A stretch of DNA of 64,000 bases from Natronorubrum thiooxidans (GTDB lineage Archaea > Halobacteriota > Halobacteria > Halobacteriales > Natrialbaceae): contig NZ_FTNR01000006.1 in NCBI RefSeq assembly GCF_900156475.1, positions 62,001 through 126,000 on the forward strand, in the 5' to 3' direction. The notes under the pieces were generated by a model. It ran no database searches. It had not been told where the DNA came from and saw only the letters and a list, made by a program, of their open reading frames with translations. The position numbers were made by a program, and so were the translations under genes. Shown here piece after piece: positions 1 through 64,000 of this stretch (position 1 is the stretch's first letter; each line of letters opens with the position of its first letter).

Positions 1-664
1 CGTGACTGATAAGCAGAATGCTCAATCCGACCGTCGCGTGCAAGTCGTCCAGTAGCGCCAGGATCTCGGATTGCACCGAGACGTCGAGTGCAGCGGTCGG
101 TTCGTCGGCGATAAGCAACTCCGGGTTCACCGACAGTGCGCGGGCGAGTGCGACGCGTTGTTGCTGCCCACCGCTGAGTTCGTGCGGATACCGATCGGCA
201 TCAGCAGCCGACAGTCCGACGCGGTCGAGGAGATCCGTGACGATCTCACGCCGACGTGTCCGCTCTCGCATTCCCTGGACGGTCAGCGGTTCGGCGATCG
301 CGTCACCGACGTTCATTCGCGGATCGAAACTCGAGTCGGAGTCCTGAAAGAGCAGCTGTGCGCGACGCCTGAACCGTTTGAGCGCCGACGTGTCGAACGC
401 GGTAATGTCTTCCCCATCGAATACCACCGTTCCCGCGGTCGGCTCCTCGAGTCTGAGCAGTGACCGGGCCGCAGTCGACTTTCCACACCCACTCTCGCCG
501 ACGATGCCAACCGTCTCGCCGGGATAGACGTCGAGATCGATGCCGTCGACGGCACGGACGCGGCCGACATCCGTGGCCAGGAGTCCGTCCGTGATGGGGT
601 AGTGTTTCGTCAGGTTTCGGACCGACAAAAGCGGTTCGTCGTCCCCGGTATGCGGTTCAGTCAT
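1..664 (-). CDS. ABC peptide/nickel transporter ATP-binding protein (DppF/OppF type), C-terminus off the window
   Basis: This is the second ATPase of an oligopeptide/dipeptide/nickel importer; it hydrolyses ATP at the inner face of the membrane to drive uptake. About 221 residues are visible: Walker A GESGCGKST near residue 53, signature LSGGQQQR, Walker B LLIADEP, and the start of the switch region (LLISH) at the window edge. The ATG at 664 overlaps the stop of the upstream ATPase gene by 8 bases, the usual coupling in such operons, which fixes the start. The end of the gene, including any C-terminal oligopeptide domain, is not in the window. The family is certain; the substrate cannot be read from the sequence. 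Confidence 0.93.
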   Translation of the reverse strand, partial: MTEPHTGDDEPLLSVRNLTKHYPITDGLLATDVGRVRAVDGIDLDVYPGETVGIVGESGCGKSTAARSLLRLEEPTAGTVVFDGEDITAFDTSALKRFRRRAQLLFQDSDSSFDPRMNVGDAIAEPLTVQGMRERTRRREIVTDLLDRVGLSAADADRYPHELSGGQQQRVALARALSVNPELLIADEPTAALDVSVQSEILALLDDLHATVGLSILLISH

Positions 665-1709
665 GTGTGTCACCGCCATCTGTCCGCTCGCTCGGCCGTC
701 GTGGTTCGACACCGGACTCGAGCACTGTTGGCTCGGCTGCCGTTCGGTAGTGGAGACACGACACCTCGTGGTCCTCGCCGACGACCGATTCGAACGCCGG
801 TTGGTCGCCGGTCGAACAGTCGGGGACTGCGTCGGGACAGCGGTCGTGAAACCGACAGCCCGCCGGCGGGGCCATTGGATCCGGAAGCGAGCCGGGAATC
901 CCGCCAAGCGAGCCGCGACCGGGGAGACAGTCGAGTAACGCTCGCGTGTATGGATGACACGGCGTCTCGAAAACGTCGTAGACGGTGCCACGCTCCATGA
1001 CCTTGCCGGCGTACAGCACGACGACGCGATCGGCGATTTCCGCGACGACACCAAGATCGTGTGTCACGAAGAGAATCCCGATACCGTACTCCGCTTGTAG
1101 ATCTTTTAACAGGCGGAGAATCTGGGCCTGAATCGTGACATCGAGGGCTGTCGTCGGTTCGTCTGCGATCAGCAGATCGGGCTGGCAGGCCAGTGCCATC
1201 GCGATCATCACCCGCTGTTTCATGCCACCGCTCAACTCGTGAGGGTACGCCTCGAGTCGATCACTCGCCTCGGAGATGCCGACGCGGTCGAGCAGTTCGA
1301 CCGCTTCGGCTCGAGCGGCCGCCCGGGAGACGTCCTGGTGGAGTTCAATTGCCTCGAGGAGTTGCCAGCCAATCGTATACACTGGGTTGAGTGCGTTTTG
1401 TGGGTTCTGGAAGACGTGGCTGATTCTGGCACCACGGATATCGGTGAGTTCGCGCTCGGAGCAGTTGGTTAACTCGATTCCGTCGAAGACGATGGAGCCA
1501 GCGGTGATCTCCCCTGGTGGGCGCTTGAAGAGTTGGGTAATCGACTCACACGCGACTGTCTTGCCGCTGCCACTTTCGCCGACGAGACAGACCGTCTCAC
1601 CGCGTCGAACCGTGAAGTCGACGCCGTCGACTGCGTTGACGGTTCCATCGTCGGTGTGAAACGACGTGTGCAAGTTCTCGACGGTGAGGAGTGGATCGTC
1701 TTGAGTCAT
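657..1709 (-). CDS. ABC peptide/nickel transporter ATP-binding protein (DppD/OppD type)
   Basis: First ATPase of the importer, 350 residues, a normal length for DppD. Walker A GESGSGKT lies near residue 45, signature LSGGMKQR near 160 and Walker B LLIADEP just after. The C-terminus carries the oligopeptide-transporter extension with a cysteine cluster (CRFHDRC, then DC and SC), which in some DppD proteins binds an iron-sulfur cluster; that is family knowledge and not shown here. The start overlaps the upstream permease stop by 4 bases (ATGA), and the end overlaps the next ATPase gene. It works with that ATPase as a heterodimer under the two permeases. Confidence 0.94.
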
Positions 1710-2887
1710 GTAGTGCCACCTCCCGATCGTGGGTCGAACGCGTCTCGAAGCGCATCACCAATAAAGTTGAAGGCGAGAATCGTTCCGAAGAGGAACACGC
1801 CCGGGATCGTCGAGATCCACCACGCGTACTGGAGGTCGTTGCGTCCGGATGCGATGAGCCCACCCCACGAAGGGACCGTGGGATCACCGAGGCCGAGAAA
1901 CGCCAGACTCGCCTCGAAGAGTATCAGGCTCGGAATCAACAGTGTGGCCGCCGTGATGACGCTGTTCGAGACGTTCGGAAGGAGGTGACGACGAATCGTC
2001 CAGCTGCTACTCGCGCCGGCGTTTTTGGCCGCCAGAACGTACGTTTCTTCGCGTCGCTGAAGCGCTTCGCTGCGAACGATGCGGGCGATACTTCCCCAGC
2101 CGAGCAGTCCGAAGATCACGATCATACTGAAGAGGCTGCCACCGTACAGATAGACGACCACGAGATAGAGAAAAAACGTCGGAAACGTGATCTGGAGGTC
2201 CACGTACCGCATCAACACCGTATCGACCCAGCCGCCGAAGTAGGCTGCGCTGATGCCAACGACCGTCGCGATGGTCACCGTGATGAACGCGGCGATGAGC
2301 CCGACCTGCATACTCACTTCCATGCCGTAAATAACGGAAACAAGGATATCTTTGCCCTCGTGAGTGGTCCCGAGCGGATGCGCCCACGTTCCGTGACAGC
2401 GGTCGTTTACCACGGGTCCAACGCAGTCGACCGGCAGCCACGATTCGACCGACGTGAATACGGGTGGCTGGTAGGCGTTGCGTGCGTCGACTCGCGGTTT
2501 CTCGAGAACCCGGGGGCCGATCGATCCGATGGCGAAAACGACGAGCAGGTAGCCGAGACTCACGACTGCAGCCGTGTTCTTTTTGAACTGGTTCCAGTAG
2601 TGGGCCGTCATCCGCCGATGTTCGGACAGCGGAACGAGACCGAACACGACGAGCGTCAGCAGCGTCAGGATGTAGAGCCAGTCCAGTGCCTGCAAGGAAA
2701 GTCCGAGTGACGCAATCGTGTCTCCTTCGGGTGCGAGCAGGACGTCGTAGGCGACGCCACCGACGAAAATCGCGTACGCGCTCGCAATGGCGAGTGCTCT
2801 GTGCGAGATCGGTCGAGCAGTGTCGTCGATTTCGTCCCAGTCGACGTCTTCGAACGTGTTCCGACGGCTGTCTGAGTCGCTCGACAT
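1706..2887 (-). CDS. ABC peptide/nickel transporter permease (DppC type)
   Basis: One of two membrane channels of the importer, 393 residues, somewhat longer than bacterial DppC. An N-terminal segment with two or three hydrophobic helices and a long polar loop precedes the binding-protein-dependent transport domain (about residues 180-390), with a helix cluster starting at MQVGLIAAFITVTIATVVG. The coupling-loop region is near SIARIVRSEAL. Its ATG overlaps the stop of the DppB-type gene by one base (2887) and its stop overlaps the ATPase start by 4, so the genes are translationally coupled. The extended N-terminus is common in haloarchaeal members. Confidence 0.92.
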   Translation of the reverse strand: MSSDSDSRRNTFEDVDWDEIDDTARPISHRALAIASAYAIFVGGVAYDVLLAPEGDTIASLGLSLQALDWLYILTLLTLVVFGLVPLSEHRRMTAHYWNQFKKNTAAVVSLGYLLVVFAIGSIGPRVLEKPRVDARNAYQPPVFTSVESWLPVDCVGPVVNDRCHGTWAHPLGTTHEGKDILVSVIYGMEVSMQVGLIAAFITVTIATVVGISAAYFGGWVDTVLMRYVDLQITFPTFFLYLVVVYLYGGSLFSMIVIFGLLGWGSIARIVRSEALQRREETYVLAAKNAGASSSWTIRRHLLPNVSNSVITAATLLIPSLILFEASLAFLGLGDPTVPSWGGLIASGRNDLQYAWWISTIPGVFLFGTILAFNFIGDALRDAFDPRSGGGTT

Positions 2888-3861
2888 CAGCGATCACCGT
2901 AGTCGATACGCGGATCGAGGACCGTATATGCGATATCCTGGACCAGATTGCCGATGATCGTCAGAAACGTTGGAACGAGAACTGTTCCAACGACCAATGC
3001 CGTATCCTGGTTGACGATCGCCCGATAACTGAGCGTTCCAAGCCCTGGAATGCCGAAGACGACCTCGATCAGGTACGATGCGACGAAGATGATTCCGACC
3101 AGATCACCAACGAGAATCGTCGCGAGTGGGACTGACGCCGGGCGGAAGATGTGTCGATACAGGATCCGGCGATCGCTGACACCCTTTGCCTTCGCCGTCT
3201 TGACAAACGCCGCTTCGACGTACTCGAGTGCCTCTGCACGCGAGTAGCGCATCAGACTCGCCACGGAGGTAAGCGTCAGGACTGTCACCGGCAGGAGCAA
3301 CTGTGTGACGTTCGCGTACGAAACCGTCGCGACGCTCGTATCAAAGAGGATCGGTACCCAGCCAAGCATGCCACCGAAGACGACGAGAAGGACGATTGCG
3401 AACCAGAAATCAGGGATACTCAGCCCAAAGAAGGCAAACGCCGTCGCCGCGTAGTCGCCTCGAGTGTACTGGTGAGTCGCCGAGTAGAGACCGATACCGA
3501 TCCCGAGGATCGTCGAGAGGAGGATCGACGGGACGGCGTACATCATCGAGTACGGAATCGCCTCCACGAGCGCCGTTGTCACCGGCTGTGATCGGGTTTC
3601 GGACCAGCCCCAGTTCAGCGAGACCATGTTTGTCATGAACTCGAGATACTGCACGTGAATCGGCTGATCGAGTCCGTGATAGCGTTCGTACGCCTCCCCG
3701 ACTCGTTCGGGGTCGTTCCCGGCCTGCGCGGCCTGAAACTGTAGCTCTGTTAGTTGCGTATCTGGTGTGAAATACAGCAAGAGAAACGTTAGCGACAGGA
3801 CGATCAGTGACGCGACGATCGCCCACGTTATCCGACGAAGGATATAGACCGCCATGCTCAC
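2887..3861 (-). CDS. ABC peptide/nickel transporter permease (DppB type)
   Basis: Partner permease, 324 residues, about six transmembrane helices. The N-terminus (YILRRITWAIVASLIVLSL) is the conserved first helix of the DppB/OppB/NikB family. A large external loop follows (about residues 35-105), then the BPD transport domain, whose coupling segment is near SLMRYSRAEALEYVEAAF. It lies 68 bases downstream of the binding-protein gene and directly couples to the DppC-type gene. The family is clear; peptide against nickel specificity is undecided. Confidence 0.93.
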   Translation of the reverse strand: MSMAVYILRRITWAIVASLIVLSLTFLLLYFTPDTQLTELQFQAAQAGNDPERVGEAYERYHGLDQPIHVQYLEFMTNMVSLNWGWSETRSQPVTTALVEAIPYSMMYAVPSILLSTILGIGIGLYSATHQYTRGDYAATAFAFFGLSIPDFWFAIVLLVVFGGMLGWVPILFDTSVATVSYANVTQLLLPVTVLTLTSVASLMRYSRAEALEYVEAAFVKTAKAKGVSDRRILYRHIFRPASVPLATILVGDLVGIIFVASYLIEVVFGIPGLGTLSYRAIVNQDTALVVGTVLVPTFLTIIGNLVQDIAYTVLDPRIDYGDR

Positions 3862-3929
3862 GGCAACTCACCTGTCAACGCCAGTACGGGCTCCCCGCTC
3901 ACTAGGTGCGTAGTTGTTACCTGACCGAC

Positions 3930-5744
3930 TTACGCTTTCGTAAATCGCCAGGTGTGGCGATCCCACTCCTGTCCGAACACTGCTTCGGGACCCTCGACGT
4001 CGTGCTGGTAGCCGACAATGTTGTCTGTCATGACAACGAAGTTGACCGGCTGATCCTCACTGAGGATGCCGAATATCTCGGCCATCGCGTCGGTACGCGC
4101 TTGCTGATCCGTCGACGTTCGAACGGTGCTAAACAGGGCGGCCAGATCGGCTTCGGGAACGTAGCCGAAGTAGTTCGCCGATGCACGCTCGGTCCAGAAC
4201 GCGTCGATCGCTGCCGGTGTTCGCGGATAGGTGTTAAACGAGTTGCCGTACATCAGATCCCAGTCCGTTTTGCTCCGGGTGGTATCACGAGGGCCGGCGT
4301 TGTTCGGGCCGTTAGACCACGGTGGATCGTCATCACCCTGCCACTCGTTGCGGACGTACTGTTGGATCAGCCGATCGAAGGTGACATCGTCGAACTCGAC
4401 ATCGATTCCGATCGCCTCGAGTTCGGTTCCGATGAACTCTACTGTCGTCTTGACTGTCTCGATCCCGCGTGCGTACGCCATCGTCAGCGTCACCTGCTCG
4501 CCGTCGGGGCCGAGCAACGTCCCGTCGTCGTACCCATAGCCGGCGCTCAGGTTGTCCGCGAGCAGGGTGCGGGCTGCCGCCTGATCGTAGCTGTCCCCCT
4601 CGCCAAACTCGGTGACAGCCGATTTGTCGTACCACTCCGACCACTCCGGCTGAAACGTCTGTGCCGTCCTGGCGTAGCCACGATGGATACTGTCCGCGAT
4701 TTCGGTCTTGTCGACCGCCATCGAGAGCGCCTGTCGTACCGCCTTCGTGCGAAGTTCCTCCCACCCGTTCATCCGTTGATTGTACGCCAGGGTTCGCAGA
4801 TACGGGAAGGGAATTTGTTTGACGTCGATATCGGGATCGCCTTCGAATCGTTCGACTCGACTCGAGGGAACGGCAGTTTCGGTGATCTCCCCTTGCTCGA
4901 AGGCAGTCAGTCGCGTACTCTGCTCGTCGATTGCCCGCCACGAGAACTCGTCGAAGTTGGGACTCTGTTGCCACGCGTCGATCTGGTCGTCGGTGACGAA
5001 CGACGGGAAGTCTTCGGCCTCTCGATCCCGCATGTAGTAGTCGTCGTTGCGGGTCACGACGAATTCGGAGCCGCGTTCCCACCGTTCGAACGTGTATGGG
5101 CCGAGATTGCCCGTGTAGGCGAGTTCCTGTATCTCCTCGTCCTGATCGAGTCCCACCCCGTCTCGTTCGTCGACGTACGGCTCGAGCAATCCCTTCGGCA
5201 GACAGTACGATCCCCAGAGCGTCGGCTCCATCGGCCAGTCGGGGTTGGGTTCCTCGAGTTCGATCTGGAACTCGAGGGAGCCAGTCGCCTCGACCCTGAT
5301 GTTGTCCCAGTTGCCGGCTGCCGTCGACAGTGCCCAGTTGTCGGCAGCCTGATGGACTTCCTGAATCATGTAGACCCAGTCGTCGGCAGTCATCTGGCCG
5401 TAGCCTGCGCCCCATTCGAGCGCATCACGGAGAGTTGCCACGAACACCGTCGCGTCGCCGGTGTCCTCGATATCGAGCCACAGTGGAAACACGTCCAGTT
5501 CGGGCGTAATCGCGTATGCCCCATCCATCGTCAGCCCGAGCCGATCGTTCGTGTTACTGTCTGAGACCTGAATGAAATTCATCGACTCGGCGTCGGTACT
5601 GTCAGCTACCGTGTACGTAGCGGTCGTATCGTTCTCATCACCCCCCAGACACCCCGCAGCCCCCGCGATCCCCGCCGCAGTCACCCCCTGAAGAAGTCGT
5701 CGCCGAGTAACAGTCAGGCTATCCCGACTGTATTCTTGACTCAT
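3930..5744 (-). CDS. ABC transporter substrate-binding lipoprotein (SBP family 5), Tat-exported
   Basis: The first gene of the importer operon, 604 residues. The N-terminus shows a twin-arginine motif (TRRRLLQG) followed by a short hydrophobic stretch and a lipobox ending at Cys33 (AGAAGC), so the folded protein should cross by Tat and be lipid-anchored outside the cell, as is usual in haloarchaea. The mature part is an SBP_bac_5 domain; the conserved segment around YNQRMNGWEELRTKAVRQAL (residues about 317-336) is typical. It hands peptides, nickel chelates or a similar solute to the permeases. A TATA-like element sits about 27-30 bases before the ATG. The ligand is unknown. Confidence 0.93.
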   Translation of the reverse strand: MSQEYSRDSLTVTRRRLLQGVTAAGIAGAAGCLGGDENDTTATYTVADSTDAESMNFIQVSDSNTNDRLGLTMDGAYAITPELDVFPLWLDIEDTGDATVFVATLRDALEWGAGYGQMTADDWVYMIQEVHQAADNWALSTAAGNWDNIRVEATGSLEFQIELEEPNPDWPMEPTLWGSYCLPKGLLEPYVDERDGVGLDQDEEIQELAYTGNLGPYTFERWERGSEFVVTRNDDYYMRDREAEDFPSFVTDDQIDAWQQSPNFDEFSWRAIDEQSTRLTAFEQGEITETAVPSSRVERFEGDPDIDVKQIPFPYLRTLAYNQRMNGWEELRTKAVRQALSMAVDKTEIADSIHRGYARTAQTFQPEWSEWYDKSAVTEFGEGDSYDQAAARTLLADNLSAGYGYDDGTLLGPDGEQVTLTMAYARGIETVKTTVEFIGTELEAIGIDVEFDDVTFDRLIQQYVRNEWQGDDDPPWSNGPNNAGPRDTTRSKTDWDLMYGNSFNTYPRTPAAIDAFWTERASANYFGYVPEADLAALFSTVRTSTDQQARTDAMAEIFGILSEDQPVNFVVMTDNIVGYQHDVEGPEAVFGQEWDRHTWRFTKA

Positions 5745-5766
5745 GGAGACGTATGCGGAATGAAGG

Positions 5767-5777
5767 TGTAAATATGT
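5767..5777 (-). promoter_or_regulatory. TATA element of the ABC importer operon
   Basis: On the minus strand the stretch reads CATATTTACAC and is centred about 27-30 bases before the binding-protein ATG at 5744, the normal archaeal TATA spacing for a leaderless transcript. It is seen in the sequence; activity is inferred. Confidence 0.5.
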
Positions 5778-5818
5778 ATTGTCCTCTTCGAGGCAGCATT
5801 CACCCGGTGTACTGACGG

Positions 5819-6388
5819 TCAGTCGTCGCCGTCTTCGTCGATAATCACGACCTCACCGTCGATGACGTCGACATTGATCAGTGTCTTGATATCATGGCCC
5901 GCATCTGCAGCTTTGTTCTCCCCGCCGACCTTCTTGATGACCGCAACCGTGTCGATAACCTCCGCACCGATCTCATCGAGCGCGTCGAGGACCGACGCGA
6001 GCGTGCCGCCCGTCGAGAGGACGTCGTCGAGGACCAGCACGCGCTCGCCCTCGCGAACGTCGTTGATATACATCTCGTTCTCGGAGTAGCCCGTTTTCTG
6101 GGCGATTTCGACTTCGCCGTCGAGACCGTACTGGCGTTTTCGGATGACGGTCAACGGGATGTCGGTCATCAGCGAGACAGCGGTCGAGATGTGAATCCCC
6201 ATCGCCGCGGGGGTGACGATCCGATCGACGTTCTCGAGTTCCGCCTTGCGGATGATTCGGATGACGATCTCGCGGAGCAAGCCCGGATCGAGTTTCGGAA
6301 GTCCGTCACTGATCGGATGGACGAAGTAGTGATATCCATTTTTTTCGATGATTGGCGCCTCGAGAAGCGACCGCTTTAACTGATCCAT
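5819..6388 (-). CDS. hpt: Hypoxanthine/guanine (archaeal-type purine) phosphoribosyltransferase
   Basis: Purine salvage enzyme that joins a 6-oxopurine to PRPP; 189 residues. The PRPP-binding motif [13 protein letters not shown] is intact near residue 125, and the N-terminus [20 protein letters not shown] matches the typical haloarchaeal HGPRTase start. The frame is open 22 codons further upstream, but the internal ATG at 6388 is chosen because the family begins there and a TATA-like element lies 25-30 bases before it. The tail is acidic (IIDEDGDD). It is a single gene between two leftward and rightward units. Haloarchaeal paralogs of this fold may act as regulators, so the substrate is inferred from the family. 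Confidence 0.88.
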
Positions 6389-6410
6389 GTCGTGGATCGG
6401 GTGGTAACGG

Positions 6411-6418
6411 AGTAAAAG
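6411..6418 (-). promoter_or_regulatory. TATA element before the phosphoribosyltransferase gene
   Basis: The minus strand reads CTTTTACT here, 25-30 bases before the ATG at 6388. The spacing supports a leaderless transcript and the shorter start over the upstream in-frame ATG at 6454, which lies upstream of this element. Confidence 0.45.
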
Positions 6419-6555
6419 TTGACGATCCGTTCGGGGCGTGACACTGTCGAGCATGAGCCAGTGACGCTGTTCGACCGAATGGTCATGCTAGATAGCTCAG
6501 CCAGTGCGAGAACGCGAACAGTTAACAAGGCTCGTTAAGATTGTGATGTATACGC

Positions 6556-7725
6556 ATGCCAGAGCCAGTCATCGCGTCGGTCGGTGCCTCGCCGCTCGGC
6601 CGCACGGACCTCCCAGGCCGCGACCTGTTTTCGGTCGCCCTCGCGGAGGCGTTCGACGAACTGCCTGACCCTGCCGACCTCGTCGAGGCGGTGTACGTCG
6701 GCAACCAGTCAGAGAGCTACGAACACCAGATCATGTACGGGACGCTGTTGGCCGAGTGGGCCGGCCTCCGTCACGTCCCCGCCGAGCGGGTTGAGGGGTG
6801 TGCCGCCGCGGGCGCGCTCGCGTTGCGCCACGCGGTCAAGGACGTCCGCAACGGAGAGCACGAGGCCGTGCTCGCGTGCGGCGTCGAAAAGATGACATCC
6901 GCGGGCACCAGCGGCGCGACGGACGCGCTATCGGCGGCGTTCGACCGTGCCATCGAGCAGCGCTCGGGCATCACCGCACCCAGCCAGTACGCACTGCTCG
7001 CCAAGCGCTACCTCCACGAGACGGACGCCACGGAACACGACCTTGCCGAGATCGCAGTGAAAAACCACGCCAACGCCGCTCGCAACCCCCGGGCGCAGTT
7101 TCCAAAGGAGATCGACGTAGCGACGGTCCTGGAATCTGACCCCATCGCCCCACCGCTGAAACTCTTCGACTGTGCGCCGGTCGGTGACGGTGCCGCGGCC
7201 GTCCTCGTGACGACTGCCGAGTTGGCGGCCGACCTCGACCGTCCGCAGGTGCGCGTCGCGGGCAGCGGGGCCTCCGCGAACAACATCGCGGTCGCCGAGC
7301 GGGACATGACCGACATCGCGGGCGCTCGCATCGCCGCCGAGACGGCTTACGAGGAAGCAGGCATCGACGCCGCGGCCGTGGATATCGCGGAAGTCCACGA
7401 CGCCTTCACCGTCTGCGAGGCGCTGCTCGCGGAGGCCGTCGGCTTCGCCCCCGCGGGAACGGGTTATCAGAGCTACCAGACGCCAGCGGAGCGGGCAGAC
7501 GGTTGGACGGATGTACAGTTGAGTCCGAGCGGCGGACTGAAGGCTCGCGGCCATCCCATCGGCGCAACCGGGCTCTTGCAGGCGCTCGAAGCCTACGAAC
7601 AGCTCACGGGGGCCGCAGGCGACCGCGCGGTCGAGGGGGCCGAGACGGCCCTGTTGCTCAACGAAGGGGGCGTCGCAGATGCCGTCACCGTTGGCCACGT
7701 GCTCACGACGGCGGAGGCACGATGA
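6556..7725 (+). CDS. Thiolase-family acyltransferase (SCP-x-like), pair 1
   Basis: A thiolase-superfamily protein of 389 residues that forms or cleaves a beta-ketoacyl-CoA. The nucleophile region is EGCAAAGALALRH (Cys near residue 80), the conserved histidines are in EVHDAFT and GGLKARGHPIGATG. The final thiolase cysteine motif (CxGGG) is replaced by NEGGV, as in the SCP-x/archaeal subgroup. The stop overlaps the following DUF35 gene by four bases (ATGA). Archaeal thiolases of this type are known to form complexes with DUF35 proteins, for example the acetoacetyl-CoA thiolase/HMG-CoA synthase complex. Whether this one makes acetoacetyl-CoA or acts on another acyl-CoA cannot be told. A second pair lies at 13102-14660. 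Confidence 0.88.
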   Translation: MPEPVIASVGASPLGRTDLPGRDLFSVALAEAFDELPDPADLVEAVYVGNQSESYEHQIMYGTLLAEWAGLRHVPAERVEGCAAAGALALRHAVKDVRNGEHEAVLACGVEKMTSAGTSGATDALSAAFDRAIEQRSGITAPSQYALLAKRYLHETDATEHDLAEIAVKNHANAARNPRAQFPKEIDVATVLESDPIAPPLKLFDCAPVGDGAAAVLVTTAELAADLDRPQVRVAGSGASANNIAVAERDMTDIAGARIAAETAYEEAGIDAAAVDIAEVHDAFTVCEALLAEAVGFAPAGTGYQSYQTPAERADGWTDVQLSPSGGLKARGHPIGATGLLQALEAYEQLTGAAGDRAVEGAETALLLNEGGVADAVTVGHVLTTAEAR

Positions 7726-8153
7726 CTGACGGTGACCTCGATGCGACCGACCCGCGGACACTTCCGGGCTTCTTCGACGCCCTTGCCGACGGCGAACTCC
7801 TGGGCGGAGTCTGTGCGGACTGTGGACAGGTCCTGTTGCCGCCGCGGCCAGCCTGCTACGCCTGTGGCAGTCGCGCCGTCGACGTCGAACCGCAGTCCCG
7901 CAAGGGCGATGTCTTCTCGTACACGGCGGTCCACACACCGCCGCCGGCGTTCGCGGCAGACGCGCCCTACACGGTCGCCGTCGTGGAACTCGCAGACGGT
8001 GGCCGCCTCCTTGGGCGCGTGGCCGCCGACTACGCCGACGTCGCCATCGGTGACCCGGTCGAACTCACGGTGCACGAGCCGACGGCCGCAGAGCGGGAGG
8101 TCGCGCTCGACTACGAGACCGACTGGCCGGTCCACGTCTTCGAGCCGCGGTGA
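7722..8153 (+). CDS. DUF35 (Zn-ribbon/OB-fold) acyl-CoA-associated protein, pair 1
   Basis: Partner of the upstream thiolase, 143 residues. A rubredoxin-like zinc ribbon (CADCGQVLLPPRPACYACG, residues about 31-49) is followed by an OB-fold (ACL domain, from about residue 60). The ATG at 7722 is inside the thiolase stop (ATGA), which rules out the longer upstream open frame. In the known archaeal thiolase/HMG-CoA synthase complex the DUF35 protein bridges enzymes and helps hold the CoA intermediate; the same scaffold role is inferred here. No HMG-CoA synthase is nearby. Confidence 0.88.
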   Translation: MTDGDLDATDPRTLPGFFDALADGELLGGVCADCGQVLLPPRPACYACGSRAVDVEPQSRKGDVFSYTAVHTPPPAFAADAPYTVAVVELADGGRLLGRVAADYADVAIGDPVELTVHEPTAAEREVALDYETDWPVHVFEPR

Positions 8154-8377
8154 GAGTCAGGCCCAACTCCACGCCGGATGTCAATGGCTAAGCAAGTAAC
8201 CCACCGCCTCGCTGTGTTCTCAAGCTGGCGTTATATCCGATATCGTGCTCAACCCTACTGAGAATAAATAGAGCGAAACTATGGGTTGCGTCGCTCACCT
8301 CTATGAAACGATTTCCAACTGATCGCACAGCCGTCGTACAATCAGCTGTGTATTGACGGTCAGTGGCTACTCGAGAA

Positions 8378-8977
8378 TCAGTCGTCACGACCGTAACTGA
8401 GTTCCGGCGGTTGCTCGCCGTGACCCAGGCGCATATTCCGCTCGTGGTAGATATGTGCCACGGCCGTTATGGTCATCGTTGTGGCAATGATCCCTGCCCA
8501 GCCCAGTTCCGGGAGCATGGTCAACGGATAAATTCCCATCCACAGCGCGGCGACCAGCGCACAGCTGATCGCCCCAAGCGAGAGATACAGTTCCCGCCAG
8601 GCGAACTCGTGGCCGGGGACGATCTCGAGGTAGATGCTGAGATCGTTCGTTCGATCGGTAGCTTCGATAACGCCGTCGTCGGAGTCGAACACGAGAATCC
8701 CGGATTGATCCATCTTCGGGAGATGGGTCTGCTGGAGCGTCGTGTAGACACGTTTTCGCTGTTCGGGCGTCACCTTCTCGAGTGTCGTTTCGTACTCCCA
8801 GGCGGCGACCTGCTGGGCGAGGTCACCGAGTTCGACGGGCCGGCTGTCCTGTTTCAGATACTGGAGAACATAGCGCCGTCGCTGGTTGCGCAGGACTTCG
8901 AAGATTTCGCCCTTCGAGAGAGTGCCATGATCGTCTGGTTCGGGCTCTGTGGCCCGCCGTTTTTGTTGTTGAGCCAC
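8378..8977 (-). CDS. Membrane-anchored winged-helix protein (DUF7344-like)
   Basis: A 199-residue haloarchaeal protein. Residues about 20-105 look like a winged-helix domain (LSKGEIFEVLRNQRRRYVLQ is the typical first helix of the family), followed by a C-terminal pair of transmembrane helices (about residues 130-148 and 155-175). This design, a DNA-binding-like domain tethered to the membrane, is common in haloarchaea and of unknown job. It stands alone between two operons; nothing in the neighbourhood identifies a target. The 224 bases downstream (8154-8377) hold no gene I can support. Confidence 0.75.
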   Translation of the reverse strand: MAQQQKRRATEPEPDDHGTLSKGEIFEVLRNQRRRYVLQYLKQDSRPVELGDLAQQVAAWEYETTLEKVTPEQRKRVYTTLQQTHLPKMDQSGILVFDSDDGVIEATDRTNDLSIYLEIVPGHEFAWRELYLSLGAISCALVAALWMGIYPLTMLPELGWAGIIATTMTITAVAHIYHERNMRLGHGEQPPELSYGRDD

Positions 8978-9141
8978 GACGGATCACCTCGAGGTAATGG
9001 TCGAAGCCGATCCGGCAGTCGATTCATTGTCGAGACCCGGCGCTGGATCCGTAACGACAGAGACATCCCCCATTAAACCCGATCGCATACCTGTTAATTC
9101 GTGCGATGAACGCCACCTATATAACACCCCTGTCGGGATTA

Positions 9142-10362
9142 TCAGTCCAGATATTTTGATTGGGCACCGCCGACGATCGCGGCGATCGAGTCGGCGATCT
9201 CGCCACCCAGCCCTGCTTTCGTGCCCTCGTAGCGAGCGGCGTCTTCCTCGTGGACGAACAGCGCTTTCGTCCGATCTGCGCCCATCACGCTCGCGTCGTT
9301 GGCGACGACGAAGGCCAGTCCCGCACGCGAGAGCGTCTCCCGTGCCTGCTCGATCATCGCCGCTTCGTCACCCGAGGTTTCGGCTTTGAACCCGACGATC
9401 GGCAGCTCGGGGTGGGCGGCGCGGAGTTCGTCGATGAGCTTCGGCGTCGGCTCGAGTTCCAGTGAACGCTCCTGTCCCGATCGAATCTTCTCGTCGCGCT
9501 CCTCGACGGTGTAGTCACTGATGGCGGCCACCGAAACCAGTGTGTCGGCGTCAGAGCAGGCCTCACGGGTCGCCTCGAGCATCTCGGCGGCGCTCTCGAC
9601 GGGTCGGACCGTCGCGTACGGGAGTTCCCCGTCGGGGAGCGCTGCGTCTCGCGTCACCGGCTGTGGGCCGACGAAGCCGTGGACCAGCGTCACGTCGGCC
9701 CCGCGAGCGTAGCAGGCTTTCGCGACGGCTCGACCCATCTTCCCCGACGACCGGTTCGTCAGCACGCGGACGGGGTCGAGCGACTCCCCCGTCGCCCCGC
9801 TGGTGATAACGATATGGGTGTCCTCGAGCACCCCCTTACCCGCCGCTCGAGCGACGTCACAGACGATCGCCTCCTCGCTTGCGATCTTGGCTTTTCCCTC
9901 CTCGATACGCGGGTCGACGAACTCGACGCCCCAGTCGGCGACGGTGTCGATGGCCTCGAGGACGCCGGGGTGGTCGTACATCGGCTCGTGCATCGCGGGC
10001 GCGATTACGACTGGCGTATCAGCGCCGAGTGCAGTCGTGGCACACGTCGTGACGGGCGTATCGTCGACGGCACCGGCGATCTTGCCGACCGTGTTTGCCG
10101 TCGCGGGCGCGATCAGCAAGACGTCAGCCCAGCCGTCGTACCCACAGAGGTCGACGTGTTCGACGCTACCAGTAATTTCGGTGACGATGTCGTTGTCGGT
10201 CGCGAACTCGACGGCCCACGGGTGGATGATCCCCTGTGCGCTGCCGGTCATCACGCCCCGAACGTCGGCCCCCTGTCGTCGCAACTCGTGGGCCAGTTCG
10301 ACCGTCTTGACGGCGGCGATCGATCCCGTCACCCCGAGCGCAACGTTGATTCCCTCGAGCAT
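9142..10362 (-). CDS. coaBC: Bifunctional phosphopantothenoylcysteine decarboxylase / phosphopantothenate-cysteine ligase
   Basis: Two consecutive steps of coenzyme A synthesis in one protein of 406 residues. The N-terminal flavin-dependent decarboxylase half (residues about 1-180) has GVTGSIAAVKTVELA and PAMHEPMYDHPG. The C-terminal ligase half (about 185-400) has ITSGATGESLDPVRVLTNRS, SGKMGRAVAKACYARGADVT and the late GFKAET and FVVANDAS motifs. It begins 30 bases after the TATA-like AT-rich run near 10390. It ends 48 bases before the convergent side of no gene; the next gene on the same strand starts upstream at 11193. The location among acyl-CoA genes fits the local theme, though CoA synthesis is general housekeeping. 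Confidence 0.95.
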   Translation of the reverse strand: MLEGINVALGVTGSIAAVKTVELAHELRRQGADVRGVMTGSAQGIIHPWAVEFATDNDIVTEITGSVEHVDLCGYDGWADVLLIAPATANTVGKIAGAVDDTPVTTCATTALGADTPVVIAPAMHEPMYDHPGVLEAIDTVADWGVEFVDPRIEEGKAKIASEEAIVCDVARAAGKGVLEDTHIVITSGATGESLDPVRVLTNRSSGKMGRAVAKACYARGADVTLVHGFVGPQPVTRDAALPDGELPYATVRPVESAAEMLEATREACSDADTLVSVAAISDYTVEERDEKIRSGQERSLELEPTPKLIDELRAAHPELPIVGFKAETSGDEAAMIEQARETLSRAGLAFVVANDASVMGADRTKALFVHEEDAARYEGTKAGLGGEIADSIAAIVGGAQSKYLD

Positions 10363-10410
10363 TCGGTTGCTCTTCTCACGGAGTGGATGTTATACTGTCG
10401 AAGACACTGA

Positions 10411-11193
10411 TCACTCCTGTTCGACGCTTGGATGCATCGTCGGCCGTTCGTCGAGCGGCTCGGCAAACGCCTCGAGCATCCGTGCTCGGGCCCGTTCGTC
10501 ACGCTTTCGCCGTTCCTCGTCGCTGATCTCCTCACAGCCCGGGGGCACCTCGCGCCCACGGCCGGTGAAGTAGCCCTCGGGGGCGACCCAGTCGTGATAG
10601 AAGTTCGCATCGGAGTCGTGGATCACGGCAAGTGCGACTTTCGCGCCGTGGCCGGCGGCGACGATGGCCTGATGGGGTTCGTTCGCGAGTCGGCCCGCGG
10701 CGTAGACCCCATTGACGGCTGTCCGACCGGCCTCGTCGACCGAGACAAAGTGCTTGCTCCCGCGCTGAATGCGCCCGACGTCCAGTGGCACGAGGTACTC
10801 GCTGTCGGCCCACGAGGCCGCGATCACCCGCCGCGCCTCGAGTGGCTCACCGCCTTCGGTCTCGAGGACGAATCCGGCCTCGAGATCCGTCTCGTCTATC
10901 GGTTCGACGCTCGTCACGCGTCCGAGTTCGAACGTCGCACCCGCGTTTTGGGCCTGTTCGCGCGTCAGGTCCAGATACCGGCGGGCATCGACGCCGTCGG
11001 GAAAGCCGGGGTAGTTCTCGAGGCTGGCGTTGCGCTCGAGGATCGACCCGCCGCCGTCGCCGGACTGCGTCCGGCTGCGTGGGGGAGTTCGTCCCCCACT
11101 ATCGATGACCAGCGTGTCCAGTCCCGCACGTGCCGTGTAAATCGATGCGGCGAGGCCAGCGACGCCGCCGCCGACGATACAGACGTCTTGCAT
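10411..11193 (-). CDS. NAD(P)/FAD-dependent oxidoreductase (thioredoxin-reductase-like) with an inserted segment
   Basis: A 260-residue flavoprotein. The N-terminal dinucleotide fold is VCIVGGGVAGLAASIYTARA (residues 4-23), the late FAD motif is GVYAAGRLANEPHQAIVAAGHGA. It lacks the CxxC redox pair of true thioredoxin reductases, so it is a member of the TrxR-like group with unknown acceptor. Residues about 32-48 (GGRTPPRSRTQSGDGG) interrupt the second beta strand region where relatives run straight into GESIL; the DNA there contains a perfect hairpin at 11079-11099 and looks like an in-frame insertion. The ATG at 11193 is used, since further upstream codons overlap the divergent gene's promoter. 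A C-terminal charged extension of about 60 residues follows the FAD motif. Confidence 0.85.
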   Translation of the reverse strand: MQDVCIVGGGVAGLAASIYTARAGLDTLVIDSGGRTPPRSRTQSGDGGGSILERNASLENYPGFPDGVDARRYLDLTREQAQNAGATFELGRVTSVEPIDETDLEAGFVLETEGGEPLEARRVIAASWADSEYLVPLDVGRIQRGSKHFVSVDEAGRTAVNGVYAAGRLANEPHQAIVAAGHGAKVALAVIHDSDANFYHDWVAPEGYFTGRGREVPPGCEEISDEERRKRDERARARMLEAFAEPLDERPTMHPSVEQE

Positions 11194-11313
11194 ATCTCGG
11201 CGTTTCGAGTGGGCGGTATAGAAATTGCCGACTCTCGGTTTCGGGTCGGTCGTGTGTGTTGCCTGAACTGTCTGGATAGCAACCCTTACTTTTCGAGCCG
11301 TCGTACGGCTACT

Positions 11314-11835
11314 GTGGATCGAATTCTCCTCAGCACGCTCGCCTACCGCTCGCCCGAGGAGGTGTTCCCCTACGTCCAGTCGTTTACCGACTACCCGCGG
11401 TACACGGACCACTTGAAAGAGGTCCGCGTCCACGGCGACGGCGGCGTCGGCTCCGTCTACGACCTCCGGCTGACGTGGTGGAAACTCAGCTACACCGCCC
11501 GCTCGAAGGTGCGCAGCATCGACACACCCCATTCGCTCGAGTGGGAACTGATCAACAACCTCCACGCCCACGGCGAGTGGCGCGTCGAACCGGAGCCCGA
11601 GTCGGCCCCTGAGGGCGTCGAGACGGCGAGTCGAATCTACTTCGAGGCCTCGTACGACCCGTATTCGGCCGACAAAAGCGTGCTGTCGCTGCCGCGGTTC
11701 GTCTCGCTCGACTGGGTCGTTCGGAAGGTCAAACCCAAGCTACTGGCCGAAGCCGAGACCGTCGTCGAACGGCTGGTCGCGGATATCGAAGGCCAGACGC
11801 GTGCTGTCGAGTTGACCGTCCACGAGATGCCGTAG
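11314..11835 (+). CDS. SRPBCC-family (coenzyme Q-binding/polyketide cyclase-like) protein
   Basis: A 173-residue protein with the START/SRPBCC fold: LSTLAYRSPEEVFPYVQSFT at the N-terminus and a long C-terminal helix (about residues 140-165) that would close the hydrophobic pocket. The frame is open far upstream, but that part is antisense to the FAD oxidoreductase; the GTG at 11314 fits the family N-terminus and lies about 25-30 bases after an AT-rich stretch (CCCTTACTTTT). Members bind lipids or quinones; one branch (COQ10-like) chaperones quinone. The ligand is not evident. Confidence 0.8.
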   Translation: MDRILLSTLAYRSPEEVFPYVQSFTDYPRYTDHLKEVRVHGDGGVGSVYDLRLTWWKLSYTARSKVRSIDTPHSLEWELINNLHAHGEWRVEPEPESAPEGVETASRIYFEASYDPYSADKSVLSLPRFVSLDWVVRKVKPKLLAEAETVVERLVADIEGQTRAVELTVHEMP

Positions 11836-11932
11836 CCGGCTCGGCAGCCGGGCATCAGCGCTGGCTGCGCACGACGCCACGGCCGATCTGAGAGTGGCCG
11901 TATTTTTCACGGAACGGGACGATACGCCGCAT

Positions 11933-12991
11933 ATGGACCAACAACGACGACAGTTTCTCGATGGGTTGCTCGAGACCGCGACGCCCTCGGGGTTCGAAAC
12001 GGCGGGCCAGCGCCTGTGGATCGAGTACGTCGAAGAATTTGCTGACGAGGTGCGAACTGACGAGTACGGAAACGCCGTCGCCGTCCTCGAGGGCGGCGAG
12101 CCGTCGGTCGCACTGACGGGACACAGCGACGAGATCGGCTTCATGGTGCGGGATATCGAGGACAGCGGCGCGATTCGAATGACCGCGATCGGCGGCTCGG
12201 ACCGGACGGTCTCGAAAGGCCAGCACGTCCGGATCCATACCGCCGACGGCGTGATTCCGGGAGTCGTCGGCCAGGCTGCGATTCACATCCGCGACGCGGA
12301 CGACGAGTCGATCGACGACATCGACGAGCAACACATCGACATCGGGGCTACGGACGCAGATGAGGCGGCAGAACTCGTTGAGCGCGGCGATCCGATCACG
12401 TTCGACCAGACGGTCTCCGAACTGGCAAACGACCGTATCGCAGCCCGCGGGCTGGATAACCGAGTCGGCATCTGGGCCGCCGCAGAGGCGCTTCGTCGGG
12501 CAGCCGAGGGCGACCTCGAGGCGACGATCTATGCCGTGTCGACGGTCCAGGAGGAAGTCGGCTTACAGGGGGCGAAGATGGTCGGCTTCGACCTCGATCC
12601 CGATGCAGTCGTCACGGTCGACGTGACCCACGCCACGGACGCGCCGGGAACGCCCTCGGCTCGGAAAACGGGCGTCGAGCTCGGCGGCGGACCGGTCGTC
12701 GTCCGCGGGAGTGCGAATCATCCGGTCCTCGTCGACGCCATCCGAGCGGTCGCTTCCGAAGCAGGGATCGACGTGCAGCTGCAGGCGTCGGGGAACCGGA
12801 CCGGCACAGATGCCGACGCCTTTTACACCTCCCGCGGGGGGATTCCGTCGGTGAACATCGGGATCCCGAATCGCTACATGCACACGCCCGTCGAGGTGTT
12901 AGATCTCGAGGATCTCGACGCCGTCGCCGATTTGCTCGGCGAATTCGCGGCCGTCGCTCACGAATACGAGTTTTCGGTCGACGTGCGATAA
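11933..12991 (+). CDS. M42-family metallopeptidase (glutamyl/tetrahedral aminopeptidase-like)
   Basis: Cytosolic aminopeptidase of the M42 (TET/FrvX) family, 352 residues. The binuclear metal site is visible: TGHSDEIGFMV (His-x-Asp), LDNRVG, QEEVG with the catalytic Glu pair, VDVTHATDAPG and the C-terminal MHTPVE histidine. The ATG at 11933 starts the conserved MDQQRRQFLDGLLETATPSG segment, while the open frame extends 13 codons upstream without family similarity. TET peptidases form 12-subunit tetrahedra that trim peptides released by the proteasome; that is known for haloarchaeal TET proteins and inferred here. Confidence 0.9.
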   Translation: MDQQRRQFLDGLLETATPSGFETAGQRLWIEYVEEFADEVRTDEYGNAVAVLEGGEPSVALTGHSDEIGFMVRDIEDSGAIRMTAIGGSDRTVSKGQHVRIHTADGVIPGVVGQAAIHIRDADDESIDDIDEQHIDIGATDADEAAELVERGDPITFDQTVSELANDRIAARGLDNRVGIWAAAEALRRAAEGDLEATIYAVSTVQEEVGLQGAKMVGFDLDPDAVVTVDVTHATDAPGTPSARKTGVELGGGPVVVRGSANHPVLVDAIRAVASEAGIDVQLQASGNRTGTDADAFYTSRGGIPSVNIGIPNRYMHTPVEVLDLEDLDAVADLLGEFAAVAHEYEFSVDVR

Positions 12992-13101
12992 TCGCACGCA
13001 AGCGAGACGGTGTGGCGTCTCGACCCTCCCTCGAGACGCGTTGCTCTTTCGGTGTGAACACAACCGCCGAGTATTAACCGATTGACCTGTTAGACGTGTC
13101 T

Positions 13102-14268
13102 ATGAGTAACGTGCGTGTCGCAGGTGTCGGGCTGACGCCGTTCGGGAACACCCCTGAACGGACGGGCCGAGACCTCTTCGCGGAAGCGAGTATCAAGGCG
13201 TTCGAGGATAGTGGCGTCCCCCGTGACGATGTCGACGCCCTCCTCTATGGGAACTTCATGGGCGAACTGTCGGAACATCAGGGCCATCAGGGGCCGCTGA
13301 TGGCCGAAGCCGCAGGGATTCAGGCACCGGCAACCCGCTATGAGTCCGCGTGTGCCTCGAGCGGGACCGCCGTTCGAGACGCAGTCATGCGCGTCCGCAA
13401 CGGCGAGGACGACGTCGTCCTCGTCGGCGGCGCCGAGCGGATGACCAACCTCGGCACGGCGGGCGCGACCGAAGCGCTGGCCATCGCCGCAGACGACCTC
13501 TGGGAGGTGCGCGCCGGAACGACGTTCCCCGGCGCGTACGCGCTGATGGCCCAGGCCTATTTCGACGAATTCGGCGGCGAACACGAGGATCTGGCCCACA
13601 TCGCCGTCAAGAACCACGAGAACGCACTGACCAACGACAAAGCCCAGTACCAGCGCGCAATCGAGGTCAGCGACGTCCTCGAGGCTCCGCAGGTCTCGAG
13701 TCCGCTCGGCCTGTACGACGCCTGTCCAATCTCTGACGGCGCTGCAGCAGTCGTCCTCACAAGTGAGGAATACGCCGCAGAACACGACCTCGACGCTCCG
13801 GTCGCCATCACGGGCACCGGGCAGGGCGGCGACCGCATGGCCTTACACGACCGCGAGCACCTCGCGCGCTCGCCCGCCGCCCGCGAGGCCGGCACGGAAG
13901 CCTACGCCGACGCCGGCGTCGACGCGGCCGACGTCGACCTCGCGGAGGTCCACGACTGCTTTACGATCGCCGAAGTGCTGGCGCTCGAGGCACTCGACCT
14001 CGAACCGATCGGGGAGGGAATCACGGCGGCCCGTGACGGCCGCACCACGGCCGACGGCGAGACGCCGATCAATCTCTCGGGCGGCCTGAAGGCGAAAGGT
14101 CACCCAGTCGGTGCGACCGGCGCGTCCCAGATCGCCGAGGTCGCGAAACTGCTCGCCGGAACACATCCCAACAGTTCGGCCGTCGAGGATGCGACGACCG
14201 GCGTCGCCCACAACGCGGGTGGAACGGTCGCCAGTGCGACGGTTCACGTTCTGGAGGTGACAGAATGA
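13102..14268 (+). CDS. Thiolase-family acyltransferase (SCP-x-like), pair 2
   Basis: Second thiolase-superfamily gene, 388 residues, clearly paralogous to the one at 6556. Cysteine nucleophile in ESACASSGTAVRDAV, histidines in EVHDCFTIAE and GGLKAKGHPVGATG, and AHNAGGT in place of the CxGGG motif. The ATG at 13102 is preferred to a GTG six bases upstream because it starts the conserved MSNVRVAGVGLTPFG. The stop overlaps the DUF35 gene by four bases. It differs from pair 1 in much of the substrate-side loop, so the two probably use different acyl-CoAs. Confidence 0.9.
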   Translation: MSNVRVAGVGLTPFGNTPERTGRDLFAEASIKAFEDSGVPRDDVDALLYGNFMGELSEHQGHQGPLMAEAAGIQAPATRYESACASSGTAVRDAVMRVRNGEDDVVLVGGAERMTNLGTAGATEALAIAADDLWEVRAGTTFPGAYALMAQAYFDEFGGEHEDLAHIAVKNHENALTNDKAQYQRAIEVSDVLEAPQVSSPLGLYDACPISDGAAAVVLTSEEYAAEHDLDAPVAITGTGQGGDRMALHDREHLARSPAAREAGTEAYADAGVDAADVDLAEVHDCFTIAEVLALEALDLEPIGEGITAARDGRTTADGETPINLSGGLKAKGHPVGATGASQIAEVAKLLAGTHPNSSAVEDATTGVAHNAGGTVASATVHVLEVTE

Positions 14269-14660
14269 CGGATTCCGAAACCGGCGTGCAGGATGCCGGC
14301 TTCGACGACTGGCTCGACGCCGCCGAGGAGGGCGCGGCGTACTACCTCGAGTGCCCCGAGGGTCACGGGTCGCTCCCGCCGCGGCGAGTCTGTCCGGACT
14401 GCGGTTCGACCGACCTCGAGGAAGTTCAACTGCCCGAGACGGGCGTCGTCGAGACGTTTACCGTCACGCACGTGCCGACGCCGGCGTTCGAAGACGACGC
14501 GCCGTATGCGACGGCCGTCGCCGATTTTGGACCTGTCTCGCTGACGGGACAGGTCGTCGGGATCGATCTCGAGGGGATCGAGACTGGCCTCGAGGTCGAA
14601 CTCGAGATCACGGTCTCGGAGACGACGGGCGAGCGCGTGATCGGATTCAGTCCGGTCTAG
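14265..14660 (+). CDS. DUF35 (Zn-ribbon/OB-fold) acyl-CoA-associated protein, pair 2
   Basis: Partner of the second thiolase, 131 residues. The ribbon has the degenerate first half CPEGH and the full second half CPDC (residues about 29-48), then an OB-fold from about residue 60 with FTVTHVPTPAF. Start and thiolase stop share ATGA. It is likely a complex subunit holding CoA intermediates, by analogy to known archaeal thiolase complexes. The replacement of the second cysteine of the first knuckle by His suggests that zinc, if bound, is held by a mixed Cys/His set. Confidence 0.87.
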   Translation: MTDSETGVQDAGFDDWLDAAEEGAAYYLECPEGHGSLPPRRVCPDCGSTDLEEVQLPETGVVETFTVTHVPTPAFEDDAPYATAVADFGPVSLTGQVVGIDLEGIETGLEVELEITVSETTGERVIGFSPV

Positions 14661-14677
14661 AGCTCCGTTTTCGACGC

Positions 14678-15628
14678 CTATTTGTCGCGATCCATATCAG
14701 CGCCGACGTGTAACAGCTCTGCGGTCAGATACTCGACGAACTTCTCGGGGTGTTCGGCGTGGGGTAACAGCGTCGCATAATCGATGACGACGAGCTCGAG
14801 GTCGGCGGCGTCGGCGAGATTCCGGCCGTCACGCAGCGGCACGAGGTCGGCGTCACGACCCCAGACGAGCGTGGTCGGCGTCTCGAGAGCGGCGAGTTCG
14901 GTCTGGAGGTCGAACTCGGGGTCGAGTGTGCCAGACGCGAAGGAGGCGGGCGCGTAGCGGGCACCGGGCTGGTGGGCGCTGTGCCAGGCGTACTCGACCG
15001 TTGTGTCGTCGACTCGAGACGCGTCGTAGTAGCCGTCTCGAGTGTAGAAGTACCGAATCGAGGGTTTGCTCGCGAGCAGATTAAACAGCGCCGTCCCGAC
15101 GATGGGTGTCCGAACGAGGGTTCGCAGCCACGGCCGCTCGGGTGCGGTCTCGTCGGTCGGACAGATCAGCACGAGCTGTTCGAACTCGCTCTCCGTGGCA
15201 GCGTCGACGGCGAACGAGCCGGTGAGCGAAGAGGCGACGACGACTGGCGTGTCCGTGACATTGCGTGCAAAATCGCGGATGAACTCGGCGTACAGCGTCG
15301 CGGAGTAGACCAGCGGCGGCCGTTCGGACCGCCCGAATCCGGGCAGGTCGACTGCGATCACGTGATAGTGCTCGGCCAGTTGCTCGACGATCGGCGCGAA
15401 CTCCTGGCTGCTTGCGGCGGCATGAATCCCGTGACACAGGAGCATATCCGGATCGTTCGGATCGCCGGCGACGGTGTAGGCCGTCTCGATCCCGCGCCAG
15501 CGATACGTCCGTTCGACGCCGACGATCGGGTTCTCGAGGTCGGCCGCACGATTCGCCAGCAGCCGGTTCCCGAGGACGGCCGTGCCGACGGCACCGACCG
15601 CTGTGCCGAGCGCTGTTCGGATGTTCAT
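14678..15628 (-). CDS. Alpha/beta-fold hydrolase with N-terminal hydrophobic segment
   Basis: A 316-residue hydrolase. The oxyanion region is LLCHGIHAAASSQEF; the nucleophile elbow appears to be ASSLTGSFA; an acid is likely in GRDADLVP and the histidine in LPHAEHPEKFVEYL. The first 25 residues (ALGTAVGAVGTAVLGNRLLA) are small and hydrophobic and could anchor it to the membrane. The ATG at 15628 is chosen over one 16 codons upstream because the latter adds only a polar tail and overlaps nothing conserved. Substrate unknown; it is tail-to-tail with the DUF35 gene 17 bases away. Confidence 0.82.
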   Translation of the reverse strand: MNIRTALGTAVGAVGTAVLGNRLLANRAADLENPIVGVERTYRWRGIETAYTVAGDPNDPDMLLCHGIHAAASSQEFAPIVEQLAEHYHVIAVDLPGFGRSERPPLVYSATLYAEFIRDFARNVTDTPVVVASSLTGSFAVDAATESEFEQLVLICPTDETAPERPWLRTLVRTPIVGTALFNLLASKPSIRYFYTRDGYYDASRVDDTTVEYAWHSAHQPGARYAPASFASGTLDPEFDLQTELAALETPTTLVWGRDADLVPLRDGRNLADAADLELVVIDYATLLPHAEHPEKFVEYLTAELLHVGADMDRDK

Positions 15629-15696
15629 GCCTGTCAGTAGCTCATCATCGGCCTTCAACCTGCGGTTCGGGCTCAAAAGCTGCCGACGGAACTCGT

Positions 15697-16776
15697 CTAC
15701 TGCGTGTTTTTGACACCGGTCTCGAGTTCGTCGAGACAGTCGTCGACGGGCGTCAACAGCTCGTCGGCGATCGTGTAGGGGTCGGTCTCGCCCTTTCGAA
15801 CGGCTTCGGCGAGGTCGTTGATGCCGCCGGCGGCCGCGAGTTCGTCCTCGAGCATGTCGTGGACGTCCTCACGCAAGAGCGTGCGGATCTCCTCGGCATA
15901 ACGCTGGCGGACCTTCTTGGCGCGAGTGCCGGAGTCGACCAGATACGTCTGGTGGTTCGCGAGTTCGTCGATGAACGTCTCGACGCCGTCCCCGTTCGTG
16001 GCGACGGTTTCGACGATGGGCGTGGTCCAGCTCGCTTCCTCGTCGGGTCCCTCGCCCCAGTTGGCATCGGTGTCGTCCATCGCGTCGGCTCCGTGGTGGC
16101 CGGCACCGCCAGCGCCGAGGCCACCGCCGTCGCCGAGATGGATCATCTCCTGGAGCTCCTGGACGGTCCGGTCGGAACCCGGCCGATCGGCCTTGTTGAC
16201 GACGAAGACGTCGGCAATCTCGAGGATGCCAGCTTTCAGCGTCTGAATGTCGTCACCCGAACCCGGCGGGACGAGCACGGCGACGGTGTCTGCGGTCCGG
16301 ACGATATCGATCTCGTTCTGGCCAGCGCCGACGGTCTCGATGATGATCTTGTCCTTGCCGAAGGCGTCCATCGCCTTGACGGCGTCTGCGGTCGCCGTCG
16401 AGAGTCCGCCGAGGGTGCCGCGGGCGCTCATCGAGCGCACGAAGACGTCCATATCGCCGACGGTCGCAGCCATCCGGATCCGGTCTCCGAGCACCGCACC
16501 GCCCGAAAACGGCGACGAGGGATCGATCGCGATGACACCGACTGTCTCGCCACGGTCCCGGTAGGTTTCGGCGAGTTTGTCGACCAGCGTCGACTTGCCT
16601 GCACCGGGGCTGCCCGTGATCCCGATGACGTCGGCGTCACCAGTGTGGGCATAGAGCGCCGAGACGAGCTCTCGGTAGCCCGGCGACCGGTTCTCGATTT
16701 TCGAGATTACTCTGGCCAGCGCGCGGTGTTCGCCCGCGAGCAGGGCCTCGAGTAGGGCGTCGTCGTCTGCGTTCAT
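15697..16776 (-). CDS. meaB: Methylmalonyl-CoA mutase-associated GTPase MeaB
   Basis: G3E-family GTPase that guards and reloads adenosylcobalamin on methylmalonyl-CoA mutase; 359 residues. Walker A GSPGAGKST near residue 59, switch region VIAIDPSSPFSGGAVLGDRI, and NKAD for guanine recognition near residue 193. A Gly/His/Asp-rich insert (about residues 213-245) interrupts the GTPase core, typical of halophile versions but prominent here. It overlaps the preceding mutase small-subunit gene by four bases, so both are made together. The large catalytic subunit is not in the window. Confidence 0.93.
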   Translation of the reverse strand: MNADDDALLEALLAGEHRALARVISKIENRSPGYRELVSALYAHTGDADVIGITGSPGAGKSTLVDKLAETYRDRGETVGVIAIDPSSPFSGGAVLGDRIRMAATVGDMDVFVRSMSARGTLGGLSTATADAVKAMDAFGKDKIIIETVGAGQNEIDIVRTADTVAVLVPPGSGDDIQTLKAGILEIADVFVVNKADRPGSDRTVQELQEMIHLGDGGGLGAGGAGHHGADAMDDTDANWGEGPDEEASWTTPIVETVATNGDGVETFIDELANHQTYLVDSGTRAKKVRQRYAEEIRTLLREDVHDMLEDELAAAGGINDLAEAVRKGETDPYTIADELLTPVDDCLDELETGVKNTQ

Positions 16777-17189
16777 CGCTCGGGTGCGTTTTCGCGGACG
16801 AACTCGATCGTCTCTTCAATCGACGTCCCGGGACCGAAGACGGCCGACACACCCTGTGCTTTGAGTTCGTCCCGGTCTTCGTCCGGGATGACGCCGCCGG
16901 CGAGGACGAGCGTGTCGTCTTTCGCGCCATATTCCTCTAAGCCGTTCATGATCTTCGGGACGAGCGTGTCGTGAGCGCCCGAGAGAATCGAGATCCCGAG
17001 AACGTCGACGTCCTCCTGGACGGCCGCCTGGACGATCTCGTCCGGCGCTTTGTGCAATCCGGAGTAGATGACCTCGAAGCCGGCGTCACGGAACGCGCGG
17101 GCGATGACGTGTGCCCCACGGTCGTGGCCGTCGAGTCCTACTTTCGCGACGAGACACCGAATCGACTCCTGCTCCTGTTCGCTGCTCAT
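16773..17189 (-). CDS. mcmA2: Methylmalonyl-CoA mutase, B12-binding (small) subunit
   Basis: The 138-residue cobalamin-binding subunit. The DxHxxG motif is GLDGHDRGAHVIARAF with His22 as the lower axial cobalt ligand, followed by SILSGAHDTLVPKIM and LAGGVIPDEDRDEL, the other two B12-loop segments. In archaea the mutase is split into a catalytic chain and this domain; it converts methylmalonyl-CoA to succinyl-CoA. A TATA-like CGTTAAAG lies about 28-35 bases before the ATG. Coupled to meaB downstream. Confidence 0.93.
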   Translation of the reverse strand: MSSEQEQESIRCLVAKVGLDGHDRGAHVIARAFRDAGFEVIYSGLHKAPDEIVQAAVQEDVDVLGISILSGAHDTLVPKIMNGLEEYGAKDDTLVLAGGVIPDEDRDELKAQGVSAVFGPGTSIEETIEFVRENAPER

Positions 17190-17503
17190 ACCACTACTTC
17201 CCGAGCCGCCTGTTTGACTTTAACGGAAATTTGTGGGTGATTCATCGACCAGACTGTCGGGAACCAGTATTCACGCACCTGTCGCATGCAACCAGTCATT
17301 GTGCAGGCGAGGATACGTGAGACGAGATGGCCGTTTACTGCGTGTTTTCCGACAGTACAGCCACGCTTCGTTGGTTCTCGGCCCCATTCTGTATTGCACG
17401 GTCGTCATGTTCGCGCGGGACTATTTTGAACCAAAGGCTAAAGAGCGAAACGGCCGAACATTCTGGTAATGACTATCGTTCGTTTACTGCGGAGGGATCT
17501 CTC
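17190..17503. other. Intergenic region with divergent promoters (314 bases)
   Basis: Lies between the leftward mutase subunit and the rightward HD gene. The left end has a minus-strand TATA-like element (17217-17226). The right part has TATTTTGA at about 17422-17429, giving a likely start of transcription near 17450 and a leader of about 50 bases with a Shine-Dalgarno sequence. I see no supported gene inside; the in-frame extension of the HD gene to 17327 is not protein-like. Confidence 0.5.
17491..17497 (+). promoter_or_regulatory. Shine-Dalgarno sequence deciding the HD gene start
   Basis: GGAGGGA, complementary to the 16S rRNA 3' end, lies six bases before the GTG at 17504. This is one of few clear ribosome binding sites in the window and supports GTG 17504 over the upstream ATG at 17327. 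Confidence 0.6.
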
Positions 17504-18178
17504 GTGGGCGTCGAAATAAAAGAAACCAGGGTGACCGACGCCGAGTTCGAGGAGATGAAAGGATTCGTCTTCGAGTATCTCGCGGCCAGCGTCGAGAAAG
17601 AGGAGGAAGGCGGCCGCATGCGCTGGTACCCCTGGCATTCAGCCGAATACCGGCACAACCACATCCTCAACGTGGTCGAACTCGCCGAGGAAATCGCTCG
17701 CAAGGAAGGCGCAGACGTCGACGTCACTCGCGTTGCAGCCCTCTTTCACGACGTGGCCAAACTCGAGACGGATCAGGAACTCCACGCCGAAGCCGGCGCT
17801 CGAGTCGCCCGCGAATACCTCGATTCGCGCGCCGAGTACCCCGAATCGTTCATCGAACAGGTGTGTCGGGCGATCGAATACCACTCCTTCCAGGGTGAGC
17901 TAACGGATCTCGCTCTCGAGACCCAGTGTCTGATCGAAGCCGATCTGCTCGATAAGATCGGCGCAAACGGCACTGCGCTAATGCTGTTGCGGATGGGGTA
18001 TGAAGCCCGGACGCATATGGACACCGACGAAATGGTCGACCGGGTCTTAGAGCGTGGCTACGATGCCGCCTCGCAAGTCCGAAGCGAGACCGCCGAGGGC
18101 ATCGCCCACCAGCGCCTGAAACGGGTGCGGTGGTTCCGTGAGTGGCTCGAGGACGAGATCGCGGCGATGGGCGACTAA
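17504..18178 (+). CDS. HD-domain metal-dependent phosphohydrolase
   Basis: Cytosolic HD-superfamily protein of 224 residues, starting at a GTG behind a good ribosome binding site. The metal-binding set is seen as H in YRHNHILNVVELAEEI (about residue 50), HD in AALFHDVAKLE (about 82-83), and H in ELHAEAGARVA, with a further D in EADLLDKIG. These proteins usually cleave phosphoester bonds in nucleotides; the substrate here is unknown. The GTG frame begins VGVEIKETRVTDAEF, whereas the extra 59 upstream codons show no homology-like pattern. Confidence 0.82.
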   Translation: MGVEIKETRVTDAEFEEMKGFVFEYLAASVEKEEEGGRMRWYPWHSAEYRHNHILNVVELAEEIARKEGADVDVTRVAALFHDVAKLETDQELHAEAGARVAREYLDSRAEYPESFIEQVCRAIEYHSFQGELTDLALETQCLIEADLLDKIGANGTALMLLRMGYEARTHMDTDEMVDRVLERGYDAASQVRSETAEGIAHQRLKRVRWFREWLEDEIAAMGD

Positions 18179-18204
18179 GAGCCAGTGGCGGTTCCGGAGC
18201 CGAC

Positions 18205-18306
18205 CTAGTCCCCGGTCTCGCTCGCTCGAGATTGAATGACAAAATAGATGATGCCGACGATGATCACCGGGTAGACCAGTGCGGCGAGATACCATCCGAA
18301 GCCCAT
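18205..18306 (-). CDS. Small single-span membrane protein (33 residues)
   Basis: A short protein made of one hydrophobic helix (YLAALVYPVIIVGIIYFVI, residues 7-25) with a short polar tail. The ATG at 18306 gives a compact, sensible microprotein, and the codon use is like its neighbours. Small one-helix proteins of this look are frequent in haloarchaeal genomes. It lies between the HD gene and a hairpin-containing region; no function can be assigned. Confidence 0.5.
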   Translation of the reverse strand: MGFGWYLAALVYPVIIVGIIYFVIQSRASETGD

Positions 18307-18480
18307 ACACGGAGTAGGATAGCGACGAGTACTGATCGTTTCGGTCGTCCCCAGTGACTTGGAACCTGGTCCTCCCCCAGGTCGACTGCAGGGTCGACTC
18401 CGGCGGTGCAAGCCGATTCGACTGCAGGTCAAGTGCGATGCCAGTAGTGTCGCTCGGACAGCGACGGACTGTGGCCGACA

Positions 18481-19158
18481 CTACAGCAGTGCTGCCCCAC
18501 CGGTCACCAGGAACCAGACGCCGAACCCGGCCAGCACGGCCCCGCTTCCCGCAGCGATCATGGGTGCGAAGGCGTCGACGCGCCGGTCGGCCGCGACCAG
18601 CGCTGCCGGATAGACGACGATCCAGATCGCGATTCCCGCGAAGAAGCCGGCCAACAGCGACGGCGACCCCGTCTGGACGACGAACACGCCCTCGAGGGCG
18701 TCGCCAGCGCCGGGGACGTACGAGAGGACGTCGAGGGTGCCGGACTCGAGGAGGCCAACGCCGACGGTGAGCCAGAACCCGATCTGGTAGGGGTTCGTCA
18801 GCGAGAGGGCGAACGTTTTTCGAAATCCGTTCGACGCGCTCTGGCCGCCGTCGGTAAATGACGTGGCGGCTCGAGCCTCTTCGATGGCCCCGACGGCGAA
18901 ATACAGCATCAGGAGTCCACCGGCGAGATAGAGCGCCGGTCGCACGGTCGGATAGCGGTCGATAACGGTAATCGCACCGGCCAACGTGAGAACGAAAAAG
19001 AGTACGTCCGCGGCCATCGCGCCGAGGCCAGCCCGAAAGCCAGCCGGCCAGCCGCTGACGACGCTCTCTTCGGCAATGATGGCGTTCATCGGTCCCGGTG
19101 GCGCAGCCAGTGCGAGTCCGAAGACGACACCCGCAAACGCGGTCGTAATAGCGGTCAC
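18481..19158 (-). CDS. LysE-family amino-acid/metabolite exporter
   Basis: Inner-membrane exporter of the LysE/RhtB family, 225 residues with about six helices. The signature APPGPMNAIIAEES (residues 19-32) and the central SLTNPYQIGFWLTVGVG are characteristic. Substrate unknown. The 174 bases downstream (18307-18480) hold no gene but two short hairpins (ACCTGG/CCAGGT at 18364-18382 and GTCGCT/AGCGAC near 18447) that may end transcription. Confidence 0.88.
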   Translation of the reverse strand: MTAITTAFAGVVFGLALAAPPGPMNAIIAEESVVSGWPAGFRAGLGAMAADVLFFVLTLAGAITVIDRYPTVRPALYLAGGLLMLYFAVGAIEEARAATSFTDGGQSASNGFRKTFALSLTNPYQIGFWLTVGVGLLESGTLDVLSYVPGAGDALEGVFVVQTGSPSLLAGFFAGIAIWIVVYPAALVAADRRVDAFAPMIAAGSGAVLAGFGVWFLVTGGAALL

Positions 19159-19226
19159 GTATCTCGCCTTCGAATTGGCTGGCGTCGATAAAAAGACCAG
19201 TGACTTTGCCGTGTGCTATCGTAGAC

Positions 19227-19898
19227 ATGGCTATGGACGTCCTTCCAGACGATATCGGTCGCTTCATGCGTGCGATTGGACCGGATCCCGACGAACAGCT
19301 ACGCGAGATGGACGAGTACGCCGACCGGGAGGGGTTTCCCCACGTCGGCCCCGAAGTCGGTTCGTTCCTCCGATTCGTTGCCCGCCTGAGCGACGCCGAA
19401 CGGATCTTCGAGTTCGGCTCCGGCTACGGCTACTCGGCGTACTGGATGGCCGAAACGCTGCCCGCTGATGGCGAACTTGTCCTCACCGAGGTCGACGACG
19501 ACGAACTCAACCTCGCTCGAGAGTACCTGCACGAGGGCGGTTACGACGACCTCGCGCGGTACGAACTGGGCGACGCGATGGCGACGATCGAGCGCTACGA
19601 TGGCCCGTTCGACGTGGTGTTGATCGACCACCAGAAACACCGGTACGCCGACGCGTTCGAGGCCGTCCGTCCGAAAGTACCGGTCGGTGGCGTCGTCGTC
19701 GCGGACAACGCGATCACCGCCGGGCCAATCGAGTTCGAAACCCTCCTCGAGTACGCAGTCGGCGACGACCCAGACGACGCCAACGAACACACACAGGGGA
19801 TCATCGACTACCTCGAGTGCGTGCGGAGCGATCCGGATTTCGAGACAATCGTCCTGCCGCTTGGAGAAGGAATCGCGGTCAGTTACCGCGTCGAGTAG
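19227..19898 (+). CDS. O-methyltransferase-like SAM-dependent methyltransferase
   Basis: A 223-residue class I methyltransferase resembling the caffeoyl-CoA/catechol O-methyltransferase family. Motif I is IFEFGSGYGYSAYWMA (about residues 61-76), the acidic ribose-binding residue is in LVLTEVDDDEL, and the metal/catalytic segment is VVLIDHQKHRYADAF followed by VGGVVVADNAI. The ATG at 19227 was chosen; ATG 19233 is equally possible. Its 3' end overlaps the convergent next gene by 16 bases. Substrate unknown. Confidence 0.82.
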   Translation: MAMDVLPDDIGRFMRAIGPDPDEQLREMDEYADREGFPHVGPEVGSFLRFVARLSDAERIFEFGSGYGYSAYWMAETLPADGELVLTEVDDDELNLAREYLHEGGYDDLARYELGDAMATIERYDGPFDVVLIDHQKHRYADAFEAVRPKVPVGGVVVADNAITAGPIEFETLLEYAVGDDPDDANEHTQGIIDYLECVRSDPDFETIVLPLGEGIAVSYRVE

Positions 19899-20320
19899 TC
19901 GGACGTCTCGCCCTCGAGAACGCCGTCTTCGGGTCTGTCAGCACTGGACGTCGCACCGTACTCACGGAAGCCGAGAAACGCCGTCGCCGAACTGGCTGAC
20001 AGCAACGTTGCCCACGTGATCGCGGTCAGCGAGCCAACAAGCAGGTTGGCGCGCCCGGGGACGGCCGCCCCGACCGTTTCTAGGCCGACGGCGTGAACGC
20101 CGGCAACCGCGAGGAACGCCACCCAGAGGACGAGTGCGACGTGGACGAGCGTTCGCCGGCTGACTCGCGTCGCGTACTTGGCGACACAGTAGACGCCTGC
20201 GATAGCGACTGCCGTCGCCCCGACTGTCGGCGCGAGTGCGTCGGCGGCACCGATGATGCCGGCCACGCCAAAGCAGACGAACGAGACGGCAAGCAGCAGT
20301 CGATCCGAACAGTGTGTCAT
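19883..20320 (-). CDS. Hypothetical membrane protein (about four helices)
   Basis: A 145-residue protein with four predicted transmembrane helices (about residues 8-28, 32-48, 58-80 and 92-112) and an acidic, polar C-terminal tail of about 25 residues. I do not recognise the family. Its last codons overlap the tail of the methyltransferase gene. A strong AT-rich TATA-like stretch (TATATATT at about 20369-20378) lies about 50 bases upstream, so a short leader or a GTG start at 20329 is possible. Confidence 0.65.
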   Translation of the reverse strand: MTHCSDRLLLAVSFVCFGVAGIIGAADALAPTVGATAVAIAGVYCVAKYATRVSRRTLVHVALVLWVAFLAVAGVHAVGLETVGAAVPGRANLLVGSLTAITWATLLSASSATAFLGFREYGATSSADRPEDGVLEGETSDYSTR

Positions 20321-20406
20321 CGGAATCACATCGTATACCGCTTTGCTGGGACGAATCGATAGTCGAATATATAGCTGTTGGCTTCCCCTGTGAGGAATCG
20401 ACAGGG

Positions 20407-23400
20407 CTACTCGGCCCGGTCGGCTGCCGGGAGCTTCATCGAGAACGTGGTCCCCTCGCCAGGCTCGGTCTCGACCCAGATCTCGCCGCCGTGGCGTTCG
20501 ATGATCCGACGACAGAGCGCCAGTCCAATGCCGGTCCCGGGGTGTTCGTCGTGGGTGTGCAACCGCTGGAACACCTTGAAGATCCGATCCGTCTTCTCGG
20601 GGTCCATCCCGATCCCCTCGTCGTGAACCGAGACGATCCACTCGTCGCCGTCGCGCTCGGCCGAGACGTGGATCCGCGGCGGCTCGTCGCCGCTGTACTC
20701 GAGCGCGTTCGAGAGGAGGTTCTGGAAGACCTGCCGAAGCTGCCCGCCGTCGCCGCAAACACAGGGCAACGGCTCCGTCGTCACGTCCGCGTCCTGTTCG
20801 TCGATCAGAAGCCGGAAATCTCCTCGAACGTCTTCGAAGACCTCCTCAAGGTCAATTGATTCGAGTTCGTTTCCGCGCGTTTCGACCCGCGAGTACTCGA
20901 GCAGCCCATCGATCATCGCCGACATTCGTTCGGCACCGTCGACGGCGTAGGCGAGAAACTCCATGCCATCGTCGTCTAAGCTGTCGGCGTAGCGGCGTTC
21001 GATCAACTGGAGGTAACTCGAGACCATCCGCAAGGGTTCCTGCAGGTCGTGAGAGGCGGCGTAGGCGAACTGCTCTAACCGTTCATTCGACGCCTCGAGT
21101 TTGCGCTGGTAGGCTCTGCGTTCGGTGACGTCGCGGACGATGCCGGCCCGTTCGTCCGCGCTCGTCGACACGCGCTCGTCGGTCGAAATCGTCGCCACGG
21201 TCGCCTCGATCGGGATCTCCTCGCCGGTTTTCCGCTCGAGTGTGGCGTCGATCGTCGGTGCCTCGTTTTCGTCAGCGGCGATCCGCCGTGCGCGTTCGAT
21301 GACGGCCTCGTCGGAGACGAGCGACGCATGAGCGCCGAGTAGTTCGTCACGATCGTAGCCGGTCAGTTCCGTGTAGGCGTCGTTGACGGCCGTAAACAGT
21401 TCGTCTCCGTCGAGAACGTAGATCCCGTCATCGACGGCCTCGATGATCCGTTCGTATCGCTCGAGTTGCTGTTCTCTCCGTTTTCGGGCCGTGATATCCC
21501 GGAAATACACCGAGAGCCCCGTCTCGGATGGATACGCCTGGATCTCCAGCCACAGTTCGAGCGACTCCGAGTACCGCTCCCAGGAGATCGATTCTTGCGT
21601 CGCCATCGCTTCCTGATAGCGATCGGCGAGTCCCGACCGTTTCCCGCTGGGGAAGACGTCCCAGATGACCTCGCCGATGAGATCGTCGCTCGAGTAGCCG
21701 AGGAGTGCTTCGGCGCGTTCGTTGACGTGGGTAAACCGCCACGACTCGTCGAGTGCGTAGAAGGCATCCGAGACTCGACCGAGGATCTCGCTCAGTTCCG
21801 TCTCGAGTTCGCTCTTGCGGCGTTCGAGGCTTCGCTCGTAGGATTTCCGGACCGTAATATCCTCACCGATGGTGATCACGCGAGCGAGCGAGCCGTTGGG
21901 ATCGGCTACCGGCGCGGCGTTTACCGACAGCCAGGTTCGTTCACCCGACGGGTCCTCGATCACGAGTTCGGCGTCGGTGACTGGGTCGCCAGTCGTTCGA
22001 ACGCGTGCTGCCGGGGTGTCCTCGGGTTCGAGTGGTGTCCCGCTGGCGTTGGTCACCGACCACTCGTCGGCCGCCGCGATCGTGGCAAGCGTCGCATCGT
22101 CGACCGGCCTGTAGCGTTCCCGGGCGCGCTGGTTCAACAGCAGCGGCTCGCCGGTGGCATCCGTGACGCAGATCGCGACCGGGGCCGTGCGGAGCAGTTC
22201 CTCCGTCTGGGCGCGCTCGCGCTCGAGGCGGTGCTCGTGACGGAGCCGATCGAACGTCGCCTCGAGGCTCGAGGCAATGATGTTCGCCAGCGAGAGATCG
22301 TGGTCGTCGAACGCATCGCGTGTCTCCGAGCCGATGAGGACGACACCGTGGTCGCCGATCGGCAGACAGAGTTCGCTCCGGATCGACGTCTCCGGGTTGT
22401 AGACGTCCGGTTCGGTCGTGACATCGCTGTAGATCGCCGGCTCGCCACTGTCGAAAACCTGCCACGCAATCCCGTCGTGTCGACCGAACGACGGCAGCTC
22501 ATCGAACAGTGCCGCGGCACGATCGGACCAGGCGACTGGTTCGAGGGTTTGTGTCTCCGGCTCGTAGAGATGGATCCCGTTGAGTTCGAGGTTCAGAATC
22601 TCACGCAAATCCTGACAGGCACGCTCGGCGACGGCTTCGCGGTTATCCCCCTCGAGCCACTCGCGGACGGCCTCGTGTAGCCGCCGTAACTGGGTAGCTC
22701 GCCGATGCTGCTCGGTCACGTCGTAGTAGAGTTCGATGCGACCACCGGCGTAGGGGCCGGATTCGATGGGTCTGCTTCGGTGCTCGAGCCAGCGTTCGTC
22801 GCGGTCGTCGCCAGGGGTGATATGACACTCGAAGCGCTCGACGTAGCTGTTGTCCTCGTAGGTGGCAATGACGGTCTCTGCGAACGTTTCCGGATCAGCA
22901 AACCGATTCCGAATCCGCTCTGCGATCAGCTGTCGTTTGTCCCGGCCGAGGACGGCCGACCGATCGATGCCGAAATATCGCTCTGTCGCCTCGTTGATCC
23001 ACGCAACGTCGAACTCGTCGTCGAGGACGAACACACCGACGTCGGCTTCCTCGAGGGCCACCGCGGCCGACTCGGAGACGGTTTCCGTCGGCGGACCGCT
23101 CCTCGACTCCGAGTCCGGTCGATCGGCCTCTCGGACGACCCCCACCGAGCCCTGGGGCTGGTCGTCGGTTCGGACGCGATTCAGTCGGAGTTCACAGGGA
23201 ACTGCCGCTCCGTCGGCGGTTTGTATCGTGCCCTCGAGCGAGGTGACGTCATCTCCGTCGACGTATCGTTGCACTCGAACGGACCGGTCGACCTGCTCCG
23301 TATCGAGCTGGGAAAGAATCACCGAGACGTGTTCCTCGAGAAGGTCCTCGCGAGCATACCCCGTCAACTCGAGGAGCGTGTCGTCGACCGCGACAAGCCG

Positions 23401-23529
23401 GTCGTCGACGTCGAGTCGGAAGACGCCACCCGCGACCGTGTCGACGAGTGTCTGGCAACACTGAAGCGCCGTCCGGTCGTCGCCGGCCGGCCAGAACTCC
23501 GTGTTCGACGGTTCTGTCCGTTCGCTCAT
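20407..23529 (-). CDS. Multi-PAS/GAF sensor histidine kinase
   Basis: A soluble sensor kinase of 1040 residues. Order of domains: PAS 1 (about 28-130), PAS 2 (about 160-275), GAF (about 285-435), PAS 3 (about 445-560), PAS 4 (about 570-690), PAS 5 (about 695-815), HisKA with the phospho-acceptor in AASHDLQEPLRMV (about 826), and HATPase_c with N box NLLSNALEYSG, G1 DEGIGMDPE, and G2 PGTGIGLALCRRI. No transmembrane helix is seen, so it senses an internal signal, perhaps redox, light or small molecules. No response regulator is adjacent; the HalX regulator at 31225 is the only one in the window. The ATG at 23529 starts the family-like part; the frame is open 29 codons further. Confidence 0.9.
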   Translation of the reverse strand: MSERTEPSNTEFWPAGDDRTALQCCQTLVDTVAGGVFRLDVDDRLVAVDDTLLELTGYAREDLLEEHVSVILSQLDTEQVDRSVRVQRYVDGDDVTSLEGTIQTADGAAVPCELRLNRVRTDDQPQGSVGVVREADRPDSESRSGPPTETVSESAAVALEEADVGVFVLDDEFDVAWINEATERYFGIDRSAVLGRDKRQLIAERIRNRFADPETFAETVIATYEDNSYVERFECHITPGDDRDERWLEHRSRPIESGPYAGGRIELYYDVTEQHRRATQLRRLHEAVREWLEGDNREAVAERACQDLREILNLELNGIHLYEPETQTLEPVAWSDRAAALFDELPSFGRHDGIAWQVFDSGEPAIYSDVTTEPDVYNPETSIRSELCLPIGDHGVVLIGSETRDAFDDHDLSLANIIASSLEATFDRLRHEHRLERERAQTEELLRTAPVAICVTDATGEPLLLNQRARERYRPVDDATLATIAAADEWSVTNASGTPLEPEDTPAARVRTTGDPVTDAELVIEDPSGERTWLSVNAAPVADPNGSLARVITIGEDITVRKSYERSLERRKSELETELSEILGRVSDAFYALDESWRFTHVNERAEALLGYSSDDLIGEVIWDVFPSGKRSGLADRYQEAMATQESISWERYSESLELWLEIQAYPSETGLSVYFRDITARKRREQQLERYERIIEAVDDGIYVLDGDELFTAVNDAYTELTGYDRDELLGAHASLVSDEAVIERARRIAADENEAPTIDATLERKTGEEIPIEATVATISTDERVSTSADERAGIVRDVTERRAYQRKLEASNERLEQFAYAASHDLQEPLRMVSSYLQLIERRYADSLDDDGMEFLAYAVDGAERMSAMIDGLLEYSRVETRGNELESIDLEEVFEDVRGDFRLLIDEQDADVTTEPLPCVCGDGGQLRQVFQNLLSNALEYSGDEPPRIHVSAERDGDEWIVSVHDEGIGMDPEKTDRIFKVFQRLHTHDEHPGTGIGLALCRRIIERHGGEIWVETEPGEGTTFSMKLPAADRAE

Positions 23530-23631
23530 TACCTGCATCAAGCCACTCAGACGCATAAGTCCAGCGTAGGTACAAGTGCATCTCCCGGTGCTCGAAAACG
23601 CGACGATAGCCACCAACCGAACGGGATGGTG

Positions 23632-24090
23632 CTATTCGTCGTGTCCGTCCCCGTCGGCCAGGATTCGCTCTTCGGGAGACCGGCGGCCGGGATGGATCCC
23701 GTAGTGTGCGAACCCGTACAGTACCGTCAGCGCCACCGCACAGCACACCACCGCAGCGGCGACCGACTCGAGGGCGAGCGAGACGGTCGGGCCGGCGAAC
23801 GCGCTTCCGACGGCTGCCGCCGAGTCGCTCGCGGGTGCCGTCGCCAGCGCGTACGGGAGAAAGCTACCGAGTGCGATCGTCCACCAGCGTTGTGTCGCCA
23901 GTCGAAGTCGATCGACGCTGTAGTTTCGAGCGGCGCTGGCGACGCCAGCGATCCCGAGAGCGATCAACACGAGACCCAGGAGCAATCGAGAGGGAGATTC
24001 CAAGCCGGTATTAACCGCGACGCCGACGGCGACGACCGCCACGGAACCGACGAGTCGTGGAACGGTGGAGCTAGAGAACGGCCGAGTCAT
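23632..24090 (-). CDS. Hypothetical membrane protein (about four helices)
   Basis: A 152-residue protein with helices at roughly residues 10-26, 34-52, 68-86 and 100-125, ending in a polar tail (RRSPEERILADGDGHDE). I cannot name a family. The ATG at 24090 removes 50 upstream codons that are not membrane-like and lie in the divergent promoter region. It lies upstream of the sensor kinase on the same strand, 102 bases away; no operon link is proven. Confidence 0.68.
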   Translation of the reverse strand: MTRPFSSSTVPRLVGSVAVVAVGVAVNTGLESPSRLLLGLVLIALGIAGVASAARNYSVDRLRLATQRWWTIALGSFLPYALATAPASDSAAAVGSAFAGPTVSLALESVAAAVVCCAVALTVLYGFAHYGIHPGRRSPEERILADGDGHDE

Positions 24091-24220
24091 GGCTTGACAG
24101 CGGTAGTGGGTAGGTGTACAAAACTCTCGCGGACCGACCGCGGCCGAGCGACAGGGGATCGTCAGTTGCTCGGTCGCGGTCGACAACAAAGGACGTATTA
24201 CCGGTGCCGACGAGACGAAC

Positions 24221-24682
24221 GTGAGAACGAATGTGGACAAGCGTCGATCCGAGTTCGGAGGACAATTCGTGCGGTATCTGAAGCGACTCTGGAAGCGACA
24301 CGTGACGGGCCAGCCCGATCGGTATCAGGCGTACATCTCCCTCCCGACGCGTGACGATCGATCGGCGTTCGGCGAGGTTCACGGCTGCATCGAGGACCTC
24401 GAACACGTCTTCGAGGGCCGTCTCGACGTGTACGCACGGGTGCGGGGCATCGCAGTCGCCACCGACCCCGTCCCCGCTGACCAGTTCGACCGAGACGCGT
24501 TCGAAGCCGCACTCGAGCGACTCGAGGACTGTTACGCCGAAACGCACGCACTGACGCGTCTCGAGAAGTGGCGGCCGTCGGATAATCGCTCCGTCAAATC
24601 CTTCGTCGTCGTCCCAGTCAAACCGCTTTTTCCTCGGGATCGAACCGACGACGCGTCGCGGGTCGAATCGGCCGCCGAGTGA
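24221..24682 (+). CDS. Conserved hypothetical protein
   Basis: A 153-residue soluble protein starting at a GTG, with an alternative GTG four codons later. Seen: a basic N-terminal patch (YLKRLWKRHV), an alternating alpha/beta middle (RLDVYARVRGIAVATDPVPAD) and an acidic amphipathic helix (FEAALERLEDCYAETHAL). I do not recognise a domain. A possible TATA element GTATTACC lies about 27 bases upstream. It is convergent with the MscS-like gene. Confidence 0.6.
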   Translation: MRTNVDKRRSEFGGQFVRYLKRLWKRHVTGQPDRYQAYISLPTRDDRSAFGEVHGCIEDLEHVFEGRLDVYARVRGIAVATDPVPADQFDRDAFEAALERLEDCYAETHALTRLEKWRPSDNRSVKSFVVVPVKPLFPRDRTDDASRVESAAE

Positions 24683-24700
24683 CGGGAGTCCTCGAGCGAA

Positions 24701-25507
24701 TCAGTCGTCGGTCGGACCGGGTTCCGATCCGGGTTCGCGGTCGGACCGAGAGGATCGGCTGTCGGTGGAACGGTCGCGCTCGGTCGTCCGCCCGCTGTCG
24801 GACGATCGGTCATCGGGCGTGACAGTGGCGGTGCGTCCCATCCAGCGATCGATGTTGTCGGCGACGTAGTCCTTGCCACCCCAGCCGAACGCGATGCCGG
24901 CACCGATGGCGACCGCTGCGGCGAGTCCCCACGCGAGTGCTCGTGCAAAGACGTAGAGGATGCCGACGTCGATCCCCATCGTGCCGAGGCCGATGACGAT
25001 CGCGGTAAAGTACAAGAACATCCGAGCGCCGTTGGCGAACCAGTTCGCGTAGGCGGTCTGGGCCGCCGCTTGCGTCCGCTCGATGACGTCACCGATGAAG
25101 TCGGCGACGACGAATCCGATGACGATAACGAGCAGTCCGGCGATAAAGGCCGGCAAGTACGCTACCGCCGTCGAAACCCACTCCGACAGCAGCTGAATCG
25201 CGAGGGCGTTGGCGGCCGCAAGGATGGCAAGACCGTAGACGAACCACTTCGCAAGGGAGCCGAACGCACTGGAGACCGCTTGCTCCGTGCCACCGAGTAT
25301 ACGGCCGAGGGGCGTCTCGAGAACCATTCTGTCGAGTTCGATCCCGTCGGCGAGCCGCCGGACGGCTCGCGCGGCGATGCGACCGATAAGCCAGCCGATG
25401 AAGAGGATCACCAGTGCACCGACCAATCGCGGGAGGAACGTGACGAGTTCTGCGACCGGATCTTGCAACCAGTCGGGAACTTGTTGGGCGGGTTGTTGCT
25501 GTACCAT
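24701..25507 (-). CDS. MscS-like conserved TM-helix protein (mechanosensitive channel relative)
   Basis: A 268-residue membrane protein with repeated conserved TM-helix units (PF05552-like): LPRLVGALVILFIGWLIGRI with the following RAVRRLADGIELD, and a second unit YLPAFIAGLLVIVIGFVVAD. Four to five helices in total, then a C-terminal polar tail rich in Arg, Asp and Ser (about residues 225-268). It lacks the full MscS beta domain, so it may be a channel subunit or a related membrane protein in osmotic control. ATG 25507 is chosen, because the 98 codons upstream are not protein-like. Confidence 0.82.
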   Translation of the reverse strand: MVQQQPAQQVPDWLQDPVAELVTFLPRLVGALVILFIGWLIGRIAARAVRRLADGIELDRMVLETPLGRILGGTEQAVSSAFGSLAKWFVYGLAILAAANALAIQLLSEWVSTAVAYLPAFIAGLLVIVIGFVVADFIGDVIERTQAAAQTAYANWFANGARMFLYFTAIVIGLGTMGIDVGILYVFARALAWGLAAAVAIGAGIAFGWGGKDYVADNIDRWMGRTATVTPDDRSSDSGRTTERDRSTDSRSSRSDREPGSEPGPTDD

Positions 25508-26112
25508 GCGTGAACACCGTTGTCGTACCCCATGCTTTGTAATTGAGTGCCTATCAAAATGTCGTGAAAACAACCAGTCGTGGCCGAAGAAGACGCTTCG
25601 ATTGAAGTGTCCGTTACCCCGAATTGTGCCTCGCGTGGACCGTGACGGAACGACGATAAAAGCGACATCTCGGTCGAGGAGACTGAACAGAACGCAGGGC
25701 AATGACTGTTGCGCCTGCTCGCGATAAACGACAATTGCCGTCGATACCACATTCCGAGTGATCGCTCGCGCTATGGCGCTGTCCAGTTCGGAGAACACCA
25801 CACCGTCGTACCTACCGAGTTACATTCATAACCGAATCCCGGCTGACTCGCTTCTCCCGTCCAGAGCGAGGGGGAGTTCCGTGGGCGACATCCGGGCGCA
25901 GCCGGTCTGCCCACGGATGATCTGTGCTGGGAGAGAACCCGGGTGTGAACGGCCCGAGCCTCTGAATTCGTGCTCGACAGTATTCTGACGCACGACGATC
26001 GGAGTCAATTAGATCGACAGGAGCGCGCATCGACCGGGAGACCTGCAACCCGGCCGACCGTTTCGGTAATAGATGATTAGCTGGGTTGGGCCTGCAGCGT
26101 CCGGGAGAGGGC
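25508..26112. other. Long gene-free stretch with a possible structured RNA (605 bases)
   Basis: No supported coding region. The left third is moderately AT-rich and should hold the promoter of the MscS-like gene. The middle, 25852-25935, folds into nested stems: TCCGTGGGC (25878-25886) pairs perfectly with GCCCACGGA (25909-25917), enclosed by TTCTCCC (25852-25858) and GGGAGAG (25929-25935). I found no SRP, RNase P or tRNA signature. It could be an unannotated non-coding RNA on either strand, or a decayed region. Confidence 0.4.
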
Positions 26113-26904
26113 CTATTCGTCCCTATCAGGTCGCTGGTCGACGCGTGGCTCCGGCAGAAGCGTCGCGATCGGCTGGTCGTCGAGCCACTCGAGCAAGGCC
26201 ACGAGCTGTTCTGCGGCGGCCTCGAACAGGCGCTCGCCGACTTCGGGCGTGGCGTCCGTCTGGTCGCCGAAGACGCCGTTTCGACTGTTCTCGATCGAGT
26301 CATAGAACGTGGTCGCGCCGTGGACGCGTTCTGCGTCGTAATCGAAGACGGTTCCGCCGTCGCGGGCCTCCTCGAGGCGATCTTCACGGACGAGAGTTTC
26401 AGCGATATGCATGATCATCGCGGTCTCCTTGGGACCGCCGTGGGGACCGGGCGTCTCGAAGACCTCCTCGATCAGGTCGGGGATCGACTCGTCCCACATC
26501 CACTCGATGGCGTAGGCCGCATTATCGTCGTGGAGTCGGCGGCCGACCTCCCTAAGATGGTCGACGTTGCCACCGTGGGCGTTGACGTAGACGATCCGAT
26601 CAATGCCGTGGTATGTGAGATTCCGTGAAAAACTCTCGACGAAGTCCCGAAACACCGGCGGCTCGACCCACATGGTCCCGTGAAACTGCCGGTGGTGGGA
26701 GCTGACGCCGATCGGAATCGGTGGCGTACAGAGATACCCCGTCCGCTCGGTCGCCTCGCGGGCGAGTGCCTCGGCGATCATGTAGTCGGTTCCCTCTGGC
26801 AGATGGGGGCCGTGCTGTTCGGTCGACCCGAGTGGAACGACCGCGAGCGACTCGTCGGCCGTGTACTCGCCGACCTCCGGCCACGTCCGATGAGAGAGGT
26901 ACAT
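26113..26904 (-). CDS. Creatininase-family amidohydrolase (ArfB-like candidate)
   Basis: A 263-residue metal-dependent amidohydrolase of the creatininase family. Metal and catalytic residues are in GSTEQHGPHLPEGTD (Glu29, His31, Asp40) and VNAHGGNVDHL. In archaea this family includes ArfB, the formamide hydrolase of the riboflavin and F420 pathway, and also true creatininases and mycofactocin proteins; the sequence alone does not decide, but ArfB is a reasonable first guess for a halophile. It faces the NikR-type gene across a 103-base divergent gap. Confidence 0.82.
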   Translation of the reverse strand: MYLSHRTWPEVGEYTADESLAVVPLGSTEQHGPHLPEGTDYMIAEALAREATERTGYLCTPPIPIGVSSHHRQFHGTMWVEPPVFRDFVESFSRNLTYHGIDRIVYVNAHGGNVDHLREVGRRLHDDNAAYAIEWMWDESIPDLIEEVFETPGPHGGPKETAMIMHIAETLVREDRLEEARDGGTVFDYDAERVHGATTFYDSIENSRNGVFGDQTDATPEVGERLFEAAAEQLVALLEWLDDQPIATLLPEPRVDQRPDRDE

Positions 26905-27007
26905 ACGTACTACTTACGACGGAGTCGGAAAACTGTAGTTACTCCGCCAGACTGTCAACCCAGATTCGATGATAAGCCTTAATAGATTATGGCCTCCGAG
27001 TTATTAT

Positions 27008-27436
27008 ATGGCAGTCGTAAGCGTCTCGATGCCGGACGAACTCCTCGAGCGACTCGATCAGTTCGCGGACGAACACGGCTACACCGGCCGCAGCGAAGTC
27101 GTCCGGGAGGCTTCTCGAAACCTGCTCGGCGAGTTCGAAGACACTCGTCTCGAGGACCGAGAGCTGATGGGCATCGTCACGGTGTTGTTCGACTACGAGA
27201 CGACCAGCGTCGAAGAACGAATGATGCATCTCCGCCACGAACACGAGGACCTCGTCGCCTCGAACTTCCACAGTCACGTCGGCGACCACTACTGTATGGA
27301 ACTGTTCGTCCTCGAGGGCCAACTCGAGGATATCTCGACGTTCGTCGGCAAGATCCGAGCGACCAAGGACGCGCTGACGGTCGATTACTCCGTGATTCCG
27401 GTCGATAGCTTCGATCCGATCTCTCAGGACAACTGA
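27008..27436 (+). CDS. nikR: NikR-type ribbon-helix-helix metal-responsive regulator
   Basis: A 142-residue regulator. The N-terminal ribbon-helix-helix domain is [20 protein letters not shown] (residues 3-22) with [12 protein letters not shown]. The C-terminal ACT-like nickel domain keeps the ligand pattern: His in RHEHEDLV, His-x-His in [10 protein letters not shown] and the cysteine of the same segment. NikR represses nickel uptake genes when loaded with nickel. The ATG at 27008 follows an AT-rich stretch (ATTATAT) and gives the standard N-terminus. A peptide/nickel type importer lies at the left end of the window, which could be a target; this is inference. Confidence 0.88.
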
Positions 27437-27515
27437 CACCGATTTGGACGGCAAACATGTCATTCTCTTCGACCGAACAGTATTGTTTTAGCGTTCGCCC
27501 GCCCAATGGTCGAGC

Positions 27516-27893
27516 ATGAGCTATCGGAAGGTCAATTACGAGGAGGTCGAGCAAGTCTCGAGTGCGATGCACTTTTTGAGTGATCCACTCGAGACCGAGC
27601 GGGTCGGCGTGACGGTGGCACGATGTGATCCGGGCTGGAACAGCAAGCCACACGATCACACGGACAACGATCACGAGGAAGTCTACGTGCTCATCGAGGG
27701 CGAGGCGACCGTGGTCGTCGACGACGATCCAGTCGCAATGGAGACCGGGGATGCACTCTGGATCCCGCCGGCGTCGACGCGCCAGATCCGAAACGGGGAC
27801 GAAGAAAGCGCGTTCGTGCTTGTCAGCGCGCCGAGTATCGGGGACGACGAGGACGGTGACGGCGAGTGGCTGCTCTCGGGATTCGCCGGCTAA
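27516..27893 (+). CDS. Small single-domain cupin protein
   Basis: A 125-residue cupin with one barrel. The first metal motif is PHDHTDNDHEEVYVLIEGEA, with two or three histidines and Glu; the second motif has no histidine (PASTRQIRNGD), so the metal site may be incomplete. It follows the NikR gene by 80 bases on the same strand and could be a second member of a transcription unit. Substrate unknown. Confidence 0.8.
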   Translation: MSYRKVNYEEVEQVSSAMHFLSDPLETERVGVTVARCDPGWNSKPHDHTDNDHEEVYVLIEGEATVVVDDDPVAMETGDALWIPPASTRQIRNGDEESAFVLVSAPSIGDDEDGDGEWLLSGFAG

Positions 27894-28106
27894 GCACTCG
27901 AGCAGACAGTGGTGACGCCTCGTTCGAGACTCGAGAATCCGATATCGATGCCCGGAATCCGATATCGACGTCTGTTCGAAACGCCCGCTCGAAACGCCCG
28001 TTTGAACTAACACCGGAAGCGGTGGGGTTGCTACTATATAACGTATTGGATACATCGGAAACAACGGAACCAAAGGCTAAAGCCGCCTACCGAGACACGT
28101 CATGCA

Positions 28107-29294
28107 ATGTCGGATTTTAGCTTCAAGCCGACTGGGAGCATCTTCAAAGAGCGCGAAGCACTCTTAGAGGAGTGGACACCCGACGAACTGGTCGGTCGTG
28201 ACGAAGAACTCAGACAGTACCACGCGGCACTCCAACCCGTCATCGAAGGCGAAACACCCTCCAATATCTTCTTGTACGGGAAAAGCGGCGTCGGGAAAAC
28301 TGCTGCGACCCGATTTCTCCTTCAATTACTCGAGCGCGACGCCGGCAAGGTCGACGGGCTCGAACTCCACACGGTCGAAATCAACTGCGACGGACTCAAC
28401 TCCAGTTACCAGACGGCCGTCGCCCTCGTCAACGAGCTTCGTGATCCGACAAATCAGATCTCGAACACTGGCTATCCACAGGCATCAGTCTACCAGTTTT
28501 TGTTCGACGAACTCGATACACTCGGCGGCACCGTTCTGATCGTCCTCGACGAAGTCGATCACATTCGTGACGACAGCCTCCTCTACAAGCTCCCTCGAGC
28601 GCGCTCGAACGGTGACGTGACGGCCGCACGGCTCGGCGTCATTGGAATCTCCAATGACCTCGACTTCCGGAATCAACTCAGCTCGAAAGTCCGCTCCAGT
28701 CTCTGCGAGAAGGAAGTCTCGTTCAGTGCCTACGACGCGAACGAACTCTGTGAAGTGCTCCGCCAGCGTGAAGCGGTCGCGTTCGAGGACGACGTCCTCG
28801 ATAGCGGCGTCATCGAGATGTGTGCCGCCTACGGCGCGAAAGACTCCGGTGACGCGCGACAGGCACTCGATCTGCTGCTCGAGAGTGGTGATATCGCCCG
28901 CGAGACCAACGCCGATCTGGTGACAGAAGCCCACGTCAGCGAGGCCAGAGAGCGGCTCCAGACCGACCAGGTCGTCGAAGGAATCAGTAACTACTCGATG
29001 CACGGCCAACTCGTTTTGTGGGCGCTGACCATTTTGGCAGAACAGGGGAACACGCCGGCGCGAACGCGTGACGTCCGCGAACCCTACGAGATGTTGTGTG
29101 AACGCGAGGGCAACGATCCCGTCTCCGACCGCGCGGTTCGTGAGTATCTCGCCGAACTGGAAACGCTCGGTATCATCTCGTCGACGCAGGTCAATCGCGG
29201 AAAAGGCGGCGGAAAGTACAAACAACACGAACTCGATCAGTCGGTCTCGAGTGTGAAAGCTGGTCTGTCGGAGCTGTTGGATACCGCTGCGTGA
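28107..29294 (+). CDS. orc: Orc1/Cdc6-family replication initiator
   Basis: Initiator and helicase-loader ATPase, 395 residues. The AAA+ core has Walker A YGKSGVGKTAATR near residue 60, Walker B LIVLDEVDHI near 144 and sensor 1 GVIGISNDLDF; sensor 2 is in GDARQALDLLLESG. The winged-helix DNA-binding domain (about residues 290-395) includes SDRAVREYLAELETLGI and the glycine-rich wing GKGGGKYKQH. A TATA-like CTATATAAC is at 28033-28041. The adjacent non-coding region contains the repeats expected of an origin, and haloarchaeal origins usually lie next to a cognate orc gene. Confidence 0.94.
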   Translation: MSDFSFKPTGSIFKEREALLEEWTPDELVGRDEELRQYHAALQPVIEGETPSNIFLYGKSGVGKTAATRFLLQLLERDAGKVDGLELHTVEINCDGLNSSYQTAVALVNELRDPTNQISNTGYPQASVYQFLFDELDTLGGTVLIVLDEVDHIRDDSLLYKLPRARSNGDVTAARLGVIGISNDLDFRNQLSSKVRSSLCEKEVSFSAYDANELCEVLRQREAVAFEDDVLDSGVIEMCAAYGAKDSGDARQALDLLLESGDIARETNADLVTEAHVSEARERLQTDQVVEGISNYSMHGQLVLWALTILAEQGNTPARTRDVREPYEMLCEREGNDPVSDRAVREYLAELETLGIISSTQVNRGKGGGKYKQHELDQSVSSVKAGLSELLDTAA

Positions 29295-29435
29295 CTAGTG
29301 TCGACGGCTGTGCAATCGTCATGGAGACTGTATGAGCGCGACGAACAGTCACGGAACGGTTGTGAGTGAGAGAGGGGGTTGTGAGTGAGAGACAGATCCA
29401 GAAAGACTGTGAGAAATGGGTCGAGCCGTATCGTT

Positions 29436-29449
29436 CCACTACTGTTACT
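29436..29449 (+). repeat. Shortened origin-box copy
   Basis: CCACTACTGTTACT equals the box at 29461-29480 with six bases (TCCGCT) missing from the middle. It may be a degenerate initiator site. Confidence 0.4.
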
Positions 29450-29458
29450 CTACTGTCA

Positions 29459-29478
29459 CCCCACTACTTCCGCTGTTA
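29459..29478 (+). repeat. Origin recognition box, direct copy 1
   Basis: The 20-base box differs from the copy at 29505 by one base (A for G at the eighth position). Same orientation as that copy, 46 bases apart. Confidence 0.65.
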
Positions 29479-29498
29479 CTGGATACCTGTGTGGTCCA

Positions 29499-29525
29499 CA
29501 CCCACCCCACTGCTTCCGCTGTTAG
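29499..29525 (+). repeat. Left arm of a 27-bp perfect inverted repeat (origin box, direct copy 2)
   Basis: This arm contains the 20-base box at 29505-29524. It is the exact reverse complement of 29683-29709 over 27 bases, far more than chance would give, and points toward the AT-rich core. Confidence 0.75.
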
Positions 29526-29682
29526 CCACACTCGGGGGGACACTAGCGGTGCCGTTCCTGCATGTATTGCCCTACACGAATAGTATAGAATTAAGTAGTA
29601 TTGCTAAAAACCACATCCGTACTCCGTTCATCACAAAGAACAAATCACCCCCTCCCATGGGGGTGGTGCAGTCAGTTCACCG

Positions 29683-29709
29683 CTAACAGCGGAAGCAGTG
29701 GGGTGGGTG
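29683..29709 (-). repeat. Right arm of the 27-bp perfect inverted repeat (origin box, inverted copy)
   Basis: Exact reverse complement of 29499-29525, on the other side of the AT-rich core. Facing origin boxes are how Orc1/Cdc6 is normally placed at archaeal origins. Confidence 0.75.
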
Positions 29710-29763
29710 GGTCCCCAACTCTCGGTCAACTCGAGGGGGATCACACAACGTCGATCGGATCGC

Positions 29764-29845
29764 ATACGGACTGCTGTAGTCAATTACCGCCGATCACCGA
29801 CCCTGTCTCTGGTGATCGGCGATAAATCGGTACAGCAGACCGTAT
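29764..29845 (+). repeat. 82-bp palindromic dispersed repeat, copy A
   Basis: Ends are 15-base inverted repeats with one mismatch (ATACGGACTGCTGTA and the reverse complement of TACAGCAGACCGTAT). Inside is a perfect ten-base stem GCCGATCACC/GGTGATCGGC. The same element, also exactly 82 bases and about 88 percent identical over the 75 bases compared, is at 48240-48321 in the opposite orientation. It carries no gene. It may be a miniature mobile element or a structured RNA/terminator; here it sits between the origin boxes and the acyl-CoA dehydrogenase promoter. Confidence 0.75.
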
Positions 29846-29940
29846 CACAGTCCATTCTCCCGCACGTCCGCTCGAGGTGTCGCTTGTGGCTTGCACAGTT
29901 GCCCCGCGGCTATATCCATAGTGCGATCGTATGACACGTT

Positions 29941-31092
29941 ATGGAACTACTCGAGGACAGCATCGTCCCGGAGCACGCACGCGAGATCAAAGCCGAGGCG
30001 CGCGAGTTCGCGCGCGAACACATCGAACCCAACGCCCAGGAGCATTTTCAGGCGGGAACGTACCCCGAGGAGATCCTCGAGGCAGGCCAGGAAGCGAATC
30101 TCGTCGCACAGGATATTCCGGAGAAGTGGGGCGGACGCGGGCTCGATCTCCCGCAGTTACTCGCGCTGACTGAGGAGTTCTATCGGGCGGATGCCGGAAT
30201 CGCGTTGACTCTGCAACTGGCGAGTTTCGGCTGCGAGATTACCTACAAGTACGGCTCCGACGAGCAGTGTGAGGAGTATATCCGGCCAGTCGCGGAGGGC
30301 ACACAGCGCTCCGGGCTCGCCGTGTCGGAGCCGGAGACGGGCAGTGACCTCGCCGGAATGCAGACGACGGCCGAAAAAGACGGCGACGAGTACGTCTTAA
30401 ATGGCGAGAAGTACTGGATCGGCAACGGTGTCGAAGCCGACTGGGTGACGGTCTACGCCCGGACGGACGACGACGAGGACAACCGCTACGGCAACCACTC
30501 GATGTTTATCGTCCCCACTGACACCGAGGGTTACGAGGCCGAACACATCCCCGAGAAGATGGCGATGCGCGCCTCGAAGCAGGCCCACGTCGAGTTCAAC
30601 GACTGTCGGATCCCCGAAGCAAACCTGATCGGGACCGAAGGCGCCGGCTTCTGGATGGTCGCGGAGTTTTTCAACCACGGCCGAGTCATCGTCTCCGGCC
30701 ACGGACTCGGCCTCGCCGCGGCCGCCATCGAAGAAACCTGGGAGTTCGTCCACGACCGCGAGGAGTTCGGCCGAACGATCAACGAGTTTCAGGCGGTCCA
30801 GCACGGCCTCGCGGATATGCTGCTCGACTTCGAACGTGCTCGAGCGCTTACCTGGCGGGCCTGCAAAAAAGTCGAGAACGGTGAAAACGCGGGCTACTGG
30901 GCAGCACTGGCAAAGACGAGTGCAACGGAGGCAGCCGTCGACGTCTCCGAGCAAGGAATGCAGTTTCATGGCGGCCGGTCGGTCCTTGACGACCGTCGAA
31001 TCGCTCGCGTCTTCCGTGATGCCCGAATTCCCGTCATCTATGAGGGCGCAAACGAGATCCAGCGCAACCTGATCTACGGTCAGGCCCCATGA
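29941..31092 (+). CDS. Acyl-CoA dehydrogenase (1)
   Basis: FAD enzyme that makes the first double bond in beta-oxidation, 383 residues, full length. Conserved FAD/substrate segments are SGLAVSEPETGSDLAGM and NGEKYWIGNG; the catalytic base is the Glu in VIYEGANEIQRNL near the C-terminus. A TATA-like CTATATCC at about 29911-29918 precedes the ATG by roughly 25-30 bases, so the transcript should be leaderless. The electron acceptor would be the ETF proteins, which are not in the window. Confidence 0.93.
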   Translation: MELLEDSIVPEHAREIKAEAREFAREHIEPNAQEHFQAGTYPEEILEAGQEANLVAQDIPEKWGGRGLDLPQLLALTEEFYRADAGIALTLQLASFGCEITYKYGSDEQCEEYIRPVAEGTQRSGLAVSEPETGSDLAGMQTTAEKDGDEYVLNGEKYWIGNGVEADWVTVYARTDDDEDNRYGNHSMFIVPTDTEGYEAEHIPEKMAMRASKQAHVEFNDCRIPEANLIGTEGAGFWMVAEFFNHGRVIVSGHGLGLAAAAIEETWEFVHDREEFGRTINEFQAVQHGLADMLLDFERARALTWRACKKVENGENAGYWAALAKTSATEAAVDVSEQGMQFHGGRSVLDDRRIARVFRDARIPVIYEGANEIQRNLIYGQAP

Positions 31093-31152
31093 GTGGGCCG
31101 TCGCAGTCTACAGCTGGATGACGAAATCGCTCGTTGGGTGGTCAAAGCAGCC

Positions 31153-31171
31153 ACTGTCGGACATCGACAGT
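31153..31171. terminator. Hairpin between convergent genes
   Basis: ACTGTCG and CGACAGT form a perfect seven-base stem with a five-base loop, in the 132-base gap between the convergent acyl-CoA dehydrogenase and response regulator genes. It could serve as a terminator in either direction; there is no strong T-run, so support is modest. Confidence 0.3.
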
Positions 31172-31224
31172 CCTGCGGTCGAGAGAGAACGGGGTTCGAT
31201 TCGGGTACGATCGAGCGACAACAC

Positions 31225-31797
31225 TCAGTTTTCGGGCTGTAAGTCCTGGAACGCGCCGACGAAGTCATCGTGCGTGCGCATCTCCGCGACGCTCTCGTCG
31301 ACACAGCCCTGGAGTTCAGTGACGCGATCGCAGAGGGTCTGATACTCGTCGTTGGTTCCGAGTTCGCGCTCTGCCTTTTCGGACTCCAGCAGTGCCTTCT
31401 TGGAGACGAGCGCGTAGTACTCCTGAATGTCCGATTCGTATTCCGATCGACCGATGACGGTGTCGACGATCTCGACGAGCTCATCCTTCGAGACCGGCTT
31501 GACGAGATAATCGTCAAAGCCCATCTCGATGATGTCGAAGTCTGGATCGACTGCGGTTACCATTACGACCCGCGAGTCGTAGCCACGATCCCTGATCTCG
31601 GCTAAGACCTCATCACCGGAGAGCCCCGGCATTCGTCGGTCCAGCAGGACGATTTCGACGGCGTCGCCCATCTTTTCGAGGGCCTCCATACCGTCGTAGG
31701 CGGTGTCGACGACCCATTCGGTCTTGAGCCATGCGGCAAACAGGTCCGCGAGACGCGCTTCGTCGTCGACGACGAGCACCTCGAGTGCCTCACTCAC
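31225..31797 (-). CDS. HalX-type response regulator
   Basis: A 190-residue two-component receiver protein. The receiver domain has acidic pocket DD (residues 11-12), phospho-acceptor Asp53 in VLLDRRMPGLSG and Lys100 in DYLVKPVSK. The C-terminal part (about 105-175) is a HalX domain, a haloarchaeal output/helical module of unclear action. No histidine kinase gene is adjacent. It lies between two beta-oxidation genes, on the opposite strand to the first. Confidence 0.9.
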   Translation of the reverse strand: MSEALEVLVVDDEARLADLFAAWLKTEWVVDTAYDGMEALEKMGDAVEIVLLDRRMPGLSGDEVLAEIRDRGYDSRVVMVTAVDPDFDIIEMGFDDYLVKPVSKDELVEIVDTVIGRSEYESDIQEYYALVSKKALLESEKAERELGTNDEYQTLCDRVTELQGCVDESVAEMRTHDDFVGAFQDLQPEN

Positions 31798-32028
31798 CCG
31801 TTGCCCCCTCCGTTCTCTTCATCGATTGGAGCCACGGCTTACCCATGGTACCTTCGGGTCATAAACCCCGCGACGGTCCGAGATACGAACCGGTGTCGGA
31901 CAGTATCGAACTCGATATTCCAAACTCGTCTCGTGTGTCGGTGAATGTCCCGTCCCAGCGTCGAACGGGGAAACGGGCAGAACGTGATCGATTTCGCCCG
32001 TCAGTTCAGGCCGGAGATCGCACTCGTG

Positions 32029-34011
32029 TTACTTGCCTTCGAACTCGGGCTCGTCGTCACCAAAGAAGGCATTGATCCCCTCGTGGACGTCTTCGGAGTT
32101 GACGACGTGGCCGAAGCCCATCGACTCGACCTCGAGGCCGGCTTCGTGGTTGTCCCAGCCTTTCTGCATCGCACGCTTCGTAAAGCGCATCGCGAGCGGT
32201 GGGCCGCCAGCGAGCTTTGCAGCGTAGTCCTGTGCGGCCGTCTCGAACTCGTCTGGTTCGACGACCTCGTTGATGAACCCGAACGCGGCCATCTCCTCGG
32301 CGGGGAACCGATCTGCGGTGAAGATGATCTCTTTTGCACGGCCCATGCCGACGATGCGCTGGAGACGCTGCGTGCCACCCCATCCCGGGAGCAGGCCGAG
32401 GTTGAATTCGGGCTGGCCGAACTCCGAACGCGAGGTCGCGATCCGGATATCAGCACAGGTCGCAAGTTCCATTCCGCCGCCAAGACAGTAGCCATCGATG
32501 GCGGCCACGACCGGCAGCTCGATCTCCTCGAGGCGACCGAACGTTTCCTGGCCGTACTTCGAAAGTTCGACCGCATCGAAGGGGTCAGCGCCGCCACCGG
32601 CGATGCTCATGAAGTCCGCGCCCGCGGAGAACGCCTTCGATCCAGCACCCGTCAGCAGGAGTGCGCGAACGTCATCGTCGTCGTCGACGAGGTCGATTGC
32701 AGCGTCGAGTTCTTCGATGAGTTCCAGGCTGATGGAGTTCATCTGCTGGGGTCGGTTGAGTTCGATCTGTGCGACCTTGTCGCCGGGGTAGGTCAGCTCG
32801 ATCGTGTCGAACTCCACTGTGCCGTCGTCCTCGCCTGCGTCATCGTAGAAGCCGCCTTCGTCGGCGACGGTGGCGAGGTGGTCGAACGGCTCGTAGCGTG
32901 GGTGGTCGGTCTCCTCGTAGGCGTCCTCGAGCGCGTCAGCGAGGTCGGCGACGCCGTACTCGTCGGCGAACTTCGCGGGGCCTTTCGGCCAGCGGCCGCC
33001 GAGTTTGACTGCCGTGTCGATCTCTTCGGGTGAGGCGACGTCGTCCCCGACGAGGTAGGCGACTTCGTTCGCGAGCACGGCGAGCAGGCGTTCTTTGACA
33101 GTCTCGCTGAACAGGTCGTCGTCCATCGAGACGTCCGCGCCGTCCCCGTCCTCGTAGTCGTAGAATCCCTTGCCGGACTTCTGGCCGAACTCCTCGTTGT
33201 CGACTTTCGTCTCCATCAGCGGGCACGGCTCGTAGCGATCGCCGGCGACCTCGTGCATGTAGTCGAGGACGTGATAGCCGACGTCGATACCGACGTAGTC
33301 TGCGAGTTCGAAACTCCCCATCGGCAACCCGATGTCGAACTTTGTCGTCGCGTCGACCTCTTCGATGGTGGCGACGTCGTCTTCGACGAGCCACGCGGCC
33401 TCGTTCATCAGCGGGACGAGAATGCGGTTGACGATGAAGCCGGGGACGTCCTTGCGGACGCGAACCGGCGTCTTGCCGACGTCTTCCGCAAATGCTTCGA
33501 TCACGTCGAGCGTGGCATCTTCGGTATGGGCGCCGGAGATGACCTCGACGAGATCCATCCGGATCGGCGGGTTGAAAAAGTGCATCCCACAGAAGGATTC
33601 GGCTCGATCCGTGAACTCGGAGAGGTCCGTGATCGAGAGACTCGAGGTGTTCGTCGCGAAGACGGCTCGGTCGGGAGCAACCGCCTCGAGTTCGGTGTAA
33701 ACATCTTGTTTGATCTCCATCTGCTCCGGCACGGCCTCGATAACGACGTCCGCATCGCCACAGGCTTCCGCCATGTCGACGAGCGGTGTGATCCGTTCGA
33801 GGGCCGCGTCGGCTTGCTCTTGGGTAAGCTGGTCGTTCTCGGCGAGCTTGTCGAGTGACCACTCGATCTGTTCGTACCCGTTCTGGACGAACTCCTCGTT
33901 GATGTCTCGCATGTTTACATCGTAGCCCGCCATCGCGACGACCTCCGCGATGCCATGGCCCATATTTCCTGCGCCGAGAACTGCGACGGTGTTGATGTCT
34001 TCCAGCTCCAT
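32029..34011 (-). CDS. 3-hydroxyacyl-CoA dehydrogenase / enoyl-CoA hydratase fusion
   Basis: Bifunctional beta-oxidation enzyme of 660 residues that hydrates enoyl-CoA and oxidises the hydroxy product with NAD. The dehydrogenase part (about residues 1-390) has the NAD site VAVLGAGNMGHGIAEVVAMA, catalytic His in MHFFNPP, and two C-terminal HAD domains (PGFIVNRILVPLMNEA and KSGKGFYDYEDGD). The crotonase part (about 405-660) has the oxyanion loop AFSAGADFMSI and catalytic region LGGGMELATCADIRIA and FGQPEFNLGLLPGWGGTQRL. Order dehydrogenase-then-hydratase is the archaeal arrangement and the reverse of bacterial FadB. The internal ATG at 34011 begins the conserved MELEDINTVAVLGAG. Confidence 0.93.
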   Translation of the reverse strand: MELEDINTVAVLGAGNMGHGIAEVVAMAGYDVNMRDINEEFVQNGYEQIEWSLDKLAENDQLTQEQADAALERITPLVDMAEACGDADVVIEAVPEQMEIKQDVYTELEAVAPDRAVFATNTSSLSITDLSEFTDRAESFCGMHFFNPPIRMDLVEVISGAHTEDATLDVIEAFAEDVGKTPVRVRKDVPGFIVNRILVPLMNEAAWLVEDDVATIEEVDATTKFDIGLPMGSFELADYVGIDVGYHVLDYMHEVAGDRYEPCPLMETKVDNEEFGQKSGKGFYDYEDGDGADVSMDDDLFSETVKERLLAVLANEVAYLVGDDVASPEEIDTAVKLGGRWPKGPAKFADEYGVADLADALEDAYEETDHPRYEPFDHLATVADEGGFYDDAGEDDGTVEFDTIELTYPGDKVAQIELNRPQQMNSISLELIEELDAAIDLVDDDDDVRALLLTGAGSKAFSAGADFMSIAGGGADPFDAVELSKYGQETFGRLEEIELPVVAAIDGYCLGGGMELATCADIRIATSRSEFGQPEFNLGLLPGWGGTQRLQRIVGMGRAKEIIFTADRFPAEEMAAFGFINEVVEPDEFETAAQDYAAKLAGGPPLAMRFTKRAMQKGWDNHEAGLEVESMGFGHVVNSEDVHEGINAFFGDDEPEFEGK

Positions 34012-34062
34012 GGTTACAGTTCCAATCGGCACGGGTTTCAACGTTTCCCTATTTCCTAAAGA

Positions 34063-34074
34063 AAACTATAGTTT
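34063..34074. promoter_or_regulatory. Palindrome AAACTATAGTTT between divergent beta-oxidation genes
   Basis: A perfect 12-base palindrome in the 115-base gap between the leftward fusion enzyme and the rightward acyl-CoA dehydrogenase. It is AT-rich and overlaps where a TATA element of the leftward gene is expected (50-60 bases upstream), so it could be a shared operator for a fatty-acid regulator. This is inferred from position and symmetry only. Confidence 0.4.
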
Positions 34075-34126
34075 CGTTTACTGTCGGTTACAAAGCTCTT
34101 TACCGCTGGCCTCGGAACTCGTTGAC

Positions 34127-35278
34127 ATGGAATTCGGTCTCACCGAAGAACAGGAGCAGATCCGTGAGGAAGTCAGGCGGTTCGCCGAGAACGAAATCGT
34201 CCCCGAAGCGGAGAAGTACGACGAAGAAGAAACGTTCCCCCACGAAATCGTCGACGAGGCCGCCAAGATGGGACTGGTCGGCTCGTCGATCCCCATCGAG
34301 TACGGCGGTGCGGGCTACTCGACGCTCGAGACAGTCCTCATCGCCGAGGAACTGTTCTCCTACGACCCTGGCATCGCGCTCTCAATCATGGCGTGTTCGT
34401 TCGGGACCGAAGCCATCCAGGAGTTCGGAACCGAAGCCCAAAAAGAGCGGTTCTTGGAGCCCGTTGCGATGGGCGAGAAGATTTCGGGAGCCGCGATCTC
34501 CGAACCCGACACCGGCTCGGACGTCTCCTCGGTCTCCACGCGCGCGGAGAAAGACGGCGACGAGTGGGTCATCAACGGCAACAAGATGTGGATCACCAAC
34601 GGAACCGTTGGTGATTTCTTCGTCATGCTGTGTAAGACCAACCCTGACGCCGAGGGTCGCTACAACGGCTTCAGCCAGATCGTCGTCGAGTCCGACCGCG
34701 ACGGCTTCTCGGCCGACAAGATCACCGGCAAGATGGGTATCCGCGCTTCCGACACGGCCGAACTCATCCTCGACAACGTCCGCGTTCCCGAGGAGAACCT
34801 CATCGGAACTCGCGACGCCGCCTTCATGCAGCAGATGCAGTTTTTCGACGCCACCCGAACCGGCGTCGCCGCCCAGGGTGTTGGTATCGCGAAAGGCGCA
34901 CTGCGTGAGGCCCTCGATTACGCCGAGGACCGCGAACAGTTCGGCCAGCCGATCAGCGAGTTCCAGGCCGTCCAGCACAAACTCGCTGACATCGCGACCG
35001 AGACTGAGGCCGCACGCAACCTGACGTACAAGGCTGCCTGGAACGTCGATCAGGGCAACGACATCACCAAACTCGCCTCGATGGCCAAGGAGTACGCCTC
35101 CCGGGTCGCCGTCGACGCTGCAAACGAGGCCGTCCAGATCCACGGCGGCGCGGGCTACGTCAACGACTTCCCCGTCGAACGGTTCTACCGCGACTCGAAG
35201 ATCACCCAGATCTACGAGGGGACCACCGAGATCCAGAAGAACGTCATCGCACGCGAACTGCTCGGCAAGGGCTTCTAG
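34127..35278 (+). CDS. Acyl-CoA dehydrogenase (2)
   Basis: Second acyl-CoA dehydrogenase, 383 residues. FAD segments GAAISEPDTGSDVSSV and NGNKMWITNG, catalytic Glu in IYEGTTEIQKNVIARELLG. The start at ATG 34127 (MEFGLTEEQEQIREEVRRF) is typical; the frame is open into the divergent gene but that part is not homologous. Transcribed divergently from the hydroxyacyl-CoA dehydrogenase fusion, which suggests common control. It differs enough from the first copy to serve a different chain length. Confidence 0.94.
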   Translation: MEFGLTEEQEQIREEVRRFAENEIVPEAEKYDEEETFPHEIVDEAAKMGLVGSSIPIEYGGAGYSTLETVLIAEELFSYDPGIALSIMACSFGTEAIQEFGTEAQKERFLEPVAMGEKISGAAISEPDTGSDVSSVSTRAEKDGDEWVINGNKMWITNGTVGDFFVMLCKTNPDAEGRYNGFSQIVVESDRDGFSADKITGKMGIRASDTAELILDNVRVPEENLIGTRDAAFMQQMQFFDATRTGVAAQGVGIAKGALREALDYAEDREQFGQPISEFQAVQHKLADIATETEAARNLTYKAAWNVDQGNDITKLASMAKEYASRVAVDAANEAVQIHGGAGYVNDFPVERFYRDSKITQIYEGTTEIQKNVIARELLGKGF

Positions 35279-35420
35279 AGACGAAGTTTTGCCGAGGGCC
35301 GCGTACACCCGCCCGCAGCACAAAACGTCAATTAAAACCACTCCTCCTTCCTCTCCGCTCGAGTCGCGCTCCCGGCCAGTTGTCGCCTTCGTGGCCTCCA
35401 ACGACGAACGCAACGACTGA

Positions 35421-35945
35421 TCAGCCGTCGGTGTCCGAGTCGGTATCACCGTCGTCGCTGTCCGAATCCGTGTCGCCGTCGTCACGATCGAAATCGGTGT
35501 CGGTCCCGTCGGCGTCAGCATCGGTGTCAGTTCCGACACCGTCGAAATCCGCGTCTCCACCGTCGCTATCGCTGTCGGTATCTCCGTCACCAGTGGGTCG
35601 GTCCATGGTCGGTCCCAAAACGTCCGTGCCACTCGAGCCACCCGTCTCCGATTCCGTCGTCACAGGGTCGACGGTGCGGTCGGCATGGGTTGACGGCGAC
35701 TCCTCGGGCACGTCCCCCTCGCCCGCGTCGGACGCCGACTCGTCAGAGAGCGTATACAGCACGACGGGTGGCAGGACGTAACAGCCAATCGCGACCGCCA
35801 CGAACCACGGATCGACGAAGACGAGCAGGCCGAAGATCGCCAGCGCCGCGGTCGAGGCCGTGTGGACGGTCGTGTCCGTGTATCGCCGGTAGTACGCCCA
35901 GAACCCGTGGAGCCATTCGCTTCGGGTCACCATCGTCGATCCCAT
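35421..35945 (-). CDS. Two-helix membrane protein with acidic repeat tail
   Basis: A protein of about 174 residues (alternative ATGs at 35948 and 35933). Two transmembrane helices (about residues 27-42 and 44-62) follow a short N-terminus (VTRSEWLHGFWAYYRRYTDT), then a tail of about 110 residues made of Asp, Ser, Thr and Gly with recurring units such as DTDSDSDDGD. The tail is encoded by degenerate short repeats, probably disordered and outside or inside the cell. I do not recognise a family. It is divergent from the HTH_10 gene with only 61 bases between. Confidence 0.62.
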   Translation of the reverse strand: MGSTMVTRSEWLHGFWAYYRRYTDTTVHTASTAALAIFGLLVFVDPWFVAVAIGCYVLPPVVLYTLSDESASDAGEGDVPEESPSTHADRTVDPVTTESETGGSSGTDVLGPTMDRPTGDGDTDSDSDGGDADFDGVGTDTDADADGTDTDFDRDDGDTDSDSDDGDTDSDTDG

Positions 35946-36006
35946 CATCCATCCTACGCCAGCCACCGAGAAACCCCTTTGGCGCGCGAGCCCCTGTCTA
36001 GACCCA

Positions 36007-36759
36007 ATGAGAGAATTCGTCTTCGCCCTCGAGTACGAGTCGGGTGCGAACCCGGTCGCCGACGTCCTCGCCGAGTATCCGGCGGCGTCGATCCGGTCGC
36101 TGTCGTGTCACGTCACCGAAGACAGCCTCTGGCGGGTCGACCACGCCGAGGGGCCACCGGAGGCACTCGAGGCGCTCGAAGATGCCTACAAAACGGCCGA
36201 CTTCTTCGCGGACTGTCTCGTCAAAGACGACTGCGGGGCGGAGTGTGAGGTGCAGGTGCTCGACCGCTCGAGTGACACGCTGGTGGTCTACACTTACTGG
36301 GATCGCACCGATATCTGTACGTCGGTTCCCCACATCGCCCTTGAGTATCTCGGCGAGGGGCTGTTGTTCGAGACCTATCGCGAGGGACGGCGCTACCGCT
36401 GGCGGATCGTGTTGGGCAGCGACGCGCCGATCCACGAGTTTTTCGATGCACTGGGCGAAGAAGTCGGCGAATGTGCGGGTATCGAGATGTTGCGGCTGAC
36501 GGAACTCGGTCCCGAACACAACAGGATCGACCCCGACAACGATCGACCGCTGCCGAGCGAACAACAGGCTGCACTGCAGTCGGCCGTCGAGTACGGCTAC
36601 TACGAGACCCCCCGACGGATCGACCTCTCCGAACTCGCCGAGCGACTGGACGTGCCGCGGTCGACGCTCTCCTACCGGCTTCGACGGGCCGAGGCCAGCC
36701 TCGCCACAGCGTTCGTCACTGACGAGCGATCGGTCGAGACGCATACGGCGGAGCTGTGA
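36007..36759 (+). CDS. HTH_10 (Bat-like) transcriptional regulator
   Basis: A 250-residue haloarchaeal regulator. The N-terminal 190 residues form a sensor part with several cysteines and acidic residues (CLVKDDCGAECEV, DICTS) that could bind metal. The C-terminal HTH_10 domain (about 195-245) has LPSEQQAALQSAVEYGYYETPRR followed by LAERLDVPRSTLSYRLRRAE. It lies 97 bases before a metal-transporting P-type ATPase on the same strand, so control of that pump is a natural hypothesis. Confidence 0.85.
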   Translation: MREFVFALEYESGANPVADVLAEYPAASIRSLSCHVTEDSLWRVDHAEGPPEALEALEDAYKTADFFADCLVKDDCGAECEVQVLDRSSDTLVVYTYWDRTDICTSVPHIALEYLGEGLLFETYREGRRYRWRIVLGSDAPIHEFFDALGEEVGECAGIEMLRLTELGPEHNRIDPDNDRPLPSEQQAALQSAVEYGYYETPRRIDLSELAERLDVPRSTLSYRLRRAEASLATAFVTDERSVETHTAEL

Positions 36760-36856
36760 TCGGTGTCGACGGGCTGGGGATGGGCCGGCCGAGTCGACGT
36801 CCAAGTTGGCGCACGCCAAATAACCCGTATAGTCTACGAGTGATTACTGACTCGTA

Positions 36857-39406
36857 ATGACTGCGTCATCGCCATCGACGCCGCCCGACTCGAGTCACAC
36901 GCTCGAGATACGGGTGCCAGAGATGGACTGTCCGTCTTGTGCCGGGAAGGTAACCAATAGTGTCGAGCGACTGGACGGAATCGACGGGATCGAGCCGCGG
37001 GTAACGAGCGGCCGACTCGTCGTCGAGTACGACCCCACGCAAACGAGCGATGCCGAGATCCGCGAGCGGGTTCGAGCGGCCGGCTACGAAATCGTCGATT
37101 CGGCGTCGGAGCTAACGCTGTCGGTCCCCGACATGGACTGTGCCTCGTGTGCCGGGAAAGTCGAGAACGCACTCGAGAGCGCCGACAGCGTCGGCGAGAT
37201 CGAGACGCGCCCGACGTCGGGTCGCGTCACCGTCTCGGTCGCCGACGGAACCGACGCCGAGTCGGTCGCCGACGTGATCGGTGCTGCGGGCTACGACGCG
37301 ACGCCCGTCGACGACGGTACCAACGCGGTCGCCGACGAGGATCCGATCTGGCAGAGCCGCCGAGCCATCGGGACCGCGATCGGTGCCGCGATCGTCACAG
37401 TCGGGATGGCACTCTCGTTTGTCGTCCCGGCGCTCGATCCGACGCTCGGTGCCGTCGCCGGTCGCACCTACGCGCTATCACACCTCCTGTTCATCGCCGC
37501 CGCGGTAGTTGCGGGGACGCCAATCTTGCGAAACGGCTACTACTCCGCTCGAAACCGGAGTCTCGACATCGACTTCCTGATGAGCGTCGGGATCGTCGCC
37601 AGCGTGGCGGCCCACCATCCCTTCGAGGGGGCGATGCTCGCGGTGTTGTTTTCGATCGCCGAGTTGCTCGAGCGGTTCTCGATGGATCGGGCCCGCGACT
37701 CGCTGCGCGAACTGATGGACCTCTCGCCCGAGACGGCGACCGTCAAACGCGCAGACGGCAGCGAAGAGACGATTCCAGCCGACGACCTCGCGGTCGGCGA
37801 CACGGTCGTGGTCCGGCCGGGTGAGAAGATTCCGGCCGACGGCGTCGTTCGGGAGGGCTCGAGCGCGATCGACCAGTCGCCCATCACGGGTGAGAGCGTG
37901 CCCGCGGACAAGACGATTGGCGACGAGGTGTTCGCCGGGACGATCCCCGAGTCGGGCTATCTCGAGGTCGAGGTCGAAAGCGAAGCCGACGAGTCGACGA
38001 TCGCACAGATCGTCCGGATGGTCGAGGACGCCGAACGGGAAAAGACCGACCGCGAGCGGTTCGTCGACCGTTTTGCAAGCGTCTACACGCCAATCGTCGT
38101 CGTGCTCGCGGTCGCAGTCGCAGTGGCCCCACCGCTGCTCGTCGGGGCGTCGTGGAACACCTGGTTCCTCCGCGGGCTGACGCTGCTGGTCATCGCCTGT
38201 CCCTGCGCGTTCGTCATCTCGACGCCGGTGAGCGTCGTCTCGGGAATCACCAGCGCCGCGCGAAACGGCGTCCTGATCAAAGGCGGGCGACATCTCGAGT
38301 CGGTCGGCGAAACCGACGTTCTCGCGATCGACAAAACGGGGACGCTGACCGCGGGCGATCTGTCCGTGACCGACGTGATTCCGCTCGAGGGTGTCGACGA
38401 GCAGGAGGTCCTCCGGCGTGCAAGCGCCGTGGAACGACGAAGCGAACACCCGATCGGACAGTCGATCGTGGGCTACGCCGACGAGCAGGGGGCCGTGACC
38501 GACGACGAGCACGAGATCTCGAACTTCGAAGCGCTGACGGGGAAAGGTGTCCGCGCCGAGATCGACGGCACGACACACTACGTCGGCAAACCCGATCTCT
38601 TCGATGGGCTCGCGAACCTCGAGCACGTCCATCGGACGACCGACGGGGGAACGACACTCGAGTCGACGGCGGGCGGTGGCCGACCGCAGTGTGAACGGGA
38701 GGGCTGTCTGGACGTTCTGAGCGGGGTCGTCCCTGACTTAGAGGCCGAGGGCAAGACCGTTGTGGTCATCGGCACCGATGACGGCCCGATCGGCGTCATC
38801 GGCGTCGCGGATCGCGTGCGTCCCGAAGCCGAATGGGCCGTCTCGCGGCTGCAGGCACAGGGCATCCGCGTGGTAATGCTCACCGGCGACAACGAGGGTA
38901 CCGCGCGGGCGATCGCCGCCGAGGTCGGCATCAACGAGTACCACGCCGAACTCCTGCCCGACGAGAAACTCGAGTGGATCGACCGGCTCGCGGACGAACA
39001 CGGCGGCGAAGACGACACGGGCCACGTCGCCATGGTCGGCGACGGGATCAACGACGCACCCGCGCTCGCGACCGCAGACGTCGGCATCGCGATGGGGGCT
39101 GCGGGGACGGATACGGCACTCGAGACAGCCGACGTTGCCCTGATGGGCGACGATCTAACGCGCCTGCCGTATCTGTTTGCCCTCTCGGGCAAAGCAAACG
39201 GTGTTATTCGCCAGAACATCTGGGCGAGCCTGGCCGTCAAGGCCGTCCTCGCCGCCGGCGCGCCGTTCGGGATCGTCACGGTGATTCACGCGGTCGTCAT
39301 CGGCGACATGGGGATGAGCCTCGGCGTGACAGGCAACGCGATGCGACTGGCGAACGTCGAACCGGAGCTTCCCGACGACATCGACCGGGAGGCCTTCGAG
39401 GCCTAA
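36857..39406 (+). CDS. Heavy-metal P1B-type ATPase (Zn/Cd/Pb group)
   Basis: Metal efflux pump of 849 residues. Two N-terminal HMA domains carry MDCPSCAG (Cys25, Cys28) and MDCASCAG (Cys95, Cys98). The membrane metal motif is ACPCAFVISTPV (near residue 447); the phosphorylation motif is DKTGTLT (near 492); the P1B His-Pro is in RRSEHPIGQSI; the ATP hinge is GDGINDAPAL. The CPC followed by FVISTP and the last-helix K...GDMG pattern are of the ZntA (P1B-2) group, not the copper CopA group (CPCxLGLATP). A loop insert (about residues 596-618) adds CEREGC, a possible extra metal site. It follows an HTH_10 regulator. Confidence 0.9.
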   Translation: MTASSPSTPPDSSHTLEIRVPEMDCPSCAGKVTNSVERLDGIDGIEPRVTSGRLVVEYDPTQTSDAEIRERVRAAGYEIVDSASELTLSVPDMDCASCAGKVENALESADSVGEIETRPTSGRVTVSVADGTDAESVADVIGAAGYDATPVDDGTNAVADEDPIWQSRRAIGTAIGAAIVTVGMALSFVVPALDPTLGAVAGRTYALSHLLFIAAAVVAGTPILRNGYYSARNRSLDIDFLMSVGIVASVAAHHPFEGAMLAVLFSIAELLERFSMDRARDSLRELMDLSPETATVKRADGSEETIPADDLAVGDTVVVRPGEKIPADGVVREGSSAIDQSPITGESVPADKTIGDEVFAGTIPESGYLEVEVESEADESTIAQIVRMVEDAEREKTDRERFVDRFASVYTPIVVVLAVAVAVAPPLLVGASWNTWFLRGLTLLVIACPCAFVISTPVSVVSGITSAARNGVLIKGGRHLESVGETDVLAIDKTGTLTAGDLSVTDVIPLEGVDEQEVLRRASAVERRSEHPIGQSIVGYADEQGAVTDDEHEISNFEALTGKGVRAEIDGTTHYVGKPDLFDGLANLEHVHRTTDGGTTLESTAGGGRPQCEREGCLDVLSGVVPDLEAEGKTVVVIGTDDGPIGVIGVADRVRPEAEWAVSRLQAQGIRVVMLTGDNEGTARAIAAEVGINEYHAELLPDEKLEWIDRLADEHGGEDDTGHVAMVGDGINDAPALATADVGIAMGAAGTDTALETADVALMGDDLTRLPYLFALSGKANGVIRQNIWASLAVKAVLAAGAPFGIVTVIHAVVIGDMGMSLGVTGNAMRLANVEPELPDDIDREAFEA

Positions 39407-39514
39407 TCAGTCGTCGCCGTCGACGACGCGTCGAACTGCGTCGGTGCCCGGCCGGCCGTCGAGCCACCACAGTGTGACGCCGCCGACGAGGTGAACGACC
39501 GGCTGCAGCCTCTT
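39407..39514 (-). pseudogene. Possible C-terminal remnant of a lost membrane protein gene
   Basis: A 35-codon open frame with no start codon whose product reads protein-like (VVHLVGGVTLWWLDGRPGTD) and ends in DGDD, tail-to-tail with the ATPase stop with zero spacing. The frame is stopped upstream at 39515-39517. The hydrophobic segment plus acidic end suggests the end of a membrane protein whose front part was deleted. Evidence is compositional only. The rest of 39515-39631 holds the promoter of the next gene. Confidence 0.3.
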
Positions 39515-39631
39515 TCACAATAGTTTCTTTGGCGTGCTAAATACCCCGTATAACTGCCCGTATCCTTCGTTTACGGCCACTTGCGTAGTTTGGTGTGTGG
39601 CCTATATTCGGCCAGCCCATACTGTACGTTG

Positions 39632-41491
39632 ATGACAAAAACACCGCCTGCTGACCACGGCGTGCCGACGGCCGACGATCACGGTGGCGTCGACGGCCGA
39701 CTACCACAGGGCGGAGACGAGGCCGATAACGACCGCGAGGCCCAGTACGACGTCGTCACCACGCCGGTGCTCGTTATTGGAGCGGGCGCTGCCGGGGCTC
39801 GAGTCGCCATCGAACTGGCCGAGTCGGGCCTCGAGCCGCTCGTCATCGGCAAACGCGACTACGGCGACGCTCACACGACATGGGCGGCCGGCGGGATCAA
39901 CGCCGCGCTCGGCTCGCTCGATCCCGACGACGACTGGCCGATCCACGCGGCGGACACGCTGAACGAGGGCCACCACCTGAACGACCCCGAGGCCGTCGAG
40001 CTAACGGCCAAACACATGCCCGACCGAATCCGCGAACTCGACGAGTGGGGGATGTCGTTCGCCCGAACCGACGACGGAAAGATCAACCAGCGCTACTTCG
40101 GCGCGCAGTCCTACCGCCGAACCTGTTTCGTCGGCGATCGAACGGGCGAGGCCATGCTCGAGGCGCTGATCGGCCGGGCACAGGCGCTCGAGATTCCCTA
40201 CCGCGAGAACGTGATGATCACGCGCCTGCTCTCCGATGGTACCCGTATCGACGGCGCGGTCGGCTTCGATATGGAGACCGGCGAGGGGCTGTTGTTCCGG
40301 ACGAACCACGTCGTGCTAGCGGCAGGTGGGTTCTCGGCGACTTATCATCGTCACTCCTCGAGAGACGACGAGAACAACGGTGACGCACAAGCGCTTGCAC
40401 TTGAGGCGGGGGCTCGCCTGCTCGATGCGGAGTTCGTCCAGTTCCACCCGACCGGCATGGTTGGGGAACGCTACGGAGACGAGTGGGATGGCCGACTCGT
40501 GACGGAGGCCGTCCGCGGGGAGGGCGGTCGGCTCTACAACGCCGAGGGCGAGCGATTCATGGAGCGGTACTCGCCGGATCAGATGGAACTCGACGCCAGA
40601 GACGTGGTCGCCCGCGCGATCGCCCAGGAGGTTCGCGAAGGCCGTGGGACCGAGAACGACGGCGTCTACCTCGATATCTCCCATCGCGACGCCGAGTACA
40701 TCCGCGAGCGACTGCCGACGATGGTCGAGCGATTCGCCGAGCTCGGCGTCGACATCACGGACGAACCGATGGAGGTCGGGCCGACGGCCCACTACACGAT
40801 GGGCGGCGTCGATATCGACTTCCAGACGGGCGAGACCGGCGTCGACGGACTGTACGCCGTCGGCGAGGCCGTCGCGGGCGTCCACGGGGCGAATCGCCTT
40901 GGCGGCAACTCGCTTGCCGAAACCGTCGCCATCGGCAAACTCGTGGGCGAGCACGTCAGCGAGCAGGTCACCGCGGACGACCACGCGCCCACGATCGCCG
41001 ACGGCCAGCGTGCGCTGGCCGAACGCGAGTTTGCCGCGCTCGCGGAACTTGCCGCCTCGGACGGCGACGTCACGCCCACGGCCCTCCTCGAGGAACTCGG
41101 CGACCTGCTGTGGACCCACGCCGGCATCCTCCGCACCGAGGCGGGGCTTCGCGAGGGACTGGACCGACTCGAGGAGCTTCGCGCGCGAACAGCCGACCTC
41201 CGGGTCAACGGCGACCGTACCTCCCGGTCGTTCGAGTACGCCGTCGACCTCTCCGTGAGTCTCACCGTCGCCGAGGTGTTGCTCCGGACAGCCCTCGAGC
41301 GAACCGAGTCTCGTGGCGCACACTACCGGACGGATTACCCGGAGACGGACCCGACCTGGCGACAGAATCTCATCGTCTCGGCCGACGAGCACGGGCTCTC
41401 GATCCGACGCCGGGGTGTCGCCGAACCGAGCGAGCCAGTCCGTAAGGCCCTCAAGGAAGGGTACGAACTCGACTATCACCACCTCGAGTAA
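39632..41491 (+). CDS. Stand-alone fumarate reductase/succinate dehydrogenase-like flavoprotein
   Basis: A 619-residue flavoprotein. FAD fold VLVIGAGAAGARVAIELAE (about residues 46-64). His81 in DAHTTWAAGGINAAL aligns with the covalent FAD-binding His of SdhA (SHTGAAEGGINAAL in the sdhA of this window). The fold also has EFVQFHPTGM, VRGEGG and HYTMGG of the Sdh/Frd family. L-aspartate oxidase (NadB) has Asn at the FAD-His position, so NadB is less likely. No iron-sulfur or membrane subunit is adjacent, so the partner is unknown. ATG 39632 avoids an upstream 17-codon extension. An N-terminal polar extension of about 40 residues precedes the core. Confidence 0.85.
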   Translation: MTKTPPADHGVPTADDHGGVDGRLPQGGDEADNDREAQYDVVTTPVLVIGAGAAGARVAIELAESGLEPLVIGKRDYGDAHTTWAAGGINAALGSLDPDDDWPIHAADTLNEGHHLNDPEAVELTAKHMPDRIRELDEWGMSFARTDDGKINQRYFGAQSYRRTCFVGDRTGEAMLEALIGRAQALEIPYRENVMITRLLSDGTRIDGAVGFDMETGEGLLFRTNHVVLAAGGFSATYHRHSSRDDENNGDAQALALEAGARLLDAEFVQFHPTGMVGERYGDEWDGRLVTEAVRGEGGRLYNAEGERFMERYSPDQMELDARDVVARAIAQEVREGRGTENDGVYLDISHRDAEYIRERLPTMVERFAELGVDITDEPMEVGPTAHYTMGGVDIDFQTGETGVDGLYAVGEAVAGVHGANRLGGNSLAETVAIGKLVGEHVSEQVTADDHAPTIADGQRALAEREFAALAELAASDGDVTPTALLEELGDLLWTHAGILRTEAGLREGLDRLEELRARTADLRVNGDRTSRSFEYAVDLSVSLTVAEVLLRTALERTESRGAHYRTDYPETDPTWRQNLIVSADEHGLSIRRRGVAEPSEPVRKALKEGYELDYHHLE

Positions 41492-41542
41492 CCGACTCGA
41501 GACGAGCAGTCCGAGCGGAAGGCGTGGCCGTCCGGGCCGCCG

Positions 41543-42154
41543 TCAGGCCTCGTATTCGGCCCAGATATACCGTGTCGCGGTGCTCCGATAGGGTCGCCAC
41601 GGCTCAGCGATCTCGCGCATCTCGGCTCGCGTCAACTCCACACTGTCGTTGTACAACCCTTCGATTCCCCGCCGAACCGCGAGGTCGCCAAGCGGTAAGA
41701 CGTCCGGCCGCTCGAGGACGAACAGGAGGTACATGTTGGCAGTCCACTCGCCGACGCCTTTGATTTCGGTGAGTTCGGCGATCACGGCCTCGTTAGTGTA
41801 ATCAGCCAGACCGACACGCGTGAGATCGCGCTCTTGAAACGCGCGGGCAGCGTTTTCGACGTAGTCGACTTTCGTCCGTGAGAGGCCGGCCTCGCGAAGC
41901 GCGTCTCGAGACGCGGCGAGCACCGTGTCAGGAGTGACCTCGCCCTCGAGGACGTCGAAGACGCGCTCGCGGACGGCCGCGGCGCTCGCCGTCGAGAGCT
42001 GCTGGTTGATGATCGACACACAGAGGCGCTCGTACTCGTTTTCGACCGGCTCGAGCGGGTGTGGCTCGCGGCGATCGATCACGTCGGCCAGCACGGGATC
42101 GTCCCGAAGGACGGATTCGGGAGCGGTGCGAGCGGTGGAGTCTGGATCAGCCAT
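41543..42154 (-). CDS. DNA-3-methyladenine glycosylase II (HhH-GPD, AlkA type)
   Basis: Base-excision repair glycosylase, 203 residues, C-terminal core only as in most prokaryote AlkA-like proteins without the extra domain. The helix-hairpin-helix is ELTEIKGVGEWTANMYLLFV (about residues 125-144) and the catalytic Asp is in LPLGDLAVRRG. It removes alkylated purines. ATG 42154 was chosen; ATG 42160 is as good. It lies between flavoprotein and catalase-peroxidase genes, in line with a stress-defence neighbourhood. The 215 bases at 42155-42369 hold no gene. Confidence 0.87.
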   Translation of the reverse strand: MADPDSTARTAPESVLRDDPVLADVIDRREPHPLEPVENEYERLCVSIINQQLSTASAAAVRERVFDVLEGEVTPDTVLAASRDALREAGLSRTKVDYVENAARAFQERDLTRVGLADYTNEAVIAELTEIKGVGEWTANMYLLFVLERPDVLPLGDLAVRRGIEGLYNDSVELTRAEMREIAEPWRPYRSTATRYIWAEYEA

Positions 42155-42369
42155 CGTCATCGATGAGGAGGCTCGAGCGAACAAAAGCGCGTTGTTCGGA
42201 CGGAACGAGACGCATCAGCTAGTAAATATTCTTCGACTGGACTGAGCAGTATAATCAGCTCTTGTCCGTCGAAAAAGGGTGGCAGACTGTTTGAGCGACT
42301 GGCTAAGACAGTAGCACGAACCCGATTATACAGGCCACAAGAGGGGTCTCGAGAACCGTCGCGGCTCGG

Positions 42370-44863
<2,494 letters not shown>

Positions 44864-46207
44864 TTACTCTTCTTCCTCTGGCGTGTCGTGGGCGTCGCTG
44901 TCTGTCCGCCGACTGACATCGACCTGGTAGTTCTCGAGGATGTCGCGGCCGAGGATGACAGGATAGTCCATGTGACTGCGGTCTTCGACGCTTGCGGTGA
45001 CGGTGTGTTGATTCCCACCGACGCCGACGACGACGTCGACGACAGGGCGGCTCTTGGCCGTCTTGCTGCTGCCGGATCTGATCCGGGTGATAGACTTGAT
45101 CGGGCCGGCTCCGATGTCGGCTGCGAGACCGGTGTCGATGCTCGTCCGCGTCGCACCGGTGTCGGATTTGGCCATCACGGACTTCGAGCCGCTGGTTCCC
45201 GAGAGGACGATCTCTTCGGTGTAGCCGATCACGGTTGGTTCCGTGTCGGATTTGGACGACCGACTCGGCTGGGCCGTCGGTCTGGAGTCGTCGAGGACGT
45301 TCGAGAGCTCCTGGACGCGTTCATCGTCGACCTCACCGCCAGCGCTCTCGATCGCGAGCTTTGCGATGTAGGGAGCCGGGCTGACGTGGGTTGCCTCGTA
45401 CAGTCCCTTGAATCCAGCCGTCGGATTGACCTCGAGGACGAACCAGCCGTCGTCACCTTCGACGAGATCGACGCCGGCGTAGTCGAGCCCGATAGCCTCG
45501 GATGCTTGACGGGCCATCTCCCGGGCCTCCTCGGGGAGGTCGTCGGTCGCGTTTTCGACGGAGCCGCCGAGTGCGACATTGGTTCGCCAGTCGTTGTCGG
45601 GGGCGTAGCGGTACATCGCGCTGATGATTTCGCCGCCGACGACGTAGACGCGAACGTCTCGGTGCTCGGCACCGTCGCGGTCGATCAGCTTCTGTAAGAA
45701 CGCGTATCGGTTTCCGACTTTCGCGTTGACCGGTTCCTCGGTACCGACCTTCCACGTACCGCCGCCGTGGGTGCCGATTGCCGTCTTGTAGACGGCCTCC
45801 TCACCGTACTTACCGCGTGCGGCGTTGAGTTGTTCGCTGTTGAGAGCGAGCGTGACGTCGGGGGTCTGGACGCCGTTCGCTGCGAGTGTCGTCGCCGTCG
45901 AGAGCTTGTGGATCGCCGTCAGAACCGTCGACGGCTCGTTGAGCATCGGCATCAGCTGTGCGAACGTGTTCGCAAGCCCGAGTTCCTCGGCGGGCTGTTC
46001 GGTGTTCGACAACAGCATTCGGTTCGCGATGACGTCGACATCCGGCTCGAGGACGACGTCGCCGTCAGTGACGCTGACGGCGGTGTTCTCGTTGCGAAGC
46101 CATTCGGTATCGTGACCCAGTGCCTCGACCGCGTTCAAAATCGCTTTCGTCTCTTTGCTCGTATGAAGGCTCAATACCCCAACAGTGACAGGATCTGCAA
46201 CAGCCAT
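44864..46207 (-). CDS. RimK-like ATP-grasp glutamate ligase fused to a RimB-like retropepsin domain
   Basis: A 447-residue two-domain protein. Residues about 1-300 are an ATP-grasp ligase of the RimK/LysX/CofF family: ATP loop KTAIGTHGGGTWKVG (141-155), the acidic metal site VLEVNPTAGFKGLYEA (Glu259, Asn261). Residues about 325-432 are an aspartic-protease-like retropepsin domain of the RimB type (putative zinc protease family PF05618): KSDTGATRTSIDTG with DTGA at 349-352 and DYPVILGRDILENYQVD. The tail is acidic (DTPEEEE). RimK adds glutamates to a protein end or to F420; RimB removes them in the bacterial RimABK system. One chain holding both is the notable feature. ATG 46207 is supported by a TATA-like CTTTTTG about 28 bases upstream; the 36 further codons are not homologous. 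Confidence 0.85.
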   Translation of the reverse strand: MAVADPVTVGVLSLHTSKETKAILNAVEALGHDTEWLRNENTAVSVTDGDVVLEPDVDVIANRMLLSNTEQPAEELGLANTFAQLMPMLNEPSTVLTAIHKLSTATTLAANGVQTPDVTLALNSEQLNAARGKYGEEAVYKTAIGTHGGGTWKVGTEEPVNAKVGNRYAFLQKLIDRDGAEHRDVRVYVVGGEIISAMYRYAPDNDWRTNVALGGSVENATDDLPEEAREMARQASEAIGLDYAGVDLVEGDDGWFVLEVNPTAGFKGLYEATHVSPAPYIAKLAIESAGGEVDDERVQELSNVLDDSRPTAQPSRSSKSDTEPTVIGYTEEIVLSGTSGSKSVMAKSDTGATRTSIDTGLAADIGAGPIKSITRIRSGSSKTAKSRPVVDVVVGVGGNQHTVTASVEDRSHMDYPVILGRDILENYQVDVSRRTDSDAHDTPEEEE

Positions 46208-46436
46208 ACCGAGTTGCAGGGCGACATAGGCAAAAAGGATACTGTCATCGGAACCGACAGATAACTGAGAGGTCGTGTCGCTTGATCGCCCGACGGCAGC
46301 CCGATCGGCGGACATGCTATGTGGATTGGTATCCTATCAAATATCACGTCAGATGTGGATTCGCTGGCCGGCCGTGGTAACTCCACAACCCAGTGAAAGC
46401 TCCCGGTGACAGTGAGAGTCACTGACACGGTCCGTT

Positions 46437-47906
46437 CTAGGTCATCGCCGAGCGGACATCTCGTGGATCGACCAGCCCGCTCGCGACGGCGAGGATCGCC
46501 CACGTCAGCGCACCGAGCGCGATCGCCCCAATCAACATCAGGGGACTCGAGACCAGCGGCGTCACGAGCAACACGGCGAGTGCCATCACACCGGTGATTC
46601 CACAGATCAGTCCCATCGATCGACCGAGTCGACGAAGCCGCAGAGACAGCTCCGAGTGGACGATATAGAGGTTCACTGCCACGTACACCGAATGCGTCGC
46701 GACTGTCGCGATCGCCGCGCCGACGACGCCGACCGTCGGGATCAACACGAGATTCAGGCCGAAGTTCGCTGCGGCCGTCCCGCCTTTCGCGACGGCTCGC
46801 GATCGCGCGCGGCCGAGATAATCCAGGCTGTCGCTGGTCAGGTTCGTAATCGCCTGCAAAACGATGAAGACGGCGAGAACCTGCAGGACGGGGACCGCAC
46901 CCGCATAGTCGGTCCCGAAGACCATCGTCACGAGCGGCTCTGCGATGATGACGAGCCCAGCGGTTGCCGGAATATACAGCAACATCGTGTGTGTCAGCGA
47001 CGTCTCGTAGATCTGGCGTGCCCGCTCGAGTTGGCCCGTTGCTTTCTGCTCACCGAAGTTCGGCGAGATGGTAAAGCCGAGCGATTCGGCGGGCGCGAGG
47101 ACGAAATCCGAGATTTGTTTCCCCAGCGTGTAGAACGCGACGGCAGTCGGCGTCAGAAAGACACCGACGAGGACGGTGTCGATCTGTTTGTCGATGACGT
47201 TTGCGCTCCGTGTTGCCGTCAGCGGCACGCTGTACTCGAGCAGCCGCCGTGAGAGCCCGTCCTCGTACGTGGTAGCCGGCTCGTACTGAGTGTAGAACTT
47301 GTAGTACAACAACGTTACTCCGACGGCAGCCGAGAGGACGTAGCCGACAATATACCCGAAAAAGGCTCCCAGTGCGCCCAGTCCCATGAGTACGAACCCG
47401 ACGGCGAAGACGAGGCGAGCGACGCCGCTGATAGCCTGGACGACGGCACTGTAGACGAGGCGATTGAACCCCTGAAACGCGACCTGTGTGAAGGTGCTAA
47501 ACGAGAAGACGGTGATGTAGATGACGCCTGCCGCAAGAAACGGTGCGGCCGTCGGCTCGCCCAAGCCGATCGCGATCCGCTCGTGAAACACCAGAAGCGT
47601 ATAGCCAACGAGCGTGATGATGACGATCTTGACCGTAATCGTCGTCCGGATTAGGTGCGGGATCTGTCCTGGTGCCTTCTCGCTGTACTCCGAAAAGTAG
47701 CGGGCTGCGGACTTGCCGAACCCGAGATCCGCGACTAGCTGGAGGATCGCGAGCACCCCAATCACCCAGTACAGCGTTCCGTACCCATCGGGATCGAGGA
47801 GATATCGCGCCAGCAAAAACATCAACAGCGCACTCGAGAGCATATAGACCGCTCGAGCGACGAGCGTTGCTTTGAATCCGTGAACGATGTGGTCCTGTCT
47901 ACTCAT
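46437..47906 (-). CDS. Polysaccharide flippase (MATE/Wzx family, AglR-like)
   Basis: A 489-residue membrane protein with about 12-14 helices, typical of lipid-linked oligosaccharide flippases. The N-terminus FKATLVARAVYMLSSALLMF and KSAARYFSEYSEK are characteristic of the family. In haloarchaea such proteins move dolichol-linked glycans across the membrane for S-layer N-glycosylation. Its start overlaps the tail of a decayed upstream gene (ATGAGTAG), so it was once the second gene in an operon. No glycosyltransferase remains intact in the window. Confidence 0.85.
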   Translation of the reverse strand: MSRQDHIVHGFKATLVARAVYMLSSALLMFLLARYLLDPDGYGTLYWVIGVLAILQLVADLGFGKSAARYFSEYSEKAPGQIPHLIRTTITVKIVIITLVGYTLLVFHERIAIGLGEPTAAPFLAAGVIYITVFSFSTFTQVAFQGFNRLVYSAVVQAISGVARLVFAVGFVLMGLGALGAFFGYIVGYVLSAAVGVTLLYYKFYTQYEPATTYEDGLSRRLLEYSVPLTATRSANVIDKQIDTVLVGVFLTPTAVAFYTLGKQISDFVLAPAESLGFTISPNFGEQKATGQLERARQIYETSLTHTMLLYIPATAGLVIIAEPLVTMVFGTDYAGAVPVLQVLAVFIVLQAITNLTSDSLDYLGRARSRAVAKGGTAAANFGLNLVLIPTVGVVGAAIATVATHSVYVAVNLYIVHSELSLRLRRLGRSMGLICGITGVMALAVLLVTPLVSSPLMLIGAIALGALTWAILAVASGLVDPRDVRSAMT

Positions 47907-48078
47907 TCGAAATATGTCTCAGTCGGTGGGAGGCTCGACCCGCCCGAACCGCGCGATCGAGATACTGGTCCCGAAGACTGAGCCACCAATTGTAATGCGG
48001 TGACAACAGCTGTATGCTTTCGATACCGGGGCCGATACGCTCGGCCAAAACGTCACGATGAATCGCCGTGGCGTGTCG
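47899..48078 (-). pseudogene. C-terminal remnant of the gene upstream of the flippase
   Basis: A 59-codon frame with no start codon, ending in a TAG that overlaps the flippase ATG, as genes in one operon usually do. The product reads protein-like (SPHYNWWLSLRDQYLDRAVR). A stop precedes it at 48079-48081. A neighbouring frame upstream shows PPTVATPVATRHGD, so a frameshift plus deletion is plausible. The original gene was perhaps a cell-surface glycan enzyme, but this cannot be told. Confidence 0.4.
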
Positions 48079-48320
48079 CTACTGGTGTGGCAACGGTTGG
48101 TGGGCCGTTCGAGACGGGGTGCTCTCCGGGGTGTCCACCGACTAGGTCGAATCACGGCTTGCCACCAGCTACGACAGCAGTCTCATCGAGAGAGGTAGTC
48201 TACAGAGAGACAGCAAGAGCGCCGACACGAGGGACACTCAGACGGGCTGCTGTAACGAGTTATTGCTGATCACCAGAGACGGGATCGGTGAGCGGCGGTA
48301 ATTGAGTACAGCAGTCCGTA
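47907..48320. other. Gene-free stretch with decayed sequence and a palindromic repeat (414 bases)
   Basis: Between the flippase and GNAT genes, both leftward. The left part holds the remnant described separately (to 48078); 48080-48239 shows nothing I can support; 48240-48321 is copy B of the 82-bp palindromic repeat. Confidence 0.5.
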
Positions 48321-48321
48321 T
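48240..48321 (-). repeat. 82-bp palindromic dispersed repeat, copy B
   Basis: Inverted relative to copy A at 29764-29845 and exactly as long (82 bases), about 88 percent identical where compared. The 15-base ends are inverted repeats of each other. One end overlaps the first base of the GNAT stop codon, so the repeat lies exactly downstream of that gene and may end its transcript. Perfect equal length of two diverged copies suggests a unit that moves or is maintained as a whole. Confidence 0.75.
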
Positions 48322-49070
48322 TAGAGGTACGACGAGTCCCACCGCGTCGCTTTCCGCCGGTTTCCACAGGCGTTACACTCGACACGTCCCATCGCGTCCA
48401 TCGCGTTATCGATCGAGTTGCAGTTGCCACAGAGCAAAGCGTATCGGTCCGTTCGGTCCTCGTTCTTGTAGGCGCTGTAAAACGGTGCCTTTGCCCCACG
48501 GGACGCCTCACCGTAGCTCACGTAGATCGTCTCGCCATCGACCTCGAGTTCGTCGACGGCTCCCCAGCCGTCCTCGCCGGCGTCGCTTTCTGCGTAGACG
48601 TTCTCGGTAAACGTCTTTTCGCCGATCTCGACCTCGCGCTGGCCGGCCTGTTCGAAGCCGTGGTCCTGGTAGAACTCGTTGCCACCCTCGTTGTCCTCGA
48701 GGACGAGTCCCTGAATCTGGTCGGCCCCTTCATCGAGCAGTTTCTCCCGGGTCCGGACGAGCAGGCGGACGCCCGTGCCGCCACCGCGGTGGTCGGGGTC
48801 GATATGCAGCCACAGAATGCGACCGGTGTCGTATCGCTGGCCAACTAGATCGCTCTGAGAGAAGCCGACTATGTCACCGTCGCGCTCGAGCACGAGAACG
48901 AGCGAGTGGTCGGTGTCGAGTTCGTCGGCAAACGAGTCGCCGTACCACTGCTCGACTGCGTCTTCGATCGTTGCTTCCTCGAGGAAGTCGGTGTACGTCG
49001 AACTGAGCGAACGGTGGGCAATCGAGCGGATGGCATCGATGTCGGCAGCAGTTGCTTCACGAATCTCCAT
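48321..49070 (-). CDS. GNAT acetyltransferase fused to a DUF5816 zinc-ribbon domain
   Basis: A 249-residue two-domain protein. Residues 1-145 are a GNAT fold with acetyl-CoA loop DPDHRGGGTGVRLL and a C-terminal beta strand region (NEFYQDHGF). Residues about 170-249 are a haloarchaeal DUF5816 domain with paired cysteines LLCGNCNSID and ECNACGNRR, likely a zinc ribbon. The acetylated target is unknown; the ribbon may bind it. Haloarchaea often acetylate proteins, rRNA or small molecules with GNATs. The stop overlaps the repeat by one base. Confidence 0.85.
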   Translation of the reverse strand: MEIREATAADIDAIRSIAHRSLSSTYTDFLEEATIEDAVEQWYGDSFADELDTDHSLVLVLERDGDIVGFSQSDLVGQRYDTGRILWLHIDPDHRGGGTGVRLLVRTREKLLDEGADQIQGLVLEDNEGGNEFYQDHGFEQAGQREVEIGEKTFTENVYAESDAGEDGWGAVDELEVDGETIYVSYGEASRGAKAPFYSAYKNEDRTDRYALLCGNCNSIDNAMDAMGRVECNACGNRRKATRWDSSYL

Positions 49071-49233
49071 GTGTGTTCATAACGCATCATCATACAAAAC
49101 ATATGCCCACGGGGCAAGTTTTTTCTCGATTGCTGTCCGATAGAACGACCCTCATGTTCGTGAAATTAACGTTGGCGGCTCCCTGACGAACCAACAGGAG
49201 AAGATTCACATTGCTGCCGCCGGAGACACTGCT

Positions 49234-50334
49234 ATGAGCGACGATTTCGACGAGCCGCCCGACGATGGCACATCTGGTCGCATGGCTGAGGCGTTTACGT
49301 ACAACGGCGGCCGCGTTGATCCCGGCGAATCGGCGAACATCCGGTACGGTATCAGCGAAACGTATCTCGGTGATCCGGTTCGGATCCCCGTGACGGTCAT
49401 CAACGGCGAACATCCGGGACCGACCGTCTTCCTCTCGGCGGCAGCCCACGGCGACGAACTCAACGGTATCGAGGTCGTCCGTGAGGTCGCCCACGACTGG
49501 GATCACTCTGATCTCCATGGAACACTGATCTGTCTGCCCGTGATGAACGTCCACGGCTTTCTCGCACAGGAGCGGTATCTGCCGATCTACGACCGGGATC
49601 TGAACCGTTCGTTCCCCGGCCGTGAAGGGTCGACGAGCGCCCGGCGGATGGCCCACCAGATCTTCACGAACTTTATCGAACCCTGTGACCTCGGGATCGA
49701 CTTTCACACATCCACGCGCGGGCGAACGAACATGCTCCACGTTCGAGCCAACATGGAGAACCCGAAGACGGCTCGAGTCGCGAAGGCGTTCAGTTCCAAC
49801 GTCATCATCGCCGGCGAAGGCCCATCGGGCACGCTCCGGCGGGAGGCGACAGTGGCCGATATTCCGACGATCACCGTCGAGATGGGGGAGGCACATCGGT
49901 TCCAGCGGAATCTGATCGACCGCGCGCTGACCGGCGTCGCGAGCGTCCTCGCCGAGTTCGGACTCCATCCGGAGTCGTCCGTTCACTGGCCCGGTTGGCG
50001 GACCATCATCGACGACGACAACGAGAAAACCTGGATCCGCGCGGACGCGGGCGGCATCGTCGACATGAAACGCGGCCGAAGCGAGCTCGTCAAAGAAGAC
50101 GAGGTGATCTGTGCGATCACCAACCCGTTCAAAGAAGAAGAGGACATCGTCACTGTGGAAGCCCCGTTTACCGGACTGATCGTCGGCGTCCTCGAGAACC
50201 CGGTCGTCTACCCAGGGAATCCCCTATGTCACCTTGTCGGACTCTCGCCGGACACGTTAACCGCATTGGAGCGCGAGCGGACGGCCGACCACTCACAGTC
50301 GGGGCTCCAGACCGGTGACCGCCCGCCGCGCTGA
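49234..50334 (+). CDS. Succinylglutamate desuccinylase/aspartoacylase-family (AstE/AspA) deacylase
   Basis: A 366-residue zinc deacylase or carboxypeptidase-like protein. The zinc site is AAHGDELNGIEVV (His, Glu) with the second His in LGIDFHTSTRGRTNM; catalytic Glu likely in VEMGEAHRF. A C-terminal beta-rich domain (about 250-340) completes the family. Such enzymes cleave N-acyl amino acids (for example ectoine-like or N-acetyl-aspartate substrates); the substrate here is unknown. No partner gene is adjacent. 50335-50513 holds the sdh promoter region. Confidence 0.85.
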   Translation: MSDDFDEPPDDGTSGRMAEAFTYNGGRVDPGESANIRYGISETYLGDPVRIPVTVINGEHPGPTVFLSAAAHGDELNGIEVVREVAHDWDHSDLHGTLICLPVMNVHGFLAQERYLPIYDRDLNRSFPGREGSTSARRMAHQIFTNFIEPCDLGIDFHTSTRGRTNMLHVRANMENPKTARVAKAFSSNVIIAGEGPSGTLRREATVADIPTITVEMGEAHRFQRNLIDRALTGVASVLAEFGLHPESSVHWPGWRTIIDDDNEKTWIRADAGGIVDMKRGRSELVKEDEVICAITNPFKEEEDIVTVEAPFTGLIVGVLENPVVYPGNPLCHLVGLSPDTLTALERERTADHSQSGLQTGDRPPR

Positions 50335-50477
50335 CCGCGAGTGAGACGGCCAGGACAGCCCGGACGCTCCTGCAGTTTCGTCGATTCCCGAACTGGTTCG
50401 GGAGGCATTACTGATCTTCATTCGACCTCGACTCAATATTTCTGAGATAACGGTCAACAGAAGCGATAAAAGTAACT

Positions 50478-50485
50478 TCTATACC
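50478..50485 (+). promoter_or_regulatory. TATA-like element of the sdh operon
   Basis: TTCTATAC is about 30 bases before the sdhC ATG at 50514, in an AT-rich stretch preceded by a purine-rich run (GATAAAAG). Spacing fits a nearly leaderless transcript of sdhCDBA. Confidence 0.5.
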
Positions 50486-50513
50486 CCCACGGTCTAACGG
50501 ACCACATGAGCGT

Positions 50514-50909
50514 ATGAGTCAGTCTTACAATCGCGGTCTCATCGAGGACTTCGGTCGCTGGAAGGAGTTCTCGGCCGGCATGTGGGCGTGGATCTTCCAC
50601 AAGTTCACCGGGTGGATGCTGATCGGCTACCTGTTTACCCACATCGCCGTGCTGAGTAGCGCCCTCACCGGCCCCGAAGCGTATACGAACACCATTCAGG
50701 GTCTCGAGAGTCTCTTCATTATCCGAGTGCTCGAGGTCGGACTGCTCGCCGTGGCAGTCTTTCATATCCTGAACGGACTCCGCTTGCTGATGGTCGACCT
50801 CGGTATCGGGCTCGACACACAGGACAAGAGTTTCTACGCCTCGCTGGTGTTGACGGCGATCATCACCGTTGCGAGTGTGCCGACCTTCATGGACGGGGTG
50901 ACGATCTAA
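50514..50909 (+). CDS. sdhC: Succinate dehydrogenase cytochrome b subunit (SdhC)
   Basis: First gene of the sdh operon, 131 residues with three transmembrane helices. Heme-linked and quinone-site residues are in [21 protein letters not shown] (about residues 24-44), followed by helices near [16 protein letters not shown] and [13 protein letters not shown]. It anchors succinate dehydrogenase (complex II) to the membrane. Its stop overlaps the sdhD start by one base. Confidence 0.93.
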
Positions 50910-51274
50910 TGGCAGAACGATACTCCTCGTTCGCCCCGGGCGGCACGACGTGGCTGCTACAGCGGATTACGGCGGCCTTCTTAGTCGTCGTGCTCGCTTT
51001 TCATTTCTTCCTCTTGCACTTCGTCAACCACGCTGCGGACGTGACGTTCATGGGAACGCAGGCCCGTATGGAGAACGTCGGGTACTTCCTGACGATGGTG
51101 TTGTTCCTGATTGCGGGGACGTTCCACGGTGTCAACGGCGTCTACAACGCCCTCGTTAATCAGGGACTCCAGGGGACTCAGAAGAAAGTCGTGCTTGCGG
51201 TGCTCGTCATCGCGAGCGTGGCACTCATTGCCCAGGGAACCTACGTTGCAACCGTTATGGCGGGGTGGACCTAA
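50909..51274 (+). CDS. sdhD: Succinate dehydrogenase membrane anchor subunit (SdhD)
   Basis: Second anchor, 121 residues with three helices, including the conserved His region WLLQRITAAFLVVVLAFHFF (about 14-33) and TFHGVNGVYNALV. With SdhC it makes the quinone site. Start and sdhC stop share a base; the sdhB start follows the stop by one base. Confidence 0.92.
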   Translation: MAERYSSFAPGGTTWLLQRITAAFLVVVLAFHFFLLHFVNHAADVTFMGTQARMENVGYFLTMVLFLIAGTFHGVNGVYNALVNQGLQGTQKKVVLAVLVIASVALIAQGTYVATVMAGWT

Positions 51275-51275
51275 C

Positions 51276-52154
51276 ATGAGTACTCAACAACAGAAACCAA
51301 ATACGCAGGAAACGCCGGAAGACCCGGAGATGAAAGGAGCAGAGTCGCCCCAACAGGAGCGACTCAAAGAGAAAGAAAGCGACATGGTCGACGAGACGTC
51401 CGTCGACGAGTCCGAACTCGAGGGAGACACGGTCCTCATCAAGGTGTTCCGCTATGACCCCGAAGTCGCGGACAAACAGGAACCGCGCTTCGACGACTTC
51501 CACGTTCCCTTCAAGAAGGGGATGACCGTCCTCGACGCAGTCATGTACGCGCGGGACACGTACGACTCCTCGTTGACCTTCCGACACTCCTGTCGGCAGG
51601 CCGTCTGTGGCTCCGACGCCTTCTTCGTCAACGGCAAGCAGCGACTGGGCTGTAAGACGCAGATCTCCGAGTTAGAACACCCAGTTCGTATCGAACCGCT
51701 TCCCCATCAGGAGGTCGTCAAGGATCTGGTCGTCGACATGGACCACTTCTACGACCAGATGCACACCGTCGAGCCGTACTTCCAGAACGAGGATACGCCC
51801 GACGCGAGCGACCTCGAGGAACAGCGCCAGACACGAGAAAACCGCGAAAAGGTCAAGATGTCGACGCGCTGTATCTGGTGTGGTGCCTGTATGTCGTCGT
51901 GTAACATCGCAGCAGGCGACAACGAGTATCTCGGCCCCGCAGCGATCAACAAGGCCTACCGCTTTGCGATGGACAACCGCGAGGGTGAAGAGATTAAAGA
52001 GCATCGACTCCGTATCCTTGAACAGGAACACGGCGTCTGGCGGTGCCAGACCCAGTTCTCCTGTACCGAGGTGTGTCCGAAAGACATTCCGCTTACCGAG
52101 CATATTCAGGAGCTCAAGCGGGAAGCAGTCAAGAAAAACCTGAAGTTCTGGTAA
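51276..52154 (+). CDS. sdhB: Succinate dehydrogenase iron-sulfur subunit (SdhB)
   Basis: Electron-transfer subunit, 292 residues. The [2Fe-2S] ligands are in CRQAVCGSDAFFVNGKQRLGC-like spacing (about residues 109-130), the [4Fe-4S] site is CIWCGACMSSC (about 201-211), and the [3Fe-4S] region is CQTQFSCTEVCPKDIP. A 45-residue acidic N-terminal extension (MSTQQQKPNTQETPEDPEMKG start) is a halophile feature. ATG 51276 is the first after the sdhD stop. Confidence 0.95.
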   Translation: MSTQQQKPNTQETPEDPEMKGAESPQQERLKEKESDMVDETSVDESELEGDTVLIKVFRYDPEVADKQEPRFDDFHVPFKKGMTVLDAVMYARDTYDSSLTFRHSCRQAVCGSDAFFVNGKQRLGCKTQISELEHPVRIEPLPHQEVVKDLVVDMDHFYDQMHTVEPYFQNEDTPDASDLEEQRQTRENREKVKMSTRCIWCGACMSSCNIAAGDNEYLGPAAINKAYRFAMDNREGEEIKEHRLRILEQEHGVWRCQTQFSCTEVCPKDIPLTEHIQELKREAVKKNLKFW

Positions 52155-52155
52155 T

Positions 52156-53994
52156 ATGTACGAACACGACGTTATCGTGGTCGGCGCCGGCGGCGCCGGC
52201 CTTCGAGCTGCGGTCGCAGCGGACGAGGCAGGTGCAGACGTTGCACTGGTCTCGAAACTCCATCCGGTTCGCAGCCACACGGGTGCGGCCGAAGGGGGGA
52301 TCAACGCCGCCCTGCAGGAAGGCGACGACTGGGAACTCCACGCCTACGACACGATGAAAGGGTCCGACTATCTGGGCGACGCCCCGGCAGTCGAAACCCT
52401 CGCGAAGGACGCCCCCGAAGACACGATCCGCCTCGAGCACTGGGGGATGCCGTTCTCCCGCGAGGAAGACGGCCGTGTCTCCCAGCGACCGTTCGGTGGG
52501 CTCTCGTACCCACGAACGACCTACGCCGGAGCCGAAACCGGCCACCACCTGCTGCACGTAATGTACGAGCAGGTCGTCAAGCGCGGTATTCCGGTCTACG
52601 ACGAGTGGTACGTCATGGACCTCGCAACCACCGACGAAGACGACCCCAACGACCGCGAGTGCCACGGCGTCGTCGCCTACGACGTGCAGTCCGGCAAGGT
52701 TGAGGGATTCAAGGCGAACCAAGGTGTCGTCCTCGCGACCGGTGGTCCCGGGCAGGCGTTCGACCACACCACTAACGCCGTCTCCTGTACCGGCGACGGT
52801 CACGCGATGGCCTACCGCGCCGGCGCGCCACTCGAGGACATGGAGTTTATCCAGTTCCACCCGACCTCCCTTCCGTCCACCGGTGTCCTCATCTCCGAGG
52901 GTGTCCGTGGCGAAGGCGGGATCCTCTACAACAACAAAGGCGAGCGGTTCATGTTCGAGTACGGCTACGCGAACAACGACGGCGAACTCGCCTCCCGCGA
53001 CGTCGTCGCGCGTGCCGAACTGACCGAAGTCAACGAGGGCCGCGGCGTCAACGATGAGTACGTCCACCTCGATATGCGCCACCTCGGCGAGGAGCGCATT
53101 ATGGACCGCCTCGAGAACATTCTCCACCTCGCAGAGGACTTCGAAGGCGTCGACGGCCTCGTCGAGCCGATGCCGGTCAAACCCGGCCAGCACTACGCCA
53201 TGGGTGGCATCGAGACCGACGAAAACGGCCAGACCTGTATCGACGGCCTCTATGCGGCCGGCGAGTGTGCCTGTGTCTCCGTCCACGGTGGCAACCGACT
53301 CGGTGGCAACGCACTGCCAGAACTGATCGTCTTCGGCAAGCGTGCTGGCTACCACGCCGCCGGCAAAGACCTCGGCGAGCCACAGATCAAGACCGGCTAC
53401 GGCGACGATATCGAAAACGAAACCGACGCTGATCTGCCGGTCGAACCTGGCGCATCTGGTCTCGACCAGTCCGGTGGCGTCGCTGCAGACGGTGGTGTCA
53501 CGGCCGACACGGACGGGCTCTTAGAGCGCACCGTCGAGCAGACCCGCGAACACATCGATTACCTGATCGAGAAAGACGACGGCGTCCAGCACGCCGAAAT
53601 CCGTTCCAAACTCCAGAACGCGATGACGGACTACGTCAACGTCTTCCGTACCGAGGAAGGCATCAAGAAAGCGCTGAAGATCATCCGCGAGTGTCGCGAG
53701 GAGTACCAGGACGTCTACGTCGACGACCCATCGCGTACGTTCAACACCGACCTCCAGCAGACGATCGAAACGCGCAACCTGATCGACGTCGCCGAAACGA
53801 TCGCACTCGGCGCGCTCGTGCGCAACGAGTTCCGCGGTGCCCACTGGCGTCAAGAGAACCAGATCCGTGACGACGAGAACTGGCTCAAACACACGCTCAT
53901 CTCGTGGGACGACGGCAAGCCGTCGATCTTCTACCGGCCGGTCATCCTCGAGGGCGAGGACAAGACCTACGAGCCGAAAGTCCGCAGCTACTAA
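52156..53994 (+). CDS. sdhA: Succinate dehydrogenase flavoprotein (SdhA)
   Basis: Catalytic subunit, 612 residues. FAD fold HDVIVVGAGGAGLRAAV, covalent FAD His41 in RSHTGAAEGGINAALQ, substrate residues in QFHPTSLPSTGV, VRGEGG and HYAMGG, and Arg in the C-terminal part. A Gly/Ala-rich linker (about residues 428-455) is typical of haloarchaea. Oxidises succinate to fumarate and passes electrons to SdhB. The sdhCDBA gene order is that of haloarchaea. A paralog without partner genes is at 39632. Confidence 0.96.
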   Translation: MYEHDVIVVGAGGAGLRAAVAADEAGADVALVSKLHPVRSHTGAAEGGINAALQEGDDWELHAYDTMKGSDYLGDAPAVETLAKDAPEDTIRLEHWGMPFSREEDGRVSQRPFGGLSYPRTTYAGAETGHHLLHVMYEQVVKRGIPVYDEWYVMDLATTDEDDPNDRECHGVVAYDVQSGKVEGFKANQGVVLATGGPGQAFDHTTNAVSCTGDGHAMAYRAGAPLEDMEFIQFHPTSLPSTGVLISEGVRGEGGILYNNKGERFMFEYGYANNDGELASRDVVARAELTEVNEGRGVNDEYVHLDMRHLGEERIMDRLENILHLAEDFEGVDGLVEPMPVKPGQHYAMGGIETDENGQTCIDGLYAAGECACVSVHGGNRLGGNALPELIVFGKRAGYHAAGKDLGEPQIKTGYGDDIENETDADLPVEPGASGLDQSGGVAADGGVTADTDGLLERTVEQTREHIDYLIEKDDGVQHAEIRSKLQNAMTDYVNVFRTEEGIKKALKIIRECREEYQDVYVDDPSRTFNTDLQQTIETRNLIDVAETIALGALVRNEFRGAHWRQENQIRDDENWLKHTLISWDDGKPSIFYRPVILEGEDKTYEPKVRSY

Positions 53995-54077
53995 CGGCCG
54001 CGATCGCGTTTTTTCGTTGCGTTTGACCGCCGCGGATCACCACGCCTAAGCGCCACGGCAGGGTATCCAGGGTCGGT

Positions 54078-55379
54078 ATGTTACTGTCGGGAACGGTTGT
54101 TGCTGATTCTGAAACGGTGATCCACGATGGGGCAGTCGTCGTCGAGGACGACGTGATCGTCGCCGTCGGGGAGCGAGAAAACTGCCTCGAGCAGTATCCG
54201 GGCCACGGCCACGAGACCTACGACGTGCTTATGCCGGGAACCGTCGGAGCACACATCCACTCCGTCCAGAGCCTCGGACGGGGCATCGCCGACGACACGG
54301 AACTGCTCGACTGGCTGTACGAGTACGTTCTGCCGATGGAAGCGTCGTTGTCGCCAGACGCAATGCGGACGGCCGCCGAACTCGGCTATCTCGAGTTGAT
54401 CGAGAGCGGGACGACGACCTGTATCGATCACCTCTCGGTCGCCCACGCCGAGAAAGCGTTCGAGGCAGCCCGCGACCTCGGGATTCGCGGTCGACTCGGG
54501 AAGGTGATCATGGACAAGGACTCGCCGCCGGGGCTGTTAGAAGAGACCGACGAGGCACTCGCCGAAAGCGAGCGGCTGATCCGTCGCTATCACGGCGTCG
54601 ACGACGGCCGAATCCAGTACGCCGTAACGCCGCGATTCGCCGTGAGCTGTACCGAGACCGCACTTCGCGGTGCCAGAGAGCTCGCAGATACCTACGACGG
54701 GGTGATGATCCACACGCACGCAAGCGAAAACCGCGGCGAGATCGCAGCCGTCGAGGAGGAAACCGGCCAGCGCAACATCCACTGGCTCGACGAGGTCGGG
54801 CTGACCGGCGAGGATGTCGTCCTCGCCCACTGCGTCTGGACTGACGAGTCAGAGCGGGCGGTGCTCGCGGAGACCGGCACCAACGTGACTTACTGTCCCT
54901 CGTCGAATATGAAACTCGCGAGCGGTGTCGCGCCGATTCTGGACTATCTGGATCGCGGCATCAACGTCGCGCTGGGCAACGACGGCCCACCGTGTAACAA
55001 CACGCTCGATCCGTTCACCGAGATGCGACAGGCCTCGCTGCTCCAGAAAGTCGATCGGCTCGAGCCACAGGCATTGCCCGCGAAAACGGTATTCGAAATG
55101 GCGACAGCAAACGGGGCCCAGGCAGCGGGATTCGACCGCGTCGGGAAACTCCGCGAAGGGTGGAAAGCCGATATTATCGGCCTCGAGACGGACGTCACCC
55201 GCGCGACGCCGATCCACGACGTGCTCTCGCATCTGGTCTTTGCCGCCCACGGCGACGACGTCCAGTTTACGATGGTCGACGGCGAGGTGCTCATGCGCGA
55301 TGGGGAGGTCCTCGTTGCAGACGCCGCCGCGATCAGAGCACGGGCGCGCGAATTCGCCGCCGATCTGGATCTCGACTGA
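54078..55379 (+). CDS. dadD: 5'-deoxyadenosine/S-adenosylhomocysteine deaminase-type amidohydrolase
   Basis: A 433-residue amidohydrolase-superfamily deaminase. Metal ligands are in GTVGAHIHSVQSLGRGIADD (His-x-His), HTHASENRGE, VLAHCVW and LGNDGPPCNNTLDP. Members deaminate 5'-deoxyadenosine, S-adenosylhomocysteine or methylthioadenosine, clearing by-products of radical SAM and methyl-transfer reactions. The exact nucleoside is inferred from the family. It lies 84 bases after sdhA but has its own AT-poor leader, so its link to the sdh operon is weak. Confidence 0.83.
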   Translation: MLLSGTVVADSETVIHDGAVVVEDDVIVAVGERENCLEQYPGHGHETYDVLMPGTVGAHIHSVQSLGRGIADDTELLDWLYEYVLPMEASLSPDAMRTAAELGYLELIESGTTTCIDHLSVAHAEKAFEAARDLGIRGRLGKVIMDKDSPPGLLEETDEALAESERLIRRYHGVDDGRIQYAVTPRFAVSCTETALRGARELADTYDGVMIHTHASENRGEIAAVEEETGQRNIHWLDEVGLTGEDVVLAHCVWTDESERAVLAETGTNVTYCPSSNMKLASGVAPILDYLDRGINVALGNDGPPCNNTLDPFTEMRQASLLQKVDRLEPQALPAKTVFEMATANGAQAAGFDRVGKLREGWKADIIGLETDVTRATPIHDVLSHLVFAAHGDDVQFTMVDGEVLMRDGEVLVADAAAIRARAREFAADLDLD

Positions 55380-55504
55380 GACGATCTGCGGTCCCGATGT
55401 ATCGGTGCGACCGCAGGACGGCTCGCGGTCACGCCAGCAATGATGGACAGTAGACCGTATGACAAAACCCGGTTCGACAGCCAACGGCTGCGATTTGGGA
55501 CCGC

Positions 55505-55699
55505 TTAGAACCCAAGTGAGTCGAGCACGTCGATACTGAGATCTGTAGCCTGAACCAGTTTGTAGCCCAGATAGATGCCGACGATCCCCATCAGCCCCGG
55601 GAGCTCCGGCGGTGCCGGAATGGGGACGTCGAACAGCGCAAAGAACGCACCGGTGAGCGTGCCAGTCAGTAAACCGAGCAGGATCAGCTCGAGATTCAT
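55505..55699 (-). CDS. XapX-domain small membrane protein
   Basis: A 64-residue protein with two short hydrophobic helices (LILLGLLTGTLTGAFFALF, then GLMGIVGIYLGYKLV) linked by a Pro-rich turn (DVPIPAPPELP). This pattern is the XapX family, small membrane proteins of unknown action. The open frame runs further upstream, but ATG 55699 starts the conserved part and the upstream residues are not membrane-like. Confidence 0.75.
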   Translation of the reverse strand: MNLELILLGLLTGTLTGAFFALFDVPIPAPPELPGLMGIVGIYLGYKLVQATDLSIDVLDSLGF

Positions 55700-55871
55700 A
55701 CCGGTGAGCGGGCCGGTGACAACAAAAATACACTGACTTGCGCGCCACGCACTCGAGGATGGTCTCCGTCTCCCGGCAGCCACCGAATCGCCAGCTACCG
55801 TCGCTCGAGTTGTGATGTTCGACAAATGTCGTAGCTTAGTTTTAATATCGTCGAACTTCAGACCATGTCGT

Positions 55872-56096
55872 ATGCACCACAGCGGACAGTCACGATCGAC
55901 GGTCTCGATTCCGGACGACATCGAGTCGGCACAGGCAAAGCTTGTGTATCTTTACCTCTCCGTGTGGCCGGATGCGACAACTGAGGATCTCTGTACTGCC
56001 CTCGATCTCACTACCAGAACCGTCTGCTTGGTTACCAGCACGCTTCGGAGACGGGGGCTTCTCGAGCGAACGGATACGGGATTCAAACTTGCCTGA
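55872..56096 (+). CDS. Small winged-helix (MarR/TrmB-like) DNA-binding protein
   Basis: A 74-residue protein with a single winged-helix domain: ESAQAKLVYLYLSVWPDATT (helix 1), EDLCTALDLTTRTVCLVTST (helix-turn-helix) and LRRRGLLERTDTGFKL (wing). A TATA element TTTTAATATC is at 55840-55848, about 28 bases before ATG 55872, which argues against the longer open frame. The target is unknown. The 250 bases to the next gene (56097-56346) show nothing I can support. Confidence 0.78.
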   Translation: MHHSGQSRSTVSIPDDIESAQAKLVYLYLSVWPDATTEDLCTALDLTTRTVCLVTSTLRRRGLLERTDTGFKLA

Positions 56097-56346
56097 GTTC
56101 GACTGGCCAAGAGCGAGTTCCGAGCACTGCGAGGAATCCGTGACTCAACAAAAGTGCGCGCTTCCGAGCATCGCAAAAGCACCCTTCTACTCAACGGCGA
56201 AAACGGGCTCGTCTCTCGACTGCTCGAACTCGCTGTCGACAACCACGTCGCAATCGGCGGCGTCGAGCGAGACTTGTTCTGGTCCCGATTCATACAGCCC
56301 CGCTCACGTGCAACAGGTACAGGCCCTTCGGACGTGATAGTCAGGT

Positions 56347-57102
56347 ATGGATCTCCCACAGATCGGCCTGGGAACGATGGGGCTCGACGATCCCGAACCG
56401 ATCGAGACGGCGATCGAGCGTGGCTACCGCCACCTCGACACCGCACAGATCTACGACAACGAGGCCGTCGTCGGCGAGGGGATCGCTCGAGCGGCCGTCG
56501 ATAGGAACGACCTCGTGGTGGCGACGAAGCTTTGGATCGACCAGCTGGATCGCGTCTGCGAGAGCACAATCGAAAGCCTCGAGCGACTGGATCTCGACCG
56601 CGTCGACCTGCTATACGTCCATCGGCCGACCGGCGCGTACGATCCCGAACGGACCCTGACGGCGCTGGCCGACCTCCGTGCAACTGGACTGGTCGATGCC
56701 GTCGCGGTGAGCAACTTCGAACTGGACAACCTCGAGCGATTCATCGACGTCCTCGGGGAGCCACCCGCAGCTAATCAGATCGAGTACCACCCGCTGTTCC
56801 AGCCCACACCCGCCCTGGACCACGCTCGGAAGCACGACTACCCCCTTGTGGCGTACTCGCCGCTGTCTGGTGGGCGGGCCGGTGATATTGATTCGGTCGT
56901 CGAGGTCGCGACTCGCCACGGCATTACGCCCGAGCAGGCCAGTCTGGCGTGGCTTCTGGCGAAGGGTATCCGTCCAATTCCGAAAGCATCGAGTCGCCGG
57001 CACCTCGAGTCGAATCTCGCGGCGCTGGATGTGGCTCTTGACCCCGCAGACGTCACGCTAATCGACGAGATTGAACAGACACGTGAACTGTTCCCGGACT
57101 GA
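56347..57102 (+). CDS. Aldo/keto reductase
   Basis: Cytosolic NADPH-dependent aldehyde or keto reductase, 251 residues. The catalytic tetrad is visible: Asp and Tyr in HLDTAQIYDNE (about 36-46), Lys in VVATKLW and His in YVHRPTG. Cofactor-site residues are in IPKASSRRHLESNL. Halophilic members reduce sugar or diketo-gluconate type compounds, but the substrate here is unknown. Convergent with mqo over a 183-base gap with no gene. Confidence 0.88.
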   Translation: MDLPQIGLGTMGLDDPEPIETAIERGYRHLDTAQIYDNEAVVGEGIARAAVDRNDLVVATKLWIDQLDRVCESTIESLERLDLDRVDLLYVHRPTGAYDPERTLTALADLRATGLVDAVAVSNFELDNLERFIDVLGEPPAANQIEYHPLFQPTPALDHARKHDYPLVAYSPLSGGRAGDIDSVVEVATRHGITPEQASLAWLLAKGIRPIPKASSRRHLESNLAALDVALDPADVTLIDEIEQTRELFPD

Positions 57103-57285
57103 CGTCGCTCACCAGGGTCGTCGTGGGTGTGGACAATTGCTTGGGCCGATCGTCAACATATACCAGACACTCGATCACGACCTGACTGACAATCAACTTC
57201 GGTGCGGCGGTCCGCATTGAAACACCTCGAAAAACGTGAGTCGTCACGCAACTATTGTCGACGAGTTCTCGGCTGGTCGTGTTCG

Positions 57286-58680
57286 TCAGTCGTCCGTGGA
57301 GATGTCGTCGACGGTCTCCGTCTCGGCGGTCTCATCAGCAGCGTCCGCGCGCGGGAAGTTGCCGATGGTGTCTGCACGGAACGCCGATTCGTCGAACTCG
57401 TAGTCGCCATCGAGGAACTCGAGCACCGTCTGCGTGTCCCGCATGGCGTTTTTGAGACACGTCGAGGCACCGGGTGACGGCGTGATGTTGAAGATGACGT
57501 CGTCGCCGACGATCTTGGCCTCGCCCATGTCCAGGGACTTGTTCTTGGTGTCGACGATCTGTGGCCGGACGCCACCGTAGCCCTTCGCGCGTTCGATGTC
57601 CTCGAGTTCGACGCTCGGAACGACCTTCTGGACGTTCGGCAGGAACTGTTTCGCGCCGATTTTGGGGACGTCGTAGACGAGGTTCCGGAGCACGTACGGC
57701 AGGAGGATCCGATCGGAGAGGATGTTGGCGTAGCTGAGGAACGCCGCCGCGTTCAAGCCGAACACGTCGAAGAAGTCACTCACAGTCGAGATACGGCCGC
57801 GCTCGAGCGCCGGGACGAGTTTCGCGGTCGGTCCGAATCGCGTGATACTCGAGTCGTGGACGTCCGCGTCACCGTGGACGGCGGCGAATGGGAGTTTCTT
57901 CATCTGGAGCGTGTACACCTTCCCGTTCAGAAGATCGTCCGCGAGGAAGAAGCTCCCGGCGACGGGGAGCAACACCTTGTCCTGCCCGTAGCCGAGTTCC
58001 TTCGCGATCTGGAGGCTGTGTGAGCCGGCAGCGACGACGGTGGCGTCACAGTCGAACCGGCCGCTAGTCGTCTCGATCGTATAGCCGTCGAGGGTCGGCG
58101 TGATGTCCGTGACTTTCGTCCCGGTGAAGACGTCTACGTTCGTTTCTTCTTCGGCGAGTTCGACGAACGATTTCGACGTCTGCCCGTAGTCGACGACGTA
58201 GCCGTCCGGCGTCTGGAGCGCGAGCATGTCCGTTCCGGGGTCGCGGCCCTCCACGACTTTGGGTTCGATCTCGGCGATTTCCTCGCGTTCGATCGGCCGG
58301 AGCTTCGGGAAGAGGTCGCCGAATCCTTCGTCATCGTATCGGCGTTCGAGCGTCGCCACCTCCTCGTCACCGACCCCGAGCACCATCTTGCTGCGCTTTG
58401 CGTGCATCTCCCGGTCGGGATCGTGGCCCTCCAAGTAGCCCGCGAGGAGTTCTGCTCCCTCTTTTACCTCTTCGGCTTTCTCGAGCGTGTAGTTGGTCTC
58501 GATATCTCCGAAGTGGAGCGTCTGGGAGTTGTTCGTACTATCTGAGTTGATCGCTGCGATCTCCGGTTCTTTCTCGATCAGCGCGATCGAGTCGATATCA
58601 GTGAACTTCGCGGTCGTATACAGGAGGGATGCACCGCTGATACCGCCACCGACGATTACGAGGTCATACTTGCCAGACAT
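57286..58680 (-). CDS. mqo: Malate:quinone oxidoreductase (Mqo-type FAD enzyme)
   Basis: Membrane-associated enzyme that oxidises malate to oxaloacetate and gives electrons to menaquinone; 464 residues. FAD fold YDLVIVGGGISGASLLYTT (about 5-23), then NSQTLHFGDIETNYTLEKA, the family hallmark around residue 50-68. Late sequence PSPGASTCLKNAMRDTQ closes the FAD site. Near sdhCDBA in the same 10 kb, so two quinone-reducing TCA enzymes share this area. The C-terminus is an acidic tail (ETETVDDISTDD). Confidence 0.88.
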   Translation of the reverse strand: MSGKYDLVIVGGGISGASLLYTTAKFTDIDSIALIEKEPEIAAINSDSTNNSQTLHFGDIETNYTLEKAEEVKEGAELLAGYLEGHDPDREMHAKRSKMVLGVGDEEVATLERRYDDEGFGDLFPKLRPIEREEIAEIEPKVVEGRDPGTDMLALQTPDGYVVDYGQTSKSFVELAEEETNVDVFTGTKVTDITPTLDGYTIETTSGRFDCDATVVAAGSHSLQIAKELGYGQDKVLLPVAGSFFLADDLLNGKVYTLQMKKLPFAAVHGDADVHDSSITRFGPTAKLVPALERGRISTVSDFFDVFGLNAAAFLSYANILSDRILLPYVLRNLVYDVPKIGAKQFLPNVQKVVPSVELEDIERAKGYGGVRPQIVDTKNKSLDMGEAKIVGDDVIFNITPSPGASTCLKNAMRDTQTVLEFLDGDYEFDESAFRADTIGNFPRADAADETAETETVDDISTDD

Positions 58681-59071
58681 TGTTGGTTTTGGGTCGCTAT
58701 CTCCACTACTGTACCCCGGACAGATAACTCATATTTTTTCGATCGCAATATCGATAATCGACGTAACGACTATCGACGAGGCGAAATCCGGACTCGAGTG
58801 CACGAAGACGAGAGCGAGTTCGACGGATAACGCGGCTGTGCGGTCGGCTTGTCGGCAGTATCGACACCTTGACCACCGTCTGGCTCCCCGTCGTGTCGGC
58901 CACTGCGGATCGATTTCACGACGCGAGTCAGAAGACGAGGTGTCCGCCATAGCGCTGTCTTTTATACCCCACGTGACATTCCTGCTGGGGCGCGCCACTC
59001 GAAGTCGAGTGCACCCCCGCTGAAATACGGGATGTTCTCCGTGGACTGTCCGTCCCCGGGCCGTCTCGTCG
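58681..59071. other. Intergenic region upstream of mqo (391 bases)
   Basis: Lies between mqo (leftward, starting at 58680) and the end of the MBL gene. The part near 58730-58760 is AT-rich (ATATTTTTTCGATCGCAATATCG on the plus strand), a plausible promoter. Two minus-strand frames of 65-134 codons are not protein-like and are not called. Confidence 0.45.
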
Positions 59072-59806
59072 TCACTCGATCGAGATCGTTTTGAGATCCT
59101 CGGCGAACCGAACGTCGCCGTCGTAGTGGGCACCGATCGACTCGAGCATCTCCTCGTGACGGCCCTCGGTGTGTGGATACAAATGTGTCAGATAAACTCG
59201 TCCGATCTCTCGGCCGGCAAGTGCCGTGCCGAGCGTTTCCGGCGTCGGGTGGTTCGAGACGTCGACGTCGTCGGGGAACGAACAGTCGTGAGCCAGGATT
59301 GCCGAGCCTTCGGCGAAGTTTGCCAGTCCTGCAAACGCCTCGGTGTCGCCGCTGAACGTAAACAGATCGCCAAACCGGTAGGCCAGACACGGCAGCGAGT
59401 GACGCGTCTCGTAGGCCGAGACGTCGAAGCCAGCGACTGAGAACTCGCCGGCGACGATCTCCCGAACTTGCAACTCGAGTTTGTCCTGCATATACTCGTG
59501 GACCTCGAGCAGGCCGTCGATCATGGCTTTCGTGCCCTGTGGACCGACGATCTCGAGGTGGTCTTCACCGGCGAGCCAGCGGGCTTTCATCAACGGCAGT
59601 AGATCGGCGACGTGATCCAGGTGGTGGTGCGTCAACAACACCGTCGAGATTCGCTCGTAGCCGACGCCGGATTGCTGGAGTCGGTGTAAGACACCCGAGC
59701 CACAGTCGACGAGCAGGGTTTGACCGTTGTCCTGTACGAGCACTCCCGTCTGAAAGCGCTCGCCAGTCGGCATCGCGCTCCCAGTTCCGAGAAAGGTGAC
59801 ACGCAT
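59072..59806 (-). CDS. MBL-fold metallohydrolase (RNase Z-like)
   Basis: A 244-residue metallo-beta-lactamase-fold protein. The zinc site is LTHHHLDHVADLLP (H-x-H-x-D-H), with further His in GDTEAFA context, DCSFPDDVDVS and YLTHLYPHTEG. The first strand MRVTFLGTGSAMPTGERFQT is characteristic of ribonuclease Z-like MBL proteins; there is no exosite module, so the tRNA 3'-processing role is a possibility but not clear. ATG 59806 is used because the upstream residues are unlike the family. Confidence 0.85.
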   Translation of the reverse strand: MRVTFLGTGSAMPTGERFQTGVLVQDNGQTLLVDCGSGVLHRLQQSGVGYERISTVLLTHHHLDHVADLLPLMKARWLAGEDHLEIVGPQGTKAMIDGLLEVHEYMQDKLELQVREIVAGEFSVAGFDVSAYETRHSLPCLAYRFGDLFTFSGDTEAFAGLANFAEGSAILAHDCSFPDDVDVSNHPTPETLGTALAGREIGRVYLTHLYPHTEGRHEEMLESIGAHYDGDVRFAEDLKTISIE

Positions 59807-59965
59807 ACGGGGTCCTCGGACGGCCTCCCCGATAAGGGTAGCCTCTTTCGAATTGCCGTCCCGACACTGCCACACTCGAACGGGCCGGCGCGTTGCCACC
59901 TGTATCGGTTCCCACCGTCCCGGATTCGACGAGGGATTTTCCGTGACGGAGGCCCTACATATCGT

Positions 59966-60220
59966 ATGTCAGTAGTTCCCCTCGAGTACTACGACAAACT
60001 CCTGCTCGCTATCGTCGGGAGCCTCGCGCTCGGAGGTGCAATCGGCATCGCCACGTCCGTCGCATTCGAGGCAGGGCTGGCTGGCGGTGCGGCGGTCGCG
60101 ACGCTGTTCGTCTACGACGCGGTATTTCGGAATCCACCGCTGCCGACAGCGGGTGTCAGAGCTGCGGTACTGGTCTGGCACGTCTTCCTGGTCGTAATAC
60201 TCTCCATCGCTATCGTCTGA
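59966..60220 (+). CDS. Small membrane protein
   Basis: An 84-residue protein with three hydrophobic stretches (LLLAIVGSLALGGAIGIATS, LAGGAAVATLFVYDAVF, and VLVWHVFLVVILSIAI). ATG 59966 starts the membrane part; 82 upstream codons of the open frame are antisense to the MBL gene. No family recognised. It lies just before the helicase gene, with 85 bases between. Confidence 0.65.
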   Translation: MSVVPLEYYDKLLLAIVGSLALGGAIGIATSVAFEAGLAGGAAVATLFVYDAVFRNPPLPTAGVRAAVLVWHVFLVVILSIAIV

Positions 60221-60305
60221 CTGCGTACCCGTTCGACACAGCGCACGATTCACTTTCGCTCCGGTGGGCAAACCCTCTTACATACCCGTCCCGCAGACGA
60301 CGACA

Positions 60306-63086
60306 ATGGACGGGAGTGCGCGCCCAGCGGTGCTGGATTCCGACGCCGAGTTGCCGTTCGATCCGGACGCGGTCACGATCGAGGACGGCGACGTCTTCGA
60401 GTTGCTCGAGCCCGCAGTCCAGCAGTGGTGGCTCGAGGCATTCGGCGAGTACGTTCCCGAGAACGAGGGCTTTTTTACGCCACCACAGCGGGATGCGATC
60501 CCGAAGATCCACGAGAGAACGAATACCCTGATCTGTGCACCGACCGGCAGCGGCAAGACCCTCGCGAGTTTCACGTCGATCATCGATGCGCTGTTTACGA
60601 AAGAACGGGATTCGGAGGACGGCCTCGAGAACTCGGTCTACTGTCTCTATATTTCGCCGCTGAAGTCACTCGCGAACGACATCCATCGGAATCTCGAGGT
60701 GCCTCTCGAGGGGATCGAAGACATCGTTGCAAAGCGCGACGACGACCGGGAGATGGGCGAAATCCGCCACGCCATCCGCCACGGCGATACGGACTCCTAC
60801 GAGCGCCAGCAGATGCTCGAGGAGACGCCCCACATCCTCAACACGACGCCCGAAACGCTCGCGATTTTGCTGAATTCGCCGAAGTTCCGTGAGAAACTGC
60901 GCACCGTCGAGTACGTCATCGTCGACGAGATCCACTCGCTCGCCGACGGCAAACGCGGTACCCACCTGTCGGTCAGCCTCGAGCGACTCGAGGCGATGAC
61001 CGACCACGATATCACACGAATCGGCTGTTCGGCGACGGTCGAGCCGCTCGAGGGGGTGGCCGAGTTTTTAGTCGGGCAGGAAACGCCGGGTGGCGACCCC
61101 CGACCGTACGACATCGTCGACGCTCGTTTCGCCCGCGAGTTCGACATCGAACTCGAGTGTCCGACCGACGATCTGATCAACACCTCCCGCGAGGTCGTCC
61201 AGGAGCGGTTTTATCGCCAACTCCACGAGCACATTCAGGCCCACACGAACACACTCGTCTTCACCAACACGCGCTCGGGTGCCGAACGCGTCTTGCACAC
61301 CCTCCGCGAGCGCTTCGACGCCTACGACGAGGGAAACTCCGGCTGTCACCACGGCAGCCTCTCGAAAGACGTTCGCCAGGATATCGAGATGCGGCTGAAA
61401 GACGGCGACCTCGACGTCGTCACCACCTCGACCAGCCTCGAGTTGGGGATCGACATGCCCCACGTCGATATGGTGGTCCAGGTCGGCTCGCCCAAAAGCG
61501 TTGCCGCGTTGCTCCAGCGGGTCGGCCGCGCGGGCCATCGCGTCGGCCAGACCGTCACCGGCCGGGTGATCGCCCTGGATCGGGACGAACTGCTCGAGTG
61601 TGCGGTCATGCTCAAAAAAGCCGACGAGGGGTTCGTCGACTCGGTGTCGATCCCGCAAAACGCCCAGGACGTCGCCGCCCAGCACGTCTACGGCATGGCG
61701 ATCGCGGAGATCCGCCCGGAAGCCGACCTGAAGGCGATTCTCCGACGGGCGTATCCCTATCGGAACTACACCGACGCCGAGTACGAGTCGCTCATGCGGT
61801 ATCTCACCGCCGAGTACGCCGGCCTCGAGGATCGAAACGTCTACGCGAAGATCTGGCGCGACGCGAACGATCCGCCCGACGGCGAGCACCACCACGAGGC
61901 GTTTCCCGTCGGCGAGCCCCTGATCGGCAAACGCGGCCGGCTAGCGCGGGTCATCTACATGACCAACATCGGGACGATCCCGGACTCGTTTACCTGCGAC
62001 GTTTACACGCGTGCCAGCGACGAGTGGGTCGGCCAGTTGGACGAGAACTACCTCGATACGCTCGAGAAGGGCGACGTGTTCGTCCTCGGCGGCGACCACT
62101 TCGAGTATCGCTACCGGCGGGGTTCGAAGGTGTACGTCGACCGCACGAGCGCCCGCCCGACGGTCCCCTCGTGGTACTCCGAACGGCTGCCGCTGTCGGT
62201 CGACCTCGGCCGAGAGATCCTCACGTTCCAGACCGACCTGCTCGACCACTACGAGACTGGCGGACCGCCCCGCGTTCGGGCCTGGCTGCGGGAGTTCCCG
62301 CTGGACGACGACAGCGTGCGCGCGATCGCCCGACTGTTCGACCACCAACTCCAGTACGCCGGCCTCGAGAGCGTAAGCACCCACGACCGACTCGCGATCG
62401 AGGTCGTCCGCGACCGCGAGGAGTACGAACGCCATTACTACGTCCACTCGGCATACGGCCGCAAAGTCAACGACGGCCTCTCGAGACTGTTTGCCTACCA
62501 CTGCGCCCAGCAGGCGACCGCCAACGTCCGTGTCGCCGTCGCTGATAACGGCTTCGTCCTCTCGATGCCGTTAAATCGCAAGGTCGACCTCGAGGGACTC
62601 ATCGACGACCTCGAGGCCGACGACGTCCGCGAGGACCTTCGGCGGGCGATTTCGGGCACAGACCTCCTCCAGCGCTATTTCCGGATCAACTCGACGCGGG
62701 CGCTGATGATCCTCAAACGCTACAAGGGCTACGAGAAGTCGGCGAGCGAACAGCAGGTCTCGAGTGAGATGTTACTCGGCTTCGCGGAGGACCTCGAGAA
62801 CTTCGCTGTGATCGAGGAAACGTATCGGGAGATCCTCGAGGACAAACTCAACGTCGAGGAAATCGAGTCGGTCGTCGGCGCGATCGAGGCCGGCGACCTC
62901 GAGGTTTCTCGGCACCTGCTCGATTCGCCGACGCCGCGGGCGTTCGGGCTGGCGACGCTATCGGCCAGCGACGTCGTCCTCGCTGAAGACGAAAGCGCCG
63001 CCTTACAGGCGTTTCACGAACACGTCCTCAAGCAGATCGGCGATGAGTCGGTTCGAGGACTGTCGAGCAGTTCGGCCGACGAGTAA
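60306..63086 (+). CDS. lhr: Lhr-type ATP-dependent helicase
   Basis: Superfamily 2 helicase of 926 residues, the size of Lhr core proteins. Motif I APTGSGKTLASFTS (about residue 76), motif II VDEIHSLADGKRG, motif III CSATVEP, motif V TSTSLELGIDMP, and VI QRVGRAGHRVGQ, then the Lhr winged-helix and beta-strand regions (about 420-600) and a long C-terminal domain (about 600-926). It unwinds DNA and RNA-DNA hybrids and is linked to repair and recombination. ATG 60306 starts the conserved N-terminus; a GTG at 60264 would add 14 residues. Confidence 0.9.
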   Translation: MDGSARPAVLDSDAELPFDPDAVTIEDGDVFELLEPAVQQWWLEAFGEYVPENEGFFTPPQRDAIPKIHERTNTLICAPTGSGKTLASFTSIIDALFTKERDSEDGLENSVYCLYISPLKSLANDIHRNLEVPLEGIEDIVAKRDDDREMGEIRHAIRHGDTDSYERQQMLEETPHILNTTPETLAILLNSPKFREKLRTVEYVIVDEIHSLADGKRGTHLSVSLERLEAMTDHDITRIGCSATVEPLEGVAEFLVGQETPGGDPRPYDIVDARFAREFDIELECPTDDLINTSREVVQERFYRQLHEHIQAHTNTLVFTNTRSGAERVLHTLRERFDAYDEGNSGCHHGSLSKDVRQDIEMRLKDGDLDVVTTSTSLELGIDMPHVDMVVQVGSPKSVAALLQRVGRAGHRVGQTVTGRVIALDRDELLECAVMLKKADEGFVDSVSIPQNAQDVAAQHVYGMAIAEIRPEADLKAILRRAYPYRNYTDAEYESLMRYLTAEYAGLEDRNVYAKIWRDANDPPDGEHHHEAFPVGEPLIGKRGRLARVIYMTNIGTIPDSFTCDVYTRASDEWVGQLDENYLDTLEKGDVFVLGGDHFEYRYRRGSKVYVDRTSARPTVPSWYSERLPLSVDLGREILTFQTDLLDHYETGGPPRVRAWLREFPLDDDSVRAIARLFDHQLQYAGLESVSTHDRLAIEVVRDREEYERHYYVHSAYGRKVNDGLSRLFAYHCAQQATANVRVAVADNGFVLSMPLNRKVDLEGLIDDLEADDVREDLRRAISGTDLLQRYFRINSTRALMILKRYKGYEKSASEQQVSSEMLLGFAEDLENFAVIEETYREILEDKLNVEEIESVVGAIEAGDLEVSRHLLDSPTPRAFGLATLSASDVVLAEDESAALQAFHEHVLKQIGDESVRGLSSSSADE

Positions 63087-63306
63087 CGAGACGGCCGGCA
63101 GTGTGCAGTCTGCGGTCGGCGGCCCGGATCGGATTAACAACGGTAGCATTCCACCGAAATGGTTTTGTGTTGGAAATTGAAGTGAACATATGTCACCACA
63201 GACAATGATCGAGCCAGCCGAACGAGGGTTCTGTCGCGTACACGCGAGCAGGCCTCCCAGTCGACGCCACGGCAACTCGAGACTGACGGCCATCGCAAAC
63301 GTGACC

Positions 63307-63313
63307 GGAGGGG
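63307..63313 (+). promoter_or_regulatory. Shine-Dalgarno sequence before the last gene
   Basis: GGAGGGG ends five bases before the ATG at 63319 and supports that start for the truncated hydrolase gene. Confidence 0.5.
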
Positions 63314-63318
63314 CCTGA

Positions 63319-64000
63319 ATGGTCGACCACGACACCTGGAGCGACCAGCAGGCGACGACACAGGTCGCCGTCGACGGCCACGACCTCGAGGTCGCTTACC
63401 ACGAGGCGGGCCCCGACGAGGGGAGCGACGAGCCGCCCGTCGTTTTCCTCCATGGCATCCCGACGTGGTCGTTCCTCTGGCGCGACATCGTCCCCGCGGT
63501 CGCCGACGCGCGTCGAACCATCGCACCCGATCTGGTGGGCTATGGCAACTCCGCGATGGGCGACGGCTTCGACCGCTCGATCCGCGCCCAGGAAGTGATG
63601 CTCGAGGGACTGCTCGACGATCTCGACTGTGAGACGGTCACGCTCGTCGCCCACGACATCGGCGGCGGTGTCGCACTGCGATACGCGGCGCACAATCCCG
63701 AATCCGTCGACCAACTCGTGCTCTCGAACGCCGTCTGCTACGATTCCTGGCCCGTCGAGTTCGTCTCGAATCTCGGGCTGCCGAAGACGGCCGACCTCGA
63801 GCGGTCAGAACTCGAGGCGCGCCTTGAGTCGGCGTTCGTCGACGGAGCCTACGGCGAGGCAGATCCCGAGTTCGTCGCGGGCATGAAAGCGCCGTGGCTC
63901 TCCGATTCGGGTCACGTCTCGCTCGTTCGCAACGCGGTCGCGACGAACACGAACCACACGACGGAACTCGATTACAGCGGTATTACCGCGGAGACGTTGC
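63319..64000 (+). CDS. Alpha/beta-fold hydrolase (dehalogenase/epoxide-hydrolase-like), truncated by the window end
   Basis: 227 residues are visible. The oxyanion motif is VVFLHGIPTWSFLWRD, and the nucleophile elbow is LVAHDIGGGVALRY, where Asp takes the place of the usual Ser; an Asp nucleophile is typical of haloalkane dehalogenases and epoxide hydrolases. The rest, including the acid and catalytic His, is beyond the window. A Shine-Dalgarno sequence sits before the ATG. Substrate unknown. The 232 bases upstream (63087-63318) hold no supported gene apart from a 37-codon frame. Confidence 0.85.
   Translation, partial: MVDHDTWSDQQATTQVAVDGHDLEVAYHEAGPDEGSDEPPVVFLHGIPTWSFLWRDIVPAVADARRTIAPDLVGYGNSAMGDGFDRSIRAQEVMLEGLLDDLDCETVTLVAHDIGGGVALRYAAHNPESVDQLVLSNAVCYDSWPVEFVSNLGLPKTADLERSELEARLESAFVDGAYGEADPEFVAGMKAPWLSDSGHVSLVRNAVATNTNHTTELDYSGITAETL

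Follow-up and report, generated by a model that had tools for sequence, protein, structure and literature searches.

What does a single protein that unites a glutamate ligase with a glutamate-removing protease act on, and on which acceptor would its glutamate chain begin? The question is raised by one gene in a window of 64,000 nucleotides of Natronorubrum thiooxidans DNA, the whole stretch that was analysed. The initial annotation gave the coordinates of the open reading frame correctly and left its strand, which is minus, unstated; a second in-frame ATG of the gene lies at 46315. The gene, the parts of its product and a partner gene are arranged as follows.

44864..46207, minus strand: fusion gene, 447 aa, in the order RimK-family ligase, linker, RimB-type retropepsin, acidic tail.
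45308..46207, minus strand: ligase half, RimK-family ATP-grasp, residues 1-300, assigned from Pfam, NCBIfam and motifs.
45230..45307, minus strand: linker, residues 301-326, little conserved among orthologs.
44906..45229, minus strand: retropepsin half, residues 327-434, assigned from Pfam and profile comparisons.
45152..45163, minus strand: catalytic motif D349-T-G-A352, the same in 84/84 orthologs.
44867..44905, minus strand: variable acidic tail, residues 435-447, with a final EEEE-COOH, from terminal-residue counts.
49234..50334, plus strand: partner gene, an AstE/AspA-type (M14-like) hydrolase (Pfam PF24827, E 8.4e-49).

A Pfam search, which the initial annotation had proposed, places both halves above their gathering scores, PF08443 (RimK) at residues 100-274 (E 1.1e-23, 84.2 vs 21 bits) and PF05618 (Zn_protease) at residues 369-434 (E 5.1e-10, 39.8 vs 27 bits), and so bears out the claim of a ligase and a glutamate-removing protease in one chain. 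The ligase half also passes the NCBIfam model of the RimK family (TIGR00768, 159.8 vs a cut-off of 143.4 bits), and the Glu-x-Asn metal site that had been read in the N-terminal half is present as E259-x-N261. The catalytic lysine K141 and the Mg-binding D247, E259 and N261 are invariant in orthologs, and AlphaFold2 models the ligase half of the full protein mostly with confidence.

In the C-terminal half, DTGA at residues 349-352 and ILGRDIL at 418-424 stand exactly where they had been located. When this domain was compared with methanogen and bacterial RimB by hhalign, DTGA fell on DTGA with a probability of 96.6% (E 5.7e-10), and a profile search of PDB sequences matched 9g59, 2pma and 9g58 (E 2e-11 to 4e-9). 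Because of these two results the RimB-type likeness, as judged by sequence comparison, is not a product of chance. With the retropepsin domain present and the DTGA aspartate retained (the motif is invariant in 84/84 aligned orthologs), the reading of the protein as writer and eraser is supported. The RimB equivalog NF052261 gives 16.5 vs a cut-off of 200 bits, a stretch of roughly 25 residues from DTG to RPV, the flap region, is absent relative to bacterial RimB, and AlphaFold2 returns a pLDDT of about 30-37 for the protease half in monomer models of both the full protein and the half alone.

A structural model and mutagenesis of Pseudomonas RloA identified K46, R114 and R137 as polyglutamate-coordinating residues common to RimB (PMC12239564). 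Their counterparts here are K347, R387 and R410, matched by motif context (the Lys two before the catalytic Asp, the Arg of RPV and the Arg of DR) and by the two arginines lying 23 residues apart in both proteins; all three are invariant in 84/84 orthologs and in divergent paralogs. Both halves are predicted from their sequence to be catalytically competent, which we consider likely, and the fusion probably acts on polyglutamate. Two fusion paralogs, one of them on a Natronosalvus plasmid, carry a degenerate DTG, RANPA or RADPTS (L126:6746-8203 and L130:7884-9314); they retain the ligase motifs and a terminal LEE, and their protease is probably dead.

The ligase half is harder to place, as it reaches no NCBIfam equivalog among the S6 ligase, LysX, MptN and CofF models tried. 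The S6-ligase RimK model NF007764 gives 64.3 vs 331 bits, the pre-ATP-grasp domain Rimk_N (PF18030), which bacterial RimK and RimBK have, finds no match in the haloarchaeal fusion by Pfam, and the EVNSSPGLEGIE motif of S6-ligase RimK is missing, with EVNPTAGFKGL in its place. The analogy with RimABK drawn by the initial annotation is therefore only partial, as the ligase half lacks Rimk_N, falls far below the S6-ligase cut-off and lies outside the canonical RimK clade. An identity as ArgX/LysX was also rejected (TIGR02144, 114.8 vs 275.6 bits), and the other ligase-half motif is GTHGGGTW where ArgX has GSWGR. Since the ligase motifs are unlike those of both RimK and ArgX, the donor and acceptor may differ from those of either enzyme.

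A small cofactor such as F420, a pterin or folate, with the protease half serving as a scaffold or trimming the cofactor, would be in keeping with the membership of MptN and CofF in the same ligase family and with the grouping of the fusion near MptN and ArgX. We regard this as very improbable: the scores are 48.9 vs 300 bits for CofF and 127.4 vs 350 bits for MptN, neither identity being retained, Methanosarcina relatives possess a separate MptN besides their operon RimK, and the protease groove residues match those that bind peptide polyglutamate. The F420 tail, which had been listed among the candidate targets, is thus not supported.

In a tree of 49 ligases, to be read with a long-branch warning, the haloarchaeal fusions fall together with their paralogs, with ArgX of haloarchaea (92/91) and with MptN (94/86), and canonical RimK and the bacterial RimBK ligases stand apart. 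The data reject a common clade with bacterial RimBK (p = 0.012) and, weakly, one that takes in all canonical RimK (p = 0.037); they are compatible with a clade that includes MptN (p 0.36). Because descent from RimBK is rejected and the domain order is reversed, the haloarchaeal fusion probably has an origin independent of the bacterial one, and its ligase may have been of the ArgX/MptN type; this separate origin was not found in the searchable literature and looks new.

The C terminus bears on the question of the acceptor. Past the last protease strand the chain runs on for a variable 12-26 residues, of which only the final one or two are fixed as Glu: 54/55 genus-level orthologs end in Glu and 44/55 in Glu-Glu, and Asp is found at either of the last two positions in 0/55. 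A named set that largely overlaps these 55 gives E in 78/80 and EE in 63/80. The background, taken from genes of the same 55 loci (809-826 genes), is 14% ending in E and 1.6% in EE, with 16% ending in E among acidic-tailed neighbours (n = 74), in a comparison uncorrected for shared ancestry. Every complete paralog checked also ends in EE, even at about 45% identity, the shortest tails being of the type SRTVEE, and the sole exception seen among paralogs, L124, has an internal stop. Full-text literature searching found no description of this terminal Glu, which looks new as far as the searchable literature shows.

The C-terminal Glu of S6/RpsF is the acceptor for RimK, and in ArgW/LysW the C-terminal Glu receives an amino acid through ArgX/LysX; the ArgW mutation E54A results in arginine auxotrophy in a haloarchaeon (PMC10433800). 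ArgX in the window's own genome adjoins an open reading frame with a C-terminal EDWGE. Because these related systems use a C-terminal Glu, analogy suggests that the C-terminal Glu of the fusion is an acceptor for its ligase half. Self-ligation at the C terminus has been suggested for CDC123, another ATP-grasp protein (PMC4431377).

The reading that we prefer, and hold at somewhat less than even confidence, is a single chain that both writes and erases polyglutamate and brings its own acceptor, a C-terminal Glu. The ligase half would spend ATP to attach glutamate to an acceptor that ends in Glu. The best candidate is the C-terminal Glu of the enzyme itself, within one subunit or across to its neighbour, and the retropepsin half would have to dimerise to form its active site. 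RimB strongly promotes the making of free polyglutamate by RimK. It cuts runs of at least six Glu, or of five if the encoded one is included (PMC11957791), and RloA cuts eight Glu and leaves six (PMC12239564). The encoded haloarchaeal tails, mostly of 2-5 Glu, stand at or under this threshold; once lengthened by the ligase, such a tail would thus fall to the protease of the same enzyme. The short encoded tail would be spared, and one grown past about 5-8 glutamates would be clipped, resetting the tail and releasing oligo-alpha-glutamate, the terminal glutamyl bonds of which the AstE-type neighbour would then hydrolyse. We infer both activities and the length threshold of the fusion from its relatives; our proposals that the enzyme modifies itself and that AstE acts on the products are hypothetical, as is any physiological purpose, and we put the probability of self-modification by itself at about a third. 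If the enzyme does modify its own tail, a single gene would show all the steps by which a glutamate chain is begun, kept to length and taken off again, with primer, polymerase and scissors being one protein chain.

The C-terminal Glu could instead serve in docking or autoinhibition, as a pseudo-substrate that occupies the basic groove of the protease, or a ligase site, on a partner subunit and holds the enzyme inactive until substrate displaces it. The conservation of the polyglutamate-binding groove residues and the position of the tail directly after the protease domain would suit such a role, which we nevertheless judge improbable, as the two paralogs with a degenerate DTG still end in LEE and the tail is therefore not kept solely for an active protease. 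A tail of 12-26 residues with only its last one or two Glu fixed would also be more natural in an acceptor than in a clamp.

To return to the writer-eraser with its own acceptor, the survey of archaea and of neighbouring genes that had been proposed for this protein supplies its putative partner. About 176/194 Halobacteria genomes carry the full-length fusion at E < 1e-100, and the putative partner is the AstE/AspA-type gene, which the initial annotation had overlooked despite its lying inside the window, as it had the conserved terminal Glu. AstE lies near the fusion, upstream and mostly divergent, in 47/55 loci and directly adjoins it in 31. Its conserved residues are H72-G-D-E75, D156-x-H158 and E216. 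Across the 194 genomes both genes occur in 176, neither in 15, AstE alone in 3 and the fusion alone in 0 (Fisher p about 1e-19, uncorrected for shared ancestry), and in 2/3 of the AstE-only genomes, both of one genus, a truncated fusion remnant lies beside an intact AstE (G110 and G168; L240 and L241). Each of five genera contains genomes with the pair and genomes without it, which points to several separate co-losses.

As the two genes usually adjoin, one deletion could take them out together. They are, however, also co-retained where they lie far apart (for example in G029, G045 and G064), which argues that the link is functional. In Natrialbaceae a polysaccharide flippase (window 46437-47906) and a GNAT acetyltransferase with a DUF5816 tail (window 48321-49070) stand between fusion and AstE; other families have neither there. 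Several haloarchaea have two or three copies of the fusion, namely G070 and G039 (second copies L124 and L120) and G063 (L122 and L123). The pair may move together, since L122 and L123 each adjoin an AstE copy. Full-text searching found no description of the AstE link, and the coupling looks new as far as the searchable literature goes. A self-contained polyglutamate machine, in which the ligase extends its own Glu, the retropepsin clips above a threshold and AstE clears the pieces, independently of RimBK, is a possibility that we advance with reserve; about nine in ten of the sampled Halobacteria genomes keep the enzyme and its AstE partner.

The same three predicted activities are encoded together, as separate genes, in a RimB-RimK-AstE operon in 11/12 loci of Methanosarcinaceae and in modules of Salinivibrio, Acaryochloris and Vibrio, so that the RimB-RimK pair extends to a recurrent trio in methanogens and bacteria. 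The expected zinc-binding and catalytic residues are retained in the AstE of all these groups and of the haloarchaea. Unlike the fusion, the Methanosarcinaceae operon has a RimK that passes the S6-ligase model (480 vs 331 bits) and a RimB with a full-length flap region. Iyer et al. 2009, on amidoligases, reportedly surveyed such ligase operons and may have noticed the trio earlier.

Bacterial modules on Salinivibrio and Vibrio replicons adjoin MscS, MgtE or CorA genes, and the presence of MscS channels and MgtE/CorA magnesium transporters beside L132 and L137 hints at an osmotic role. Free oligo- or poly-alpha-glutamate, or an acylated form of it, might itself be the product, with no need of a protein target: the ligase would make it as a glutamate store or an osmotic buffer, the retropepsin would shorten it and AstE would break it down. 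Both in vitro and in vivo, RimK and RimB yield free poly-alpha-glutamate, and AstE/AspA enzymes act on N-acyl-Glu/Asp. RloA, moreover, is needed under hypo-osmotic stress (PMC12239564). Around the haloarchaeal gene, however, there are sdh genes and a DNA glycosylase and no osmotic theme (on a Halolamina plasmid the fusion-AstE pair lies away from sdh genes), and a free polymer accounts for the C-terminal Glu only if that residue primes it; the proposal then merges with the enzyme that extends its own tail. As a separate explanation we consider the free polymer rather unlikely.

The terminal Glu is lacking in the bacterial RimB, RimK and RimBK relatives examined, the Methanosarcinaceae RimK ends in TRGKG, and most of the RimB and AstE of that family also lack it. 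Phages, too, encode a RimK with a C-terminal PF05618 domain, with a DTGN motif, in L276:2120-3541 (Yersinia phage vB_Yru_GN1) and L281:2162-3547 (Pelagibacter phage Mosig), where they are annotated as 'structural protein' and 'putative glutathione synthetase'; neither ends in Glu, and perhaps they alter host ribosomes. Viral contigs scanned with the haloarchaeal alignment yielded no relative. A terminal Glu is no general feature of RimK-RimB fusions, being absent from these two phage proteins and three bacterial RimBK. As bacterial RimBK, the methanogen operon and the phage fusions exist without it, enzymes of these kinds can do without a self-acceptor.

Such relatives presumably act in trans, and the haloarchaeal enzyme might likewise glutamylate and trim another protein, ribosomal or regulatory, with its own acidic tail incidental. 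RpsF is a known target of RimK and RimB, and the bacterial hybrid cuts its polyglutamylated form (PMC11957791). The haloarchaeal ligase half nevertheless falls outside the canonical RimK clade, and a target in trans leaves the Glu-specific C terminus unexplained. No ribosomal S6 of the bacterial type is known from archaea, and the literature searched gave no account of polyglutamylated proteins in them. We consider action in trans unlikely, if still worth weighing against modification of the enzyme's own tail.

The initial annotation went too far in presenting the locus as a candidate for an undescribed system. The fusion itself is not new, having been known by architecture since 2008, with a bacterial hybrid characterised in 2025. 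RimK with a C-terminal DUF785 (PF05618) was noted in Halobacteria, e.g. Q5V351, and in marine phage-like contigs, with DUF785 N-terminal instead in some bacteria (Monier et al. 2008, PMC2530865). The Halobacteria proteins of that report have the same domain order as the window fusion and presumably belong to the same family, but the mention is one sentence, without function, catalytic residues, C terminus or neighbours. The hybrid RimBK DP2392 of Desulfotalea psychrophila has been purified, in a study that surveyed bacteria only (Little et al. 2025, PMC11957791).

RimBK and the haloarchaeal fusion are alike in carrying a RimK-family ligase and a RimB-type retropepsin on one chain, but RimB comes first in the bacterial protein and the ligase first in the haloarchaeal one. 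The RimBK ligase half, judged from Thioclava, is a canonical RimK with Rimk_N, and bacterial RimBK has, in the three loci examined, neither a terminal Glu nor a neighbouring AstE. The Pseudomonas RloA/RloB/RloC system shares with the fusion a PF05618 retropepsin with a polyglutamate groove and an ATP-grasp protein; it differs in that RloA is a secreted, separate chain and RloB a transmembrane inactive transglutaminase. The nearest ligase relatives in the tree, haloarchaeal ArgX/ArgW (LysX/LysW), likewise have a conserved C-terminal Glu as the acceptor, but ArgX uses a separate carrier protein for it, whereas the fusion bears a C-terminal Glu of its own.
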